NCBI RefSeq assembly: GCF_000832985.1
Contig: NZ_CP009920.1
Coordinates: forward strand, 3,156,501-3,220,500
Source of the DNA: Priestia megaterium NBRC 15308 = ATCC 14581
GTDB lineage: Bacteria > Bacillota > Bacilli > Bacillales > Bacillaceae_H
Reading direction: 5' to 3'
DNA length: 64,000 nucleotides
Part shown: positions 1 through 64,000 of the stretch, piece after piece
Numbering within the stretch: the stretch's first letter is position 1
Layout of the letters: each line of letters starts with the position of its first letter
Notes under the pieces: model-generated
The model's database searches: none
What the model saw: only the letters and a program-made list of their open reading frames with translations
Told to the model about the DNA's origin: nothing
Position numbers and translations under genes: made by a program

Positions 1-1
1 C

Positions 2-130
2 AAACGTGCTAAAAGGGAAATGAAACGGCTAGTTTCTCTAGGAAAAGAGAAACTGGAAGATTTACATAATATTAGTGTTAACAGACCTGACACATTCATT
101 GACCAGCTTATTCCAAATTTTATATTCTAA
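2..130 (+). CDS. C-terminal end of an unidentified protein (cut by window edge)
   Basis: An open frame enters from the left edge and ends at TAA 128-130, giving 42 residues rich in Lys and Arg that end in Pro-Asn-Phe-Ile-Phe. It stops 29 bases before the amidase start, so the two may be co-transcribed. I do not recognise the family from this fragment. Confidence 0.5.
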   Translation, partial: KRAKREMKRLVSLGKEKLEDLHNISVNRPDTFIDQLIPNFIF

Positions 131-159
131 ACAGATATAAGAAATGAGGAGATGGTTGA

Positions 160-1359
160 ATGAAAGATACGTGGAACGCATTTGTAGACAGTGACCTTTA
201 CGTACCTCCAACGGGAACGGGAATGTTAAATAACTTGAGTTTTGCGTTAAAAGACGTATTTGATGTACAAGGACATATATCAAGTGCGGGAAATCCAGAT
301 TGGCTCGCCACGCATCAGCCTGCAAGCGAACATGCAGACGTAGTAGCTGCTCTTTTAAAAGAAGGAGCTGCACTAAAGGGAGTTACGCATACCGATGAGC
401 TTATGTACGGATTAAATGGAGAAAACGCGCATTACGGAACACCCGTAAACCCAAAAAGCGCAGATCGAATTCCGGGAGGTTCTTCAAGCGGATCAGCGGT
501 TGCTGTCGCAGCGGGACTAACTGATTTTGCGATTGGAACAGATACGGGAGGATCGGTTCGAATTCCTTCAAGCTACTGCGGTATTTTTGGGTATCGTCCT
601 TCTCACGGACGCATTTCTACAAACGGTCTGATTCCACTTGCTCCAAGCTTTGATACAGTTGGTGTAATGGCTAGAGACGGCCACACTCTGCAAAAAGTAG
701 GAGCGGTTTTATTAAATTCAACGTCGCGTGCTAGTGGATTTACACGGCTGTATGTACCAACAGATGTGATGGAACTTGTGGATGAACAAAGCATGCGAGC
801 TCTTGCGCCGTCTATCAGCCACGTAATGGAGTCTTTCTCTACTATAGAAGAGATAGCGATTGCTCCTCAGGGTTTTTCTGCATATATGGAAACCTTCCGT
901 TTGCTGCAAGGAAAAGAAATCTGGCAAACGCACGGAGAGTGGATTCAAAAAGAAAACCCAACGTTTGGAGAAGACATTGGAAGCCGCTTTCAATGGGCCA
1001 GCACTCTTACATTATTAAATATGAATTATATAGAAGAAAAGCGTCGTGAACTTCGCTATTTTATGTACTCACAGCTTGGGGAAGAAGGAATATTAGTCCT
1101 TCCTACAGCTCCAGGACCCGCGCCTGTAAAAGATGCAAGAGGACCGGAGTTAGAAAACAGAAGATTGCGAACACTTCAAATGACGTGTATTGCCGGCCTG
1201 AGCGGTCTTCCCCAAGTTACGATACCTGCAGGAGAACTAGACGGTTTGCCAGTCGGTTTATCTTTTATTGCAGGATACAACCAAGATGAAAAATTATTAA
1301 ATTGGGTGAAAGAAAACAGCGGTCGTATCATTCAAGCATCGGTAAGGAGCGTATCATGA
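160..1359 (+). CDS. amidase signature family hydrolase
   Basis: Predicted cytoplasmic amide hydrolase of the amidase signature family, 399 residues, in the size range of compact family members. The Ser-cisSer-Lys triad is visible: Lys31 in the FALKDVFDV segment, the GGSSSGS glycine/serine loop at 106-112, and the nucleophile Ser132 in GTDTGGSVRIP. The ATG at 160 follows GAGGAG closely. The last bases overlap the start of the FAH hydrolase gene (ATGA), so the two are translationally coupled. The substrate cannot be told; coupling with an FAH hydrolase suggests catabolism of an amide whose product has a keto-acid or ring-cleavage character (inference). Confidence 0.88.
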   Translation: MKDTWNAFVDSDLYVPPTGTGMLNNLSFALKDVFDVQGHISSAGNPDWLATHQPASEHADVVAALLKEGAALKGVTHTDELMYGLNGENAHYGTPVNPKSADRIPGGSSSGSAVAVAAGLTDFAIGTDTGGSVRIPSSYCGIFGYRPSHGRISTNGLIPLAPSFDTVGVMARDGHTLQKVGAVLLNSTSRASGFTRLYVPTDVMELVDEQSMRALAPSISHVMESFSTIEEIAIAPQGFSAYMETFRLLQGKEIWQTHGEWIQKENPTFGEDIGSRFQWASTLTLLNMNYIEEKRRELRYFMYSQLGEEGILVLPTAPGPAPVKDARGPELENRRLRTLQMTCIAGLSGLPQVTIPAGELDGLPVGLSFIAGYNQDEKLLNWVKENSGRIIQASVRSVS

Positions 1360-2240
1360 AGTTAGTAAATATAATAGAGCAAGGGAAAGAACAAGCAGCC
1401 ATTTTAGACAATGACAGCATTCTGCTTATAGAAGATATCAATACTAAATATTTAACAAACTGGTCTACAACAATTTGGGATCTTATTCAATATAAAGAAC
1501 TTCGCCACCTTGAAACATGGTACGCCCATAATAAATTTGGTATGAACAGCTCTTTTCCCGTACTGCACTTGCAGGGCAGAAAAACAGCTCCTATCATTAG
1601 TAACCCGTCGAAATTGTTAGGCATTGGGTTTAATTATGCGGCTTCTGAAGAAAAATTAAAAGACTACAACCGTGCCATTGATCCAGTTAGTTTTTTAAAA
1701 CCCGCAACCGCCATTATTGGACCAGATGACAGCATTCGTATTCCAAAGCAGTCCTACAAAACAACGGCTGAAGCGGAACTAGCGGTGGTAATCGGTGAAA
1801 CGTGTAAGGATATAGAGCCAGATGAAGCCATAAATGTAATTGCTGGTTATACGTCAGCAATTGACGTAACCGCAGCTGATATTCATGCGGCGAATCATCG
1901 CTACTTAATGCGAGCGAAAAGCTTTGATACATTTTGCAGTATAGGCTCAGAATTTATTACAAAAGAAAGTATATCAAATGTGAAATCACTTCAAGTGCGC
2001 ACATTGCTAAACGGAGACATGCAGCATGAAAATACAGTGTCTAATATGATTTACGACATCGCATACTGTGTTTCATTTTTCTCAAAAGTCATGACGCTGC
2101 ATCCAGGTGATATCATTCTAACAGGAACGCCGGGACCCGCTGTTATTGAAGACGGGGACTGTATTGAATGCCATATTGAAGGCATGCTTCCATTAAAAAA
2201 TAAAGTGAAAGATATGAAGAAAGTGCCTCAGCAAATCTAA
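1356..2240 (+). CDS. fumarylacetoacetate hydrolase (FAH) family protein
   Basis: 294-residue member of the FAH superfamily, metal-dependent enzymes that hydrolyse or isomerise beta-diketo acids and related compounds in the cytoplasm. The C-terminal two thirds carry the family pattern: GIGFNYAA, the acidic metal ligands in TAEAELAVVIG, the SAIDVTAAD segment and the LTGTPGP loop near the end. I set the start at 1356 because TAAGGAG lies just upstream and ATG overlaps the amidase stop as ATGA; a longer in-frame reading from 1302 would lie inside the amidase and lacks a ribosome site. The exact reaction is unknown. Confidence 0.85.
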   Translation: MKLVNIIEQGKEQAAILDNDSILLIEDINTKYLTNWSTTIWDLIQYKELRHLETWYAHNKFGMNSSFPVLHLQGRKTAPIISNPSKLLGIGFNYAASEEKLKDYNRAIDPVSFLKPATAIIGPDDSIRIPKQSYKTTAEAELAVVIGETCKDIEPDEAINVIAGYTSAIDVTAADIHAANHRYLMRAKSFDTFCSIGSEFITKESISNVKSLQVRTLLNGDMQHENTVSNMIYDIAYCVSFFSKVMTLHPGDIILTGTPGPAVIEDGDCIECHIEGMLPLKNKVKDMKKVPQQI

Positions 2241-2244
2241 GAAG

Positions 2245-2276
2245 AAAACCCGTTGCCTACACGCACGGGTTTTTGA
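2245..2276 (+). terminator. Rho-independent terminator after the amidase/FAH pair
   Basis: Stem AAAACCCGT / ACGGGTTTT with an 11-base loop, running into a short T tract, five bases after the FAH stop. Confidence 0.8.
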
Positions 2277-2437
2277 GCAGAAACGAATATCTTCACACTC
2301 AGTTCACAATTAGTAGATATACTAATTAAAAGAGACAGCTGCGGTATCATATACTGAAAAATGAAATATTTACAAATGGAAAAGAAACGGGTACGATATC
2401 TGTAGCGACACTTAATAAAAAGGAGCTGACTGACAGT

Positions 2438-3418
2438 ATGATTTTAGTCATCGGAGGAGCAGGCTATATCGGAAGCCACCTAGTAAAAGAATTAGTGAAA
2501 ACAAATGAAGTTGTGGTGCTTGATAATCTATCAACGGGTCATCGCTGGGCAATCGATGAGAAAGCGGTATTCGTAGAAGGAAATCTAGGTAATGAGAAAG
2601 ATTTAGAAAGCGTATTCACAAATCATAAAATTGATGCTGTCATGCATTTTGCTGCTAATAGTTTAGTAGGGGAGTCAGTAACAGATCCTCTTAAATATTA
2701 TCAAAACAACGTAGCTGCGACGTTAACCCTTTTACAAACGATGATGAAGCACCATGTGAAAAAGTTTATTTTTTCATCTACTGCTGCTACATATGGGATT
2801 CCTTCTGTAGATATTATTACAGAAGATACGGCAACAAACCCAATAAATCCGTACGGACGTTCAAAGTTAATGATTGAACAGATTTTAGCTGACTTTGCAA
2901 GTGCCTACGATATGGAATATGTGGTGCTTCGTTACTTCAACGCAGCGGGTGCTTACGAAACAGCAGAAATTGGCGAGTGCCATGATCCTGAAACGCACTT
3001 GATTCCGATCATTCTTCAGCACCTTCTTGGTGAACGTGAAAACATCTCTGTATTCGGCTCAGACTACGATACTGCAGACGGAACGTGCATCCGTGACTAC
3101 ATTCACGTAACGGACCTAGCGAATGCTCATATTTCAGCGCTTCAGGCATTGTTAGACGGCTCGAAGAAAACAGCAACGTACAATCTTGGAAACGGACTTG
3201 GCTACTCTGTAAAAGAAGTGATCGAAACGTGTGAAAAAGTAACCGGTAAAAAAGCGAATGTTGTAATGGCAGACCGTCGCGCTGGAGATCCGGCACGCCT
3301 AGTTGCATCTTCTGATAAAATTCATGCAGAATTAGGCTGGAAAGCGCAAATTTCATTAGAAAAAATCATCGCATCAGCTTGGAACTGGCATCAAAACAGC
3401 GCAAAAGTAACAAATTAA
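2438..3418 (+). CDS. galE: UDP-glucose 4-epimerase
   Basis: Extended short-chain dehydrogenase of 326 residues that interconverts UDP-glucose and UDP-galactose using bound NAD; it supplies sugar nucleotides for wall and exopolysaccharide synthesis and the Leloir pathway. Visible features are the NAD-binding GGAGYIG at 6-12, the FSSTAATYG segment with Ser113/Ser114, and the catalytic Tyr139/Lys143 pair in PYGRSK. FNAAGA and RDYIHVTDLA are typical of GalE. AAGGAGCTG precedes the ATG. The gene is monocistronic, between two terminators; no galK or galT is nearby. Confidence 0.96.
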   Translation: MILVIGGAGYIGSHLVKELVKTNEVVVLDNLSTGHRWAIDEKAVFVEGNLGNEKDLESVFTNHKIDAVMHFAANSLVGESVTDPLKYYQNNVAATLTLLQTMMKHHVKKFIFSSTAATYGIPSVDIITEDTATNPINPYGRSKLMIEQILADFASAYDMEYVVLRYFNAAGAYETAEIGECHDPETHLIPIILQHLLGERENISVFGSDYDTADGTCIRDYIHVTDLANAHISALQALLDGSKKTATYNLGNGLGYSVKEVIETCEKVTGKKANVVMADRRAGDPARLVASSDKIHAELGWKAQISLEKIIASAWNWHQNSAKVTN

Positions 3419-3457
3419 TAAAAAAGCCTCTTTTCTTTTTGAAAGAGGCTTTTTTAT
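3419..3457. terminator. terminator after galE (works in both directions)
   Basis: AAAAGCCTCTTT / AAAGAGGCTTTT hairpin flanked by A and T runs, immediately after the galE stop. Confidence 0.88.
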
Positions 3458-3647
3458 TACGATTAAACTGATTTATGTTCTAAATAATCATTTTTAAAAT
3501 CCAGTGTTTTAGCCCACAGATAAGCCTTCTTCTTTTCGGACATTTTCCCTAAACAAGCACGACTTTTGTTCTTTTCCATATGATGTAGGTAAATATACCA
3601 TTCCCAACTATCCCCGTTTATAAAATAGTCCGCAAGGAGGTTATGAT

Positions 3648-3830
3648 ATGTATTACTGTGTAAGATGCTCCAAATTTCATGACGAACAGGAAAAAGAAAA
3701 CATCTTTCAAAATGGTTTTTACATTGATCCCTATTTGCTTCAAAAAGTCCATCTAGGCATGTGCGTCCACAAATCCCCATCAATCAAACAAATGAGAGCC
3801 GTAGAACGATTCGAAACGAAAAAAATGTAG
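3648..3830 (+). CDS. small CxxC protein of unknown function
   Basis: 60 residues beginning MYYCVRC, with Cys4-x-x-Cys7 and a third Cys later (GMCVHK), so metal binding is possible but not a full zinc knuckle. Support for a real gene: a strong AAGGAGG seven bases before the ATG and a terminator 23 bases after the stop. I do not recognise the family. A reading frame on the other strand covers the same stretch but has no ribosome site. Confidence 0.6.
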   Translation: MYYCVRCSKFHDEQEKENIFQNGFYIDPYLLQKVHLGMCVHKSPSIKQMRAVERFETKKM

Positions 3831-3852
3831 AATTCACATTCACCAATAAGAA

Positions 3853-3880
3853 GCTAGATCTAACCAGGTCTAGTTTTTTC
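3853..3880 (+). terminator. terminator after the small CxxC gene
   Basis: CTAGATC / GGTCTAG stem (one G-T pair), 6-base loop, then TTTTTT. Confidence 0.75.
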
Positions 3881-4035
3881 AGTGAATAACAGCTTTCTTC
3901 AGCTATCTTTCATGTAATATTAAGATAAATTTAAGACAAGCCCGCTATACTAGTTAGTAGACGTATACATAGGGTATGGTACGTTAAGAAATTGAAACAG
4001 CAGTCCGTTTTATAAACTAGAAAGGATGGCGTCAA

Positions 4036-4425
4036 ATGATTTCTGAAAAACGATCTCTTTTGTTGAAAGAACAAGCAAAGCTTCTCGCATTAAAAGAATA
4101 TAAAGGCATTGTCAAATCCATATCGCTGAGTAAAATACTCACTCTTCCTATTTATATAGTAGATATCCTTACGTTAAACGGAGAAGAGCACAAAGTAAAA
4201 ATTAACGCCGAAACCGGCAGTATTTTGAAAGAAAAAACGATTCCTTTAACTAAAAGCCGTGCAAAAGCATATGCGTTAAGACAGCATAAAGGTATTATCG
4301 AATCGATTGTTCTCACTAACAAGCAGTACGAAATTGTGATTCTTGGACCTGATGGAAAAACCCACAGCGTAAAGATTGATGCTGAAATTGATGTGCTGGC
4401 ACAAGAAGAGCGAAACATTCAGTAA
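4036..4425 (+). CDS. tandem PepSY-like domain protein, cytoplasmic
   Basis: 129 residues made of two repeats of the same fold: residues about 14-66 (KEYKGIVKSISL ... KVKINAETGSIL) and 76-122 (RQHKGIIESIVL ... SVKIDAEIDVL). The alternating beta-strand pattern ending in a D/N-A-E-x-G-like turn resembles PepSY/YpeB repeats. Unusually there is no signal peptide or membrane segment, while most PepSY proteins are exported or anchored. AAGGATGG precedes the ATG. Single-gene unit ending in a terminator. Function unknown; assignment rests on pattern only. Confidence 0.7.
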   Translation: MISEKRSLLLKEQAKLLALKEYKGIVKSISLSKILTLPIYIVDILTLNGEEHKVKINAETGSILKEKTIPLTKSRAKAYALRQHKGIIESIVLTNKQYEIVILGPDGKTHSVKIDAEIDVLAQEERNIQ

Positions 4426-4447
4426 ATGGCTTATATTATGTAATCAA

Positions 4448-4478
4448 CCTCACTTTTTTGAAAGTGGGGTTTTCTTTA
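4448..4478 (+). terminator. terminator after the PepSY-like gene
   Basis: CCTCACTTT / AAAGTGGGG stem followed by TTTTC. Confidence 0.8.
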
Positions 4479-4683
4479 TTGAGAGAAATCATTAATAAAG
4501 GTAACAATGATAAAAAAAGAAGTGATTATTTCTTTAATAGAAAGGGTAAGTGATAGTAAAAAATAACCACTTCCTAATTATGGTTCTTTGATTCGTTCTG
4601 CTTATGACTCTCCCATTATAAGTATGATAGTATCGAACATGTATAAAACATAGGTTATAACATAACTAAAAGGGTGTGCGACA

Positions 4684-5364
4684 ATGAAAAAACGTACGAA
4701 GACCATTATTGCAGTCATTGCAGGAGCTGCTATTTTAATAGGAGGAATATGGATGATAAACGAAAGCCGATACCCAAACGTCCCCGCTTTTGATGATCAC
4801 TTTACACGTAAATTCTTAAACAAAGATAAAAAAGTGGATGACGGGTTTTATGAGTTTAAGTCGAATACCGGGCAGTATACGATGTGGTTTCCGGAGGAGT
4901 ATCAACTAATACATGAGGATGCATCAGATTATGTTAAAGACGATACATACTATGAATTTTGGAAAGCCTCGAATAATAACAATGAAGGACATAAAGGATA
5001 TATTAACATTGAGTTGTCTGAGAAAAATCCCGATAAAGAAAAGGTCTATGTAGAAAGCTTATTTAAGAAACGTTTTCATAGTACTAGCCCTCAAAAGTTA
5101 CAGACAGATACAACAAAAATTTATTATGACAGAGCGTACATATATTTTAAAGGAACAGATAAAAGGGTGATTACGGACTTTAATAGACATATTCCAACTA
5201 CATATGCTGGTTATATTGCAGACAAGAACTCCGAGCGTGTAATTGAATTTTATTTTGATAGTACAAATGATCATCTTTCTAAAAAGTCAGCAGAAGAACG
5301 AGATAAATGGATTATAAAGATATTAAAGAGCATTACTTTTAATAAGGATGAACACAATGGCTAA
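4684..5364 (+). CDS. membrane-anchored protein, candidate immunity protein 1 of the lipase cassette
   Basis: 226 residues: short basic start, one hydrophobic segment (about 8-26) with no lipobox Cys, then a mostly hydrophilic domain expected outside the membrane. Residues about 15-65 are almost identical to the protein at 7434-8111 (shared INESRYPNVPAFDDHF and GQYTMWFPEEYQ), while the remainder diverges. The lipase-like gene starts inside this gene's last codons. Placement next to a putative toxin, exported topology, duplication and a diverging C-terminal part all fit an immunity protein (inference). It could instead be a generic membrane accessory protein. Confidence 0.7.
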   Translation: MKKRTKTIIAVIAGAAILIGGIWMINESRYPNVPAFDDHFTRKFLNKDKKVDDGFYEFKSNTGQYTMWFPEEYQLIHEDASDYVKDDTYYEFWKASNNNNEGHKGYINIELSEKNPDKEKVYVESLFKKRFHSTSPQKLQTDTTKIYYDRAYIYFKGTDKRVITDFNRHIPTTYAGYIADKNSERVIEFYFDSTNDHLSKKSAEERDKWIIKILKSITFNKDEHNG

Positions 5365-6970
5365 TCATTCTGTTTTAGATAATAGTTTAAGAAATAAGTT
5401 AACTCAACTTGAATATAAGGATCTATCAGGAAAAGAGAAAGAAATAAAAGAAATCTATAAAGAAACTATGGGGAAAGAACCGCCGAATTTTGAGATTTAT
5501 AGCAGTACGGACATGAAAATTGGAAAAAAGTCTGGTTTCGATGGAGCTGCTATTCATTTTTATGACAAAAAGCACCATATTAATGAAATATATTATATCT
5601 TTAGAGGAACAGAACCATCTAAAGATTTTGGTGATGTGGTTTATGATGCATTAGGTATTGGAGCAGGAAAAAGTAACAAGCAAATCAATGATGCTTTAGA
5701 GATGTACAATGAGGTAGAAAAAAAGGTGGAAGGATCAGATATTGAAATTAAAAGGTATGGAGATGGTCATTCTCTAGGTGGTCACCTTATAGTTACATTA
5801 GGTCTGTTAACTAAAAACTTTGTGAACATAAGAGGGTTGAATGATGCTCCTGTAAATGTTAAACAACTCAAAGACCTTGATAAAGACTTCTTAGAATATA
5901 TAAATCGAAAAAGAGGAGCAAGCAGACATTTATCTTCAAATGACCTCATATCTCTAGCTAATACTTATTATGAAAAAGAAGTAAAAAGAATCAGCCATAC
6001 CTGGGTAAAAGGCGAGCCTATGCATGCTCAATCCTTTCCAAACAGCTGGTATGCAGGTAACAAAGTAACCATGCTTGGAGATTTAGATAAAGAAGAAATG
6101 ATTAACATTGGAAAATATCCTTTTCAGAAAGAAGCAAAATGGAACCCAGTATATATGATAGACCAATTCCGATATAACCTTGGAGTAAAGACAACATTAG
6201 GCGGTTTAGGGTTTGTTAATGATCATGTGAAACAAGAAACGTTGCTTAGCCTGCCAGAAACACGTGATCAATATCTTGAGAGTGTAAAAAGATATCCTTT
6301 TCTTCATTTTGGAGAGATTAAAGCAGGTATAGGAGTAGGTGCAGCAGTAATGGTAAATACATTTACTAGCCCTGGAGCAACATTTCAGCTTATTAAAGGA
6401 ATATCTCAAAGTAAACAAGCAAAACTCCACGGAATTAATTATGTTGTCAAATACACAGAAGCTAATGCTATGAAGACATATTATCAGGTTTTTGATTCAG
6501 GATCTCAGGAAGAAATCTTGCTAGATTATGAACAAATGAAGAAGTTTGTTTATTACTGTGCTAATGCCATTAAAGACAAAGAAGCAAACTTAAATGCGCT
6601 AAAGCAGTATTTACATAGTGAAATTAATGAAGTCTTCGAAGCAGAGAAGAAAAAGTTAAAAATGAAGATATCCAGTGAAGAAGCTTCTCCCCAGTCATTT
6701 ATGGAAAAGGCAGATAAAGACGGAGCTACCCTCGCTTGGTTTGGACAAAAGCGTGTGGCTGAAAAAGTGACGTTTGACAAAACGTTTGATCCGCTAGACG
6801 ATAGTGTATTTACTCCTGTTGAAAAGATCATTTCTTCTATTCAAGAGGAAGTTACATACTATCAAAAGTTTCTTGAAGCGTTCTTTCAAAATTTCGAGAA
6901 GATGATGGAAGCAGACGAATCGGTAGCTTCAGATATTAAAAGCATGAAAGAAGTAGTAGGGGGGATTTAA
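5357..6970 (+). CDS. lipase-fold protein with helical C-terminal region (candidate type VII-secreted lipase toxin)
   Basis: 537 residues from the ATG at 5357, chosen because AAGGA lies 8 bases upstream; the ATG at 5348 sits on that site. N-terminal half: alpha/beta hydrolase signals YIFRGTEPSKD (oxyanion-type FRGT) and the nucleophile elbow GDGHSLGGH with Ser139. Residues about 300-350 hold a Gly/Ala-rich stretch; the last 150 are helical and charged, with no signal peptide or lipobox. A lipase domain first and a helical targeting-like region last, followed by a small helical protein and flanked by anchored paralogs, matches the order known for the S. aureus TslA lipase toxin. The family may be a DUF-type Bacillus lipase-like group; secretion and toxicity are inference. 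Confidence 0.72.
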   Translation: MANHSVLDNSLRNKLTQLEYKDLSGKEKEIKEIYKETMGKEPPNFEIYSSTDMKIGKKSGFDGAAIHFYDKKHHINEIYYIFRGTEPSKDFGDVVYDALGIGAGKSNKQINDALEMYNEVEKKVEGSDIEIKRYGDGHSLGGHLIVTLGLLTKNFVNIRGLNDAPVNVKQLKDLDKDFLEYINRKRGASRHLSSNDLISLANTYYEKEVKRISHTWVKGEPMHAQSFPNSWYAGNKVTMLGDLDKEEMINIGKYPFQKEAKWNPVYMIDQFRYNLGVKTTLGGLGFVNDHVKQETLLSLPETRDQYLESVKRYPFLHFGEIKAGIGVGAAVMVNTFTSPGATFQLIKGISQSKQAKLHGINYVVKYTEANAMKTYYQVFDSGSQEEILLDYEQMKKFVYYCANAIKDKEANLNALKQYLHSEINEVFEAEKKKLKMKISSEEASPQSFMEKADKDGATLAWFGQKRVAEKVTFDKTFDPLDDSVFTPVEKIISSIQEEVTYYQKFLEAFFQNFEKMMEADESVASDIKSMKEVVGGI

Positions 6971-7327
6971 TTGTTTGATTTTACACACACAGGAACAACG
7001 AGCGGTAAATATACGTTTGAATTTGATGGTGATGATTTCAAAGGCGAGCAGGCAAAAAGGATTAAAGAGTTAATCAAGAAGGATCAAGAAGTGAATGAAA
7101 AGCTTTGGCATGCTAAAAGCTATTTAGAAAACCAAACGGGTAAGTTTTCGGATGCGGTTAAAAGTAAATTAGAAGCAGCTGAGCGGGGATATACGCTACG
7201 AGCTCAGCAGTATGATACTGGATCATTTCAGCATATTATGAGTTTTATGCATTCTGTTACAGATATGCATAAGAGAGAGTACGAAATTCGATATAAAGAA
7301 TCAATGGATGAAAGGGAATTAACATAA
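6971..7327 (+). CDS. small helical protein, candidate partner/chaperone of the lipase-like protein
   Basis: 118 residues, starting with TTG directly after the previous stop, with GGGGGG as ribosome site 6 bases upstream. After a short beta-like start (FTHTGTTSGKYTFEFDGDDF) the rest is predicted helical and charged, with no Cys, signal or membrane segment. The size, position and helical content resemble the small partner proteins (Lap/TlaA type) encoded beside LXG and reverse-LXG toxins, but there is no clear WXG motif. Function is inferred from context only. Confidence 0.6.
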   Translation: MFDFTHTGTTSGKYTFEFDGDDFKGEQAKRIKELIKKDQEVNEKLWHAKSYLENQTGKFSDAVKSKLEAAERGYTLRAQQYDTGSFQHIMSFMHSVTDMHKREYEIRYKESMDERELT

Positions 7328-7341
7328 GGCATACTGCTATT

Positions 7342-7370
7342 CCTCAGACAGTGGTCTGAGGGATTTTTAT
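7342..7370 (+). terminator. terminator closing the first part of the lipase cassette
   Basis: Perfect CCTCAGAC / GTCTGAGG stem with a 4-base loop, then GATTTTTA. It separates the second anchored paralog into its own transcript. Confidence 0.85.
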
Positions 7371-7433
7371 ATGTTGAACACTTTACATTAAGTCCCGTTT
7401 ATTTCAAAAGAATAATAAAGGGAGTGTATGGCA

Positions 7434-8111
7434 ATGAAAAAAAGTACGAAGACCCTTCCCGCAATCATTACAGGAGTTGCTATTTTAATAGGTGGAATAT
7501 GGATGATAAACGAAAGCCGCTATCCAAATGTCCCAGCTTTTGATGATCACTTTACACGTAAGTTCTTGAACAAAGATAAAAAAGCAGCTGATGGTTTTTA
7601 TGAGTTTAAGTCAAAGACAGGACAGTATACGATGTGGTTTCCAGAGGAGTATCAAGTTTTACATAAATACCGCGAGGATTACACTAGAAATGGCGAATCA
7701 TATGAAAATTGGTCAGCTGCTTATATTAAACCCTACGAAAATGATCAACAAACGTACGCTATCAATGTTAAATTTTCGGAGAACGACACAAAATCAGAAT
7801 TAATTTATGTAGAGAGTTTATTTAAAGAACAATTAGGCAGTAAAAAACCTAAACAGTTAGAAACCTCTAATACAAGAATTTATTATAATTCTGCCTATAC
7901 ATATTTTCGTGGTACTAACCAACATATAGTACATGACAGTAAAGAAAATCCACCCAACCTTTATGTCGCATATGTAGCAGATAAAAGCTCTGATAAGGTA
8001 ATCAAATTAATATACGATAGTGTAGGAGAAAATACAGAAACAAATCAAATGGATAGAAAGAAATGGTTTTTGAAAATGCTAAAAAATATTCATTTTAACG
8101 AGGGGAAATAG
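7434..8111 (+). CDS. membrane-anchored protein, candidate immunity protein 2 (paralog)
   Basis: 225 residues, paralog of the product of 4684-5364: the anchor and the next ~45 residues are nearly identical, whereas the C-terminal ~150 residues differ strongly. The ATG at 7434 is preferred to 7428 because GGGAG is 9 bases away and it aligns with the first copy's start. Being behind a terminator, it probably has its own promoter. A conserved anchor with a variable exposed part is typical of immunity repertoires that track toxin variants (inference). Confidence 0.7.
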   Translation: MKKSTKTLPAIITGVAILIGGIWMINESRYPNVPAFDDHFTRKFLNKDKKAADGFYEFKSKTGQYTMWFPEEYQVLHKYREDYTRNGESYENWSAAYIKPYENDQQTYAINVKFSENDTKSELIYVESLFKEQLGSKKPKQLETSNTRIYYNSAYTYFRGTNQHIVHDSKENPPNLYVAYVADKSSDKVIKLIYDSVGENTETNQMDRKKWFLKMLKNIHFNEGK

Positions 8112-8147
8112 TAGGGGATTTATAGAGAAGAAGAGATAGCGAGTTAA

Positions 8148-8225
8148 ATGAAGAAAGTTATAAGATTTGCTTTAGCTGTTAGTATATTAGCTGTAGGTAT
8201 AATGTTTTTTTGTAATGCTTTATAG
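8148..8225 (+). CDS. possible 25-residue membrane peptide
   Basis: ATG to TAG frame encoding two basic residues followed by a hydrophobic helix (MKKVIRFALAVSILAVGIMF ...). No strong ribosome site (only GCGAG). It lies 36 bases after the second anchored paralog and could be a tiny membrane protein or the remnant of a third anchored paralog. Low confidence. Confidence 0.25.
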   Translation: MKKVIRFALAVSILAVGIMFFCNAL

Positions 8226-8355
8226 GGGCTATTATCGTTAATTTTCCAACGAGCGTCTATTTATTAGTACGAGCAATTTGTCTATGATTACAAGCCAACG
8301 ATAACAGGTTATTGTGCTAAGTATATGATAAACGTAAATTTCACATATTAGGTGT

Positions 8356-8583
8356 TTCTAGCGGTTGATTCGAGGGCAAGGCGAAGACTCCTGCGGGAAA
8401 AGCGGAACAGGTGAGACCCCGCCGCAGGAGCGTAAGCGACGAGGAGGCTCAGCGGCAGCCCGCGGAAAGCGAAGCCTTGCACGGAAATCAACCACGGTGT
8501 CACAAGCAATCTATACTAGTCCCTTTATTTAATTTGCTCATCTTTAGATGGGTCGAGTTACTTATGTCTCAATCTCTTTTTTG
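8356..8583 (+). repeat. dispersed foldback repeat, copy A (left end diverged)
   Basis: GC-rich foldback core from GTTGATT (8364) to AAATCAAC (8492), with inner arms CTCCTGCGGG and CCGCAGGAG, then the shared right flank ending GTCTCAATCTCTTTTTT. The usual left end (GAGGCTGGGACA) is not recognisable upstream. The remaining gene-free sequence on both sides, 8226-8355 and 8584-8798, shows nothing else I can name. Confidence 0.85.
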
Positions 8584-8798
8584 AAACATCTTTTACAGCC
8601 TATCTATCAAAAGCATAAAAGTCTCTAAAACACTTCTTTGTTGCTATCATAAGCCTCCAGCAAGTCTCAAAATACCTAAATCGCCTAATGGAATATCTTA
8701 CTTTTAATGGACAATTAGCTGTTTTTAGGATATATTTTTATAAGTTTAGGTTATGGAAGAAATAGTATATTGAAAACGAAAGGTGATTAAACGAAAGA

Positions 8799-9572
8799 AT
8801 GGATGCTCATGTTTTAAAGGAACTGACGTATGAAGACTTTCAGTTTGTATATCAGCCTATTTATGCGTTGAATTCGTGGGAGACGCTGGGTTTTGAGGCT
8901 TTGCTGCGCACAGCTTTCGCAAAAGGGCAAATTGAAGAGTTGTTTTCACTGGCAAGATGCCATAATTATTTGTACAAGCTTGATACGATGGCAATTGAAG
9001 GGGCTATAAAGAACTTTCCGTTTGAGGTATTGAAATCTGAGGATTTATTTATCAATGTGTTTTCCTCTACTCTTCTCCACCCGCATTTTCAGCTGTTTTT
9101 AACGTATCTGTTGAATACCTATAAAAACGCGAAGCATCGCATTGTATGGGAGTTAAATGAAACGCTTCATGAAAAGATTTTATGGGAATCGCCTGCTCTT
9201 TTTACCCGAGTAATGAGTTTGAAAGAGGCCGGTTTCAAAATTGCGATTGATGATTTTGGAGCAGGGGCTGCAGCGATGAGACAAGTGAGCATGTACGAAC
9301 CTCACTATATGAAATTGGACCGAAGCTATGCTGAAGGGCTAGCCGACTGCAAGCAAAAGAAAGATCTGATTGATTTGCTTGTTAACTATTATCCGCATAC
9401 GAATCTCATTTTAGAAGGCGTTGAACGAGATAAAGATTTAGCCGCAGCGATTTCGTTAAACCTACATGCTGCTCAGGGCTATTTGCTGGGCACGCCGCAG
9501 TCGATCTCTTCCTACTTAACTTATAATAAGTACCGCAGTTTATTCAGACGAGAAAGGCTTCTGCACTCCTAA
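8799..9572 (+). CDS. stand-alone EAL-domain c-di-GMP phosphodiesterase
   Basis: 257 residues, essentially one EAL domain, so a cytoplasmic enzyme predicted to linearise c-di-GMP to pGpG. The catalytic set looks complete: E33-A-L-L-R, N86 (FINVFS), E118 (WELNET), D151/D152 (IDDFGAG), K172 (MKLDRS), E206 (LEGVER) and Q226 (AAQGY). AAAGGTGAT lies 12 bases before the ATG. No sensory domain is attached; control could come through the adjacent PAS-GGDEF gene. Confidence 0.9.
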   Translation: MDAHVLKELTYEDFQFVYQPIYALNSWETLGFEALLRTAFAKGQIEELFSLARCHNYLYKLDTMAIEGAIKNFPFEVLKSEDLFINVFSSTLLHPHFQLFLTYLLNTYKNAKHRIVWELNETLHEKILWESPALFTRVMSLKEAGFKIAIDDFGAGAAAMRQVSMYEPHYMKLDRSYAEGLADCKQKKDLIDLLVNYYPHTNLILEGVERDKDLAAAISLNLHAAQGYLLGTPQSISSYLTYNKYRSLFRRERLLHS

Positions 9573-9775
9573 AACATATCCTTCACTAAATAGATGATGT
9601 ATCCTAATATATAAATAGGTAATTAGACGTAAAGATGATATAGGTATCTAAAATTATTAAAAAATTATGAGGTTTTATGGGGTGAAGCAGACGTGTTTTT
9701 TTGGAATAATGAGTGAATTACATATAGAAATAAAAGGTTCAATGAAAGTTCGAAGGCAGATGGAGGATATTTAGT

Positions 9776-11749
9776 ATGTATAGTGAAGGGATATTCCAAT
9801 TTTATTTTATGAATATGCCGCAGCCTGTTATTTTAATTCAGCAAGAAAAACATCATCTATATTATAAAAAATGTAACAAAGCAGCTCAGCAATTCTTTGA
9901 AAAAATGGAAGACAAGATAATCAATAAAGAAGAAAATCTGCTTTTTTACACACTTTGTGAAAAAGCTATTGCCACGAAAGAACCAATTCAATATCAATAC
10001 ATACAGCTTTTTCAGCCCGACCGGCATGCATATGAAGTAACATTTACCCCTCTTTTTAATCAAGCGACGGCCCCTTCACATGTCCTTGTCATGGCTCAAG
10101 AAATTCATTATAAAAAAACGCAGGAAGAGAGCACGCGTTTACTCAATGCGTTTCTAGAAAACACGGTAGATGCCATTCTAATTGCTGATTGTAATGAGAA
10201 GGTCTTAACAGTCAATGGAGCATTTGAAAAGCTATTTCAGTGGAGAAAAGAAGAAGTTATAGGAAAAAGCCGTCAAGAGATGGACATCGTATCAAAAGAA
10301 GAGGGAAAAGAAAACCTTAAATTAATCGAAGAATTAAAAAATGGTAAGACGCTGCTTCCTTATGAAACAGTCAGGTACACCAAAAGCGGCGAAAGCGTGT
10401 GTGTATCTGTCAGCTGTTCACCGATTTATGATGATCAAAATCAACTGGTCGCCTATTCGGTGATTTACCGAGATATTACACCGATTAAAAAGTTAGAACT
10501 GGAGCTTATTGAAAGTAAACAGTGGTACAAGTCGCTGTTTACAAATCACCACCACGCAGTTTGTATGCTGGATATGGACGGTACGATTTTAAATATTAAC
10601 AGCGCATTCTTAGAAACGCTTCATCTTTCTGCAAGCGATGTGCTGCACCAAAATTACCGAGATATTGCTAAAAGGCTGGGAGTCTGTAATTACAAGTCTT
10701 GGAATGTATATGAAGCAATCAGCTACAGCACAGAGCTAACACTTCGTAGAAGTCAACATTCCGCACAGCACGTGTACATTACAACCATTCCTGTCAAAGT
10801 AAATAATCAAACGGTTGGTGCTTACGCAATTTTACACGATATTACGCCTCAAAAAGAAGCAGAAGAACAGCTGGCTTATACAATGAAAGAACTTGAAAAT
10901 ATAAAATATGCGCTTGATGAATCAGCTAGCGTTATGATTCTAGATGCAAATGGAACTATCACGTATATAAACGATATGTATATACGTTATTCAGATTATC
11001 AAAAAGAAGATTTATTGGGGAAGTATTATCGAGATGCAGGGCTTCGTCATGACCTTTCTGAGCTGCGTGAGACAATAAAAAGCGGAAAAGTATGGCGAGG
11101 CGAGCTTGAAATGTGGACGAAGCATAATCAGTTATACTGGGTATCGAACACAATTGTGCCATTAAAAGATATAGAGGGAAATATTACTTATTATGTCTCG
11201 ATTCATAATGATATTACAGAACAAAAAGCGCTAGAAAATAAACTTCATTTTGAAGCCACTCACGATAGTTTAACAGGTCTTCCCAACCGGGCGATGTTAT
11301 TAAAAGAGTTAAACAAAGTAATTGAAAAAGGGAAGCAAAAAAGCGATGAGTTTTTTGCGCTTTTGTTTCTCGACTGTGATAATTTTAAGCAGATTAACGA
11401 TGAATATGGCCATCATATAGGCGACGAATTTCTAAAAGCATACACGAAGAGGTTAAAAAGCTGTGTGAGGAAAGGCGATCGCATTTATCGTTTGGGCGGA
11501 GATGAGTTTATCATTATTTTAAACGTAACAAATGGACGAGAAATTGAACAAATTGCTAGGCGAATTCACGTATCTCTTCAGCAAAGCTGGAATGTACGAG
11601 GCTATTGTTTGTGCACAACAACTACCATCGGTGTCTCTATTTATCCAGAAGACGGGGAATCGGCTGCTTCATTATTAAAAAATGCAGATGATGCGTTATA
11701 TAAAGGAAAAAGAGAAGGGAAAAATAATTATATCCTCTACCAAACGTAA
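9776..11749 (+). CDS. multi-PAS diguanylate cyclase (GGDEF)
   Basis: 657 residues: an N-terminal PAS-like region, PAS domains around 125-240, 245-365 and 370-485, each followed by PAC-like strings (SVIYRDITPIKK, YAILHDITPQKE, YVSIHNDITEQK), then a GGDEF domain from about 490. The active site RLGGDEF is near residue 576, and RKGD five residues upstream forms an intact I-site for product inhibition. No membrane segment, so a soluble sensor. ATG follows GGAGGATATTTAGT. With the EAL gene upstream it may form a c-di-GMP on/off pair; 203 bases separate them, so a separate promoter is likely. Confidence 0.93.
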   Translation: MYSEGIFQFYFMNMPQPVILIQQEKHHLYYKKCNKAAQQFFEKMEDKIINKEENLLFYTLCEKAIATKEPIQYQYIQLFQPDRHAYEVTFTPLFNQATAPSHVLVMAQEIHYKKTQEESTRLLNAFLENTVDAILIADCNEKVLTVNGAFEKLFQWRKEEVIGKSRQEMDIVSKEEGKENLKLIEELKNGKTLLPYETVRYTKSGESVCVSVSCSPIYDDQNQLVAYSVIYRDITPIKKLELELIESKQWYKSLFTNHHHAVCMLDMDGTILNINSAFLETLHLSASDVLHQNYRDIAKRLGVCNYKSWNVYEAISYSTELTLRRSQHSAQHVYITTIPVKVNNQTVGAYAILHDITPQKEAEEQLAYTMKELENIKYALDESASVMILDANGTITYINDMYIRYSDYQKEDLLGKYYRDAGLRHDLSELRETIKSGKVWRGELEMWTKHNQLYWVSNTIVPLKDIEGNITYYVSIHNDITEQKALENKLHFEATHDSLTGLPNRAMLLKELNKVIEKGKQKSDEFFALLFLDCDNFKQINDEYGHHIGDEFLKAYTKRLKSCVRKGDRIYRLGGDEFIIILNVTNGREIEQIARRIHVSLQQSWNVRGYCLCTTTTIGVSIYPEDGESAASLLKNADDALYKGKREGKNNYILYQT

Positions 11750-11776
11750 AAAAAGCCTCCAAAGAGGCTTTTTTAT
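11747..11776. terminator. bidirectional terminator between the GGDEF and HxlR genes
   Basis: AAGCCTC-CAAA-GAGGCTT hairpin flanked by A and T runs; it lies between two converging genes and overlaps the HxlR stop. Confidence 0.88.
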
Positions 11777-12087
11777 TTTATCCATGTTTTTGCCCACTTG
11801 CTGACGGGGCCTAAGATCGTACCAAGCTCTGATCCTTTTTTAGTTAAGATATATTCAATACGAACCGGACGTTCAGGAATAACGTGCCGGATTACAATGC
11901 CTTCTTCTTCTAACTCTTTCATTCGTTCGGTTAACATTCGTTTACTTAAAGAGGGAATGCTGCTGTGAATTTCACTAAAGCGTTTAGGACCGCTCATCAG
12001 GACATAAATAATTAACCCGTTCCATCTTTTTCCTATTATATCAAACGTTTTCCACACTTTTGGACATAACTCATCAAATTCATTCAT
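11773..12087 (-). CDS. HxlR-family winged-helix regulator
   Basis: 104 residues typical of HxlR/DUF24 regulators: the N-terminal Cys in DELCPKVWKTFDIIGKRWNG, then the winged helix (RFSEIHSSIPSLSKRMLTERMKELEEEG) and wing (YILTKKGSEL). The lone Cys8 near the N-terminus is the position used for redox or electrophile sensing in YodB-like relatives. GGTGG precedes the ATG. The gene diverges from glcU-gdh, so it is a candidate regulator of that operon. Confidence 0.93.
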   Translation of the reverse strand: MNEFDELCPKVWKTFDIIGKRWNGLIIYVLMSGPKRFSEIHSSIPSLSKRMLTERMKELEEEGIVIRHVIPERPVRIEYILTKKGSELGTILGPVSKWAKTWIK

Positions 12088-12262
12088 TCATGCCACCTAC
12101 TTTATCGTATATAGGATATTAAAAGTAACTCTTGTAATGTTATTATATACTAGCATTTGGATAATGAAAAGGCTATCTTTTTTTATTTTCAAAACTTTCA
12201 GTAGCTTGGAAACGCTGTATTGTAAAGTTTTTAAAAAAAGTCACAAAATCGACATATTATTA

Positions 12263-12333
12263 TTGACGTATCAAGAAAAAAGGTCTAAGATTGGTTACAT
12301 AAAGTTACCTAGTTAAGTAAAAGGTACTTTAAA
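12263..12333 (+). promoter_or_regulatory. SigA promoter of glcU with overlapping candidate HxlR operator
   Basis: -35 TTGACG (12263-12268), 17-base spacer, -10 TAAGAT (12286-12291). From 12293, GGTTACATAAAGTTACC runs across the start point, followed by an imperfect dyad AAAGTTACCT / AGGTACTTT. A similar block lies before the YvgN-type reductase at 27767. Confidence 0.6.
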
Positions 12334-12376
12334 TTTACAATTACATCAAGAGTTTGAGAAAGAAGGTTAGTATCAA

Positions 12377-13228
12377 ATGGATATCCTTTTGGCTATTCTT
12401 CCTGCGATTTTCTGGGGAAGTATTGTCCTGTTTAACGTTAAATTGGGCGGAGGTCCTTACAGTCAAACGCTTGGGACTACAATTGGTGCGCTGATCTTTT
12501 CAGCCGTTATTTATTTCGTAGTTCATCCAGTGTTGACGCCGCTTATTTTTATTGTCGGAATCGTTTCGGGATTATTTTGGGCAGTTGGGCAAAGTAATCA
12601 GTTGAAAACGATTGATTATATTGGTGTTTCAAAAACCATGCCAATTTCAACTGGTATGCAGCTTGTGACGACATCGCTGTTCGGTGTTATCGTGTTTCAC
12701 GAGTGGTCAACAACAACAACCGTTATTTTAGGCGTGTTAGCTCTTATTTTCATTGTTATTGGTATCGTGCTAACATCACTAGAAAGCGAAAAAAACCCAG
12801 AGCAATCTGGACAATTCAAAAAAGGGATCATTACCCTTATTATTTCAACAATTGGATACTTAGTGTATGTAGTTGTCGCTCGTTTATTTAATGTAGACGG
12901 CTGGTCGGCACTATTCCCACAAGCAATTGGTATGTTAATTGGTGGACTTATACTTACTTATAAACACAAACCGTTTAATAAATACGCAATTCGCAACATT
13001 ATTCCAGGCCTCATTTGGGCAGCTGGTAATATGTTCTTATTTATTTCTCAACCTAAAGTAGGGGTTGCAACAAGCTTCTCATTATCACAAATGGGAATCG
13101 TTATTTCAACGCTTGGCGGTATCTTCTTACTTGGAGAAAAGAAAACAAAGCGTCAGCTTATTTCAATTACGATTGGTATTGTGCTCATCATTTTAGGTGG
13201 CGTATTCCTCGGAATGGCTAAAAGTTAA
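12377..13228 (+). CDS. glcU: glucose uptake protein, GRP family
   Basis: 283 residues with about ten hydrophobic helices in the DMT/GRP arrangement; the N-terminal LLAILPAIFWGSIVLFNVKLGG and VVARLFNVDGWSALFPQAIG segments are characteristic of GlcU. It is a proton-driven glucose permease that supplies the next gene product with substrate independently of the PTS. The same glcU-gdh order occurs in B. subtilis. AAGAAGG precedes the ATG; 62 bases separate it from gdh. Confidence 0.93.
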   Translation: MDILLAILPAIFWGSIVLFNVKLGGGPYSQTLGTTIGALIFSAVIYFVVHPVLTPLIFIVGIVSGLFWAVGQSNQLKTIDYIGVSKTMPISTGMQLVTTSLFGVIVFHEWSTTTTVILGVLALIFIVIGIVLTSLESEKNPEQSGQFKKGIITLIISTIGYLVYVVVARLFNVDGWSALFPQAIGMLIGGLILTYKHKPFNKYAIRNIIPGLIWAAGNMFLFISQPKVGVATSFSLSQMGIVISTLGGIFLLGEKKTKRQLISITIGIVLIILGGVFLGMAKS

Positions 13229-13278
13229 CGTTTACGTAAAAGTTAATGATAGTATGTATGAATAAATGAAAACACTAG

Positions 13279-14076
<798 letters not shown>

Positions 14077-14098
14077 TAGTTTTTAATCGATGTGGAAA

Positions 14099-14133
14099 AA
14101 AGAGACATGGCAAAAGCGCCATGTCTCTTTTTT
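14099..14133 (+). terminator. terminator after gdh
   Basis: AAGAGACATGGC / GCCATGTCTCTT stem followed by TTTT. Confidence 0.9.
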
Positions 14134-14140
14134 CTATACC

Positions 14141-14184
14141 TAAGCGAATGCCGCCCCCCTTGCGGGGTTGGTGGCATTCGCCTA
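14141..14184. repeat. long GC-rich hairpin between converging genes
   Basis: TAAGCGAATGCC (14141-14152) pairs with GGCATTCGCCTA (14173-14184); inside, a C6 run faces CGGGG. No T tract on either side, so it is not a standard terminator; it may help block converging transcription. Confidence 0.55.
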
Positions 14185-14223
14185 GGTAAAAGTTTTTTGT
14201 GCTTCCCTTATAGGTTTATTGTA

Positions 14224-15186
14224 TTACCCAGCCATTTTTTTATCAGACGAAGGCTGGTTTTTGTCTTTTAGTTTGCTAAAGATAAAGGCAAGAACTGAGC
14301 CTGAGATGTTGTGCCAGACGCTGAAGATGGCACTTGGGACAGCGGCTAGCGGCGAAAAGTGAGTGGAAGCAATGGTGACGCCGAGCCCTGAGTTTTGCAT
14401 GCCAACTTCCATTGCCACTGCTTTTTGTTTGGCTAGATCCATTCCGCATAAGCGGGCAAAGAAGAAGCCGATTGTGAAACCAAGAATGTTGTGAAGAACA
14501 ACTACGGCAAAAATGATACCGCCTGTTTTAGCAAGCTGTGCTTGGCTTCCTGCCACAACGGCAGATACAATCAAGACAATCGCGACTACTGAAACAAGGG
14601 GAAGAGCTTTGGAACTTGCTTCTGCAGCTTTTCCAAAAAACTTTTTGATTGTAAATCCAAGAGCAAGGGGAATGATGACAACTTGTATAATGGAAATAAT
14701 AAGAGACATGATATCAATATCGACCCACTTGCTTGCAAATAATAAAATAAGAAGCGGTGTAACAATCGGTGCTAAAATGGTTGAAACAGAAGCGATAGCA
14801 ACTGCGAGCGCAACGTTTCCTCGAGCCAAAAAGACCATTACGTTTGATGATGTGCCGCTTGGACAGCAGCCTACTAAAATAACGCCCACTGCTATTTCTT
14901 TTGGTAAATCTAAGCCAATCGCCAAACCAAATGCGAGAAGCGGCATAATGATAAAATGTCCCACCACGCCTAGTGCTACTTCTTTCGGTCTTCGAAATAC
15001 TTCGCTGAAATCAGATGCTGACAGCGTTAATCCCATTCCAAACATGACAATTCCTAAGAGCGGAACGATGTACTTTCCAATCCATACAAAATGCTCTGGG
15101 AATGAGTAGGCAATAACGGAAATTAAAATAACCCAAAGCGTAAATGTTTTTCCTGCAAATGTACTGATTTTCTCTATTGTTTTCAT
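14224..15186 (-). CDS. bile acid:sodium symporter (BASS) family transporter
   Basis: 320 residues with about ten transmembrane helices. BASS signatures: GMGLTLSASDF, the sodium-site-like VGCCPSGTSSNVMVFLARGN, and EVGMQNSGLGVTIA in the crossover helix. Relatives in Bacillus (YocS-type) move organic anions or ketopantoate-like acids with sodium rather than bile acids. GGAGGT precedes the ATG. Transcribed alone, converging on gdh. Substrate not determined. Confidence 0.9.
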   Translation of the reverse strand: MKTIEKISTFAGKTFTLWVILISVIAYSFPEHFVWIGKYIVPLLGIVMFGMGLTLSASDFSEVFRRPKEVALGVVGHFIIMPLLAFGLAIGLDLPKEIAVGVILVGCCPSGTSSNVMVFLARGNVALAVAIASVSTILAPIVTPLLILLFASKWVDIDIMSLIISIIQVVIIPLALGFTIKKFFGKAAEASSKALPLVSVVAIVLIVSAVVAGSQAQLAKTGGIIFAVVVLHNILGFTIGFFFARLCGMDLAKQKAVAMEVGMQNSGLGVTIASTHFSPLAAVPSAIFSVWHNISGSVLAFIFSKLKDKNQPSSDKKMAG

Positions 15187-15387
15187 CTGTACGATACCTC
15201 CTGCGAACTATAAGAAGAAATTATACTATTTATTCAGAAAAATTAAAACAGTATTTTTGTAAAATAGTACAGAATATTTTATCTTTTGGAGATTATTTCA
15301 GCTTAAACGCAAGCATTCCTTCATTGAATACACGGAATATGTGATAATATAAAGAAGTTAGTTTTAGAAAGTCGGAGGAGTTTAGTC

Positions 15388-15588
15388 ATGAAATTTATCT
15401 ATATTTTGTCTGTCCTTCCGTTCGTAGGCATATTAGGTTTTCTCCCTTTTGTTAACCGAGTCACTCCGTTTGTTCTCGGTATGCCGTTCAATATGTTTTG
15501 GATGGTGATATGGGTGGTGCTTACGTCCATTATTTTAGGGGTTATGTACAAGCTTGATCCCAGAAATCGGGAAGGGGAAGAAGAATGA
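15388..15588 (+). CDS. DUF3311 small membrane protein (YhjC-like)
   Basis: 66 residues with two hydrophobic helices and a charged tail (DPRNREGEEE). Proteins of this type are encoded just before SSS-family symporters and are thought to be accessory subunits. A GGAGGAG site precedes the ATG, and the stop overlaps the symporter start (ATGA at 15585-15588), indicating translational coupling. Confidence 0.82.
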   Translation: MKFIYILSVLPFVGILGFLPFVNRVTPFVLGMPFNMFWMVIWVVLTSIILGVMYKLDPRNREGEEE

Positions 15589-17048
15589 ATAGTGCACTTA
15601 TTATTATTTTACTATTTTTAGTGGCAGCTATTTTTCTTGGCATACGATCAACCAAAGGCAAGGATATGAACTTGGAGCAGTGGACGGTAGGCGGACGCGG
15701 TTTCGGGGCTGTTTTAGTGTTTGTGCTGATGGCCGGAGAAATCTATACAACATTTTCGTTTCTAGGCGGAAGCGGATGGGCTTATGGAAAAGGAGCTCCT
15801 GCACTTTATGTGTTAATTTATATTAGCTTATCATATGTCTTATCATACTGGCTTCTTCCTGTTATTTGGAAGTATGCAAGAGATCATAAGCTCGTCTCGC
15901 AGCCTGATTTTTTTGTAAGCAAATATAAAAGCCCTTACCTTGGTGTGCTTGTAGCTGCTGTAGGAGTGATTGCTGTCATTCCTGTTATCGTTGTGCAGTT
16001 AAAAGGATTGGGGATTATTGTATCACAAGCATCCTACGGTGCCATTTCAATGCCGGCAGCCATTTGGATGGGAGCTATCAGTTTAACGCTGTATGTTATG
16101 ATATCCGGTATCCACGGTTCTGCATGGACGGCCGTTATTAAAGACATTATGATGCTTGCTGTAATTGGGTTTTTAGGCATTTATTTACCTTTTCATTATT
16201 ACGGAGGATACGGGCCAATGTTTGAAGCGGTGAATACAGCGAAGCCGGGATTTTTAAAGTTTCCTGAGCAAGGATTAAGCGTCTCGTGGTTTATTTCGAC
16301 CGTTATTTTACTAGTACTTGGGTTTTATATGTGGCCGCAGGTGTTTAGTTCAAGCTATACAGCGAAAAATGCAAAGGTATTTCGTAAAAATGCAATCATT
16401 AGTCCTCTTTATACGCTGATGCTGCTCTTTGTATTTTTTGTTGGATTTGCAGCTATTTTAAAAGTTCCTGGTTTAAGCGGAGGAGACGTGGATCTTGCCC
16501 TATTACGGATCTCAATCCAAACCTTTGATCCTTGGTTTATTGGAATTATAGGAGGAGCGGGTTTGCTGACAGCGCTTGTGCCGGGATCGATGCTGTTAAT
16601 GAGTGCATCAACGCTGCTGGCTAAAAACATATACAAACCGTTTGCTCCTCAAGCAAGCGAAGGGCGTATTGCCCGTTTAGCGAAAAGCTTTGTACCCGTT
16701 GTGGCTCTCATTTCCGTTTACTTTACGCTAAACGGAGGAACGACGCTGTCAACAATTATTTTAATGGGCTATAGCCTAATGACACAGCTGTTTCCATCTC
16801 TGCTTTTCAGTTTGAAGAAAAATAACTTTGTAACGAAACAAGGAGCAGCGTGGGGGATTGTTGCTGGAATTATTGTAGTAGCCTATATTACAATCAGCGG
16901 ATCTACTATTGGGACGTTATTTCCGTCACTGCCTCAGCAAATGAAGGATATCAATGTCGGATTTATTGCGCTGCTTGTCAACTTTATCGTAATGTGGGCA
17001 GTCAGTATGCTCACAAAGCAAAACGAAGCTGGGACAAAAGTATGTTAG
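15585..17048 (+). CDS. sodium:solute symporter (SSS family, YhjB-like)
   Basis: 487 residues with about 13 transmembrane helices. SSS features include an N-terminal ExWTVGGRGFG segment, GEIYTTFSFLGGSGWAYGKG and the ISGIHGSAWTAVIKD loop. Overlaps the DUF3311 gene by four bases, as in B. subtilis yhjC-yhjB. Oddity: the last seven codons and the TAG stop (from about 17026) lie inside the left end of dispersed repeat copy B, so the C-terminus EAGTKVC is repeat-derived. Substrate unknown, probably a carboxylate or amino-acid-like compound. Confidence 0.9.
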   Translation: MNSALIIILLFLVAAIFLGIRSTKGKDMNLEQWTVGGRGFGAVLVFVLMAGEIYTTFSFLGGSGWAYGKGAPALYVLIYISLSYVLSYWLLPVIWKYARDHKLVSQPDFFVSKYKSPYLGVLVAAVGVIAVIPVIVVQLKGLGIIVSQASYGAISMPAAIWMGAISLTLYVMISGIHGSAWTAVIKDIMMLAVIGFLGIYLPFHYYGGYGPMFEAVNTAKPGFLKFPEQGLSVSWFISTVILLVLGFYMWPQVFSSSYTAKNAKVFRKNAIISPLYTLMLLFVFFVGFAAILKVPGLSGGDVDLALLRISIQTFDPWFIGIIGGAGLLTALVPGSMLLMSASTLLAKNIYKPFAPQASEGRIARLAKSFVPVVALISVYFTLNGGTTLSTIILMGYSLMTQLFPSLLFSLKKNNFVTKQGAAWGIVAGIIVVAYITISGSTIGTLFPSLPQQMKDINVGFIALLVNFIVMWAVSMLTKQNEAGTKVC

Positions 17049-17346
17049 ACGAAGTGAAAAACGAACCATTAATCAACACGTTTGATTGGGGGTTCGTTTT
17101 TTTTGTTAGGTCAACGTTAGACCCTTCTAGCAGTTGATTGGAGGGCAAGACGAAGACTCCTGCGGGAAAAGCGGAACAGGTGAGACCCCACAGGAGCTCA
17201 AGCGACGAGGAGGCTCAGCGGCCGCCCGCGGAAAGCGAAGTCTTGCACGGAAATCAACTGCGGTGTCACAAGCAGTTCAGCTCATGTCTCCCGTTTGTTC
17301 GTCTTTCGATTGGATTCATCTCATTATGTTTCAGTCTCATTTTTTC
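17026..17346 (+). repeat. dispersed foldback repeat, copy B
   Basis: Left end AAGCTGGGACAAAAGTATG, a terminator-like hairpin (AACGAACCATTAATCAA / TTGATTGGGGGTTCGTT then T8), foldback core 17132-17257, right end ending CAGTCTCATTTTTTC. It begins inside the 3' end of the symporter gene and probably ends its transcript. Confidence 0.88.
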
Positions 17347-17442
17347 TAATCAAACAGCAAAGAGCCAAAGGAATAGAATCATCCTTTGGCCCTTTACGTG
17401 GCTTTTAACCGATAATTTGTAAAATTTCCTACATCAACTGAT

Positions 17443-17598
17443 TTACGCTAAAGCGGGAACTCGGTCGTTATAGTAAATAACTTCCGATAGGATCTTACAC
17501 CCTTTAATCTCCTGAAATGTCTTTTTCGCCTCTACCTCTGATTCAAATTCAAACATAGTCGGACTTTGGTTTTTCGAGTAAACGGTAATGATCCACAT
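17443..17598 (-). CDS. small conserved-type hypothetical protein (51 residues)
   Basis: Reverse-strand gene with ATG 17598-17596 preceded by AGGGGGAG. The product starts MWIITVYSKNQSPTMFEFES and has the beta-alpha-beta look of a small ferredoxin-like fold (MFEFESEVEAKKTFQEIKGC). No signal or membrane segment. I believe similar short proteins occur in other Bacillus genomes but cannot name a function. Confidence 0.65.
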   Translation of the reverse strand: MWIITVYSKNQSPTMFEFESEVEAKKTFQEIKGCKILSEVIYYNDRVPALA

Positions 17599-17907
17599 TG
17601 TAAAATAAGCTCCCCCTATAAATAATAGTTTTCCTTTTTAGTGTAGCTATCAGGTGATGTAATAATAATTGAATAGTTGTGATACAGCCTCACATTTTAA
17701 AAGGTACTTCTACTATACAACAAAAATTACAAAATAAAACAAGAAAATCTAAAAAACTACAGAGAATAATGAAAGAGAATAAATAACTGTTTATATATGG
17801 GCTATATTTATAAATGGAAGTAGGAATGTAAAAAATATGGGGAAGAGCGATTGTCTTTTAGATTGCTAAACTATATACTTATGTTCAAAAAGTGCAGGAA
17901 GTGAACG
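17599..17907. other. gene-free AT-rich stretch before the two-component genes
   Basis: 309 bases upstream of the sensor kinase and of the small reverse gene. It must hold both promoters. I see no reading frame, repeat or strong hairpin. Confidence 0.5.
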
Positions 17908-19215
17908 ATGAAAGTTGATACGGTAGTAAAAAAAGATGTTTTACTTATTCTGGTGATGATAGTCGTTGTGCCGCTAGCAGGAGAGCTTAAATATTATCCT
18001 TTTCATGATACGTATAGAGTTAGCTTTGCTGTGCCCATTTTTTTCTTTTCACTGCTGCTTTTAAGAAAGGTATCTCCTGTTATACCAGGTATTTTAGTTG
18101 CGAGTGCTATAGTGGGCTTTCGGATGTGGCTTGACTGGTATAGCTACGAATCATTTGATTTTCTGCATTCTTTGCAGATTAGGTGTTCAGCGGGGATTTA
18201 TTATCTTGTTTATGCCATTGCTTTTTCTTGGTTTAAAATTAACGATTTTCATTCAAAGCCGTGGATTATTGGCATATGGAGCATCATCATCGAAACGGTT
18301 TCAGGCGGGATGGAATTGTTTTTTATGTATGTAATGGTTCATCATCATATTGTGTTTCCGGAGTTCATGCAGATTTTTATTGTAGGCGTCTTTCGAAGTT
18401 TCTTTGTTTTATGCCTATTTAGCATGATCAAACTTTACGAGGGGCAGCTGAGAGAACGACAAATCTCTCAAAAAAATGATCAGCTGCTTGTTGTGCTTTC
18501 AAATTTATATGAGGAATCCATTCATTTGAAAAAAACGCTGCAGGACGCTGAGAGAATTACGAAAAAGTCGTATGATTTGTATGAAGAATTACACGAAGCG
18601 GATACCCACCAGCTTACTTCACTGCACGATTTTAGCCAAAAAGCATTACAAATTGCAGGAGAAGTACATGATATTAAAAAAGACAACCAGCGGATATCAG
18701 CAGGGCTGTCCAAGGTCATTACAAAAGAAGAATTTTCTGAGTATATGGAAATCGAAAGTCTGCTTCAAATCGTGATGCGCAGCAACGAAAAATATGCGGC
18801 GATGTTAGCAAAAGATATTCATTTTTCATATTCGATTTTAGGAGAGCATCCTCGCTATCATGTGTACTTGTTTTTATCATTAATTAATAACCTAGTAACG
18901 AATGCGGTCGAAGCGATTGAAAAAGAAGGCGCGATTATTATCGACGTATGTCGAGAAGAAGACCGCATTTTATTGTATGTAAGAGACAGCGGTCCCGGAG
19001 TGAAAAAAAGGCATGAACGTCTTATTTTTAAAGCGGGATTTACATCCAAATATGCAAAGGACGGAACGCCTTCTACGGGTCTTGGGCTTGTCTACGTTAA
19101 GCAAATGACCGAGCAGCTGGGAGGGAATATTCAATTTGTTAATCTGTCTCCAAGCCCCGGTGTTCAATTTGCTATAGATTTACCTATTTCTACGTTAATG
19201 GGGGATAAGGACTAA
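17908..19215 (+). CDS. glnK: GlnK (YcbA)-type sensor histidine kinase
   Basis: 435 residues: an N-terminal membrane domain of about six helices with short loops (to ~175), a coiled segment, then a kinase core. Phospho-acceptor His254 in EVHDIKKDNQ; ATP-binding boxes NNLVTNAVEAIEKEG, DSGPGV and TGLGLVYVKQM. The architecture and the YcbB-type partner one base downstream point to the GlnK/GlnL system that in B. subtilis responds to glutamine and controls glutaminase and transport genes. Here the next operon is a glutamate-type symporter. The signal is inferred. Confidence 0.85.
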   Translation: MKVDTVVKKDVLLILVMIVVVPLAGELKYYPFHDTYRVSFAVPIFFFSLLLLRKVSPVIPGILVASAIVGFRMWLDWYSYESFDFLHSLQIRCSAGIYYLVYAIAFSWFKINDFHSKPWIIGIWSIIIETVSGGMELFFMYVMVHHHIVFPEFMQIFIVGVFRSFFVLCLFSMIKLYEGQLRERQISQKNDQLLVVLSNLYEESIHLKKTLQDAERITKKSYDLYEELHEADTHQLTSLHDFSQKALQIAGEVHDIKKDNQRISAGLSKVITKEEFSEYMEIESLLQIVMRSNEKYAAMLAKDIHFSYSILGEHPRYHVYLFLSLINNLVTNAVEAIEKEGAIIIDVCREEDRILLYVRDSGPGVKKRHERLIFKAGFTSKYAKDGTPSTGLGLVYVKQMTEQLGGNIQFVNLSPSPGVQFAIDLPISTLMGDKD

Positions 19216-19216
19216 T

Positions 19217-20140
19217 ATGCGATTTTATATCATAGATGATGACGAAGTCTTTCGTTCAATGTTAGCCGAAATTATTGAAGATAATGATCTAGGGGAGGTT
19301 ATAGGAGAAGGAGAAGACGGGATCGTGTTAAATGATCAAGTTTCTTTATTGCAGCAGATCGATATTTTATTTATTGATTTATTAATGCCGATTCAAGACG
19401 GAATCGAAACCGTGCGCAAAATAAAGGATAGTTTTAAAGGGAAAATTATTATGATGTCACAGGTAGAAACGAAAGATTTGATTGGAAAAGCCTACTCGCT
19501 TGGCATTGAATACTATATCACGAAGCCGCTTAATCGTATGGAAGTGCTCATGGTCATTCAAAAAGTAATTGAACGAATTCATGTTCAACAATCAATGGAG
19601 AAAATTCAAGAATCGTTAAATACCGTACTTAATGTAGGAAATCAGCAAAAAACGCCTTCTTTTGGTAAAAAAGAAAGCGATCCGGCAGAGGCGTGCAGGT
19701 TTCTTTTAAGAGAACTTGGGATTTTAGGGGAAAGCGGAAGTAAAGATTTGATTGAAATCATCAATTACTTGCATCAAACGGAAAAAAGCACGATGTATGA
19801 ACAGCATTTTCCTTCTCTCAAAGAAATTTTTGAGAAAATTACCGTGAGAAAGCTTGGTTCATCTTTTTCAGAAGACGTGCTGCAAAAAGAAATGAAAGCA
19901 GCTGAGCAGCGAGTAAGAAGAGCTATTTATCAGTCTTTAAATCATTTGACCTCTCTTGGCATGGTTGACTTCTTTAATCCTAAATTTGAAAATTATGCTT
20001 CTAAGTTTTTCGATTTTTCAATGGTGCATCAGCGCATGAGAGATATAGAAAAAGGCACGGGAAAAAGCAGCACTCCGAGTCGTATAAACGTAAAAAAATT
20101 TATCCAAATGCTCTATTATGAAGTTAAACAAACGCTGTAG
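19217..20140 (+). CDS. glnL: GlnL (YcbB)-type response regulator
   Basis: 307 residues: receiver domain 1-120 with acidic pocket D7-D9, phospho-acceptor D54 (FIDLLMP) and Lys in ITKPL, then the YcbB-type C-terminal DNA-binding domain (VRRAIYQSLNHLTSLGMVDFFNPKFE), which is not an OmpR or NarL output. Starts one base after the kinase stop, so co-translated. Its expected target, a TTTTGT-N4-TTTTGT box, is found just downstream. Confidence 0.88.
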   Translation: MRFYIIDDDEVFRSMLAEIIEDNDLGEVIGEGEDGIVLNDQVSLLQQIDILFIDLLMPIQDGIETVRKIKDSFKGKIIMMSQVETKDLIGKAYSLGIEYYITKPLNRMEVLMVIQKVIERIHVQQSMEKIQESLNTVLNVGNQQKTPSFGKKESDPAEACRFLLRELGILGESGSKDLIEIINYLHQTEKSTMYEQHFPSLKEIFEKITVRKLGSSFSEDVLQKEMKAAEQRVRRAIYQSLNHLTSLGMVDFFNPKFENYASKFFDFSMVHQRMRDIEKGTGKSSTPSRINVKKFIQMLYYEVKQTL

Positions 20141-20162
20141 TAAAAAAATACAGCGTTTTCAT
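20129..20162 (+). terminator. terminator after glnL
   Basis: AAACGCTGTA / TACAGCGTTT stem that includes the last codons and stop of glnL, then TTCATTTT. Confidence 0.8.
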
Positions 20163-20183
20163 TTTGTAATTTTCTAAAAACTT

Positions 20184-20219
20184 TTTTGTTAGTTTCAGTA
20201 GGTTTTTGTTAGATTTTGT
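20184..20219 (+). promoter_or_regulatory. candidate GlnL-binding direct repeats
   Basis: TTTTGT-TAGA-TTTTGT at 20204-20219, exactly the TTTTGT-N4-TTTTGT form I recall for B. subtilis GlnL, plus a second weaker pair TTTTGT-TAGT-TTCAGT at 20184-20199, 20 bases (two helical turns) upstream. About 140 bases before the symporter start. Confidence 0.68.
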
Positions 20220-20356
20220 GATGCCTATGATAATGTAATCTTATGAATAAAAGAACTACTTAATAAACAGTTCTTAATGGAATTGTATCTGTTGAATACA
20301 TTAAGTGCAAATAAACAGCTTTGAGCTGTTAGAAAAAAGAAGGAAGGTGCAAAGAT

Positions 20357-21628
20357 ATGTTCAAAAAGCTTGGATTAGCAGGACAAATTTTAATTGGTTT
20401 GATTGCAGGTATTATTGTAGGGGCTATTTTTTACGGAAATCCTAAAGCAGTTGAAGTGCTGCAGCCAATTGGAGACGTATTCATTCATTTAATTAAAATG
20501 ATCGTGGTGCCGATTGTTATATCTAGTATCATTGTGGGCGTTGCGGGTGTTGGTGATATTAAGAAGCTTGGTAAATTAGGCGGAAAAACAATTCTTTACT
20601 TTGAAATCATTACAACGGTTGCTATTGTTGTAGGCTTATTAGCAGCTAACTTGCTTCACCCTGGTACTGGTGTGGACCGCAGCGGTCTTGAAAAATCAGA
20701 TATCAGCAGCTACACATCAACGGCAGAAGCTACAGAGCAAAAAGGATTTGTAGAAACATTTGTTCACATCGTTCCAACGAATGTATTTGAGTCAATTGCT
20801 GCAGGCGACATGCTGCCAATTATTTTCTTCTCGGTCCTATTTGGACTTGGAATTGCATCAATCGGTGAAAAAGGCAAGCCGGTTTTAAGATTTTTTGAAG
20901 GCACGGCAGAAGCGATGTTTTGGGTAACGAATTTAGTTATGAAGTTTGCACCGTTTGGCGTATTTGCATTAATCGGTGTAACGGTATCAAAATTTGGACT
21001 AGCGTCTCTGATTCCGCTTAGTAAGCTTGTAATTGTTGCTTACGGCACAATGATTTTCTTTGTATTAGTTGTGCTAGGACTTGTAGCTAAATGGGCTGGC
21101 GTTAACATCTTCCACTTATTAAAAGTGCTAAAAGATGAATTGCTATTAGCATTTTCAACTGCAAGTTCAGAAACAGTATTACCGCGTATTATTGCGAAAA
21201 TGGAAAAGTTCGGATGTCCTAAAGCCATTACATCTTTTGTTATTCCGACGGGATATTCATTTAACTTAGACGGATCTACTCTTTATCAAGCGCTTGCTGC
21301 GATTTTTATCGCGCAAATGTACGGTATTGATATGAGCATCACACAGCAAATTTCACTGATATTAATTTTAATGGTTACATCTAAAGGAATTGCAGGAGTT
21401 CCGGGCGTATCGTTTGTTGTACTGCTTGCAACGCTTGGATCTGTAGGACTTCCGGTAGAAGGGCTTGCATTTATCGCTGGAATCGATCGTTTGTTAGATA
21501 TGGGACGTACAGCGGTAAACGTAATTGGAAACTCACTTGGTGCGATTGTCATTTCGAAGTGGGAAGGTCAATTTAACGATAAAGACAAGGAAGCTTATAT
21601 TAACGAAGTAACAAAAAAAGTATCGTAA
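20357..21628 (+). CDS. glutamate/C4-dicarboxylate-type proton/sodium symporter (DAACS family)
   Basis: 423 residues of the GltT/GltP/DctA family: about eight helices plus two re-entrant loops. Signatures are the serine-rich loop STASSETVLPR, SFNLDGSTLYQ, GIAGVPGVSFVVL and the substrate-binding MGRTAVNVIGNSLG near the C-terminus. The closest I recall is B. subtilis GltT, so glutamate/aspartate uptake is most likely; dicarboxylates are the alternative. The upstream GlnL-like box ties it to the adjacent two-component system. Confidence 0.9.
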   Translation: MFKKLGLAGQILIGLIAGIIVGAIFYGNPKAVEVLQPIGDVFIHLIKMIVVPIVISSIIVGVAGVGDIKKLGKLGGKTILYFEIITTVAIVVGLLAANLLHPGTGVDRSGLEKSDISSYTSTAEATEQKGFVETFVHIVPTNVFESIAAGDMLPIIFFSVLFGLGIASIGEKGKPVLRFFEGTAEAMFWVTNLVMKFAPFGVFALIGVTVSKFGLASLIPLSKLVIVAYGTMIFFVLVVLGLVAKWAGVNIFHLLKVLKDELLLAFSTASSETVLPRIIAKMEKFGCPKAITSFVIPTGYSFNLDGSTLYQALAAIFIAQMYGIDMSITQQISLILILMVTSKGIAGVPGVSFVVLLATLGSVGLPVEGLAFIAGIDRLLDMGRTAVNVIGNSLGAIVISKWEGQFNDKDKEAYINEVTKKVS

Positions 21629-21634
21629 CAACAA

Positions 21635-21888
21635 AGAGTCTGGGACAAAAACATTGTAGTTGAAGAAAGATCCGAATGATTATTCGTTCGGATTTTTTTA
21701 TATTGATGTAGATTTTATCTGTGCAGTTGCTTCTAGTTGTTGATTGGAGAACAAGGCGAAGATTCCCGCGGAAAGCGAAATTTTGTATGGAAATCAAAGC
21801 CCGTGCAACAAGTGGTCCATATCAGCTCATTTATCCAATTTATCCGGCTTTAGATGGGATTTATTTAGTTATGTCTTAATCTTTTTTC
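21635..21888 (+). repeat. dispersed foldback repeat, copy C (core shortened)
   Basis: Left end GAGTCTGGGACAAAAAC just after the symporter stop, terminator-like hairpin (GATCCGAATGATTA / TAT-TCGTTCGGATT with T7), a core reduced to GTTGATTGGAGAACAAGGCG ... GGAAATCAA by internal deletion, right end ATGTCTTAATCTTTTTTC. Confidence 0.85.
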
Positions 21889-21964
21889 GGTTGAATTTGC
21901 TTTGGGAAATTGGGAATAGTAACTAAAGATGAAAAACAAATGATTGATACAAGGAGGTCTCAAC

Positions 21965-22144
21965 ATGGGAAGAGCAAATAATCACAAATCATCACATAAC
22001 AACAAAGGGTCACTGCCTCAAACACCAAAAGAGTTAAAAATTGCTCCAGATCAAGCAAATGAAGAATTTTCACGTGAATTAGCGCAGCATCATGATGCTA
22101 AAGCGAAACAGGACTTAATTTTGAAACAGCAAAAAGAAAAGTAA
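21965..22144 (+). CDS. YfhD-like small hydrophilic protein
   Basis: 59 residues starting MGRANNHKSSHNNKGSLPQ, then PKELKIAPDQANEEFSRELA and a charged tail. Strong AAGGAGG precedes the ATG at 21965. The N-terminal MGR-x-N/H-HK block, the LPQTPK motif and the acidic C-terminal half fit my memory of the YfhD family, found in spore formers. No role can be deduced. It lies between two copies of the dispersed repeat. Confidence 0.72.
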   Translation: MGRANNHKSSHNNKGSLPQTPKELKIAPDQANEEFSRELAQHHDAKAKQDLILKQQKEK

Positions 22145-22149
22145 AAGAA

Positions 22150-22480
22150 AAAGAGCTTGGACAAAAGTGTTTTAATCGAAGGAAAATCCGAACGATGAAT
22201 GGAGAACCCAACTCGTTCGGATTTTTTCATTGTGATTGTGAACGTAGTTTTCGTTTATGTAGTTGCTTCTAGTGGTTGATTGAAGGGCAAGACGAAGACT
22301 CCTGCGGGAAAAGCGGAATAGGTGAGACCCCCCAGGAGCGTACGCGACGAGGAGGCTCAGCGCCCGCCCGCGGAAAGCGAAGTCTTGCACGGAAATCAAC
22401 TGCCGAGTAACAAGCGATTCATACTAGCTCATTTATTCGTCTGTAAATTGGATTGACTTAGGTATGTCTCAACCTCTTTT
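22150..22480 (+). repeat. dispersed foldback repeat, copy D
   Basis: Left end AAGAGCTTGGACAAAAG six bases after the small gene's stop, hairpin AAAATCCGAACGATGAAT ... CTCGTTCGGATTTTTT, full-length core 22277-22400, right end TATGTCTCAACCTCTTTT. Confidence 0.88.
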
Positions 22481-22574
22481 ATACATATCTAAAGATAAAA
22501 ATTCCTAAGTAACCATTTTGTAACATTATTTAATCATAGCGTAATAGTTTTTGAGGCTTTTTTCATTATAATTA

Positions 22575-22621
22575 AACCGAACATATTGAAAAATAAGTTC
22601 ATAGAAACGTAACGTTCGGTT
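22575..22621. promoter_or_regulatory. spaced inverted repeat before the NlpC/P60 gene
   Basis: AACCGAAC (22575-22582) and GTTCGGTT (22614-22621), separated by 31 bases, just upstream of the ribosome site GGAGG. Could be a leader hairpin or operator half-sites; no known regulator matches. Confidence 0.4.
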
Positions 22622-22639
22622 ACATAATGGAGGAGAAAA

Positions 22640-23104
22640 ATGAAAAAAGCCATCATTGGGTCTATAACGGCAGCGGCAGTCTTATTTAGCGGAGCCAGTC
22701 CGTTTATTGCACCTGCTCAAACAGTAGAAGCAGCGTCATATTCATACAAGGACACGGCTATTGCTACTGGTAAGAAATTAATGGGTGTTCCTTATAAATG
22801 GGGAGGCACAACAACAAAAGGTTTTGACTGCTCGGGATTTATTCAATACATTTTCAAAAAAGCTGGAAAAACACTTCCGCGCACAACGGAACAAATGTAT
22901 CGAGTAGGGACAAGCGTTTCAAAAGCAAAGCTTCAAAAAGGAGATTTAGTTTTCTTTCAAACGTATAAAAAAGGTCCTTCACATGTAGGCGTGTACTTAG
23001 GAAATAATCAGTTTCTTCAAGCTTCTACATCTAAAGGCGTGACGATTACATCTCTTAGCAACAGCTACTGGAAAGCACGTTATATTGGTGCAAAACGGAT
23101 TTAA
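22640..23104 (+). CDS. secreted NlpC/P60 endopeptidase
   Basis: 154 residues: signal peptide with likely cleavage after VEA (about residue 32), then a single NlpC/P60 domain that cuts gamma-D-Glu-diamino-acid bonds in wall peptides. Catalytic Cys in GFDCSGF and His in SHVGVYLG; the third polar residue is Gln (FLQAS) rather than the more common His. No LysM, SH3 or other wall-binding domain, so it is a minimal secreted enzyme. GGAGGAG before the ATG; single-gene unit. Confidence 0.92.
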   Translation: MKKAIIGSITAAAVLFSGASPFIAPAQTVEAASYSYKDTAIATGKKLMGVPYKWGGTTTKGFDCSGFIQYIFKKAGKTLPRTTEQMYRVGTSVSKAKLQKGDLVFFQTYKKGPSHVGVYLGNNQFLQASTSKGVTITSLSNSYWKARYIGAKRI

Positions 23105-23124
23105 CCATCCGTCATTTTTTTGGA

Positions 23125-23157
23125 AAACAACACTACGTTATGTAGTGTTGTTTTTGT
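23125..23157 (+). terminator. terminator after the NlpC/P60 gene
   Basis: AACAACACTAC / GTAGTGTTGTT perfect stem followed by TTTG. Confidence 0.88.
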
Positions 23158-23177
23158 TTGCATATACATAACATATT

Positions 23178-23185
23178 GCCGATAT
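23178..23185 (+). promoter_or_regulatory. SigD-like -10 element before the amidase gene
   Basis: GCCGATAT, exact SigD -10 consensus, but the -35 at 15 bases spacing (TGCA) matches poorly. 115 bases before the amidase start. Confidence 0.3.
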
Positions 23186-23299
23186 TATTTTTAACGTTTT
23201 ATACAAAAAAATCCATATTCTATGAGATAATAACGTTAACACATTTTGTACTTTAACATAAGGAATATCCCACTCTATTCGAAAGTCTGGTGAGCGAAG

Positions 23300-24175
23300 A
23301 TGAAGCGCTTAGTATGGAGTTATGGAATAGGTATTGTTGCAATAGTAGCAGTACTCTCATTTTTCTTTATGATGAAAGGTCAAACAGAGAAAGCCGTCGT
23401 TAGCGGAAATGTACCAAAAGCTCATGCGCAGGGAGAAAGAGTGAAGCAGCCGATCTCACAGTTCCAAGCAGTACAGCCTCATGAAGCAGGTAATGAAGTG
23501 AAAAATGTAAAAAACAACATGCCTGAAAAAGCGGATCCTCCTTCTTTTTTAGTCTACATTGACCCTGGTCATCAATCTCAAGCTAACCTGGAGAAAGAGC
23601 CAATCGGACCGGGATCAGCAGAAACAAAAATAAAGGTTTCCGGAGGCACATCAGGCGTAGTGACCAAGAAGCCGGAATACAAGCTGACGTTGGAAGCTTC
23701 TATGATATTAAAACAGCTGCTCGAAGAAAAAGGAATAACCGTAAAGCTTACTCGAAGTTCTGATAATGTAGATATCAGCAACCGGGAACGAGCGGAGCTT
23801 GCGAATAATTCAAAAGCTGATCTGCACGTACGTATCCATGCAGATGGTTCTGAAAATACTTCTGTAAAAGGATTTTCTGTGCTCACTCCTACAGAAGATA
23901 ATTCCTATACGAAGTCTATTTACCAAAGCAGTTTACAGGCATCTCAAGCTATTCTGACAGAGGTGAAAAAAGATCAGTTTGTCGAAGTGGACGGCATTCG
24001 CTATCGCAGTGATCTTTCAGGATTTAACTGGTCGACTGTACCCGTAACGCTAGTTGAACTGGGGTATATGACGAATCCAGAAGAAGACCGGAACCTGTCT
24101 GATCAGGCTTACCTTACAAAGCTGATGAATCATGTTGCAGACGGTATCGTGGCATATGAAGAATTGAAAAAATAA
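23300..24175 (+). CDS. N-acetylmuramoyl-L-alanine amidase (amidase_3)
   Basis: 291 residues: one N-terminal membrane anchor or uncleaved signal (about 7-26), a low-complexity linker to ~75, then an amidase_3 zinc domain. Zinc and catalytic residues visible: His in YIDPGHQ, Glu in KLTLEASMILKQ, His in VRIHADG and Glu in LVELGYMTNPEED. It cleaves the bond between muramic acid and the stem peptide. It lies directly before a SpoIID/LytB-like gene, the pairing seen between LytC and its enhancer LytB in B. subtilis. Confidence 0.92.
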   Translation: MKRLVWSYGIGIVAIVAVLSFFFMMKGQTEKAVVSGNVPKAHAQGERVKQPISQFQAVQPHEAGNEVKNVKNNMPEKADPPSFLVYIDPGHQSQANLEKEPIGPGSAETKIKVSGGTSGVVTKKPEYKLTLEASMILKQLLEEKGITVKLTRSSDNVDISNRERAELANNSKADLHVRIHADGSENTSVKGFSVLTPTEDNSYTKSIYQSSLQASQAILTEVKKDQFVEVDGIRYRSDLSGFNWSTVPVTLVELGYMTNPEEDRNLSDQAYLTKLMNHVADGIVAYEELKK

Positions 24176-24192
24176 AGGGTGAAAAGACCTAT

Positions 24193-24238
24193 AAAAACGT
24201 GTGACTAAATCATTTGATTTATGTCACACGTTTTTTTG
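24193..24238 (+). terminator. terminator after the amidase gene
   Basis: AAAAACGTGTGAC / GTCACACGTTTTT stem with a long loop and T run. Confidence 0.85.
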
Positions 24239-24313
24239 TCGTTCATATGATATAAAGAAGCGTTTTTTCGACAAAAAAATGGACGAGCAGAAAAGAAAAC
24301 TAGGTAAAATGCT

Positions 24314-24340
24314 TTAATTTTTATAGAACTGTGTCGATAT
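24314..24340 (+). promoter_or_regulatory. candidate SigD promoter of the SpoIID/LytB-like gene
   Basis: TTAA (24314-24317), 15-base spacer, GTCGATAT (24333-24340). The -10 is identical to that of hag in this window; the -35 matches TAAA at three of four bases. Confidence 0.45.
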
Positions 24341-24391
24341 AACGAGTGATATTAAAATGCGTTAGGCAGTATATGAAAATGGGGGAACAAG

Positions 24392-27300
24392 ATGAGAAAG
24401 TTAACGGCATTTGCTTTAGTACTAAGCGTACTGCTGTTTCAATTCACGCCGCTTGCTAGCGTGAAAGCTGAAACGGTAGAACCAGTTGTGTCTGTAAAAT
24501 TAGTAAACTATTTAGGAGATCATCATGCAATTACAATTAAGCCGTCTTATTTATACACTATTAAAAACTCGGATTTGGTCTTAAATGCAAATACAGAGTA
24601 TACGGTAACAGCAACAACTCAAGGTGTCACTTTAAAACAAGGAAGCACTGTCTTAGGTGAATTTACAAGCTTTGAAATTACACCGTCTCTTTATAAAAAT
24701 CCCGTATCTATTAACGGCAGACAGTACTTAGGGGACGTTGCGTTTACAAATGAAAAAGGAACGTACGTCAGACCTGTTAATACGCTCCCGATTGAAGACT
24801 ATTTAAAAGGCGTTGTGCCAAATGAAGTCTATACATCTTGGAATCTGCAAGCCTTAAAAACTCAGGCGGTAGCAGCAAGAACATACGCAATGAGCTATGC
24901 AGGAAAAGTAATCAATGACACGGTAAGCTATCAAGTGTACGGTGGCTATACGTGGTACGACAGTACAAACCAAGCAGTAGATCAGACATTCGGACAAGTA
25001 GTCACCTACAACAATAAATTAATCAACGCCGTGTTCTCATCAAGCAACGGCGGAAGAACCGAATCAAACAGCAACGCTTGGGGAGGAACTCAGCTTTCTT
25101 ATTTCCCGGTGAAAGAAGATCCATACGATAAGCAGACACCGTGGACGTTAGCTATTCAAAAAACGCAAATTGATTTAACAGGAAAAGATTTAGCTAACTA
25201 TAGCGCTTGGTGGAATACGGTTTCTGAAAAAGATAAAACCGTTACGGATAATTTGAAGTCATGGTTAGTAGCCAATAAGCATCCTGGTAAAACCATTAAA
25301 ATTACGTCTATTCCAAAGGTGAGCTTTTATGCTCCTTCATCAGGAGGCCGTGTGACGAAAGGTGCAATTACAGTGGACTACCTCGTTAAAGGAGATGTAG
25401 ACAGTTCGCAAAAACTAGTGGTTCATCATTTGGAATTAAAGGATTTAACATCGACGAAGCTAAAATCGATGTTAAACAGCCGTGCGATGCTTAGTCTGCT
25501 TGTAACGGAAACAAATGAAACAAGCACATCAACAACTTTTAATGGTAAAGGAAATGGACACGGTGTTGGAATGAGTCAATACGGTGCTCAAAAAATGGCA
25601 AGCATAGGAAAAGACTATCGTGAAATTTTAGATTTTTATTATCCAACCACTACTCTTTTAAGTTTTTATACAACTAAATATCCGCGAAAAGAGCAGGAGC
25701 AAGAAGCACCAAAAGATACGGTTGCGCCTGATGCACCTTCAGTTAATGCACTAGGAGACAATCAAACATCGCTTACGGGCGTGACAGAACCAAATGCTTC
25801 TGTTATTGCAAAAGTGGAAAATGAAGTAATTGGAACAGGTCTTGCTGACGAAGCTGGAAAATTTGCAATTACGATTGCCAAGCAGCCAGCAGATACAAAA
25901 GTATCGGTAACGTCTAAAGATGCAGCTGAAAATGAAAGCACGGCCACAGTAGTGACCGTAACCGATCAAACGCCGCCTTCTGTTCCAATTGTAAATGAAG
26001 TAAGTGACCAAGATACGACCGTAACAGGCGTAACAGAAGCAAACGCCGCCGTGACGGTAAAAGCAGGCGATGCAACGTTCTCTGCAGTAGCGGATGGTAA
26101 CGGTACATTTACTGTTTCAATTCCAGTACAAATAGGTGGAACAACAATAGCGGTAAGTGCAAAAGATAAAGCAGGAAACGAAAGTCAAGCTCCTTCTTTT
26201 GCGGTTAAATCTACGTTAAAAGCACCGCTTGCACCAAAAGTAAATGCAGTAAGTGATCAAGACACAATGATCAAAGGAACGGCTGAAGCAAATGCGACGG
26301 TTATCATTAAAAACGGAAGTCTTCAGCTTGCAGCAGGCAATGCAGATGCCAAAGGAAATTACAGCATCTCAATTGCAAAACAAAAAGCAGGAAGCACGCT
26401 GTCTGTAACGGCTCAAAATGCAGGGGGAACAAGTTCAGCCACTGCGGTAACCGTACAGGATAAAACGGCACCAGCTGCGCCAAAAGTAAACGCAGTAAGT
26501 GATCAAGATACAAAAGTTACAGGTACAGCAGAAGCAAATGCGACGGTTACTGTAAAAGTGGGAACAACAACTGTGGGAACGACTAAAGCAGGTGCAAACG
26601 GAGCGTTTTCTGTTGCCATTTCTCTGCAAAAAGCGAATACAAAGCTAAGCGTACAAGCAAAAGATGTAGCAGGAAATAGCAGTACTGTATCGACTATAAC
26701 CGTTACAGCAAAGCAAAAAGCTCCGGTAAAACCGACAGTTAATGAAGTGAGTGATCGAAGTACAGCCGTTACGGGTACAGCAGAAGCAAACGCGACGGTT
26801 ATCATTAAAAACGGAAGTCTTCAGCTTGCAGCTGGTAAAGCGGATGCTAAAGGAACATACAGCATCTCGATTGCAAAACAAAAAGCAGGAAGCAAACTGT
26901 CTGTAACGGCTGGAAACACAGCGGGGGTAAGTCCAGCTGTAACCGTAATCGTGCAGGATAAAACAGCACCCGTTACACCAAAAGTAAACGCTGTAAGCAA
27001 TCAAGATACAGTCGTAATAGGAAGCACAGAAGCGGGCGCAGAAGTGCATGTGAAAATTGACAAAAAAGTAATTGGCAAAGGAAATGCAAAATCGGATGGA
27101 ACGTTCAGCATCACCATTCCAAAGCAGCCTGCTGCTACAAAATTAGCTGTTATTGCAAAAGATGCAGCCAATAACTACAGCTCCAATGCGTTTGTAACAG
27201 TTAGTGCCGCGCAGACAAAACCAGCACTTCCAACCGTTAATACGCTTACTGAAAAAAGTACAGCGGTAACGGGAACAGGAGAAAAAAATGCGTCTATTTA

Positions 27301-27706
27301 TATTAAAGTAGGCGGAAAAATTATTGCGAGTGGAAAAATTGATGGAAACGGCAAGTTCAGCGTGAAAATTCCTGCTCAAAAAGCAGGAACAGAAGTAACG
27401 GCCGTGCTGCAAAATAAAGTAGGGTACAGCCCGTATAAAATTGTAAAAGTGCAAGACACAACCCCGCCGGCACCTCCGGCAGTGAATGCCGTTACGTCTT
27501 TGTCCACCTTTATCTCTGGAAAAACGGAAGCGAATGCCGTGGTTACGATTAAAAGTGGTACAAAGCTGATCGCATCGGGCAAAGCAGATAGCAAAGGACA
27601 GTTTAAAGTCACTATTCCAAAACAAAAAGCAGGCGTAAAGCTGGCTGTGACGGCAAAAGATGCCGCTGGAAATACAAGTTCAGCAGTCAATATAAACGTT
27701 AAATAA
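24392..27706 (+). CDS. SpoIID/LytB-domain wall protein with eight Ig-like (Big_6-type) repeats
   Basis: 1104 residues. Signal peptide (1-26), SpoIID/LytB-like domain to about residue 430, then eight ~83-residue repeats. The SpoIID part shows the LPIEDYLKGVVPNEV segment with the expected catalytic Glu, the QAVAARTYA helix and GHGVGMSQYGAQ. Each repeat opens with a Pro-rich P-x-V-N-x-(V/L) strand and a T-x-V-x-G turn (KVNAVSDQDTKVTGTAEANA). SpoIID relatives are lytic transglycosylases or amidase enhancers; the repeats probably form a stalk in the wall. Repeats 3 and 5 are close to identical in DNA over ~60 bases, a sign of recent exchange. No sortase motif. Confidence 0.92.
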   Translation: MRKLTAFALVLSVLLFQFTPLASVKAETVEPVVSVKLVNYLGDHHAITIKPSYLYTIKNSDLVLNANTEYTVTATTQGVTLKQGSTVLGEFTSFEITPSLYKNPVSINGRQYLGDVAFTNEKGTYVRPVNTLPIEDYLKGVVPNEVYTSWNLQALKTQAVAARTYAMSYAGKVINDTVSYQVYGGYTWYDSTNQAVDQTFGQVVTYNNKLINAVFSSSNGGRTESNSNAWGGTQLSYFPVKEDPYDKQTPWTLAIQKTQIDLTGKDLANYSAWWNTVSEKDKTVTDNLKSWLVANKHPGKTIKITSIPKVSFYAPSSGGRVTKGAITVDYLVKGDVDSSQKLVVHHLELKDLTSTKLKSMLNSRAMLSLLVTETNETSTSTTFNGKGNGHGVGMSQYGAQKMASIGKDYREILDFYYPTTTLLSFYTTKYPRKEQEQEAPKDTVAPDAPSVNALGDNQTSLTGVTEPNASVIAKVENEVIGTGLADEAGKFAITIAKQPADTKVSVTSKDAAENESTATVVTVTDQTPPSVPIVNEVSDQDTTVTGVTEANAAVTVKAGDATFSAVADGNGTFTVSIPVQIGGTTIAVSAKDKAGNESQAPSFAVKSTLKAPLAPKVNAVSDQDTMIKGTAEANATVIIKNGSLQLAAGNADAKGNYSISIAKQKAGSTLSVTAQNAGGTSSATAVTVQDKTAPAAPKVNAVSDQDTKVTGTAEANATVTVKVGTTTVGTTKAGANGAFSVAISLQKANTKLSVQAKDVAGNSSTVSTITVTAKQKAPVKPTVNEVSDRSTAVTGTAEANATVIIKNGSLQLAAGKADAKGTYSISIAKQKAGSKLSVTAGNTAGVSPAVTVIVQDKTAPVTPKVNAVSNQDTVVIGSTEAGAEVHVKIDKKVIGKGNAKSDGTFSITIPKQPAATKLAVIAKDAANNYSSNAFVTVSAAQTKPALPTVNTLTEKSTAVTGTGEKNASIYIKVGGKIIASGKIDGNGKFSVKIPAQKAGTEVTAVLQNKVGYSPYKIVKVQDTTPPAPPAVNAVTSLSTFISGKTEANAVVTIKSGTKLIASGKADSKGQFKVTIPKQKAGVKLAVTAKDAAGNTSSAVNINVK

Positions 27707-27710
27707 AAAC

Positions 27711-27744
27711 AAAAAAGAATTCTCTGCGGAGGATTCTTTTTTTA
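27711..27744 (+). terminator. terminator after the SpoIID/LytB-like gene
   Basis: AAAAAAGAAT-TCTC / GAGG-ATTCTTTTTTT hairpin just behind the stop. Confidence 0.85.
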
Positions 27745-27766
27745 GGGATTTTTAAGTGGGATAGAA

Positions 27767-27830
27767 GGTTACTAAAAAGTTACCTTAGAACTTTGAAGTG
27801 CCTAACTTACTTTAAAGTGGGTTCTATCTT
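27767..27830 (+). promoter_or_regulatory. candidate HxlR-type operator region before the YvgN-type gene
   Basis: GGTTACTAAAAAGTTACC (27767-27784), followed by AAGTTA / TAACTT dyad halves and TACTTTAAA. The first block differs from the one in the glcU promoter by one spacer base and small changes. Confidence 0.45.
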
Positions 27831-27889
27831 TTTCTTTTTTTCTGTTTCATAATAACAAATGTAAAGAAATTAGCAGGGGGTTTTTTATA

Positions 27890-28732
27890 ATGAGTAATCA
27901 TTTGCAAGATACAGTAACACTTCATAACGGAGTCAAAATGCCGTGGTTTGGATTAGGTGTATTTAAAGTAGAAGAAGGGCCTGAATTAGTGAACGCGGTG
28001 AAAACAGCTATCGTCAAAGGCTACCGCAGCATCGATACGGCAGCTATTTATGGAAACGAAGAAGGTGTAGGGGAAGGAATTCGCCAAGGTCTAAAAGAAG
28101 CAGGTCTTTCACGCGAAGACATTTTTGTTACATCAAAAGTTTGGAACGCAGATTTAGGCTATGAAGAGACGCTGGCTGCTTACGAAACAAGCTTACAAAA
28201 GCTTGGCTTAGAATATTTGGATCTATACTTAATTCACTGGCCGGTAGAAGGTAAGTATAAAGCAGCGTGGAAAGCATTAGAAACGCTTTATAAAGAAGAA
28301 AAAGTAAGAGCTGTAGGTGTAAGTAATTTTCAAATTCATCATTTAGAAGACTTAATGAAAGATACAGACGTTAAGCCTGTTATTAACCAAGTTGAGTATC
28401 ATCCTCGTTTGACGCAAAAAGAGCTGCATGCTTTTTGTCAAAAACACGATATTCAGCTAGAAGCATGGTCTCCGCTTATGCAAGGAGAATTGCTAGATAA
28501 CGATGTGTTAAAAGAAATTGCTGAAAAACACGGTAAATCAGTTGCTCAAATCATTCTGCGATGGGATCTGCAAAACGGAGTTGTAACGATTCCAAAATCA
28601 ACAAAAGAGCACCGTATTGTTGAAAATTCATCTGTGTTTGATTTTGAATTGGATGCTGAAGATGTAAGCAAAATTGATGGATTAAATCAAAATCACCGAG
28701 TAGGTCCAGATCCGGACAATTTTGATTTTTAA
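27890..28732 (+). CDS. yvgN: aldo/keto reductase, YvgN-type (glyoxal/methylglyoxal reductase)
   Basis: 280-residue AKR (beta/alpha)8 barrel reducing small aldehydes and ketones with NADPH. Catalytic Asp and Tyr in RSIDTAAIYGNEEGVG, Lys in VTSKVWNADLGYE, His in LYLIHWPV; the NADPH-binding end is TIPKSTKEHRI. I recall B. subtilis YvgN as closely similar along the whole length. The possible HxlR-type operator upstream would fit aldehyde or quinone-responsive control. Good AGGGGG ribosome site. Confidence 0.92.
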   Translation: MSNHLQDTVTLHNGVKMPWFGLGVFKVEEGPELVNAVKTAIVKGYRSIDTAAIYGNEEGVGEGIRQGLKEAGLSREDIFVTSKVWNADLGYEETLAAYETSLQKLGLEYLDLYLIHWPVEGKYKAAWKALETLYKEEKVRAVGVSNFQIHHLEDLMKDTDVKPVINQVEYHPRLTQKELHAFCQKHDIQLEAWSPLMQGELLDNDVLKEIAEKHGKSVAQIILRWDLQNGVVTIPKSTKEHRIVENSSVFDFELDAEDVSKIDGLNQNHRVGPDPDNFDF

Positions 28733-28744
28733 TAGAAGAACTAA

Positions 28745-28988
28745 TAGGCTGGGACAAAAGTATTTTAGCCCAAGTGAAAAACGAACCATTGATCAACTAG
28801 TTTGATGAGTGGTTCGTTTTTTTTAGGGTGAATACAGCTTCATCTGTTTCGTCCTTCCAGCTGTTGATTGAAGGGCAAGGCGAAGCCTTGCATGGAAATC
28901 AACGGCGGTGTCATAAGCGGTTCAGCTCATGTATCTCATTTGTTCGTCTTTAGGTTGGATTCATTTAGTTATGTCCCGGCCTCTTTTT
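28745..28988 (+). repeat. dispersed foldback repeat, copy E (core strongly shortened)
   Basis: Left end AGGCTGGGACAAAAGTATTT 12 bases after the reductase stop, hairpin AACGAACCATTGATCAAC ... GTTTGATGAGTGGTTCGTT with T8, core cut down to GTTGATTGAAGGGCAAGG joined to CCTTGCATGGAAATCAAC, right end TATGTCCCGGCCTCTTTTT. The next 125 bases to the small gene hold no clear signal. Confidence 0.88.
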
Positions 28989-29113
28989 ATGCATTATTAC
29001 ATAAATTTAACATTTTCTTCACAGTAAGCTAAAGGACGGGCCGTATGATAAAGAAAGGTCGTGAAAGATAGAGAAATCATTTCATTTTTAAGTGTAAAAT
29101 AGGCGGTGTAACG

Positions 29114-29281
29114 ATGACAAAACAAGCTTACTCTCACATACAATGTAAAAAAACATCAATGATTGATTTATTGCTGGATGCAGGGGTTTATAAAAAAGGA
29201 AATAAGCAGCTATATGAGCTTACGCTTCAAGAACTAGAATCAGAATACGAAGCCGTTGCACAACAGCGCATATCTCAATGA
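29114..29281 (+). CDS. FbpA-like (Fur-regulated basic protein A type) small protein
   Basis: 55 residues: after a variable start the core KKTSMIDLLLDAGVYKKGNK and QLYELTLQELESEYE follows. The pattern (K)-x-x-L-I-x-x-L-L-x-A-G-V/I-Y-K with QLYELTLxELExEY matches my memory of the FbpA family, iron-sparing accessory proteins in B. subtilis. GGCGGTG precedes the ATG. A weak GAAATCATTTC palindrome lies about 37 bases upstream but is not a convincing Fur box. Soluble, no metal motif. Confidence 0.72.
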   Translation: MTKQAYSHIQCKKTSMIDLLLDAGVYKKGNKQLYELTLQELESEYEAVAQQRISQ

Positions 29282-29285
29282 AATT

Positions 29286-29313
29286 TTGATACATTGCTAG
29301 AATTTGTTATAAT
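29286..29313 (+). promoter_or_regulatory. SigA promoter before the IDEAL-domain gene
   Basis: TTGATA (29286-29291), 16-base spacer, TATAAT (29308-29313). It overlaps the 3' end of the FbpA-like gene region and leaves a leader of only about ten bases. Confidence 0.7.
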
Positions 29314-29330
29314 AGAGGAAAGGATAGGAG

Positions 29331-29534
29331 TTGATTTATATCGAAAAGCACCCAACAGACTCGCAGCCCATCCGTATGGATATCCTCGATTCTATATTTG
29401 CTAAAATGGTATTAAATAAGGCTATCCGAGATTTTAGAAGAGATCAAATTTTACGTGAAGTCGATCAAACATTAGAAGAAAGAAACAAAGAGAAATTTTT
29501 TCAATTAATTGAAGAATTAAAATCAATTTCGTAA
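29331..29534 (+). CDS. IDEAL-domain small protein
   Basis: 67 residues; the C-terminal half (FRRDQILREVDQTLEERNKE, then KFFQLIEEL) matches the IDEAL domain, a ~40-residue helical module with the pattern IDEALD-x-R-D/N-x-x-x-F in Bacillus small proteins. The reading begins with TTG at 29331, 6 bases after AAAGGA; a later in-frame ATG at 29376 has no ribosome site. Own promoter and terminator, so a single-gene unit. Confidence 0.75.
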   Translation: MIYIEKHPTDSQPIRMDILDSIFAKMVLNKAIRDFRRDQILREVDQTLEERNKEKFFQLIEELKSIS

Positions 29535-29580
29535 AGAGCGTTCACGCGATAGAATTTGATTTTATCATTTTAGCATATAA

Positions 29581-29620
29581 AAACAGGTAAGAAGCGGCAT
29601 GCTTAGTTACCTGTTTTTTG
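29581..29620 (+). terminator. terminator after the IDEAL-domain gene
   Basis: AAAACAGGTAA / TTACCTGTTTT hairpin with 16-base loop and T6. Confidence 0.85.
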
Positions 29621-30061
29621 TTGTCTTATTATAAAGGAAGACCTTACATAAGAAATGAACCTTATCAGTTAACAGACAAAAAGAGCAAGTCTAATGTACT
29701 CACTCTTTTCAGAAAGGTATGGGTGTTGCTGAGAAAATGAATGTCACTCTCTAAATGTTGCGTGTGGGGTTTAGAAAGTTCTATGCCACTGCATATTTTC
29801 TAATTCATTCGCTCTATGTATTGTTAAAGTAACAATATAACCATATCTTATCACATGAAGGAAATTCGATTCAATATATTTATTGATTTTCTTTTTAAAT
29901 TGTTCTAAATAATTAGTGAATGTAAAAAAATGTTTTTATTAGGTGAATGTGTATCTATAAAAAAACAATAGAAAAACATAGTGAGTTTTTATGAGAGACA
30001 TTTGTTTATTTCTGACGGACTGTAAGCTTCAAAAGAGTACAATCCGTCCTGTAAATCAGTA
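29621..30061. other. gene-free AT-rich stretch
   Basis: No reading frame I can support. It holds a perfect TATTGTTA-N3-TAACAATA palindrome (29819-29837) and a strong hairpin GACGGACTGTA / TACAATCCGTC (30014-30048) just 3' of the reverse-strand transporter, which may end that transcript although it lacks a T run. Confidence 0.5.
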
Positions 30062-31417
30062 TTAAGAAAAAATGAGCTGAACCCAGTAGAATAGGAGGAA
30101 AAGCGTAACGATGGTGGTAAGCGGGATAACGATAAGTGATACTTTTAAATAATCTTTCCATTTTACCTTGATATGATTTTCTTTTAAAATATGCATCCAA
30201 ATAAGAGAGGCCAGTGTTCCAATCGGCAATAAAAGCGAGCCCATATCACTTCCAATAATATTAGCAAGGTAAATAGTTTTAAGAGTAATAGGATCGAGCC
30301 CCATTTCAGTCAAGGTAATGGTTCCGACCATTAAGGCAGGGTGATTGTTAAACAAGTTAGAGAGAATGGAAACAAGTCCTCCCATGATAAAGCTTGCTTC
30401 AAAAAGCCCTCGATTCACAATTGGTTCGCAAATTTTTACAAGTAGATCTGTCAATCCTACGTTATGCAATCCATAAATAATAACGTACATTGAAAATGCA
30501 AAAACGAAAATGTGCCACGGCGTTTTCTTTAAAATATCAATCGGGTTTGTACGTAAGTGATACCATCTCCAAATAAGTAAGATCAATGAGCCTAGTACAG
30601 CAACCAATTCGATTGGTATGCCGAAATAAGAGGCGACAAATAGGAGACAGCGCATAACAAACACAAATAATAAAACTTTCAGCATAAATTGTGTGCGTTT
30701 ACGTTTTGTTTCAACAGAAATGCTTCCTTTTAAGGGGTGAAACTGTTTCGTAAAGAAACTCTCTTCTATATCTTTTGAAGCATGCGGCAGTTTTTTTGGC
30801 AAATGGCGTTTTACGACCGTATACATGAGCCAAGACATAAATAATAAACCAAGTGTCGCCGGTACAAACATCATCGCCGTGTGCATATAAAGCGACATAT
30901 GAACAATTTTTAAGGCAATCAAATTGACAATATTACTTACACCTATAGGCGCGCTGGAAGCGGTAGCAATAAGCGCTCCACTTAAAAGGTAGGGGATCTG
31001 CTGGTGGGGTTTTAGCTGAAGGTTTTTCAAAAGTAGAATTAAAATTGGAGTGGTAATTAAAATACTGCCGTCATTATTAAATAGTAAAGTCATTAAAAAG
31101 CACAGCAGTTGAATGTACCAATATAATCGGTACCCTGAGCCTTTGGATAAACTCACTAGTCGTGCAGCTGCCCAGTGGAAGAATCCAAAACTTTCTAATA
31201 TGACGGCCATGACAATGGTGGCAATAATGGTGATAGAAGCGCCGCTTATCTTTCCGAAAATATCAACGATGTCTGATTTGGATACAATTCCTGTAAGCAG
31301 GATAATGGCTGCTCCTATGGCTGCCGGCCATGCTTCGTTGATGCCGTTTGGCCTCCAAAAAATGACGAGCATTGTCATTGTAAACACGAAAATGGCAATT
31401 CCAATTTCAATATTCAT
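30062..31417 (-). CDS. ArsB/ion transporter superfamily membrane protein
   Basis: 451 residues with about eleven helices. The N-terminal half has AWPAAIGAAIILLTGIVS and AVILESFGFFHWAAARL, and the centre LLFNNDGSILITTPILILLL, the NNDG/NNHPA type half-sites typical of the ArsB/NhaD superfamily; the second half-site is SILSNLFNNHPALM. Bacillus relatives (YdfA-type) are annotated as arsenite pumps, but no arsR or arsC is near, so another anion or sodium/proton exchange is possible. AAAGGAGC precedes the ATG. Confidence 0.85.
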   Translation of the reverse strand: MNIEIGIAIFVFTMTMLVIFWRPNGINEAWPAAIGAAIILLTGIVSKSDIVDIFGKISGASITIIATIVMAVILESFGFFHWAAARLVSLSKGSGYRLYWYIQLLCFLMTLLFNNDGSILITTPILILLLKNLQLKPHQQIPYLLSGALIATASSAPIGVSNIVNLIALKIVHMSLYMHTAMMFVPATLGLLFMSWLMYTVVKRHLPKKLPHASKDIEESFFTKQFHPLKGSISVETKRKRTQFMLKVLLFVFVMRCLLFVASYFGIPIELVAVLGSLILLIWRWYHLRTNPIDILKKTPWHIFVFAFSMYVIIYGLHNVGLTDLLVKICEPIVNRGLFEASFIMGGLVSILSNLFNNHPALMVGTITLTEMGLDPITLKTIYLANIIGSDMGSLLLPIGTLASLIWMHILKENHIKVKWKDYLKVSLIVIPLTTIVTLFLLFYWVQLIFS

Positions 31418-31581
31418 CAGTATGCTCCTTTCTTCTAAAATTTGTAATGAATATACCCTTGCATGTCCCTTACACTCTATTTATATTCATTTATTACTAG
31501 AAGGATTGTGCATAAGACCATTTTTGCTAATATGTTTGTTTATCTTGCCAAGGCACGTATCACCTCGGGAGAGGAGCCTAT

Positions 31582-31841
31582 AAAAAAGAGGCTGGGACAT
31601 AACTAAACCCATCCAATCTAAAGAGAAATCAATCGGATAAAGGAGCTAGTAGGCATTGCTTTTTAAAGTGCTGTTGATTTCCATGCCAGCCTTTGCTTTC
31701 TGCTTGTCCCGCAGGAGTCTTCGTCTTGTACAGATAGAAGCCGCTATATACATGAAACCTACGCTCACCATATCAATAAAAAAATCCGAACCATTCATCG
31801 TTCGGATTTTCCTTCAGCTGACATACTTTTGTTCCAGCCTG
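31582..31841 (-). repeat. dispersed foldback repeat, copy F (inverted, core shortened)
   Basis: Read on the reverse strand: left end AGGCTGGAACAAAAGTATG eight bases after the racemase-like gene's stop, hairpin AAAATCCGAACGATGAATGG ... TTCGGATTTTTTTA, part of the core, right end TATGTCCCAGCCTCTTTTTT. Orientation follows its upstream gene, as in all other copies. The rest of the gene-free interval (31418-31581) shows only the transporter's promoter region. Confidence 0.85.
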
Positions 31842-31848
31842 TTCAAGA

Positions 31849-32958
31849 TTAGCAAGTATAGACTTTTTCGTGTAAAGTTAGCGCTTTTATCTGATCGTGG
31901 TCAGGTTCGTAGCCGATGCCTGGTGTATCAGGAACGGAAATAATACCGTTGTCGACCGTTATTTCCGGATGAATGATATCACGCGGCCAGTATTTAGAGG
32001 ATGCAGCTGTATCTCCCGGAAGCGTAAAATTGGCAAGTGTGGTAATGGCAATATTATGTGCTCGTCCGATACCTGATTCGAGCATACCGCCGCACCATAC
32101 GGGCATATCGTGAGTTTGACAAAGGTCATGAATTTTTTTGGCTTCTGTTAGTCCGCCTACTCGTCCAATTTTAATGTTAATAATTTGTGTGCTTCCAAGT
32201 TTAATAGCTTTTCGAACGTCTTCAGATGAATGAATGCTTTCGTCTAAGCAAATGGGCGTGCGCATGCGGACCTGCAGTTCAGCGTGATCAATTAAATCAT
32301 CATGAGCCAACGGCTGTTCAATCATCATTAAATCAAACTCATCAAGCTGAGCAAGGTGATCAGCATCTGCAAGCGTATAAGCAGAGTTCGCATCAACCAT
32401 CAGCGGAATAGAAGGGAACTCGTGTCGAACCGCGCGCGTCAAGTTAAGATCCCAGCCCGGCTTAATTTTAATTTTGATCCGCTTATATCCTTCATTTAAT
32501 CCGGCTTCAATTTTGCGAAGCGTTTCGTCAATCGTAGGCTGAATGCCAACGCTGAGACCAACTTCAATTTGACTTTTACTGCCTCCTAGCGCTTTAGATA
32601 GAGAGAGGTTTTGCCTGCGCGCATACAAATCCCAAACTGCGCCTTCTAACGCCGCTTTTGCCATGTAATTGCCGCGAATATGAGCAAAGCGTTGGGATAC
32701 TTCGTCAGGGTGCTGAATTTCTTTCTGTTGAAGCAAGGGAATTAAAAAATCCTCCATAATGTGCCAGTTTGTTTTGAGCGTTTCTTCTTTATAAAAAGGA
32801 TCCGCGCACGCTACGGATTCAGCCCAGCCGGATCGTCCGTCTTCGTCTTGAATTTCTACTAAAATAAAATCTCGATCCACTTCTTTTCCAAGGCTTGTCG
32901 TAAACGGATGAAGTAAATCCATTTTTAAATGCCGTAAAATAACGCGTTTGATCTTCAT
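31849..32958 (-). CDS. enolase-superfamily o-succinylbenzoate synthase / N-acylamino acid racemase
   Basis: 369 residues of the MenC/NSAR group. Catalytic lysine pair in [11 protein letters not shown], metal ligands Asp in MVDANSAY, Glu in MMIEQPLA and Asp in ICLDESI, second-side Lys in [13 protein letters not shown] at 32958 overlaps the stop of the acyltransferase gene (ATGA), with GAGGTG as ribosome site; longer readings run into that gene. No other men genes are present, and the tight pairing with a GNAT protein matches the route that converts D- to L-amino acids through N-succinyl intermediates (known from Geobacillus). Racemase is therefore favoured over menaquinone synthesis. Confidence 0.87.
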
Positions 32959-33782
32959 TTTTGCACCTCTTTTTTCGTTAAAATATAAAAATGAACGGGT
33001 GCGCTGCTTTCTGGATACTTCATAAAGTCTGTTACTTGGAATCCTTTTGCAAAACACGTTTGAAATACGCGTCTTGTTCGCATACGCCAGTCCAATGCAA
33101 GAGAAGGAGAGACTTCTTTCATTTGCTGAAACGCAGATGGGATAGCTACAGACACGATGTCATGATCCAGCCATCTTTCATCAATATCTGTAACAGAAGG
33201 AAATCCTTTATCCGTTAACGTCCATTGAGTAAGCGATGCGTCCATTATTTGATCTGGCGTATAGAGAGGCTGAGCTCGTTTCGTATCCTCTAAAGATGCC
33301 CATTCTACAACGAATCGATCAGAAGGCAAATCAGCATTTAACGGATCATTCATGTCTCCGTAGCAGTTTTCAATATAGGTAGAACAAATGGCTCCAAGCT
33401 TTCCAATATTTAAATACCCGTTCGCACTTTCTAACGGATCGTACGTCCAGCTGATATATGAATACCCTATTTTTTTACTTTCTTGCCGCTGCGCATGCTT
33501 AAGCTTAGCTCCGATACCCATGCTGCGGTAGGCAGGGTCAACTGCTAATATATGAGAACATAAGTAGACGCAATTTCCGTCAAACCCTGGAAAACTATAT
33601 TGAAAGCCAATCAGCTTTTCATTTAGAAACGCACCGAGAACAAGACCTCCGTTTTTAACAGCGGTTAAGGTTTGATGAACGGGCGTTGCTTCTTCTTCTC
33701 CCCAGACGCGGCTTTCTAATGTGCGTACGTCTTCTAGTTCAGCGGTTGTGGTAAGTGAACGAATCGTTAAAGCTTCAGTCAT
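32955..33782 (-). CDS. GNAT-family acyltransferase (candidate amino acid N-succinyltransferase)
   Basis: 275 residues; an N-terminal GNAT domain with the acyl-CoA loop [19 protein letters not shown] and strand [18 protein letters not shown], plus a ~120-residue C-terminal extension typical of the long GNAT proteins (COG3375-like) encoded beside N-acylamino acid racemases. It overlaps the racemase by four bases. Expected reaction: CoA-dependent N-acylation of amino acids, giving the racemase's substrate. A desuccinylase, needed to finish the pathway, is not in this operon. Confidence 0.82.
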
Positions 33783-33804
33783 ATGTTTACTTCCTTTCTA
33801 TTAT

Positions 33805-34611
33805 CTATTCTAAAAAGATGTTTTGCTCAGCATAGAGCTTTTCCAAGTGTTCCTGTCTTTTTCCAGCCGTTTTTTCATCTCTTTTTTGCATGCTGCTAAT
33901 GACAATTTGAGATAGGGCAAGAAGCGATAAAATATGTTCGGTTGTGCCGGCTAAAAGCGTGATATCAGCGATTTGACCTACCGGAGACAGACGGCGGTCT
34001 GTAATGGCAATTACTTTCGCTCCTTGTTTTTTAGCTTGCTGAGCTACTTCAAGCGCTTCTTTTGTATAGCGCGGCAGTGAAAATACAACAACAGCAGATT
34101 CACTAGTAAGATTGCATAGCGTTTCAAGCAAAAATCCTGTTGGAAAAGATAAAAGAACATGATTGCGAAGCTGATTCATTTTATAATACAGCCAGTAAGC
34201 TGCCGTATGAGATTCGCGGAAACCTGCAATATACACTTGATCACTTTTGATAAGCGCATCTGCAGCTTGAGATAATTCCTTTTCGTCAACAGGGGAAAGC
34301 CATTCACTAAAAGGTTTCTTTTCTTCTGCTGCAGAATCAGCTGCATGCTTGCTAGCTGCTTCTTTTGATTCGGCAGAAGAAAGCCATTCTTTTCGCATTA
34401 GCTCCTGTAAATCGGAAAAACCATTTAACCCAAGTGCGTAAGCTAGACGAATAACGGTTGTTTCACTGACACCTGCTTCTTTGCCAATTTGCCCAGCCGT
34501 GTACAGCGAGCCTTTTTCCGTAAAATTAACGAGAAACTCCGCCACTTTTTTTTGACCGCGAGAAAGGTCAGGAAATTTATGTTTAATTAATTCTTGAAAT
34601 GATGGATTCAT
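33805..34611 (-). CDS. RpiR/MurR-family transcriptional regulator
   Basis: 268 residues: an N-terminal helix-turn-helix (SLYTAGQIGKEAGVSETTVIR, then LAYALGLNGFSDLQELM) and a C-terminal SIS phospho-sugar-binding-like domain (VYIAGFRESHTAAYWLYYKM ... AITDRRLSP). First gene of the operon with the GNAT and racemase genes. A perfect palindrome GAAGTTATAACTTC lies 16 bases upstream, a likely auto-operator. The ligand is probably an amino-sugar or peptide-derived compound (inference). Confidence 0.9.
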   Translation of the reverse strand: MNPSFQELIKHKFPDLSRGQKKVAEFLVNFTEKGSLYTAGQIGKEAGVSETTVIRLAYALGLNGFSDLQELMRKEWLSSAESKEAASKHAADSAAEEKKPFSEWLSPVDEKELSQAADALIKSDQVYIAGFRESHTAAYWLYYKMNQLRNHVLLSFPTGFLLETLCNLTSESAVVVFSLPRYTKEALEVAQQAKKQGAKVIAITDRRLSPVGQIADITLLAGTTEHILSLLALSQIVISSMQKRDEKTAGKRQEHLEKLYAEQNIFLE

Positions 34612-34626
34612 ATAGCCTCCTAAAAA

Positions 34627-34640
34627 GAAGTTATAACTTC
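34627..34640. promoter_or_regulatory. palindromic operator before the RpiR gene
   Basis: GAAGTTATAACTTC, a perfect 14-base palindrome; a half-site TTAACTTC follows at 34663. Suits an RpiR-type dimer. Confidence 0.55.
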
Positions 34641-34725
34641 ATAAAAATATATTAATGCATTTTTAACTTCATTTCAATTGCTGTTTCAAAATAAAAAGAA
34701 GCCCTCGTGATATAATAAATTGATT

Positions 34726-34781
34726 ATTCAAAAATAAATGCCATTATTCAAAAACGAATTGTGTTTTATTCAAAAATGAAT
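34726..34781 (+). promoter_or_regulatory. three tandem ATTCAAAAATGAAT sites before the sigma-54 activator gene
   Basis: ATTCAAAAATAAAT (34726), ATTCAAAAACGAAT (34746) and ATTCAAAAATGAAT (34768): each a 14-base palindrome or near palindrome, spaced 20 and 22 bases, the last ending 19 bases before the start codon. Confidence 0.6.
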
Positions 34782-34799
34782 AGAAAGCGGGGAGCATAC

Positions 34800-36170
34800 A
34801 TGAATTCAGAATGGAATGAAAATCAGTGGATCCTTCATTCATTAAAAGATGATTTGCTTGTGACGGATGAAAAAGGCATCATTGTCCGGATACATGAAGG
34901 AACGGGAAATATTTACGACGTAAAAGCTGAAAAACTGCTGGGAAAGTCTGTTTATGAACTTGAAAAACAAGGGTTGTTTACGCCAATCGTTACGCCAATT
35001 GTGCTTGAAACAAAGAAGAAAATTACGCTTGTACAAACAACTAAACAAGGCAAGCAAGTGCTCGTTACAGGCATTCCTGTCAAAGATGAAAAAGGAGAGA
35101 TTAAAAGAATCGTCAGCTATTCTCATGATGTGACGGAGCTTATGGAAATGAAAACATATCTTGATGCGATGGAAGGCGAAATGCAGCGCGTAAAGAGCGA
35201 GCTTATGCTGCTGCGGAACCAAAATCTATCAACAGAAGGAATTGTATGCAACAGCGAAAAGATGCAGCACGTTCTTCGTACGGCTGTTCACGTTTCGAAC
35301 GTAGACGTAAATATTTTACTTTTAGGGCAGTCAGGAGTAGGAAAAACGCACGTAGCTAAGCTGATACATAACAAAAGTACAAGAAGCAAAGGGCCGTTTA
35401 TTGAAGTGAACTGCGGGGCCATTCCAGATCATTTATTTGAGGCCGAACTGTTTGGCTACGAAGCGGGTGCTTTTACCGGTGCATCTAAAAATGGAAAGGT
35501 GGGACTGGTCGAATTAGCAGATGGAGGTACGCTTTTTTTAGATGAAGTCGGAGAACTGTCACCGGCGCATCAAGTAAAAATCTTAAAGCTCATTCAAGAA
35601 AAACAGTTTTATTCCGTTGGCGGAAGAAAGCCTAAAACCGTGGACTTTCGCCTAATTGCAGCGACGAACAAAGATTTAGAAAAAGCCGTTGCTGAAAAAG
35701 AATTTCGAGAAGATTTATATTTTCGTTTAAGCGTCGTACCGATTACCATTCCATCTTTGAACGAGCGCCCTGAAGATATTTTTCCGCTGCTCACACATTT
35801 TGCCGAGCAGTTTGAAAAGAAATACAACCGAAAAAGAACGTTTGATAATGCGGTTATTCACGCACTGCTTGCACATGAGTGGAAAGGAAACGTACGAGAG
35901 TTAATCAATGTGATTGAACACGCCGTGGTTGTGTCTTCACAAACGCTGATTACAATGGAGCATTTGCCGCATTCTCTGCATAGAAAAAAACGGATTCAAC
36001 ACGTTGAAGAACATGGGGAAATGAAGCTTAACGACGCGTTAAACGAGCTGGAAAAAGAGATATTAGTAAAAGCAAAAAAACAGTATAAAACGACAACAGA
36101 AATAGGGGAAGCACTTGGAATCAGTCAGCCTTCAGTTGTTAGAAAATTAAAAAAACATTCCGTTTTTTAA
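34800..36170 (+). CDS. sigma-54-dependent activator (PAS-AAA-HTH), GabR/RocR-like
   Basis: 456 residues from the ATG at 34800 (CGGGGAG upstream). Layout: PAS domain about 8-115, linker helix, AAA+ core with Walker [10 protein letters not shown] (~176), the sigma-54-contacting GAFTGA loop (~223) and Walker [12 protein letters not shown], arginine finger region [11 protein letters not shown], and a C-terminal HTH ([20 protein letters not shown]). It remodels SigL holoenzyme at -24/-12 promoters; exactly such a promoter precedes the next gene. In B. thuringiensis a GabR activator of this type controls gab genes, supporting a link to aminotransfer catabolism. Confidence 0.92.
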
Positions 36171-36176
36171 CGTCTT

Positions 36177-36192
36177 TGGCACGCTCTTTGCA
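36177..36192 (+). promoter_or_regulatory. sigma-54 (SigL) -24/-12 promoter
   Basis: TGGCAC at 36177-36182 and TTGCA at 36188-36192; the GG and GC pairs are separated by ten bases, the canonical spacing. Located between the activator gene and the aminotransferase gene. Confidence 0.9.
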
Positions 36193-36243
36193 TGTAAAAC
36201 AAGTACAAACACATTACTTGATAGATTGCGAGGAGGAAGTCAG

Positions 36244-37560
36244 ATGACGCAGGCATCACTTACACAGTTAATGAACAGTTTACCAGATTTACTAGCACCA
36301 AGCATGGCGAAAGATCACCCTAATTTACCCGTGGTAAAAGCAGAGGGCTGCTACTACTACGGAGTGGACGGAAAAACGTATTTAGATTTTACATCAGGTA
36401 TTGCAACAGCGAATACAGGTCATCGTCACCCTAAAGTTGTACAAGCGATTAAAGAAAGCGTTGATCATCTTATGCACGGCCCGTCAGGTGTGATTATGTA
36501 CAAATCTATTTTACAGCTTGCTGAAGAATTAAAAACAGTATTGCCAAGAGGATTGGACTGCTTTTTCTTTGCCAACAGCGGAACCGAAGCAATAGAAGGA
36601 GCGTTAAAACTGGCAAAGTACGTTACGCAAAGACCTTATACGGTTTCGTTTACGGGCTGCTTTCACGGTCGTTCTCTCGGAGCGCTTAGTGTGACGACAT
36701 CAAAAAGCAAATACCGGAAATTTCTTCAGCCATCGGGCTTAACGTATCAAGTGCCTTATGCAGACGCGACTCAGTGTCCAAAAGGAGAAGATCCGGAAAT
36801 CTACTGCGTGGAAAAGCTGGAAAGAGATTTTGACACTTTGTTTAAGCATCAAGTAACTCCGGAAGAAGTAGCGTGCATGATTGTAGAGCCGGTTCTTGGA
36901 GAAGGCGGCTACGTGATCCCTCCGAAAGCGTGGCTGCAAAAAATAAGAGAAGTGTGTGACAGACATGGCATTCTGCTTATTTTTGACGAAGTGCAAACTG
37001 GCTTTGGACGCACAGGCGAGTGGTTTGCAGCTCAGACGTTTGACGTGACGCCTGACATTATGGCAATCGCAAAAGGCATAGCATCAGGACTTCCGTTAAG
37101 TGCTACCGTAGCTTCCAAGCAGCTAATGGAAAAGTGGCCGATTGGTACACACGGAACCACTTTTGGAGGCAACCCAATCGCTTGTTCAGCAGCGCTTGCG
37201 ACATTGGACGTACTAAAAGAAGAAAAGCTGATTGAAAACTCAAAAGAAATGGGGAAATATGCAGCGGATCAGCTTCAGCATTTGAAAGCGAAGCATGAAG
37301 TTATCGGAAGTATTCGTTCAGTAGGATTAATGATTGGAATTGAAATTATTAATCCGAAAACAAAGCAAGGTGACGGAAGCCTTCTTCTTGAGATTTTAGA
37401 CAAATGTTTGGAAAAAGGGGTGCTGTTTTACCTTTGCGGAAATAGCGGAGAAGTAATTCGAATGATTCCTCCTTTAACGATTACAAAAGAAGAAATTGAT
37501 GCCGGGCTTCGCGTGTTAGACGAAGCATTGACAGAAATCACAAGTCTTCACGTGATCTAA
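36244..37560 (+). CDS. class III aminotransferase (4-aminobutyrate aminotransferase-like)
   Basis: 438 residues, PLP enzyme. Signature [20 protein letters not shown], then the PLP lysine in [15 protein letters not shown]; cofactor-phosphate loop [14 protein letters not shown] and [16 protein letters not shown] at 36244 sits 7 bases after AGGAGG; a TTG 18 bases earlier is a poor alternative. Its SigL promoter and activator upstream, and a symporter downstream, make an inducible uptake-and-transamination unit, most likely for GABA or another omega-amino acid. No gabD is in the window. Confidence 0.88.
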
Positions 37561-37623
37561 AGCTTTAGAAAGCTCTTTGTTTCAATGAAAGATAGATTGA
37601 CCCATAATAAGGAGGAATCTGTT

Positions 37624-39033
37624 ATGAACGGACTGGATATGACGGTTATGTTTGTCTATTTTGGCGTATTGGTTGTAGCTGGTATCATTGGCTCGTTAAA
37701 AGCAAAGTCATCAGAAGATTTTATTTTAGCCGGGCGAAACTTAGGGATGTTCATGTATTTAGGATGTTTGTCTGCCGTTATTCTAGGAGGAGCGTCAACG
37801 ATTGGAACGGCTCAGCTTGGCTACGAGCACGGGCTGTCTGGCATTTGGTTCGTGACGATGATTGGACTTGGAATCATTACGCTTGGCACGATTTTTATTA
37901 AGCGGATTTCGTCGTTGAAAGTGACCACTATCAGTGAGCTGCTAGGAAAAAGATATAACGCTCAAGCGCAAATTATCAGCGCCGTTGTTGCCGCTATTTA
38001 TACACTCATGGTATCAGTCACTCAAGTGATTGGAATGGGAACGATCATTCATGCGTTGCTTGGCTGGAACATGACGGCATCAATGCTAATTGGCGGTTCG
38101 ATTGTTTTGTTCTACACGATTTTAGGCGGAATGTGGAGCGTAACGGTCACTGATATTATTCAGTTTGTTGTGATGACGGTCGCGATTTTTGGATTTATGC
38201 TTCCAATGAGCGTATCAGAAGCAGGAGGTTTCAAAGCGCTTGCCGGAGATTTGCCATCATCTTATTTTGATTTTTCATCGATTGGATACGGTCAAATCTT
38301 TCAGTATTTCCTCTTGTATACGCTTGGTATGGCAGTATCTCAAGATATTTGGCAGCGGGTATTTACGGCGCGAACAGAAAAAATTGCGCGAAACGGCTCC
38401 ATTTTTGCAGGTGTGTACAGCATTGCCTACGCGATTGCGGGAAGTGTAATTGGAATGTGTGCGTATTTGCTGCTGCCAAACGCAGAAAGCAGTCAAAGCA
38501 TATTTGCGACGCTTGCAGTTCAAATTCTGCCTCAAGGGTTATTAGGTCTCGTGCTGGCAGGCGTTTGTTCGGCGCTGATGTCAACTGCTTCAGGAACACT
38601 GCTTGCGTCTTCTACGCTGATTAGTAACGATATTATTAAAAAAGTGTGGCTTAAAAATATTTCAGAGAAAAATTATTTAATTTTAACCCGTGTGAATACA
38701 CTTATTGTCGGCGTGCTTGCTATTATTTTTGCTCTTTGGATTCAAGACGTGCTTGTTGCTTTAGACGTTGCGTATGCCATTTTATCAGGAGCGATTTTTG
38801 TTCCGTTTGTTGTGTCGCTGTTTTGGAAAGACATTCATCCAAAAGCAGGAGTTTCAGCGATTGTTGTTAGTACACTAGTAGTACTTGGAGGTCTATTGAT
38901 TGAAGGACTTTCTTCTACTACGCCAATCCTGTACGGAATTTCAAGCAGCATTATTATAATGGCTGGATTTGCGGTTATGGCTCGAAACAAAGAACTGTCT
39001 GACCAAGAGCCGGTAAGCGAAGATGTAAAATAA
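37624..39033 (+). CDS. sodium:solute symporter (SSS family)
   Basis: 469 residues, about 13 helices, AAGGAGG eight bases before the ATG. SSS signs: SSEDFILAGRNLGMFMYLGC near the start, GGASTIGTAQLGYEHG, the sodium-site region VCSALMSTASGTLLASSTLISNDI. Located 63 bases after the aminotransferase, so in the same SigL-driven operon; it probably imports the substrate of that enzyme. Confidence 0.9.
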   Translation: MNGLDMTVMFVYFGVLVVAGIIGSLKAKSSEDFILAGRNLGMFMYLGCLSAVILGGASTIGTAQLGYEHGLSGIWFVTMIGLGIITLGTIFIKRISSLKVTTISELLGKRYNAQAQIISAVVAAIYTLMVSVTQVIGMGTIIHALLGWNMTASMLIGGSIVLFYTILGGMWSVTVTDIIQFVVMTVAIFGFMLPMSVSEAGGFKALAGDLPSSYFDFSSIGYGQIFQYFLLYTLGMAVSQDIWQRVFTARTEKIARNGSIFAGVYSIAYAIAGSVIGMCAYLLLPNAESSQSIFATLAVQILPQGLLGLVLAGVCSALMSTASGTLLASSTLISNDIIKKVWLKNISEKNYLILTRVNTLIVGVLAIIFALWIQDVLVALDVAYAILSGAIFVPFVVSLFWKDIHPKAGVSAIVVSTLVVLGGLLIEGLSSTTPILYGISSSIIIMAGFAVMARNKELSDQEPVSEDVK

Positions 39034-39040
39034 GAAAAGA

Positions 39041-39073
39041 AAGGCTTCTCCTTTACGGTGAGAAGCTTTTTAT
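39041..39073 (+). terminator. terminator of the SigL operon
   Basis: AAGGCTTCTC / GAGAAGCTTTT hairpin and T run after the symporter stop. Confidence 0.85.
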
Positions 39074-39143
39074 ATTCCTGCTTATTATTTTAGCCGGTAA
39101 TCGTACATACTAATGGATATTCCCAAAGAAAAGAGTGTTACAA

Positions 39144-39608
39144 ATGGAACGAACACTGCTAAAAGGGCTAACTGTGTTGTGTGCAGTTCTTTTTCCTTTT
39201 GTTGTAAAAAAACCGAAATTTAAAGAAATGCTGATTGTCTTTTTTGCAAAAGGGATTTTGGCCACGCTTATTGATGCTTATGCTGTAAACACGAATCGAA
39301 TCAAATATCCTGTTCGGCCGTATCCTCGCATTTTTTCAACTAATATTTTATATGATCTGCTGTTTTTTCCTTTGCTAAGTATGGTTTGGGTTAGACAATC
39401 TTATGAAGACAAGCTTCCTGCAATCTTACTAAAAAGCTTGATGTGGAGCGTTCCGATGAGTATCAGCCAGTGGTATTTAGAGAGAAATAGCAATCTGTTT
39501 AAATGGAAAAAGTGGACCATCTTTCATACATTTGCAAGTGTTAGTTTTACATTGCTGACAATCAGGGGGTTAGCTGGCCTTGTCAAAAAAGCAGATAAAA
39601 AGCTATAG
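39144..39608 (+). CDS. CBO0543-type integral membrane protein
   Basis: 154 residues, about four helices with a basic N-terminus and amphipathic linkers (RIKYPVRPYPRIFSTNILYD). The pattern of a YPVR-P-x-x-FxxNILxD block followed by two helices resembles the CBO0543 family of Firmicutes membrane proteins of unknown role. ATG at 39144 preferred over the GTG at 39135; neither has a strong ribosome site. Confidence 0.7.
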   Translation: MERTLLKGLTVLCAVLFPFVVKKPKFKEMLIVFFAKGILATLIDAYAVNTNRIKYPVRPYPRIFSTNILYDLLFFPLLSMVWVRQSYEDKLPAILLKSLMWSVPMSISQWYLERNSNLFKWKKWTIFHTFASVSFTLLTIRGLAGLVKKADKKL

Positions 39609-39632
39609 TTCAGCTTTTTATCTGCTTTTTTA
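39591..39632 (+). terminator. terminator overlapping the end of the CBO0543-type gene
   Basis: Perfect 14-base stem GCAGATAAAAAGCT / AGCTTTTTATCTGC containing the stop codon, then T7. Confidence 0.92.
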
Positions 39633-39707
39633 TGCACAAATCTAGACAACATCTATCAAGCAGGAGTAAACTAAATGCTCAGATTATAGAGATAAGGAGA
39701 TTGTTAC

Positions 39708-41045
39708 ATGAAAAGCAGAACGTCCGTAATGGTTAGTATTGTGCTGGCAATGCTAGTGGCTTCGCTTGATTCAACGATAATGAATACGACGATGCCCGTT
39801 ATTGCAAAAGAGCTTGGAAGGTTTGATTTGTACGCGTGGTCGTTTGCTTCGTACATGATTGCAAGTACGATTTTATCTCCGGTAGCGGGGAGATTATCGG
39901 ATTTATTTGGCCGCAAAAAAGTATTTGGGTTTGGAATTATTGCTTTTTTAATTGGTTCGATGCTTTGCGGCGTGGCGAATACGATGATTCAGCTTGTTCT
40001 TTTCCGTGCGGTTCAAGGAATAGGAGCCGGGTTTATGGTGGCCTTTCCCGCTATTATTGCCGGAGACTTATTTCCTGTAGAGAAAAGAGGGAAAATTCAG
40101 GCGCTCTTTACAACGATGTGGGGATTATCAGCTGTGTTGGCTCCGCTTTTAGGCGCTTTTTTTGTGGATTATTTAACGTGGAGATGGATTTTCTTTATTA
40201 ATTTACCCGTATGTATTGTTTCATTTCTGACGTTAATGCCATATCAAGAAAGCTATAAGCCGAAAAGAGCAAAAGTCGATTACATCGGTGCCATTTTGTT
40301 TGGAGCGGGCGTTACGTCGCTGCTGCTCGTTACGGTAGTGGAACAAAACCGAGTTGTGTATGCAGTAGCGGGACTTATTTTATTAGTGATTTTTTATCTC
40401 CATGAACGAAAACATGCTTCTCCGATTGTCCCGCTGTCTATGTTCCAAAACAAAACGCTGTCATGGATTAATATCAATGCGTTTATTGGAACGGTGGCTT
40501 TATTCGGAACGTCAAGCTACATTCCGTTATTTTTACAGCGAGTAGCGCATCTGTCACTGTTTATGAGCGGAGTTGCGCTGTTAGGAACAGCTGTTGGATG
40601 GATGTCTGTGTCCGTGCCGGCGGGTAAATGGATTTTAAAACACGGCTACAGAAAGCTATTGTTAATTGGAAATGTGCTGCTGGTTGGCTCAGGAACACTG
40701 CTGCTTATGCTAAATGAAAGTCACGGTTTCTTTTATGTGTTTTGCGTCATGATTGTACAAGGACTATCGTTTGGACTGCTTTCTACGGTTGGCGTCATTG
40801 GTGTACAGCAATTAGTAGGCGGACATGAAAGAGGTATTTCAACGTCATTTTTTATGTTTTGCAGAAACATGGGAACAGCAATCGGCGTTACCATTATGGG
40901 TGCTTTGCTGACTTCAGGCGGAAGCTTTATGGCGGGCATTCATCACTTGTTTTTATTTGGCTTTGCCGGAAGCATCGTGGCGTTATTAACTTCCTTAAAA
41001 ATTCAAAACGATACGGAAGCAAAGCACAATCGAGCTGCTAGTTGA
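39708..41045 (+). CDS. MFS drug exporter (DHA2-like)
   Basis: 445 residues, 12-14 helices. Family motifs: LDSTIMNTTMPVIAKELG in helix 1, GRLSDLFGRKKVF (motif A) and LFRAVQGIGAGFMVAFPAI (helix 4), WRWIFFINLPV in helix 6. These are typical of EmrB/QacA-like proton-driven multidrug exporters. AAGGAG precedes the ATG. No regulator is adjacent. Confidence 0.9.
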   Translation: MKSRTSVMVSIVLAMLVASLDSTIMNTTMPVIAKELGRFDLYAWSFASYMIASTILSPVAGRLSDLFGRKKVFGFGIIAFLIGSMLCGVANTMIQLVLFRAVQGIGAGFMVAFPAIIAGDLFPVEKRGKIQALFTTMWGLSAVLAPLLGAFFVDYLTWRWIFFINLPVCIVSFLTLMPYQESYKPKRAKVDYIGAILFGAGVTSLLLVTVVEQNRVVYAVAGLILLVIFYLHERKHASPIVPLSMFQNKTLSWININAFIGTVALFGTSSYIPLFLQRVAHLSLFMSGVALLGTAVGWMSVSVPAGKWILKHGYRKLLLIGNVLLVGSGTLLLMLNESHGFFYVFCVMIVQGLSFGLLSTVGVIGVQQLVGGHERGISTSFFMFCRNMGTAIGVTIMGALLTSGGSFMAGIHHLFLFGFAGSIVALLTSLKIQNDTEAKHNRAAS

Positions 41046-41374
41046 GGGAATTTATGCTAAATATGTTTATTTCATAAAAAAACGGGAAGAAACCAAATAA
41101 GGTCATAGAATTGCCTGATAAATCGTAGGCATATTCTTCTTCTTCTTTCACTTACTACATGTGGGACGCCGGGTATCGGCGTCTTTTTTTGCGTGGTTAT
41201 ACGCAGGTTATATAACAAAACGAATATGTAAAGAATGTTAAATTTAAATAATGGGACTTTTTACAAAAATAAGTCTTTAAATGGCAAAAAACATTAGGTA
41301 TAATTTAGTAGTCATTTAGCATATTTTAGAAATGTTTGACTGAGTTTGTACGAAAAAGTGAAAGGGGATATTTC
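41046..41374 (+). other. intergenic stretch with a terminator
   Basis: 329 bases between the MFS and RND genes. A strong terminator GACGCCG / CGGCGTC with T7 lies at 41165-41190, about 120 bases after the MFS stop. The remainder is AT-rich with no frame or repeat seen. Confidence 0.7.
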
Positions 41375-44300
41375 ATGTCATGGCTCACCAAATGGTCGTT
41401 CAAAAACAAAGCGGCTATTACCATTATGTCTATTTTAATTTTAGCTTTAGGAGTCATTAGTTATTTTACACTTCCAATGGAGTTCCTGCCGACCGCTGAT
41501 CAGCCTCAAGTGTCAGTAGTGGTTATGGGGCAAGGAACGGATGCAGACTCGATGGAAAAACAAGTGACGTCACCGATTGAAGAAGCGGTAGCTGGTGTTA
41601 AAGGAAAAAGCAACGTGTATTCGACGACGGGAGACGGCTATTCCAAAATCGATATTTCATTTGAATCCAAAACGGATATGAAAGAAGCAAAAACAAACGT
41701 CCAAGAAGCGCTGTCTTCGGTGCAGCTTCCAGCCAGCGTATCAAAGCCTAATGTTATTCAATTAAATACCTCTATGATTCCTATCGCAGATATTTCACTT
41801 ACATTTAAAGAAGGATTAACAAGAGACAATCTGGATCTTGCAGAGAAAAAACTGATCCCTAAATATAAAGACGTTAAAGGCATTGCGAGTGTTCAAACGT
41901 ATGGAACAGCGGATTCCTACGTGTCTATTAAAGTTGATAATAAAAAATTGTCACAAAAGAACGTGACGATTGATAAAGTCATCAGCGTGTTAGAAGGAAA
42001 AAACACGTCGCTTGCAGTTGGAGAAAAAGTCATTAATAACAAGTCGAGCAACATCAACGTAACAGGTAAAATTGACAGCTTGGACAAAGTGAAAAAGCTG
42101 CCGGTTGCACCGAATGTAACGCTAGGGGACCTTGCAAAAGTAGAGGTGAAAAAGCCTGAAGGCGTCGTGACGCATATTAACGGAAAAGATGCACTTTTAC
42201 TTATTGTGACAAAAGACAGTCACTCAAACGCCGTTAGCATTACAAAAGAAGTAAAAAAACTGTCTCAGCAAATTAACAAAGACTATAACAATGTGCACGC
42301 TTCTGTATTTTTTGCAACAGGGGACAGCGTACAAAACTCTGTTCATTCCATGATGAAAGAAGTGTTGCTAGGCGCACTTTTTGCGACCGTTGTCATCATG
42401 CTGTTTTTACGCAGCGTTCGCTCTACGTTTATCACAATTGTATCCATTCCTTTATCGCTTTGCTTTACGCTGTTCTTACTGTCTAAATCAGGCGTAACGC
42501 TCAATATTTTAACGCTTGGAGGAGTAGCGGTAGCGATTGGTAGGTTGGTAGATGATAGTATCGTTGTTATTGAAAACATCTTCCGGAAAATGCAAAAAGA
42601 AGAGTTTTCGCTTGGTTTAATTATTGATGCGACAAAAGAAGTAGGCTCTGCTATTACCGCTTCTACGTTAACGACAGTAGCTGTCTTTTTACCAATCGGC
42701 CTTGTAAACGGAGGGCTTCAGGACTTTATGCTTCCGTTTGCTCTAACGCTGACGTATTCACTGCTGTCTTCATTAATTGTGGCGCTTACGGTTGTACCGT
42801 TAATGAGTGCGGGATTATTAAAAAATGAAAAACTTCGCAAGCACAAGCAGCCGGTTCGTTTTACAAAGGTCATTACGTGGTCGCTTAATCATAAATGGGT
42901 TGTGCTGCTGCTTTCGCTTCTTTTATTTGTCGGATCTATTGGCGCGTACACAATGATGCCTAAAGGAGCGGTTGATAACTCTTCATCTGACTTTGTAAGC
43001 ACAACGTTAAGCTATCCAAACAACACGCCAATTAAGACCGTAGAAGAAAAATCACTGCAGCTTGAACGCTATATTTTAGCTCAAAAAGAAGTAAAAGAGG
43101 TATATATGCAGCTTGGTAATACGGATGAAGGAGCCAAGTGGGGAGACGTTGGTTCGCCTACTGAAGCTACGTATACGATTATCGTAAAAGACAGTGGAAA
43201 CATTGATTCGCTGATGAAACGAATCCAAAATCAAAAGAAGCTCTATGACGGAGGCGATCTTAGCGTCAGTGCTGCTTCACTCATGGGAGCGTCCACTACT
43301 TCCATTACCGTTGATGTGATTGGAAACGACATGAACAAGTTAGAAAAAACAGCAAGCAGCATTAAGAAAGAAATCAGCGATATAAAAGGAGTAGACAAAG
43401 TTTCTACGAACCAAGACGAAAAGAAAACGATTTACTCTTTAGACGTAGATCCAACAAAAGCGAATACGCAGCAAGTAGCGCAGCAGCTTGGCGTTATGCT
43501 GAACAAAACGCCGATTGGAGCGATAGATTTAGAAGGCAAGCAAGCAAACGTACTTCTTGAATCTGTCTTAAATCCAACGTCACCAAAAGAGCTAAAAGAT
43601 ATTTCTATTATGACAGAGACAGGACCGTCGCCTGTTTCAAAAGTGGCTTCGCTAACGCAAGCTGAAAAGCCGACCAATCAGTTTCATAAAAATGGAGACC
43701 CATATATTCAAGTAACAGCAGATGTCAATCCAGAAAAGCTTTCAGAGATTAATAAAAACATCCAAACAGCGATTTTTGGAGACGGTAAGAGTAAAGGACT
43801 GTCGATTTCAAAAGATGTTGACGTTGTAATTGGAGGAGCAAGCACGCAGCAAGGAGAAGATTTCTCTGACTTGTTCATTACGATGCTCGTGTCAATTGGT
43901 ATTGTGTTCTTAATTATGGTGATTACGTTTAAAACAATCCGCACGCCGTTTGCGATTTTATTCTCACTTCCGCTTGCAGCAATCGGTGCCGTTTTAGGGT
44001 TATTAATCAGCCGCATTCCAGTAGACGTAACAGCTCTACTTGGAGCACTGATGCTGATTGGTATTGTTGTAACGAATGCCATTGTACTATTAGACCGCGT
44101 GAAGCAAAATGAAAAGAAAATGATTATGCGCGATGCGATTGTCGAAGCAGCCGCTACGCGTATGCGTCCAATTGTTATGACGTCTGCTGCTACGATTTGT
44201 GCGATGCTGCCGCTTTTATTTAAACAAAGCGAAAGCGGAAGCCTCGTTTCTCAAAGTCTAGCAGTCGTTGTAATCGGAGGATTGGCCGTTGCGACTCTTC

Positions 44301-44404
44301 TTACGCTTGTAGTCATTCCGGTTGTATATGAACTGCTTCATTTCAGAAAATCGAAAAAGCAAAGAATACAGCAAAAACAACAGGAAGACGTAACGCCGCT
44401 ATAA
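41375..44404 (+). CDS. RND-family efflux transporter (AcrB/SwrC-like)
   Basis: 1009 residues with the RND layout: helix 1, a large external domain (~35-320), helices 2-7 (IGRLVDDSIVVIENI in helix 4 carries the paired Asp residues of the proton relay), a second external domain, helices 8-12 ending in an EAAATRMRPIVMTSAATICA segment. ATG at 41375 follows AAAGGGGATATTTC; a longer frame from 41336 adds non-RND residues. In Bacillus, SwrC-type members export lipopeptides and other toxic amphiphiles without an outer-membrane partner. No adaptor gene nearby. Confidence 0.93.
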   Translation: MSWLTKWSFKNKAAITIMSILILALGVISYFTLPMEFLPTADQPQVSVVVMGQGTDADSMEKQVTSPIEEAVAGVKGKSNVYSTTGDGYSKIDISFESKTDMKEAKTNVQEALSSVQLPASVSKPNVIQLNTSMIPIADISLTFKEGLTRDNLDLAEKKLIPKYKDVKGIASVQTYGTADSYVSIKVDNKKLSQKNVTIDKVISVLEGKNTSLAVGEKVINNKSSNINVTGKIDSLDKVKKLPVAPNVTLGDLAKVEVKKPEGVVTHINGKDALLLIVTKDSHSNAVSITKEVKKLSQQINKDYNNVHASVFFATGDSVQNSVHSMMKEVLLGALFATVVIMLFLRSVRSTFITIVSIPLSLCFTLFLLSKSGVTLNILTLGGVAVAIGRLVDDSIVVIENIFRKMQKEEFSLGLIIDATKEVGSAITASTLTTVAVFLPIGLVNGGLQDFMLPFALTLTYSLLSSLIVALTVVPLMSAGLLKNEKLRKHKQPVRFTKVITWSLNHKWVVLLLSLLLFVGSIGAYTMMPKGAVDNSSSDFVSTTLSYPNNTPIKTVEEKSLQLERYILAQKEVKEVYMQLGNTDEGAKWGDVGSPTEATYTIIVKDSGNIDSLMKRIQNQKKLYDGGDLSVSAASLMGASTTSITVDVIGNDMNKLEKTASSIKKEISDIKGVDKVSTNQDEKKTIYSLDVDPTKANTQQVAQQLGVMLNKTPIGAIDLEGKQANVLLESVLNPTSPKELKDISIMTETGPSPVSKVASLTQAEKPTNQFHKNGDPYIQVTADVNPEKLSEINKNIQTAIFGDGKSKGLSISKDVDVVIGGASTQQGEDFSDLFITMLVSIGIVFLIMVITFKTIRTPFAILFSLPLAAIGAVLGLLISRIPVDVTALLGALMLIGIVVTNAIVLLDRVKQNEKKMIMRDAIVEAAATRMRPIVMTSAATICAMLPLLFKQSESGSLVSQSLAVVVIGGLAVATLLTLVVIPVVYELLHFRKSKKQRIQQKQQEDVTPL

Positions 44405-44409
44405 TGTTT

Positions 44410-44761
44410 AAAAGAGGTTAGGACATAAGTATTTTAGTTGAAGAAAAATCCGAACGATGAATTGAGATTCTTGAGAGAGAATCCGACTCGTTCGGATTTT
44501 TTTATTGGTAAAGTGAACGTAGGTTTCATGTCTCTAGTTGCTTTTAGTTGGTGATTGGAGGGCAAGACGAAGACTCCTGCGGGAAAAGCGGAACAGGTGA
44601 GACCCCGCAGGAGCACAAGCGACGAGGAGGCTCACCGTCCGCCCGCGGAAAGCGAAGTCTTGCATGGGAATCACCAGCGGTGTCACAAGCGGCTCAGCTC
44701 ATTCTCTCATTTGTTTGTCTTTAGCTGGAATTGATTTGGGTACGTTCCAGCCTCTTTTTTA
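44410..44761 (+). repeat. dispersed foldback repeat, copy G (full length)
   Basis: Left end AAAGAGGTTAGGACATAAG six bases after the RND stop, hairpin AAAAATCCGAACGATGAATT ... CGACTCGTTCGGATTTTTTT, full core 44550-44674 with arms GGCAAGACGAAGACTCCTGC and CGCGGAAAGCGAAGTCTTGC, right end ACGTTCCAGCCTCTTTTTT. The two ends are imperfect inverted repeats. Confidence 0.9.
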
Positions 44762-44815
44762 TGAAACTTTTGGCTAGTAAAACGTATAGTTAGATAAAGA
44801 AATGGAGGGGATAAT

Positions 44816-44989
44816 ATGTTTGGAACAAAAGAGCAGTGTTCTGTTTGTCAAAAAGAAATTCAGCCGAATGAAGAAGTATGGACGCGGATGAAGTATCCAA
44901 GTAAAAGAGGCATGACCGAAATTAAAGCTTTTCTACATCAAGAGGCGCAGTTTGTATGCATGGACTGTTTTGAAAAAACAAAAAAATGA
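44816..44989 (+). CDS. small zinc-ribbon-like protein
   Basis: 57 residues with two Cys pairs, QCSVCQKE near the start and FVCMDCFEK near the end, the four-Cys arrangement of a small zinc ribbon. GGAGGGG precedes the ATG. No membrane segment. The function is not known to me; such proteins sometimes carry misleading transporter annotations. Confidence 0.78.
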   Translation: MFGTKEQCSVCQKEIQPNEEVWTRMKYPSKRGMTEIKAFLHQEAQFVCMDCFEKTKK

Positions 44990-45019
44990 GTCAAATGCAC
45001 ATGTTCTCTTTTCAAAATA

Positions 45020-45066
45020 TTGACATAGTATATTTTATAGTTTAATATTTAGATAATTATCTAAAT
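45020..45066 (+). promoter_or_regulatory. SigA promoter and SdpR-type operator of sdpRI
   Basis: TTGACA (45020-45025), 17-base spacer, TAATAT (45043-45048). A perfect 20-base palindrome ATTTAGATAATTATCTAAAT (45047-45066) starts at the -10 and covers the start point, as expected for autorepression by an ArsR-type dimer. Confidence 0.82.
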
Positions 45067-45094
45067 ACTTAAATACGATGGAGATGAACTTCAA

Positions 45095-45358
45095 TTGAAT
45101 GAAACGTTTAAAGCCTTAGCGGATCCTACTCGCAGAAAGATTTTAGAGCTGCTAAAAGAGCGGGATTTAACCGCAGGAGAAATTTCCGAGTATTTTAATA
45201 TGACCAAACCAAGCATCTCAAATCATTTAAAAATCTTGAAGCAAGCAGACCTCGTTCAAGATGAAAAAAGAGGGCAGTTTGTGATTTATTCGTTAAATAC
45301 AACCGTTTTTCAAGATTTAATCGGCTGGTTTTTCAGCTTTCAGAAAGGAGAGAGTTAA
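45095..45358 (+). CDS. sdpR: SdpR-type ArsR-family autorepressor
   Basis: 87 residues, ArsR winged helix (FKALADPTRRKILELLKERD, EISEYFNMTKPSISNHLKIL) without metal-binding Cys. Closely resembles B. subtilis SdpR, which represses sdpRI until the toxin-bound SdpI sequesters it at the membrane. Start is TTG at 45095 with GGAG 11 bases before; the nearby ATGs are out of frame. Directly followed by sdpI with no gap. Confidence 0.92.
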   Translation: MNETFKALADPTRRKILELLKERDLTAGEISEYFNMTKPSISNHLKILKQADLVQDEKRGQFVIYSLNTTVFQDLIGWFFSFQKGES

Positions 45359-45997
45359 ATGAAAAAGCACGTATTTCCTTTAGGCATTACCCTTTTAACC
45401 CTGGTTGCATGGCTCATTGCACTGCCACACCTACCAGCTACGATGCCCATTCACTGGGGAGCAAATGGAGAAGCAGACGGATTTGCAACGAAGATCAACG
45501 CAATGATCTTAACAGTAGGCATCATGGTACTAATTTATTTTATCATCGCATTTGTTCCGCGAATTGACCCGCGTAAAGAAAATTATAAATACTTTTCAAA
45601 AACGTATAACATCGTGTTAAACGCTGTACTGCTATTATTCTTTTTTGTAAATATGAGTACTATTTTACAGGGGCTGGGCTATAACATGCCGATGGCGTAC
45701 ATTGCTCCGATTATGGCTGGACTCGTTTTTATCATTATTGGAAACTACTTGCAGCGCGTGCGCTCGAACTATTTTATGGGGATTCGTACACCGTGGACAT
45801 TGAGCAATGAAACCGTATGGAAAAAGACGCATCGTTTATCTGGAAAGCTCTTTTTTATCGGCGGACTGCTGATTCTTATTAGCGCTTTTTTACCAGATGG
45901 ATACAAGTCCGTTATCATGTGGGGTAGTATCGTTCTGTGCGTGGCGATTCCTTATCTGTATTCGTACTTGGCGTATAAAAAAGAAATGAATATGTAA
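45359..45997 (+). CDS. sdpI: SdpI-family immunity/signal protein
   Basis: 212 residues with about six helices. SdpI features: the PATMPIHWGANGEADGFATK loop and the C-terminal NYFMGIRTPWTLSNETVWKK-THRLSGKLF block. In B. subtilis SdpI both gives immunity to the SdpC toxin and recruits SdpR. ATG immediately after the sdpR stop. No sdpABC toxin genes are in the window, so this is an orphan sensing/immunity pair here. Confidence 0.93.
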   Translation: MKKHVFPLGITLLTLVAWLIALPHLPATMPIHWGANGEADGFATKINAMILTVGIMVLIYFIIAFVPRIDPRKENYKYFSKTYNIVLNAVLLLFFFVNMSTILQGLGYNMPMAYIAPIMAGLVFIIIGNYLQRVRSNYFMGIRTPWTLSNETVWKKTHRLSGKLFFIGGLLILISAFLPDGYKSVIMWGSIVLCVAIPYLYSYLAYKKEMNM

Positions 45998-46003
45998 GCA
46001 TAC

Positions 46004-46035
46004 AAAAAATCCGGTGAACATACCGGATTTTTTTA
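46004..46035 (+). terminator. terminator after sdpRI
   Basis: AAAAATCCGGT / ACCGGATTTTT stem, 6-base loop, T run. Confidence 0.9.
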
Positions 46036-46145
46036 TGGATAATATATCAGCCGTAACGCCACCGTTCGTGTCACGCCGGCTGTTGGGAATAAATACAGCA
46101 TAAAGTATGAAACGCGTTTCAGGTCAAGAGCCGCTATGAAAAAAC

Positions 46146-47138
46146 TTACATTTGCTTACGATCACTTGCTTCAGGCGGCTTTTCAATCCACCCATTTTTA
46201 ATCATCACTTCACTGCAGCGCCCCGCTACTTTTAAGTCTCGTAAAATACACGCTTCACAGTGCCCGACAATATCGAGCCTCATGCTTGTGGTCATTGCCG
46301 TTGCGTAATAAGTAATGGCTACTTTAAACATTGCGCCTGCGTGAAACGTCATCAGCTTTTCTGAAAAAGGCGCATGCGTAGACGTTGTGATTTCATTATC
46401 CAAAAGCGGAGGCGTATGAAGGTTTTCTTCGTGCATAATGGAAGAATAAAGCTCAATATGCTTGTGGGCCACATCAAGACCGGTCTCCATTACTTTCTTC
46501 ACATCTTTTCGTTTGCTCACTTGTTTAAAAGCAATTAAAAGCGCTTTGGTTGCCATGCTTTTGCGTAAATTAAAATAAATATTCCCGGCTTCCGTTGTGT
46601 TTAAAAGGCGCTGCTTGCCGACAAAATCAAGAGCGTAAGACAAATCTATGATCGGCTCTTGTTTTTTTGGATTTAAAAAATAAGGAGCAGGCACATAAAG
46701 ATTTTTTGCTAAAAGCAAATCGAGCGACCGATTGTAGATTTCCATCGCATCTAAATTACATTTATGATAATAATCTCGAATATCTCGGCGAACCGAAACG
46801 CTAAATGAAATGCCATACCCTGACAAGCCGTGAATAGTCATGTCGTGAAGATACTTCAGCCAAAACGAGTCTGTAAAAAGAGGAGGTGCGTGCAAATCCA
46901 CATCTTCATCTGTAAATCCGTTCGGCAGCGGAAAATGCTCGGCATGAAAAATGGCAGTAAGCAGCTTAATATGCTTTTTTGATAACTCCAGAGAAAAGGC
47001 AAACAGCGACCGAATCTCGGCATCCGTTACCGTTGCTAGAACGTGTTTTGCTACGCAAGCCGCCAGCGTATCCTGGTGATACTGCGCGCATAGACTCGTT
47101 ATTTCAGGCGAAGTCAAACGCTTGCTTTCTGCGTTCAA
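46146..47138 (-). CDS. DUF3231 family protein (two helical repeats)
   Basis: 330 residues, soluble, mostly helical, in two related halves: about 8-155 and 170-320. Each half has an ExxxL-x-x-x-H/K pattern (SLELSKKHIKLLTAIFHAEH; GLDVAHKHIELYSSIMHEEN), as in ferritin-like or CotF-like four-helix bundles. DUF3231 proteins are frequent in Bacillus and have been linked to spores. The segment before the second half contains FRKSM-like basic helix. Function unknown. GGAGG lies just before the start on the reverse strand. Confidence 0.85.
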   Translation of the reverse strand: MNAESKRLTSPEITSLCAQYHQDTLAACVAKHVLATVTDAEIRSLFAFSLELSKKHIKLLTAIFHAEHFPLPNGFTDEDVDLHAPPLFTDSFWLKYLHDMTIHGLSGYGISFSVSVRRDIRDYYHKCNLDAMEIYNRSLDLLLAKNLYVPAPYFLNPKKQEPIIDLSYALDFVGKQRLLNTTEAGNIYFNLRKSMATKALLIAFKQVSKRKDVKKVMETGLDVAHKHIELYSSIMHEENLHTPPLLDNEITTSTHAPFSEKLMTFHAGAMFKVAITYYATAMTTSMRLDIVGHCEACILRDLKVAGRCSEVMIKNGWIEKPPEASDRKQM

Positions 47139-47246
47139 TTGGCTTTCCTCCTATCTATAAAAATGGTACGTATTTATAAAAAACAGATAAGTATAGTGTG
47201 AACAAGGGTGTGTTAAATTATTCCACATTTAAATTGAAACCAAAAT

Positions 47247-47280
47247 AGAAAAAAGACCTGCTCGGTAAAGAGCAGATCTC
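47247..47280 (-). terminator. terminator after the cupin gene
   Basis: Reverse strand: AGATCTGCTC / GAGCAGGTCT stem followed by TTTTTTC, just 3' of the cupin stop. Confidence 0.82.
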
Positions 47281-47291
47281 TATGTATTGGT

Positions 47292-47807
47292 TTATTTTTT
47301 ATTCATTTCTTTTTCAATTTCAGGGTAGGTAATGCCGTATTTTTTAGAGACGGTAACTAAACCGATAATTTCTTCTTCAGTAGGTGGTCCGACTTGCGGC
47401 AGAGGAGCATTTGCGGGAACGGAAGTACCGAGTTCTTTAACGAATGAATCAAAGCCTGCTGGAGAAGCAGTAAGGATAAATTCCGTTTCTTCTGGTCCGG
47501 TCACAAAGCGGTGCTGAATACCTTTAGGAGCAAAAACATAATCGCCCGTTTTTGCTTCAATTATTTCTTCTCCTATGTAAAAAATCATTGAGCCGCGCTT
47601 TACGTAAAACGTTTCGTCTTCATGTTCGTGAAGATGGAGCGGGGGACCTTGGTTTGCTGGTTTCACTACGTGTGCCACGGCGTAAGCTCCGTTTGTGTCT
47701 TCACCTGATACAAGAAGCGTTACTTTTTCATCAAGAAAATGAAATGTGTTTTGATCGTGCGGCGTACGGTGAAAAGCGTTTGTTAGCTGATTATGAGTTG
47801 TTGTCAT
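47292..47807 (-). CDS. single-domain cupin protein (quercetinase-like)
   Basis: 171 residues with one cupin barrel: motif 1 PPLHLHEHEDETFYVKRG supplies His-x-His, Glu and motif 2 GDYVFAPKGIQHRF the last His, so a bound metal is likely. The sequence resembles single-domain quercetin 2,3-dioxygenase-like cupins. The C-terminal 45 residues extend past the barrel. Monocistronic. The substrate cannot be assigned; many such proteins are not true quercetinases. Confidence 0.85.
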   Translation of the reverse strand: MTTTHNQLTNAFHRTPHDQNTFHFLDEKVTLLVSGEDTNGAYAVAHVVKPANQGPPLHLHEHEDETFYVKRGSMIFYIGEEIIEAKTGDYVFAPKGIQHRFVTGPEETEFILTASPAGFDSFVKELGTSVPANAPLPQVGPPTEEEIIGLVTVSKKYGITYPEIEKEMNKK

Positions 47808-48053
47808 CCTTTTATCTCCTTAAAAAACATATTTTGAGATTATTGTATACTAATATGAACGTTTTGTGTGCAAATAATAGTCAAAAAGGATTATTTATTT
47901 ACATTTATTATCTTTTTGTAGTTCTAATGTTATTGATTATGGATTTTTTATAGAATTCTCTTTATCTATTTTCCAAAACTACCCAATATGCTAACATAAA
48001 TATAGAATTCCTAAATGGACAAGTGATGTATCAGATGTAAAAGGAGAGTTTTG

Positions 48054-48272
48054 ATGAAGTTGTTTAAAGATGCTTCTAAGCAGAAGCATCAAAATTGGAA
48101 TAAAGCTGTGTCGGCAGGTTTTTATATTCTTTTATTCTTGCTTTTTGTGAACATAATAATGTATTCCTATAATCGTGCCGAGTTAATGTCGTCGCTCTCG
48201 ATGTTTTGGACAGGAATCATTGTGACGTTTGGCTATCAGTTCATTTTAAATAGAAAAAGTGAGGAAAAATGA
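48054..48272 (+). CDS. small membrane protein of unknown function
   Basis: 72 residues with two hydrophobic helices (AGFYILLFLLFVNIIMY and MFWTGIIVTFGYQFIL) and basic ends. AAAGGAG lies 7 bases before the ATG. The last codons overlap the next small gene, suggesting one operon of two membrane proteins. Family not recognised. Confidence 0.7.
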   Translation: MKLFKDASKQKHQNWNKAVSAGFYILLFLLFVNIIMYSYNRAELMSSLSMFWTGIIVTFGYQFILNRKSEEK

Positions 48273-48528
48273 AAACCAGCCTTGGCACCGTTCAGAAAAG
48301 TTTCTGATGCTGCTGTGCTTTTTTGCGCCACCCATTGGTTATATAGCGGTGGTAGTAAATAAGAAAAAGCTAAGCCGAGAACAGTGGCTGAGTAACTTAA
48401 CGGTAGCAACTATTATCATGTCCATATGGCTGCTGAAGTTTTTACCGCATCAGTGGGGAACGATTATTTTACTAACGGGAGCCGGAATCTACTGGTATCA
48501 CCGAATTTTGAAGAAGTTTAAGAAATAG
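48259..48528 (+). CDS. small membrane protein, overlaps the previous gene
   Basis: 89 residues if read from GTG 48259; two or three hydrophobic segments (FLMLLCFFAPPIGYIAVVV; LTVATIIMSIWLLKF; IILLTGAGIYWY). The PPIGY motif after helix 1 is common in small Bacillus membrane proteins. No clear ribosome site; translation may depend on coupling to the previous gene. Start uncertain. Confidence 0.6.
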   Translation: MRKNENQPWHRSEKFLMLLCFFAPPIGYIAVVVNKKKLSREQWLSNLTVATIIMSIWLLKFLPHQWGTIILLTGAGIYWYHRILKKFKK

Positions 48529-48668
48529 CGGCAGGGATAAAGAAAGTTAAATTTTACGCATTGATATTTTCACAAAAGCAGTTAAAATATTATAGTAATA
48601 CAAATTTGTTCTACCCATGTAAATAAAAGTATGTATTTAATATGTTTTATAATTAGTTAAGAATAGAG

Positions 48669-48779
48669 CCAACCAAAGCGGTTGGTTTTTTGTATGAGTT
48701 CATTCTCTTTTTGTGGAAATTGAAGAATAGTATCCGATGTAAGGCTAGAGCATACAGGCAGGTTTTAAAACTGTCGGAT
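48669..48779 (+). promoter_or_regulatory. terminator hairpin and structured leader before the GGDEF-EAL gene
   Basis: A terminator CCAACC / GGTTGG with T6 (48669-48691) is followed by a second structure closed by ATCCGA (48732-48737) and TCGGAT (48774-48779). They stand in the leader region of the membrane GGDEF-EAL gene. Not a c-di-GMP riboswitch that I can recognise. Confidence 0.4.
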
Positions 48780-48807
48780 CAGTTCTTTAAACAGGAGGCC
48801 ATCACTA

Positions 48808-51339
48808 GTGTCGATAAAGAAAAAGTTGTCCGTATTCTTTACTTTGCTGGTATTGTGTATTCTACTAGCGAATAACACCTTGCACTACATTCGATCAAAA
48901 AATAGACTAACAGAGTTTAACCAAAGGGAAATCACGCTGGTCACAGAAGAAATTGCGTACGAAGTCGAAAATTCCAAAAATAGTGCTTCCTATATGGAAG
49001 ATCGAATGGGACAAGAATTACGAACGGCTTCAATTGCGATTCAACAGTCTTTACCTGCTGATTATCATGACATCAGCAACGACCAGTTAAAACAACTGGC
49101 TAAAAAACTGATGGTATCTCATATTACATTATTAGCACCCGTAGCAGGTGATATTATAGGGGTAAAATCTTCTGACCCTAAAGAAATCAATATGTCTACA
49201 AAAGAGTGGGGCTATTGGTATACATCTTTTCAGCAGCTGCTTTCTCAGCAGCCGGTCACGACAACAAAAGGATTGACTTTACCTCACTATTGGAGCGGGC
49301 CGATTGAGGTAGCTTCTAGTAATCCTAATCACATTGATAAATGGGGTTATTATTACGATGGGTCTACTAATTATATTATTGATCCTTATTTCCGGGATCA
49401 GCACGTCCTCGATTTTGAAAAAAGGTTTGGCCCTACGAACGTGATGGACCGTTTTACGGAAAATCTTGAAGGCGTTCTTGAACTAACGGCTTTTAACCCG
49501 AAAAATTTCGGAAAAAGAAATCAAAACGTATATTTAAACGGCAATAAATATATTAGAATAAAAGATCAGCCAATTTGGTACGGTACCTACACGTATCGAA
49601 ATACCGAACGTGATAAAAAGTCTATTCAAAAGGCCTTAAAAACGGGGAAATCACAAAGCTATACTGCTGAAATCAACCATAAAAAAGTATTAAAAACATT
49701 GGTACCGATTAAAGAAAAAAACTCTCCAGCTTACGTGATAGGCGTAGTGTATGACTACGGGCTTATTGAAAAAGAGCTGAAGCAAGAATTAATCAAACAT
49801 TTACTGCTGTCTCTTCCGTTTATCTTTATTGTCCTTATTATCAGCTTTGTCTTCTCTACATCCATTACACGGCCGATTAAACATATTATGGAACACGTAA
49901 ATCAAATCGCCAAAGGCAATTTTGGCAAGGTGCTGAATGTAAGAAGAAAAGATGAGCTGGGAGGACTTGTAGCAAACATCAACCACCTTTCTCACTTTTT
50001 AAAAACATATGTGGACGATTTAAAGAAAAGTCAGGAAGAAAGTGAGTACCATGCCTACCACGACTTTTTGACAGGGTTGCCAAACAGAAGATATTTTAAA
50101 GAAGAATTAAACAGGCGCTTAGTTGAGTCGAAGGAAAAGTCCATTCGTCACGTAGCCGTGTTATTTATGGATATAGACCGGTTTAAAGATATTAATGACA
50201 CGCTAGGGCATTCAAAAGGAGATCAGCTTATACAGCTGATAGCCAACCGTATTAAAGAATGTCTGCCTCCTGCTAACAGCTTTCTTACAAGGCAAGGAGG
50301 AGATGAGTTTGTTATTTTATTCAGTGATTTTACACCGGAAGAAGTTGAAGGTATCACCGAGAAGATCATGGCTTATGTTCAACAGCCCTGCTATATTGAC
50401 AGTGATGAAGTGTTCGTCAGTATCAGCAGCGGATTAAGCTTTTATCCGGAGCACTCTGCGAATTTGGACACGCTTATTACGTATGCAGATGTCGCCATGT
50501 ATGCTTCAAAAAGACAAGGCGGCAGCAAAGTAAGTATTTATCATGATTCATTAAATCAAAAACAAGCTGAAAAAGTTCACATCGAAACGCGCTTGCGAAA
50601 AGCAATTCAAAAAGGTGACATTGACGTTTACTATCAGCCGAAAATAGAAGCGCATCGCAATGTAATCACCGGAGTAGAAGCATTAGTTCGCTGGAATGAC
50701 GCAGAGCTTGGATTTGTTTCTCCAGAAGTATTTATCCCTATAGCAGAAGAAACCGGTTTGATTCAGTCTCTATGGGAAGTTGTCATGAGAAAAGCTTGTT
50801 CTCAAGTCAGCAAATGGAACAAGGAACGAAACGAAAAAATGACGCTAGCGGTTAACTTTTCTCCGCGGCAGTTTCAAGATCCAATTGTGTTGGTTAATGA
50901 AATACAGCACTTTCTTTCGCTCCATAGATTTGATCCCACATGGTTTGAAATGGAAATTACGGAAAGTACATTGCTGATGAACGCGGAAGAAACGATTAAA
51001 GCTTTACATCTGTTAAAGAAATATGGTATATCAATTTCTATCGATGATTTTGGAACCGGATATTCTTCGTTAAGTTATTTAAAAAAATTACCAATCGATT
51101 GTTTAAAAATCGACCGGTCTTTTATCCAGTATATTCAAGAAGATTACAGCAATAGCGAAATTGCACGGGCAATTATCAGCTTATCTCAAAGCTTAAAGCT
51201 CCAGGTAATCGCAGAAGGTGTGGAAGAAGAATATCAAAAAGCGTTTTTAATGGAAAATGGCTGTGATCATATGCAGGGATACTTGTTTAGCAAGCCTCTT
51301 GCTGCAAAAGATTTTGAAGCAGCGTTTTTAAATAGCTGA
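48808..51339 (+). CDS. membrane-bound GGDEF-EAL c-di-GMP enzyme with extracellular sensor
   Basis: 843 residues: helix 1 (8-25), a ~300-residue extracellular Cache-like sensor, helix 2 (~330-350), HAMP, GGDEF (~415-575) and EAL (~590-835). The GGDEF signature RQGGDEF is intact at ~497 but no RxxD I-site precedes it. The EAL set is complete: EALVRW, AVNFSP, MEITES, IDDFGTG, LKIDRS, AEGVEE, QGYLFS. It could make or degrade c-di-GMP depending on an outside signal. GTG start at 48808, 10 bases after AGGAGG. Confidence 0.92.
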   Translation: MSIKKKLSVFFTLLVLCILLANNTLHYIRSKNRLTEFNQREITLVTEEIAYEVENSKNSASYMEDRMGQELRTASIAIQQSLPADYHDISNDQLKQLAKKLMVSHITLLAPVAGDIIGVKSSDPKEINMSTKEWGYWYTSFQQLLSQQPVTTTKGLTLPHYWSGPIEVASSNPNHIDKWGYYYDGSTNYIIDPYFRDQHVLDFEKRFGPTNVMDRFTENLEGVLELTAFNPKNFGKRNQNVYLNGNKYIRIKDQPIWYGTYTYRNTERDKKSIQKALKTGKSQSYTAEINHKKVLKTLVPIKEKNSPAYVIGVVYDYGLIEKELKQELIKHLLLSLPFIFIVLIISFVFSTSITRPIKHIMEHVNQIAKGNFGKVLNVRRKDELGGLVANINHLSHFLKTYVDDLKKSQEESEYHAYHDFLTGLPNRRYFKEELNRRLVESKEKSIRHVAVLFMDIDRFKDINDTLGHSKGDQLIQLIANRIKECLPPANSFLTRQGGDEFVILFSDFTPEEVEGITEKIMAYVQQPCYIDSDEVFVSISSGLSFYPEHSANLDTLITYADVAMYASKRQGGSKVSIYHDSLNQKQAEKVHIETRLRKAIQKGDIDVYYQPKIEAHRNVITGVEALVRWNDAELGFVSPEVFIPIAEETGLIQSLWEVVMRKACSQVSKWNKERNEKMTLAVNFSPRQFQDPIVLVNEIQHFLSLHRFDPTWFEMEITESTLLMNAEETIKALHLLKKYGISISIDDFGTGYSSLSYLKKLPIDCLKIDRSFIQYIQEDYSNSEIARAIISLSQSLKLQVIAEGVEEEYQKAFLMENGCDHMQGYLFSKPLAAKDFEAAFLNS

Positions 51340-51396
51340 AACAAAACCATCATTTGAAAATAAACTTACTAAGAAAAGGGAAGAGGACATAAAGAG

Positions 51397-52041
51397 ATGG
51401 CACTTAGTACACAAAATTTAATTGCTCAAAAATTTTTAGAAACACTAGGAACAAATTCAACTGAAATAGATAAAAAAATCGGTCAAGCTGACACATTTAT
51501 GAATGCGGTGAAAGAACTGATTGATTTATGCGGAGATAATCCGGAAAGAGACGGCCTTGAAGAGACGCCGTACCGCGTGTTAAAGGCGTTTTTAGAATAC
51601 ACGGAAGGCTACCGAGAAGACCCGAAAGCTCATTTGGAAAAAACATTCGATGTGAATCACAACGAACTGGTGTTAATACGAGACATTGAATTTCACTCAA
51701 TGTGTGAACATCACTTTGCGCCGTTCTTTGGCGTTGCGCACGTTGGGTATATACCGGATAAAAAAATTACAGGTCTATCTAAAATTGCTCGTACGGTAGA
51801 AGGATATGCAAAAAGATTTCAAGTTCAAGAACGTCTAACAAATGAAATTGCAGATGCAATCGAAGAAGTGTTAGAGCCAAAAGGAGTCATGGTGATTATT
51901 GAAGCGAAACATATGTGCATGTGCGGAAGAGGAATTAAAAAATCTTCAGCTTCTACAGCCACTTCATCCGTTCGAGGCACATTTATGGAAAAACCAGAGG
52001 TTCGAGGAGAATTTTTATCTCTTTTACAGCGACAAATGTAA
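51397..52041 (+). CDS. folE: GTP cyclohydrolase I
   Basis: 214 residues, first enzyme of tetrahydrofolate synthesis: GTP to 7,8-dihydroneopterin triphosphate. Zinc Cys/His in FHSMCEHHFAPF and the second Cys in KHMCMCGRGIKK, with the KITGLSKIARTVEGYAKRFQ block. The N-terminal ~30 residues are longer than in B. subtilis MtrA/FolE, and it sits outside a folate or mtr operon, next to a flavoprotein, so it may be an additional FolE copy. RBS is GGGAAGAGG. Confidence 0.95.
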   Translation: MALSTQNLIAQKFLETLGTNSTEIDKKIGQADTFMNAVKELIDLCGDNPERDGLEETPYRVLKAFLEYTEGYREDPKAHLEKTFDVNHNELVLIRDIEFHSMCEHHFAPFFGVAHVGYIPDKKITGLSKIARTVEGYAKRFQVQERLTNEIADAIEEVLEPKGVMVIIEAKHMCMCGRGIKKSSASTATSSVRGTFMEKPEVRGEFLSLLQRQM

Positions 52042-52089
52042 AGAAACAAAAAGCCATATAAGCTGAGAAGCAGAAGCGAGGTGAGCTGT

Positions 52090-53016
52090 ATGCAACATGT
52101 TGACGTACTGATTATTGGCGGAGGGCCCGCTGGCATCTCTGCTGCCGTGTGGTGTAAAAGGCTAGGCGTTGAGTGCTTGCTTCTTGAAGAACAGGCACAG
52201 TTAGGCGGACAGCTGTTTACGATTTATAATGAAATTATTGATTATCCCGGAATACAAGCGGAAAATGGAATCGAAATGCAACGCAAAATGGTTCAGCATT
52301 TTATCGATATGGACTGCTTATATGAAGCGAATACAAAAGTAATTTCCATTGATGAACGTTCTAAAACAGTAAAAGTAAAGCAGCAAGAAACAGAAAAAGA
52401 AATTGGCTATACGTATCTTATTTTAGCAACGGGCTCTAGTCAGCGAAAGCTCAGAGTGCCTGGTGAGCAGCAAATGATTGACCGAGGAGAAGTATATTCT
52501 GCTTCAGCAGACGGAGAACGGTTAAAAGGTAAAAGGGTTGCTCTCATTGGCGGAGGAGACCGGGCGTTTGAAGGAGCACATCTTTTAGCATCAAAAGCAA
52601 AAGAAGTATATCTGATTCATCGTTCTACGCATTTTAAAGCAAGAGAGCAATACGTTGAAAAAGTTCTTTCCGACCCCCGTGTTAAAGTGATGACAGATAC
52701 CGAAGTGACGGCTATTCACGGAAAGCATCACGTCACATCGATCGATTTAAAAAGTAAAAACAGTGAATGCGAGAATTTATTGGTAGACGCAGTGCTGATC
52801 AGATTAGGCATAGCGCCCAATGTTGAACTCATTAAAGAAAAAGTCACCACTACGCAAAGCGGGCTCATCGTCATCAATGAAGTGCATCAAAGTAGCAATC
52901 CAGCTATTTATGCCATTGGAGACGCCTGCACGACTCCCTTGTTTTCTAGTATCAGCTCTTCGGCCGGTCAAGGAGCGATTGTAGCTAAACAGTTATCGAG
53001 CATGTTCAATATCTAA
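52090..53016 (+). CDS. thioredoxin reductase-like flavoprotein lacking the CxxC
   Basis: 308 residues: FAD motif IIGGGPAGISAAVWC near the start, ATGSSQRKLRVPG, NAD(P)-binding IGGGDRAFEGAHLLA, and the closing FAD motif YAIGDACTTPLFSSISSSAGQG. Where thioredoxin reductase has CATC, this protein has SASAD, so it cannot be a thioredoxin reductase; a ferredoxin/flavodoxin-NADP reductase-like or another NAD(P)H oxidoreductase is likely. ATG at 52090 with GAGGTGAG 6 bases upstream. 48 bases after folE, probably the same operon. Confidence 0.85.
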   Translation: MQHVDVLIIGGGPAGISAAVWCKRLGVECLLLEEQAQLGGQLFTIYNEIIDYPGIQAENGIEMQRKMVQHFIDMDCLYEANTKVISIDERSKTVKVKQQETEKEIGYTYLILATGSSQRKLRVPGEQQMIDRGEVYSASADGERLKGKRVALIGGGDRAFEGAHLLASKAKEVYLIHRSTHFKAREQYVEKVLSDPRVKVMTDTEVTAIHGKHHVTSIDLKSKNSECENLLVDAVLIRLGIAPNVELIKEKVTTTQSGLIVINEVHQSSNPAIYAIGDACTTPLFSSISSSAGQGAIVAKQLSSMFNI

Positions 53017-53058
53017 CATTTTGCTAGATATATCTTACAAAGCCTTGGATATAAAAAT

Positions 53059-53093
53059 AAAAAGCATCTATCTTTAGCGATAGATGCTTTTTA
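53059..53093. terminator. bidirectional terminator
   Basis: AAAAGCATCTATC / GATAGATGCTTTT hairpin between two converging genes; it overlaps the stop of the reverse gene. Confidence 0.88.
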
Positions 53094-53369
53094 GCCTGCA
53101 ATGTAAAATAAACATAAAAGAAACACGTTCACCGGCATACAAACGGTTTGAAAAAAAGCCATATAGCTTTGGGGGACGGATCCTCGCTTTTTGATGAGAA
53201 TATATTCAATGATAAGATCAAAGAGGAGAATAATTAAAGAAAACATGACATAAAGCAATACGTTTTCTCGAAACATCCGTGTAAAAAGTGGGGAGAACAG
53301 AAGCAAAAAAGTAAGAGTTTGAAACGAACCTCTAGAAAATAGACGAAGGTTTTTTCGTTGGTGGTTCAT
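53091..53369 (-). CDS. small three-helix membrane protein
   Basis: 92 residues with three hydrophobic helices (FQTLTFLLLFSPLF, LLYVMFSLIILLFDLIIEYI, FFQTVCMPVNVFLLCLFYIA) and a basic N-terminus. AGGAGG precedes the ATG on the reverse strand. Family not recognised; no partner gene. Confidence 0.72.
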   Translation of the reverse strand: MNHQRKNLRLFSRGSFQTLTFLLLFSPLFTRMFRENVLLYVMFSLIILLFDLIIEYILIKKRGSVPQSYMAFFQTVCMPVNVFLLCLFYIAG

Positions 53370-53590
53370 TCAGGGCCTCCTTTTACTAGGTAAATATATG
53401 TTTTATTTTACCAAATGTGTTTACGCTAATGAGCCCTTATTATATATTTGATTCGAAAGTTCCTCATTTGGTTAAATTAGGGTAAAATATATGTCGAATG
53501 TTACCAATAGTAGCTTATAAGAAGAAGTAAAGGGGTTTTTTATTTAATGATTTACAGAGACAAGGCAAACAAAGGAGGGAGAAAAGCGTC

Positions 53591-56077
53591 TTGCAAGATA
53601 AACGAGAGTTGAAGAAACAGTCAATTGACAAACAGATTATTAAGCATTTTGACGGTATGAATACACAGCTTCTAAAAGAATATAATGAGGGCATCTTTTT
53701 TATAGATTGTGTAGGAAACGTTATTTTTAGCAATAAAGCTGCGCTAAGACTGATAGGAAATGATTATAAAGAAAAAAGTCAGCAGTTAACAGAGTTTATA
53801 CATGAGGCAAAGCAAGAAGAAGTGAGAATTTACTTTCAACGTGCATTAAAGGGAGAGAAAGTTCAATTTGGTACAACTATTTATCATAAGACAAACAATG
53901 AAATGCACTTATGTATTACTCTTCTGCCAAGTATCGTAGACGATCAAGTACTAGGTGTTTATGCAGTGTGCCGGGATTATTCAAAAGAGCAAGAGCAGTT
54001 TGCACAACTATCTAAGTTAGAAACTCATTTGAAAATGGAACAAAAGCTAGCAAACATAGGAAGCTGGTGTTATGACGTTATGGAAGATGAAAGTTATTGG
54101 TCTCATCAGCTTTATAAAATCTACGGAGTGAAGCATGACCAACGATTCGTTCCTTCCTTTAAAGAAGGCGCTCGTTTTATTCATCCACGTGATCGAAAAA
54201 GATTGGAGGATGCAGTTGGTCATTCATTAGCTACAGGAGAAAGTTATAAAATTGAATATACGATTATACGGCCAAATGGGGAAAAGCGCATGGTGTTCGA
54301 ACAAGCAGATGCTGTAGTTGATGAGAAGAGAAAAGTAGTACAGCTGCTTGGCGTTGTGCATGACATCACGGAATCCAAGGTGATTACCAATGAATTAAAA
54401 CAAAAAGAGCATCAGTTTCAAACTATTTACAATAACTTAGATGCAGGAATATGGTCAGTTGATGTGACACGCAACAAAGTGATTTTATGCTCAGATGCCG
54501 TATTGAACATCTACGGAGAGAACTCTGCAAAATTTCTTGAAAACAGGCATCTATGGGAAGCTTTTGTTTATCCAGAAGATAGGCCGACCATTACAAAAGA
54601 GTACATAAAACTAATGCAAGGAAAATCCATTCGTCCCCACTATCGAATTCAAACGAAAAAAGGAGAAATCAAGTGGGTGAGAGACCATTGTATCCCTACT
54701 TGTGATGAGCATGGTAACTTAATTCGTATTGATGGGATTATAGAAGATATAACGGAGGAAAAAAGGTATGTAGATAAAATTGAATATCTGGCTACTCATG
54801 ACTACTTGACAAACCTGCCTAATCGAATAAAGTTTGAAAGAGAAGTGAAAAAGTCCATTAGTAAAATGAAAGAAAACGACGGTTCATTAGCTGTTTTTCA
54901 TTTTGGATTAGATCGCTTTAAACATATCAACGATACGTTAGGCCACGATATAGGTGATCAGTTATTAATGAACATAGCGAAACGCCTAAAAGAACGTTTG
55001 GAACCAACTGCCATATTAGCCAGAGTAGGTGAAGACGAATTTGCCGTTTGCTCCACATCGCTTGAACAAATTGGCGAATGTAAAAAAATAGCTGCCATCC
55101 TGTTTAAAGAAATAGAAAAAGAAATCATGATTGACGATTTTTCGCTTTACGTAACAGCAAGTATGGGGATCAGTATTTACCCGCATGACGGAGAAGATGC
55201 TAAAACGCTATATAAAAATGCAAATATTGCCATGCACCGCGCAAAAGAATTAGGGAGAAGCGACTGGCAGCTGTATTCTCCATTAATGGATAGCGCTGCA
55301 TACAAAAGTTATCATTTAGAAAAAGGCTTAAGAAATGCACTTCTTCAAGACGAATTTTTTATTGAATATCAGCCAAAAGTTCATGCACAAAGCGGAGAGA
55401 TTGATAGTTTAGAAGCGTTGATTCGCTGGAATCATCCAGAATGGGGCCGTGTATCGCCAGGAGACTTTATTCCTTTAGCGGAAGAAACCAATTTGATCAT
55501 TGATCTTGGCGATTGGGTATTAGAACATGTTTGTAAGCAGCTGCAGCGATGGAAGAAACAAGGGGAAAAAGTGGTACCGGTTTCTGTGAATGTACCTTCC
55601 AAACGATTATTAAAACGGGATTTTGTGGAGTACGTAGAAAAAACGCTGGCAAAATACGAAATACAGCCTTCATTTATTGAATTTGAAATTACGGAAAGCT
55701 CCATCATTCAACATGAAGAACATGTAAAAAAAGTGATGGAAGAACTAAAAAAAATAGGGGTTACCTTCGCTTTAGATGATTTTGGCACCGGTTTTTCTTC
55801 TTTGTCACACCTGAAAGATTTAGAGTTTAATGTACTGAAAATTGATAAAACCTTTGTCCAGAACATCGGTGATAAAGGAAAGCATCAAGCGATTACAAAA
55901 AGTCTATTATACTTAGCACATGCACTTGACATGAAAGTCATCGCAGAAGGTGTAGAAACAACAGAACAGCTTGATTTCTTACTGCAGCATGACTGTCCGT
56001 TTATTCAAGGCTTTATTTTTAGTAAACCAGTTGGGAAAGAGAAAATAGAAGAGTATTTAAGAGTCAGATTTCTGTAA
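53591..56077 (+). CDS. PAS-GGDEF-EAL protein with degenerate GGDEF, likely phosphodiesterase
   Basis: 828 residues, soluble: PAS domains at about 25-135, 150-275 and 280-395, GGDEF ~400-565, EAL ~575-825. The cyclase site reads GEDEF (480-484) and the usual first metal Asp is Gly (HFGLDRFKHIND), so cyclase activity is doubtful. The EAL set is complete: EALIRW, VSVNVP, FEITES, LDDFGTG, LKIDKT, AEGVET, QGFIFS. Degenerate GGDEF domains often bind GTP to activate the EAL. TTG start at 53591, 10 bases after AGGAGGG. Confidence 0.92.
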   Translation: MQDKRELKKQSIDKQIIKHFDGMNTQLLKEYNEGIFFIDCVGNVIFSNKAALRLIGNDYKEKSQQLTEFIHEAKQEEVRIYFQRALKGEKVQFGTTIYHKTNNEMHLCITLLPSIVDDQVLGVYAVCRDYSKEQEQFAQLSKLETHLKMEQKLANIGSWCYDVMEDESYWSHQLYKIYGVKHDQRFVPSFKEGARFIHPRDRKRLEDAVGHSLATGESYKIEYTIIRPNGEKRMVFEQADAVVDEKRKVVQLLGVVHDITESKVITNELKQKEHQFQTIYNNLDAGIWSVDVTRNKVILCSDAVLNIYGENSAKFLENRHLWEAFVYPEDRPTITKEYIKLMQGKSIRPHYRIQTKKGEIKWVRDHCIPTCDEHGNLIRIDGIIEDITEEKRYVDKIEYLATHDYLTNLPNRIKFEREVKKSISKMKENDGSLAVFHFGLDRFKHINDTLGHDIGDQLLMNIAKRLKERLEPTAILARVGEDEFAVCSTSLEQIGECKKIAAILFKEIEKEIMIDDFSLYVTASMGISIYPHDGEDAKTLYKNANIAMHRAKELGRSDWQLYSPLMDSAAYKSYHLEKGLRNALLQDEFFIEYQPKVHAQSGEIDSLEALIRWNHPEWGRVSPGDFIPLAEETNLIIDLGDWVLEHVCKQLQRWKKQGEKVVPVSVNVPSKRLLKRDFVEYVEKTLAKYEIQPSFIEFEITESSIIQHEEHVKKVMEELKKIGVTFALDDFGTGFSSLSHLKDLEFNVLKIDKTFVQNIGDKGKHQAITKSLLYLAHALDMKVIAEGVETTEQLDFLLQHDCPFIQGFIFSKPVGKEKIEEYLRVRFL

Positions 56078-56080
56078 AAC

Positions 56081-56120
56081 AAGGGTGATGCTTCTTCATA
56101 GAGGCATCACCCTTATTGTT
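56081..56120. terminator. bidirectional terminator between converging genes
   Basis: AAGGGTGATGC / GCATCACCCTT stem at 56081-56114, ending next to the glycosyltransferase stop. Confidence 0.85.
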
Positions 56121-57621
56121 AAGCTTCGATTCGTTTTCGCAGCGTCCAAATCTGGTAAAACATATAAAGAGACTGATAGATGGTCAAATACGTCAGTAGA
56201 ATCCACCCGTTCATTAAGTACGGATAAATGGCTTGCTGTACAGAAGGACTCGTTAAGTAATCACGGAAATAAATGCATAGGACAACAATCATGCCTGTAA
56301 ACGCAAAGCCCGTTAAAATCCCTTGCCCTAATTTACTGCGCGTTTTCCCGTTTTCGGCGTTGTATTGATTCGCCCAGCCGTCTTTTTTATTCGCAGCAAG
56401 CCTTTCCATCCATACTTGACCAAACGTAATCAAGTTCACCCATAAATAAATTTCCGGACTAATCAAAAGACCGGCCAGTATCACATCAATCGGCCTGTGC
56501 ATCGGCGTTTTGACAGCGAGCATAATATTTAAGACAGAAGCTAACGCAATTGGAATAATCCAAAGCCACGACCAGTAAAATTGATCGGTCGCAAGCGCAG
56601 CCGATAACAATAAAACAAACAGCAGGCGAATAAGTAAATCACAAAGCGTTTTGATCTGTGAACGCCACAGCTTTCCTTTATGCTTGGTTCTAACGTCCAA
56701 GTTTCCATTTGTCAGTAAATCGACCGTCCCAGACTTCCATTTATTACGCTGTTCACGATACGTGTGATAGCTTCTCATCGAGTCCACGAAACAGCGAGCG
56801 CCTGGACTGATTAACGTTTTCCAATTGGATTTTTGCAGCTGCCATGTCAGAAGCATATCTTCCACGTCGCTGTCATTTTGCCAAGGACCGTCAAGCTTAT
56901 TTTCTTCCACGATATTTTGAAGCGCTTCCGGTCGGAACAGCGTAGCCTGACCGCCGAGTACATACGTGCTTCCGCCGTGGTACTGAAGATCTAACAGCCA
57001 GCTCGCCATATCCTGCTTTTGCTGATGGGTCCACCACCGAGCTATCGGTCCGCCGTACTCGCCGCTTGCGAGCTTTTCCTCGTAGTGCACATCATCTTTT
57101 GAGAGCGAGCTTTTCTTTTTAGGCATTCTCATCGTATATTTTGCCATCACGCCGCCGATGTTTCGCGACGTCATTAAATCTTCCCATAAATTAATGAGTG
57201 CTTTCGGAGCTAAGCGGCTGTCTGCATCCATCCCTAAAATCGCTTTAATCGACTCTTTATACAGCTGCTGATATTTCGTCAGCGTTGTATTGTATAAATC
57301 CAGTGTATCTCCATATATCTTTTTCCAAGCCGTATTTAACGCGCCGACTTTTCGTTGTTTATTACCTTCAGTGACCAGTACTTTTACATTTAAATCAAAT
57401 TCATCTCCGGCCAGCTCCGCTTTTTCTTTTGTGCGGTCCGTACAGTTATCTGCAATCACAAACACATCAAGCTCCACATTATTCGGAAGAAGCTGATCGC
57501 CTAACCCTGCCAAGCAGTCGCGAATTGATTTCTCTTCATTGTGCGCCGGAATAAAAGCCACAATGCGCGGCCTCATATACGAAGCTCCAATACTTCCAGT
57601 AACAACACGCTGATTGTTCAT
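56119..57621 (-). CDS. membrane glycosyltransferase family 2 (processive polysaccharide synthase type)
   Basis: 500 residues: a GT-A domain (IVAFIPAHNEEKSIRDCL, donor-site Asp in VIADNCTD and DADSRL, acceptor-side DSDVEDMLLTW, and the Q-R-N-K-W variant of QxxRW) followed by about five C-terminal helices. The layout is that of membrane polysaccharide synthases like PgaC or BcsA-type enzymes, which extrude the polymer they build. Its leader carries a c-di-GMP-I riboswitch, so its expression should follow c-di-GMP level. Monocistronic, with AAAGGA 5 bases before the ATG. The polymer is unknown. Confidence 0.9.
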   Translation of the reverse strand: MNNQRVVTGSIGASYMRPRIVAFIPAHNEEKSIRDCLAGLGDQLLPNNVELDVFVIADNCTDRTKEKAELAGDEFDLNVKVLVTEGNKQRKVGALNTAWKKIYGDTLDLYNTTLTKYQQLYKESIKAILGMDADSRLAPKALINLWEDLMTSRNIGGVMAKYTMRMPKKKSSLSKDDVHYEEKLASGEYGGPIARWWTHQQKQDMASWLLDLQYHGGSTYVLGGQATLFRPEALQNIVEENKLDGPWQNDSDVEDMLLTWQLQKSNWKTLISPGARCFVDSMRSYHTYREQRNKWKSGTVDLLTNGNLDVRTKHKGKLWRSQIKTLCDLLIRLLFVLLLSAALATDQFYWSWLWIIPIALASVLNIMLAVKTPMHRPIDVILAGLLISPEIYLWVNLITFGQVWMERLAANKKDGWANQYNAENGKTRSKLGQGILTGFAFTGMIVVLCIYFRDYLTSPSVQQAIYPYLMNGWILLTYLTIYQSLYMFYQIWTLRKRIEA

Positions 57622-57644
57622 GTTTTCCTTTACCCCCTGATGTA

Positions 57645-57730
57645 TCAGGAAACCCAGCCATCCTAGTCCTATGACCTTAGACCTGAGGTTTTGCGTCCCA
57701 GCCTTTCGACTGGTTTGCCTTTAACTGAAC
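57645..57730 (-). promoter_or_regulatory. c-di-GMP-I (GEMM) riboswitch
   Basis: Reverse-strand leader of the glycosyltransferase. Core AAAGGCAAACC, GTCGAAAGGC tetraloop arm, then GGGACGCAAAACCTC and GGTCTAAGG, and the receptor-side GGATGGCTGGGTTTCC. All conserved blocks of the c-di-GMP-I aptamer are present in order. A CCTGA-TACA-TCAGG hairpin follows and ends at the purine run before the start codon, so control of translation initiation is plausible. Confidence 0.93.
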
Positions 57731-58094
57731 AAGTTAAGTTCACCACTCTTTGTTTTCTTTAAAGAACGAAATACCTAAAATGATACTATATAACGAATAT
57801 CTTTTTTAGATTTTACCATAAAAATAGGTTGAATTACCCTAAAAATGTTCGACAAATTTCGATAGAAGTAAATTAAAAAATACAGATAGGGGCTTATATT
57901 GGTTATGTATATAGTCTTGTTTATGTAAGTTAAAAGTTGGAGAGAAGAAGCGATGAAAATAAGAAAGGTGATGGTTGATTTCTGACTCTATATAATCTTG
58001 CAGATAGGCTACTTGCTAATGACCAGAGCTTAAATCCGGTTCGGGCAGAATTGTACAATAGAAAACGAATGGGGAAGGTTTTTAAAAGAAACGT
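57731..58094 (+). other. gene-poor stretch with a possible frameshifted small gene
   Basis: Between the riboswitch and the lyase terminator. On the forward strand GGAGAGAAGAAGCG precedes ATG 57953, but the frame stops after ten codons (TGA 57983). One frame over, a protein-like reading continues (LYNLADRLLANDQSLNPVRA ...) for about 50 residues. This could be a broken small gene; evidence is weak. Confidence 0.25.
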
Positions 58095-58140
58095 AAAAAA
58101 CCTCTCTAATAAACTTAAATTGATTAGAGAGGTTTTAATA
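58095..58140. terminator. terminator after the lyase gene
   Basis: AAAACCTCTCTAAT / ATTAGAGAGGTTTT perfect stem, 12-base loop, located 3' of the reverse-strand lyase. Confidence 0.85.
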
Positions 58141-58154
58141 ATTATATTTTGTAT

Positions 58155-60008
58155 TTATTTTTTTACCTGTACATTTGTACGTTTCCCGTTCTTTAATACA
58201 ATTGTATAAATATCATGCGTAGGGGTACTTTTAACCGTATAATTCTTTATCCCGTTTGTGGTATCTGTGTTAATGATAAACTTATAGTCAGCATTTTTTT
58301 GATTATTATTCGTAAACTGAAGCTGAGTAATTGGCAGTTTTTTATTAAACTCTAAAGATTGCCATCCAGCAATAGGGGAAGAAGAGCCTTTATAATTTTT
58401 GATAGTGTTCATTTTCGTGAGTTGAATTAATTCAATTTGTTTTTTATCAAGCTTACTAGTCAGAGTGAACACTCTGGCTGCAGATTTTTTTACATCTACA
58501 TCTTTTCCAATATTAAATGTATCGGTGTATGTATGGTTTTTATTTGATTCCATTACATCACGCACAATAATACTGTTGGTGCTTTTTAAATAAATAAGCG
58601 TTCTTTTTACTTTTACTCCTTTATACAGTTCATGGCTGCCGGTAACGTAGCTGTACGCTTTACTTATTTCAGACGTATTAATTTTAGATTTATTTACTTG
58701 ATCTTTTGTTATAGGAAAAGACTTTTTGTCTACAGTTACCGTATTATGTGCCAAGGAACTCTTAACATATTCTCGGTAAGGGTCTGTATAGCTGTAATTG
58801 TACTTTCCTGAATCCACAAAGAAATTTGTTTTTCCATAGCTTAAAAGAAAAGATAAATCATCTGCATGTTTATGAGTAGTAGAGTGAAAGGCAGATGTAA
58901 ATAAAAGATATAAAGGTGTTTCTTTGCTCCAATCATTTTTAAAAACAGCAGTGCCGCCATCTGTATATACAATATCTTTGTCAGGTTTTTTTCCTTGTTT
59001 GCCTTTTGTAACAACATATAGAAGTTTATCACTTGTAAGAGCCTTAGGGCTTAAAGAATAAAGGTCATAAGGTTCGGAATCTCCCAAATTTGGTAACTGT
59101 CCAGATGGATCCCCAAGGTATGCTAAATAATCCTCCATTTTCGAAATACCGCTTGTGAGTCTAGGTTCTTTCACATTAAATTGTTTAATAAAACCATTGA
59201 TATTTTTAAATAAATTAAGGACAAGCAGGTGGTAAGCAGGACTATGCTCTTTGTGAACCCCGCTTTTTGTTACATCCTCTTCTACATGTACAAGCAAGCG
59301 ATCCATACCTTTTTTATACCATTGCTGACTGTGAGACATGTTTGGAAATAGTAACGCTAATTCAATTAAAGAGCGATCTTGAAAGATGCCGTGGTTACTG
59401 CCAAACGAATAATTTTTGTCGTCCATTAAAAAATCGCCGTGCTTTTCTAACATTTTTAATACCTTATTTTCAAAACTTTTATTATAAATAGAAGAACCTT
59501 TATATTGGTCCAAAAATTGCGCCATATTAACTACTCGGTTTGCTGTACTGTGATCTCTCCATGCAAAGCGGCTCGCTTGCTTTTGAGGAGAAGGGTTGGC
59601 ATTCATCCAACTTTCTATGTACCACTGTGCTTTTTCTAAGTATTTTTGAGAATGAGTCTGTTCATAGGCAGTCGTCAAGTAGCCGACCATATCTAGGCTT
59701 TGAAAATAAAAAGACCAGGTGTCATCTTTATAAGGATTTTCTTTCCATGTTAACTTCCCATTAAATTTATAAGGAGCCCAGTTGCTATTAACGTAAAGCT
59801 CATTGTTTAGCAGTTTATTTGCAATACCTACAGTTTGAGAGTTTGAACTAACTCGTTTAAACAAATTAACCTTTTTAACCGACGGTGCAGCAGATGAACT
59901 TTTAGTACTTGACGCTGCATAAGCAGGGCTTACTGAAGCTGACATAGATACAAGTAAAGAGGCAGCCACAGAATATGTAATCATCGAACTCTTCCAATTT
60001 CTTTTCAT
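58155..60008 (-). CDS. secreted heparinase II/III-type polysaccharide lyase
   Basis: 617 residues. Signal peptide with likely cleavage after AYA (about 31). Residues ~50-330 form the alpha-barrel part (FAWRDHSTANRVVNMAQFL; NYSFGSNHGIFQDRSLIELA; HKEHSPAYHLLVLNLF), and ~350-617 the heparinase_II_III beta part (FTSAFHSTTHKHADDLSFLL; LAHNTVTVD). His and Tyr residues in the NHG and EHSPAYH segments are the usual catalytic candidates. Such enzymes cut acidic polysaccharides. Position next to a c-di-GMP-controlled polymer synthase suggests trimming or release of that polymer (inference). Confidence 0.9.
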   Translation of the reverse strand: MKRNWKSSMITYSVAASLLVSMSASVSPAYAASSTKSSSAAPSVKKVNLFKRVSSNSQTVGIANKLLNNELYVNSNWAPYKFNGKLTWKENPYKDDTWSFYFQSLDMVGYLTTAYEQTHSQKYLEKAQWYIESWMNANPSPQKQASRFAWRDHSTANRVVNMAQFLDQYKGSSIYNKSFENKVLKMLEKHGDFLMDDKNYSFGSNHGIFQDRSLIELALLFPNMSHSQQWYKKGMDRLLVHVEEDVTKSGVHKEHSPAYHLLVLNLFKNINGFIKQFNVKEPRLTSGISKMEDYLAYLGDPSGQLPNLGDSEPYDLYSLSPKALTSDKLLYVVTKGKQGKKPDKDIVYTDGGTAVFKNDWSKETPLYLLFTSAFHSTTHKHADDLSFLLSYGKTNFFVDSGKYNYSYTDPYREYVKSSLAHNTVTVDKKSFPITKDQVNKSKINTSEISKAYSYVTGSHELYKGVKVKRTLIYLKSTNSIIVRDVMESNKNHTYTDTFNIGKDVDVKKSAARVFTLTSKLDKKQIELIQLTKMNTIKNYKGSSSPIAGWQSLEFNKKLPITQLQFTNNNQKNADYKFIINTDTTNGIKNYTVKSTPTHDIYTIVLKNGKRTNVQVKK

Positions 60009-60304
60009 ATAATTCTCCTCTTAGTTATAAGTAATAGTGATTTATAGGGTTAAGTCCTCATTCTTACAGTAATCTTTCTTGTTCATAAAAAGTTAAAATA
60101 CAATTAATATAGTACCTTATAATTAGTATAAAAGTAACTTTTATTTTCCTTTTTATTCAATTTTTAAATAATGAAAGAGTAATTAATACATTGAACAGAT
60201 TCTAAAATTTACTCAGCAAGATACATAATTTCTAACAAAAGCTAACTGTGTTTAATTGTTTAGCTAATAAATAGAAAAAATTAAATGAAAATGAATTCAT
60301 AATG
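60009..60304. other. intergenic region between lyase and hag promoter
   Basis: Very AT-rich; contains the ribosome site (GAGGAG) and promoter area of the reverse-strand lyase. No frame, repeat or recognised RNA. Confidence 0.5.
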
Positions 60305-60331
60305 TAAACAACTTAGTAGCTCTGTCGATAT
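60305..60331 (+). promoter_or_regulatory. SigD promoter of flagellin
   Basis: TAAA (60305-60308), exactly 15 bases, GTCGATAT (60324-60331); consensus TAAA-N15-GCCGATAT matched at 11 of 12 positions. Confidence 0.92.
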
Positions 60332-60381
60332 ATAGTATGAACATATTTCCTAGAGGTATATGTTTGATTACTGTCAGATTC

Positions 60382-60438
60382 TGCTTAACTATGAATTAAG
60401 CAGGAAACTTCTTGAATACAAGGATGTAACCAAGAAGT
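60382..60438 (+). promoter_or_regulatory. flagellin leader hairpins with CsrA-binding site
   Basis: First hairpin CTGCTTAA / TTAAGCAG. Second hairpin ACTTCTTG (60407-60414) / CAAGAAGT (60431-60438), whose loop holds ATACAAGGATGT (60416-60427), a full match to the CsrA consensus RUACARGGAUGU. The ribosome site GGAGG (60453) would be the second CsrA contact, as in the B. subtilis hag leader. Confidence 0.85.
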
Positions 60439-60466
60439 AAAACCAATTATATGGAGGTAAAGGAAA

Positions 60467-62107
60467 ATGAGAATTAATCACAATATTGCGGCGTTGAATA
60501 CGTATCGTCAGTTTAACAATGCAAATGCTGCGCAAGGTAAATCAATGGAGAAACTATCTTCTGGTCTTCGTATTAACAGTGCGGCTGACGATGCTGCAGG
60601 TCTTGCGATTTCTGAGAAAATGCGTGGACAGATTCGCGGATTGGATATGGCTTCTAAAAATGCTCAAGATGGGGTTTCTTTAATTCAAACAGCCGAAGGC
60701 GCGTTAACTGAAACACATGATATTTTACAAAGAATGAAAGAGTTAGCTACGCAAGCAGCCAATGATACAAATACTACAGATGACCGTGGTGAAATTCAAA
60801 AAGAGATTAACCAATTAACATCTGAGGTTAACCGTATTGCAAATACTACAGAGTTCAATACAAAGAAAGTATTGGATGGTGGTAAATCATCAGCAGTAAC
60901 AAGTGGGGGAACGCCAGCGGCAGCAACAGCGCCAAAATTAGAAGGAAGCGACGTCTCAGCACTGCTTAATTCTGACATTTCAGCTACAAGTATTACCTTG
61001 AATGGGAATGCAGTATCCCTAACAAATGTTGATGGTCTAGATGGTTCAGGAACACCGGTTGCAATGGATGATTTTGTACAAGCGTTACAAAGTGATATCG
61101 ATGCAGTGTATGACGGAACGTCAAATGGAGGAGAAACCTTTAAAGTTGCAAAAACAGAAGATGGTAAAGGGTTTACAATTGAGTCTTCAAAAAGTGGCTC
61201 ATCTGCTTCTGTAAACATCACAGCAAATGCTGATTCGGCTACTCTAGGTTTAACTAAAGATGCTACAACAAATGCAACAGCAACTGGTGCAGATGCTCCA
61301 GCAGGTGGAGCTACGGGCTCTTTCACAGCCACCCTTCAAATTGGAGCGAATAAGGGTCAGGCATTTCAAATTGATATTAGTGACATGAGTGCATCTGCAC
61401 TGGGAATTAGTCAAGCTTCTACGGCAAGTGGGGGAACACCAGCGGCAGCAACAGCGCCGAAATTAGAAGGAAGCGACGTCTCAGCACTGCTTAATTCTGA
61501 CATTTCAGCTACAAGTATTACCTTGAATGGGAATGCAGTATCCCTAACAAATGTTGATGGTCTAGATGGTTCAGGAACACCAGTTGCAATGGATGATTTT
61601 GTACAAGCGTTACAAAGTGATATCGATGCAGTGTATGACGGAACGTCAAATGGAGGAGAAACCTTTAAAGTTGCAAAAACAGAAGATGGTAAAGGGTTTA
61701 CAATTGAGTCTTCAAAAAGTGGCTCATCTGCTTCTGTAAACATTACAGCAAATGCTGATTCGGCTACTCTAGGTTTAACTAAAGATGCTACAACAAATGC
61801 AACAGCAACTGGTGCAGACGCTCCAGCAGGTGGAACTACGGGTTCTTTCACAGCACAAGCTGGAGTAAGTAATGGAACAGACAGCAGTTCAACTGAATCT
61901 GGATTAGATGTATCAACTCATGCTAATGCAACAAATGCTATTGAGGTACTTGATAAAGCAATTGCAAAAGTTTCTGGAGAACGTTCTAAACTAGGGGCAT
62001 ATCAAAATCGCTTAGATCACACTATCAATAACTTAAATACGTCTTCTGAAAACCTAACTGCAGCGGAATCTCGCATCCGTGACGTAGATTATGTTTTAGC
62101 TGCATAA
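60467..62107 (+). CDS. hag: flagellin, exon 1 (colinear frame runs 18 bases into intron 1)
   Basis: Flagellar filament subunit. The N-terminal D0/D1 region is canonical (MRINHNIAALNTYRQFNNAN; SSGLRINSAADDAAGLAIS), followed by a variable region that contains a 428-base tandem-like duplication (60902-61329 and 61427-61854). The D1 C-terminal part (AIAKVSGERSKLGAYQNRLD; AESRIRDVD) ends at codon 541 (62087-62089). The colinear frame then adds YVLAA and stops, which would lack the D0 helix needed for assembly. The missing part lies in exons at 62450-62536 and 62891-62935, predicted spliced length 584 residues. SigD promoter and CsrA leader upstream; GGAGG 9 bases before ATG. Confidence 0.95.
   Translation: MRINHNIAALNTYRQFNNANAAQGKSMEKLSSGLRINSAADDAAGLAISEKMRGQIRGLDMASKNAQDGVSLIQTAEGALTETHDILQRMKELATQAANDTNTTDDRGEIQKEINQLTSEVNRIANTTEFNTKKVLDGGKSSAVTSGGTPAAATAPKLEGSDVSALLNSDISATSITLNGNAVSLTNVDGLDGSGTPVAMDDFVQALQSDIDAVYDGTSNGGETFKVAKTEDGKGFTIESSKSGSSASVNITANADSATLGLTKDATTNATATGADAPAGGATGSFTATLQIGANKGQAFQIDISDMSASALGISQASTASGGTPAAATAPKLEGSDVSALLNSDISATSITLNGNAVSLTNVDGLDGSGTPVAMDDFVQALQSDIDAVYDGTSNGGETFKVAKTEDGKGFTIESSKSGSSASVNITANADSATLGLTKDATTNATATGADAPAGGTTGSFTAQAGVSNGTDSSSTESGLDVSTHANATNAIEVLDKAIAKVSGERSKLGAYQNRLDHTINNLNTSSENLTAAESRIRDVDYVLAA
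60902..61329 (+). repeat. flagellin internal duplication, copy 1
   Basis: 428 bases repeated 525 bases (175 codons) downstream, in frame. I count about seven base differences, only one altering an amino acid (Ala/Thr near the end). Confidence 0.95.
61427..61854 (+). repeat. flagellin internal duplication, copy 2
   Basis: Partner of 60902-61329. The 97 bases between them encode TLQIGANKGQAFQIDISDMS, a motif normally found once at the start of the conserved C-terminal half, so the duplicated unit is variable domain plus this edge. Confidence 0.95.
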
Positions 62108-62449
62108 GCAGTTACAAGCACAGTCGTCCTAGCTGGTAACGGCTAGTGATTATTATTGGGTGAATTGCTGGAAACCCCTTAGAGCTTTTCTTGCCACAAC
62201 GTAGTTAGAAATGACAAGCGTGATGGCGCGAAAAAAGAAAAGATTGGGCAATCAGCAGCCAAGCTCCTGTCTTGAAAAAGTGGAGAAGGTTCAACGACTA
62301 GGATAGACCATCTAAGGCAAATGCTATGATGATGAAATCCATAGGTGAAACAATAACCATCAGTATTGTGAATCCGAAGTGCCCGACCCCTACTGTAATA
62401 TGAGGGTGAAGATATAGTCTAGTCATTTATGAAAATAAATGTTCGCACG
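62090..62449 (+). ncRNA. group I intron 1 in flagellin
   Basis: 360 bases. Conserved group I core in order: P element around TGAATTGCTGG (62161), Q AATCAGCAGCCAAGC (62250), R GTTCAACGACTA (62289-62300), S GAAGATATAGTCT (62409-62420); GACTA of R pairs with TAGTC of S to form P7. A CTAGC / GCTAG hairpin precedes the core (P2) and a TCATTTAT-GAAA-ATAAATG hairpin follows it (P9). The 5' exon ends in T (62089) and the intron ends in G (62449). Joining restores RDVD-MAKEMM. Only three clear P1 pairs (GAT with GTC). No endonuclease gene. Confidence 0.9.
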
Positions 62450-62536
62450 ATGGCGAAAGAAATGATGGAACAAACAAAGAATTCAATTCTTTCTCAAGCA
62501 TCACAAGCAATGTTGGCTCAATCTAACCAGATGCCT
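62450..62536 (+). CDS. hag: flagellin, exon 2 (29 codons)
   Basis: Encodes MAKEMMEQTKNSILSQASQA then MLAQSNQMP, the conserved C-terminal D0 helix of flagellin, in the frame of exon 1. Without splicing of intron 2 the frame simply continues through QGVLQLLR to TAA 62561-62563, a complete flagellin end. Confidence 0.88.
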
Positions 62537-62890
62537 CAAGGAGTTCTACAACTCTTGAGGTAATTGATTAAAGGGCGTCTAGCTTGGTAACGAGCTAGAG
62601 TATAACTGGGTGAATTGCTGGGACTTCCTAAAGCTTTATCAACCACAACGTAACTGCAAACGGTAAGCGTAACGGTTTGAAAATGATGAAGATAACACAA
62701 TGGATTATCAGCAGCCAAGCTCCTGTGAGGAAACTCTGGAGAAGGTTCAACGACTAGAGGATACGGTCTAAGGTGAAAACTAGGATTATGAATCTCGTAG
62801 GGCAGTGAAAGCTGTTCGAAGTGCCCAGCTCCATGCAAAACATGGATGAAGATATAGTCTATTCTGTAATCGAAAGATACAGTCGCAAAG
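62537..62890 (+). ncRNA. group I intron 2 in flagellin
   Basis: 354 bases, clearly related to intron 1: GAATTGCTGGG (62613), ATCAGCAGCCAAGC (62707), R GTTCAACGACTA (62745-62756), S GAAGATATAGTCT (62848-62860), P9 hairpin, then GTCGCAAAG like TTCGCACG of intron 1. The 5' site after ATGCCT (62531-62536) is supported by six pairs with GGGCGT (62573-62578), including the terminal T-G pair, and by the same 33-36 base spacing to the internal guide as in intron 1. An alternative 5' site after GCT (62518) would restore the canonical LAQANQQPQGVLQLLR but lacks pairing. No endonuclease gene. Confidence 0.88.
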
Positions 62891-62935
62891 CAAGCGAACC
62901 AACAGCCACAAGGGGTTTTACAACTTCTTCGTTAA
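62891..62935 (+). CDS. hag: flagellin, exon 3 (last 14 codons and stop)
   Basis: QANQQPQGVLQLLR and TAA at 62933-62935, the usual flagellin terminus. It begins right after the predicted intron end G (62890), 30 bases after the S element, as in intron 1 (29 bases). Confidence 0.85.
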   Translation, partial: QANQQPQGVLQLLR

Positions 62936-62945
62936 TTTTAAATAT

Positions 62946-62978
62946 AAAAGAGGTTCTAGGTTTTCTAGAGTCTCTTTT
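62946..62978 (+). terminator. terminator after hag
   Basis: AGAGGTTCTAG / CTAGAGTCTCT hairpin and T5, just behind the exon 3 stop, confirming that the transcript extends to exon 3. Confidence 0.88.
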
Positions 62979-63075
62979 TATCTATTTGAGACAAGTAAAT
63001 TAGTTAGGGCATTATATTAATTTGTAGAGGAATTACGAACATTTCAATTTTAAAACAATCTGAGTGGAGGAACCG

Positions 63076-63306
63076 ATGGGAAAAGATGAGCTGGAACATA
63101 AGAAGTTTCTTGAACAACAGCTTGAATGGTGTAAAGAACAAGACCGTATTTTAGAAGAGATAGAAATGAAGCTCTACGAAATGAAAAAGATAGCAGAGTA
63201 TGCTTTTAATCATGAATTGACTCCTCATTCAACTGATCGATTGAATAATCAATTGAAGAGTGAAGTTCATTTTCTAGAAAAACAGCTATCCTATATTGTC
63301 CATTAG
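63076..63306 (+). CDS. small coiled-coil protein downstream of hag
   Basis: 76 residues, highly charged and helical with heptad-like spacing (FLEQQLEWCKEQDRILEEIE; LKSEVHFLEKQLSYIV). ATG at 63076 follows GTGGAGG. No signal or membrane segment. Its place after flagellin and before a YjfB-type gene suggests a motility-associated chaperone or regulator, but I cannot name a family. Confidence 0.65.
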   Translation: MGKDELEHKKFLEQQLEWCKEQDRILEEIEMKLYEMKKIAEYAFNHELTPHSTDRLNNQLKSEVHFLEKQLSYIVH

Positions 63307-63326
63307 AAGAAGAAATGTGGTGTTAT

Positions 63327-63527
63327 ATGAATATCGCACTTATGTCAATGTCATTAAGCCAAGGAAAAGTCCAACAGCAAGCTTCTCTATCAGTCATGAA
63401 AATGGCAATAGGAAACACCGAACAGCAAGGAGAAGCTGTTAAGGAGTTAATCAACAGTTCTAATGTAAAAGCACTTCAGCAAGCCGCTCAGCCGCATTTA
63501 GGTAGAAATATTGACTTGAAGTTATAA
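63327..63527 (+). CDS. YjfB-type putative motility protein
   Basis: 66 residues starting MNIALMSMSLSQGKVQQQAS and ending PHLGRNIDLKL, which fits the YjfB family (MDIAALSMSMSQ ... PHLGxNIDxxV) associated with motility. The ATG at 63327 agrees with the family start; an earlier in-frame ATG at 63315 does not. Weak ribosome site GTGGTG. Likely co-transcribed with the preceding gene, 20 bases away. Confidence 0.8.
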   Translation: MNIALMSMSLSQGKVQQQASLSVMKMAIGNTEQQGEAVKELINSSNVKALQQAAQPHLGRNIDLKL

Positions 63528-63588
63528 GTTTATCACTGCTTTAAGAACAATGAATATAGGGACAGTGAAATGGTTCTCCTACGTAAAA

Positions 63589-63621
63589 TGACCTTACCAC
63601 ATGAAGTAAGGTCATCTTTTA
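63589..63621. terminator. bidirectional terminator between yjfB-type gene and pcp
   Basis: TGACCTTAC / GTAAGGTCA stem, 8-base loop, then TCTTTTA. Confidence 0.85.
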
Positions 63622-63640
63622 TATAAAGTATTATAGGATT

Positions 63641-64000
63641 TTAATGCGTAGCCCCGCCCGAAACCACAACATCTTCTTCAACCAAAATCGTCGTCTTCAC
63701 CACACTAAGCAACCCCTGCACAATCAAATCCAAAGACATACTCGCTTTCCCGGGATGATTCACAGCTTGTTCAGGAAGGTAAGGGATATGAACAAATCCG
63801 CCTTTAATACAACAGTTTTGAATCATGTTCATGAGCCCGTAAAACACGTGGTTACAGACAAACGTTCCAGCGGTTTGAGAGACGCTGCTTGGAATGCCTG
63901 CTTTGCGCAGATTTTCGACAGCTGCTTTGATGGGCAGTGTCGAAAAGTATGCGGCGGGGCCATTTTCGATAATAGGGCGGTCAATCGGCTGCTGGCCGAT
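63641..64000 (-). CDS. pcp: pyrrolidone-carboxylate peptidase, C-terminal part (cut by window edge)
   Basis: 119 residues at the right edge on the reverse strand, open at the 5' end. The peptidase removes N-terminal pyroglutamate. The family core is visible: [36 protein letters not shown] with the nucleophilic Cys, and [12 protein letters not shown] with the catalytic His. Length of the missing part should be about 85-95 residues. Confidence 0.95.

Follow-up and report, generated by a model that had tools for sequence, protein, structure and literature searches.

A Priestia megaterium flagellin gene with two group I introns, the second carrying an in-frame replica of the final exon and predicted to be optional

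Where does the flagellin gene of Priestia megaterium NBRC 15308 = ATCC 14581 end? In the 64,000-nucleotide stretch analyzed here (contig NZ_CP009920.1, positions 3,156,501 to 3,220,500; hereafter the window, in whose coordinates all features are given, on the + strand unless stated), an open reading frame at 60467-62107 begins as a flagellin, with the Pfam domain Flagellin_N (PF00669; 1.7e-49) and the first 52 of the 86 positions of Flagellin_C (PF00700). As the original prediction had it, and as the reading of this frame confirms, it then stops early at 62107, and the rest of the conserved C-terminus lies further downstream, in pieces separated by two candidate group I introns. That prediction overlooked that the last C-terminal segment is present twice, at 62519-62563 within intron 2 and at 62891-62935 as exon 3. 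The locus accordingly poses two linked questions: which of the two copies ends the protein, and what might maintain both of them?

Both introns are group I by covariance model. Rfam Intron_gpI (RF00028, gathering score 50), the model with which the original assignment could be checked, matches intron 1 at 62104-62441 with 89.8 bits (E 1.2e-21) and intron 2 at 62546-62882 with 72.7 bits (E 1.6e-16), and self-splicing is predicted for both. By eye, the stretch between P7 and P3 has the size of a P7.1/P7.2 extension; these introns may belong to subgroup IA. No ORF of at least 60 aa lies wholly within either intron on the coding strand, in agreement with the earlier reading that neither holds an endonuclease gene; a 60-aa ORF (62821-63003, + strand) extends out of intron 2, and a 100-aa ORF (62536-62838) lies within it on the opposite strand. 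The same genome contains two more group I introns at other loci (L002 and L003; 82.9 and 74.8 bits), the first adjoining an ORF that by eye resembles a phage tape-measure protein and the second splitting a gene that by eye is ribonucleotide-reductase-like.

For comparative material, 84,980 species genomes were scanned with a pattern made of the intron core and guide, from which the replica was excluded. This pattern found 83 stretches, with 24 genus names among the 80 matches listed; these names include Paenibacillus sp. and Pseudomonas sp., both of which may be mislabelled. A second pattern, which finds both introns and again does not include the replica, matched 92 of the 397 genomes of the order. 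Pattern scans, an Rfam-based set and fetched loci together provided 105 distinct intron-2 contexts, from which a degenerate locus (L040) was excluded; three weak covariance matches (G016, G065 and G075) fall outside the gathered loci. Exon 3 is intact in 100 of these contexts, that is, in all where it is readable, and four of the five that give no exon 3 reading are near the end of their locus. Setting aside these five and L133, which has no replica, leaves 99 contexts with both ends.

Two introns in one flagellin had been thought unusual, an impression that the wider sample does not bear out: among 87 distinct intron-1 contexts, intron 2 comes next in 44 and does not in 42, and one is cut off. 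From the other side, intron 1 is also present in 45 of the 105 intron-2 genes, and the gene is continuous at that point in 58; the other two, left unclassified by our script, have upstream ends that look like intron 1 ends. Several genomes have at least two intron-bearing flagellin genes close together (L117 and L006 in G005; L121 and L013 in G015; L118-L119 in G018; L215 in G338).

Intron 1 (62090-62449) separates exon 1 (60467-62089) from exon 2 and, at 360 bases, has the length first estimated for it. Its boundaries, GAT^TATG (62089/62090) and CGCACG^ATGGCG (62449/62450), fit both its P1 and the relatives without intron 1, in which GAT runs directly into ATGGCG. In the predicted P1, the guide GUC (62123-62125) pairs with the exon's GAU and sets the last U of the exon opposite a G at the cleavage point. 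Of 40 unconstrained minimum-energy folds, 25 contain this pair; in the remaining 15, the expected splice-site pair is absent from the free minimum, the forced fold being weaker by 0.2-0.8 kcal/mol. A version of this P1 with a three-base bulge was also considered and dropped in favor of the extended helix. At the 3' splice site, intron and exon 2 together build a hairpin (62442-62457; TTCGC ACG^ATG GCGAA), of whose pair cells 251 out of 255 are paired across 51 contexts. The intron-terminal G that had been noted for both introns precedes the 3' site in these 51 contexts and in the 100 contexts tabulated for intron 2.

Ribosomes on RNA that retains intron 1 would face an in-frame stop at 62105-62107 and make a protein that ends in DVDYVLAA and lacks the last part of the C-terminal domain. 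To this extent the original expectation, that a complete C-terminus requires the removal of both introns, holds good: as read from the sequence, intron 1 has no replica as a safeguard, and its removal would be obligatory for flagellin. The unspliced tail itself (62090-62107 in the window, together with its counterparts in relatives) reads YALAA plus a stop in 48 of the 76 distinct versions. In the tails read, the stop always comes next, there is no likeness to exon 2, and the uniformity is above what would be expected of a mere P1 loop.

The limits proposed for intron 2 proved right at one end and 18 bases off at the other. It most likely begins at GCT^CAA (62518/62519, the 5' splice site) and not after the CCT at 62536, a placement that rests on the invariance of GCT and on P1 folds; intron 2 (62519-62890) is then most likely 372 bases long instead of about 354, and exon 2 (62450-62518), which sets the introns apart, most likely 69 instead of 87. 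The Ala codon at 62516-62518 is GCT in all 85 intron-2 copies, and the codon after it is CAA in 84 of them (the codon counts at this site and in the replica are from a set of 85 copies that predates the order-wide one); in the final set, all 101 gene ends that have intron 2 carry GCT, versus 26 of the 46 that lack it. In the predicted P1 base, GCU^C (62516-62519) pairs with the guide strand GGGC (62573-62576), which begins nine bases past the replica stop codon. This GCUC/GGGC pairing, with a U.G pair at the 5' splice site, is found in 78 of 81 free minimum-energy folds of intron 2.

If the intron began instead at CCT^CAAGG (62536/62537), the spliced protein would be six residues longer. AUGCCU can indeed pair with GGGCGU in the window (GATGCCT/GGGCGTC), and the Pro/Ser/Thr codon at that point ends in U in 76 of 85 copies. 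Yet this U is missing from the other nine, whereas GCT is invariant; forcing the fold to the CCT site weakens it in all 81 intron-2 sequences; the spliced product would carry a duplicated hexapeptide; and L133 lacks the site altogether. We therefore regard this start as very improbable.

The 3' splice site of intron 2 stands where it was first placed, at 62890/62891, in the loop of a small hairpin (62884-62896; CGC AAAG^CAA GCG) built jointly by the intron and exon 3 (62891-62935). Across 100 contexts, 299 of its 300 pair cells are paired, and the stem is CGC/GCG in 50 and GGC/GCC in 47, a compensatory change that spans the boundary. The end position of the Rfam match was rejected as the 3' splice site, as it would break both the reading frame and this exon-spanning hairpin.

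Given these boundaries, intron 2 opens with 45 bases (62519-62563) that are in frame with exon 2 and consist of 14 codons and a stop, encoding QSNQMPQGVLQLLR, while exon 3 encodes QANQQPQGVLQLLR, likewise followed by a stop. The former is what we term the replica, a spare gene end. With intron 1 removed, the computed readings give a flagellin of 578 residues with or without intron 2. In this genome the two predicted products are of equal length and two residues apart, the replica having S for A and M for Q (…AMLAQSNQMPQGVLQLLR in the replica product), and the predicted C-terminal tryptic peptides are NSILSQASQAMLAQANQQPQGVLQLLR if the RNA is spliced and NSILSQASQAMLAQSNQMPQGVLQLLR if it is unspliced. 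The 37-residue unspliced end (exon 2 plus replica) aligns to the last residue of 5wjt_A, a flagellin of solved structure (268-304, E 8.7e-12), and covers the end of Flagellin_C (positions 51-86 of 86). The expected loss of the C-terminus thus does not extend to retention of intron 2, whose own 14 codons complete it; taken as a whole, the original observation is partly confirmed and its interpretation partly supported.

This arrangement is widely conserved: 14 codons and a stop follow GCT in 104 of the 105 intron-2 contexts. Across the 99 contexts with both ends, replica and exon 3 share 12 of 14 residues in 65, 11 in 27, 13 in five, 10 in one and nine in one, with a mean DNA identity of 70% (range 60-80%). 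The differences fall mostly at position 2, where the replica has S in 84 of 99 and exon 3 has A in 98, and at position 5, where exon 3 has Q in 90 and the replica has M in 60 and otherwise varies widely; position 8 differs between the ends in three contexts. The last residue is the same in both ends in 96 of 99 (R in 80, Q in 12, G in four), its codon being identical in six, and it differs in three (K/R twice, Q/R once). Two other accounts of the duplication were considered and set aside: a role of the replica in homologous recombination would be unlikely at about 70% identity, and gene conversion between the two copies does not fit the differing Arg codons.

We favor, with a probability of roughly three in four, the reading that this is a flagellin gene with two related group I introns, of which the second is optional and carries a built-in fail-safe gene end. 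We infer that spliced and unspliced RNA both arise in the cell and are both translated, and that what maintains the replica is the coupling of translation to transcription, under which RNA not yet spliced would otherwise yield truncated flagellin. Flagellin is probably heavily translated, with ribosomes close behind the polymerase, and were a ribosome to reach intron 2 before the ribozyme is complete, a defective end would be the normal outcome. On the replica, a ribosome that arrives before splicing would instead complete a full-length flagellin and stop ahead of the guide GGGC. Across contexts, the guide strand starts 7-12 bases past the replica stop, so that a terminating ribosome should cover the guide and block P1. 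RNA that escapes this block would splice and then use exon 3, and a flagellin of standard length would result either way. More tentatively, the ribozyme may have made itself harmless by carrying the exon that it displaced: replica translation would compete with splicing for the same RNA, the gene would be indifferent to splicing, and the ratio of the flagellin forms might be set by translation load or temperature.

One alternative, which we consider rather unlikely, is a regulated switch in which the splicing state, through temperature or translation rate, selects between flagellin ends with different filament properties. The concentration of the differences at positions 2 and 5 would suit such a switch, as would the closeness of the guide to the replica stop, where a terminating ribosome should mask it; temperature-dependent self-splicing, moreover, figures in the title of the 2012 paper of Hayakawa and Ishizuka on flagellin introns, cited in PMC3984707. 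Against this, the two ends are nearly alike, and the wide variation at replica position 5 fits tolerance and not a tuned isoform.

Distinctly unlikely, in our assessment, is a reading in which intron 2 always leaves the RNA and the replica, serving as P1 structure only, resembles the exon by chance. It is true that the replica makes up much of P1 and that its codons favor the hairpin: in 96 of 99 contexts, the native P1 fold exceeds the average of 30 synonymous shuffles in stability, with a mean energy of -17.0 kcal/mol versus -11.7 for the shuffles and -9.4 with exon 3 codons. That synonymous codon swaps weaken P1 indicates that these 45 bases are constrained both as protein code and as RNA structure. 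Structure alone does not explain why, in 104 of 105 contexts, codon 15 is a stop and the peptide before it looks like a flagellin end, nor does it account for the codon-level constraint, which is specific to the coding frame. The pN/pS of the replica is 0.188 in frame (exon 3, 0.147), as against 0.835 and 3.807 in the other two frames, and its diversity at the three codon positions is 0.169, 0.069 and 0.387. Constraint at the codon level in the replica and exon 3 alike speaks, indirectly, for translation of both RNAs. P1 structure alone can lower pN/pS, because the intron 1 tail, which is no replica, also scores low (five codons, 30 distinct sequences: 0.39 in frame, 0.35 and 0.86 out of frame); the frame contrast is stronger for the replica than for this tail.

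The lineage-specific last residues Q and G, found in both copies, also speak against an exon-like appearance by chance. When exon 3 is permuted among genes, the null means for matches at positions 8 and 14 are 78.8 and 68.9, versus 96 and 96 observed among 99, in a comparison that ignores kinship. Placed on the tree, last-residue agreement amounts to two independent pairs on starred branches and six on all branches, too few for significance.

Locus L133 bears on the same question, as it builds P1 without a replica. Its unspliced reading is QLSNFIKKKLNFLSKMETGRLTW; it retains the 5' site GCT^CAA and the guide, as well as the 3' hairpin, and its exon 3 is intact, ending in QLLQ before the stop. 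In a tree of 99 intron-2 rows (one of 100 having been dropped by a length filter) and eight intron-1 rows taken by order of appearance, L133 falls inside a group of 55 replica-bearing rows (SH-aLRT 95; inner support patchy). Loss of the replica is the simpler reading of this nesting, although the tree by itself cannot separate gain from loss. That L133 keeps its splice sites and exon 3 without a replica argues that splicing is real and the replica dispensable to the ribozyme, and suggests that splicing to exon 3 provides the flagellin end of this gene.

L133 likewise weighs against the view that intron 2 no longer splices, so that the gene would now end functionally on the replica and exon 3 would survive as a relic. 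As this view would have it, the unspliced RNA does encode a complete flagellin of the usual length, but exon 3 is the sole flagellin-like end that L133 possesses. Elsewhere, the intactness of exon 3 wherever it can be read, its pN/pS of 0.147 and the retained 3' splice-site hairpin make a relic quite improbable. An assembly error or a dying gene is scarcely credible: one relative, L040, does have extra stops here, but the same architecture occurs in named genomes of many genera, and the intron pattern in 92 of the 397 genomes of the order. In L040, which is from Oceanobacillus arenosus, the flagellin end is decayed, with an intron 2 core and extra stops in both exon 2 and the replica.

Introns in flagellin genes are already known, and twin introns are common in the loci gathered here; the replica is the element of which we found no description. 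Thermophilic Bacillus/Geobacillus have group I introns in flagellin genes, the subject of Hayakawa and Ishizuka 2009 and 2012 (both cited in PMC3984707), and as far as the titles and one review sentence go, those introns and the present ones have in common that they are group I and interrupt a bacillar flagellin. According to the passage on Twort phage in PMC10136302, introns 2 and 3 of Orf142 are tandem, similar group IA2 introns around a 23-nt exon, which alternative splicing skips. To judge from that passage, the two systems share a pair of closely similar group I introns flanking a short exon; in contrast to Twort, skipping exon 2 here would delete conserved flagellin sequence, and the new element is an intron that encodes the gene end.

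A group II intron of C. tetani gives rise to five surface-protein isoforms, the unspliced RNA included, according to the passage on it in PMC3919590. As there, a bacterial ribozyme intron would yield several isoforms of a surface protein, with the unspliced RNA also coding, an outcome that is predicted in the present case; the C. tetani intron, as that passage portrays it, is group II and reaches distinct isoforms through alternative downstream exons, whereas the group I intron described here repeats an exon, and its two predicted products are almost the same. In mitochondria, mobile elements such as that of Allomyces atp6 bring their own copy of the C-terminus of the host gene, which replaces the original, and the displaced end is not known to be expressed. 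Intron 2 resembles them in that an inserted element carries a copy of the host C-terminus, and differs in that the displaced end is predicted to be kept as a spliced exon. In the open literature searched, outside which most subscription journals lie, we found no report of an intron carrying a second copy of the last exon.

If the fail-safe reading is correct, the P1 helix would serve in recognizing the splice site while also encoding, in frame, a conserved copy of the final exon, and these 45 bases would be a clear example from nature of one sequence constrained both as RNA structure and as protein. A replica-bearing intron would also be a direct answer to how introns may survive in highly expressed bacterial protein genes whose ribosomes trail the polymerase. 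For annotation, it would mean that gene callers may pick either flagellin end, and that database entries for flagellins of these bacteria may break off at intron 1 or finish on the replica.

Some further features of the window deserve mention. Exon 1 contains a duplicated variable region (60900-61199 and 61425-61724, + strand), with copies of at least 300 bases each that are 99% identical. Directly 3' of the flagellin gene is a gene with the Pfam domain YjfB_motility (63315-63527, + strand; E 1.1e-16). On the opposite strand, a c-di-GMP-I riboswitch (57645-57729; 80.3 bits) lies just upstream of a 500-aa ORF (56119-57621) that by eye is glycosyltransferase-like.
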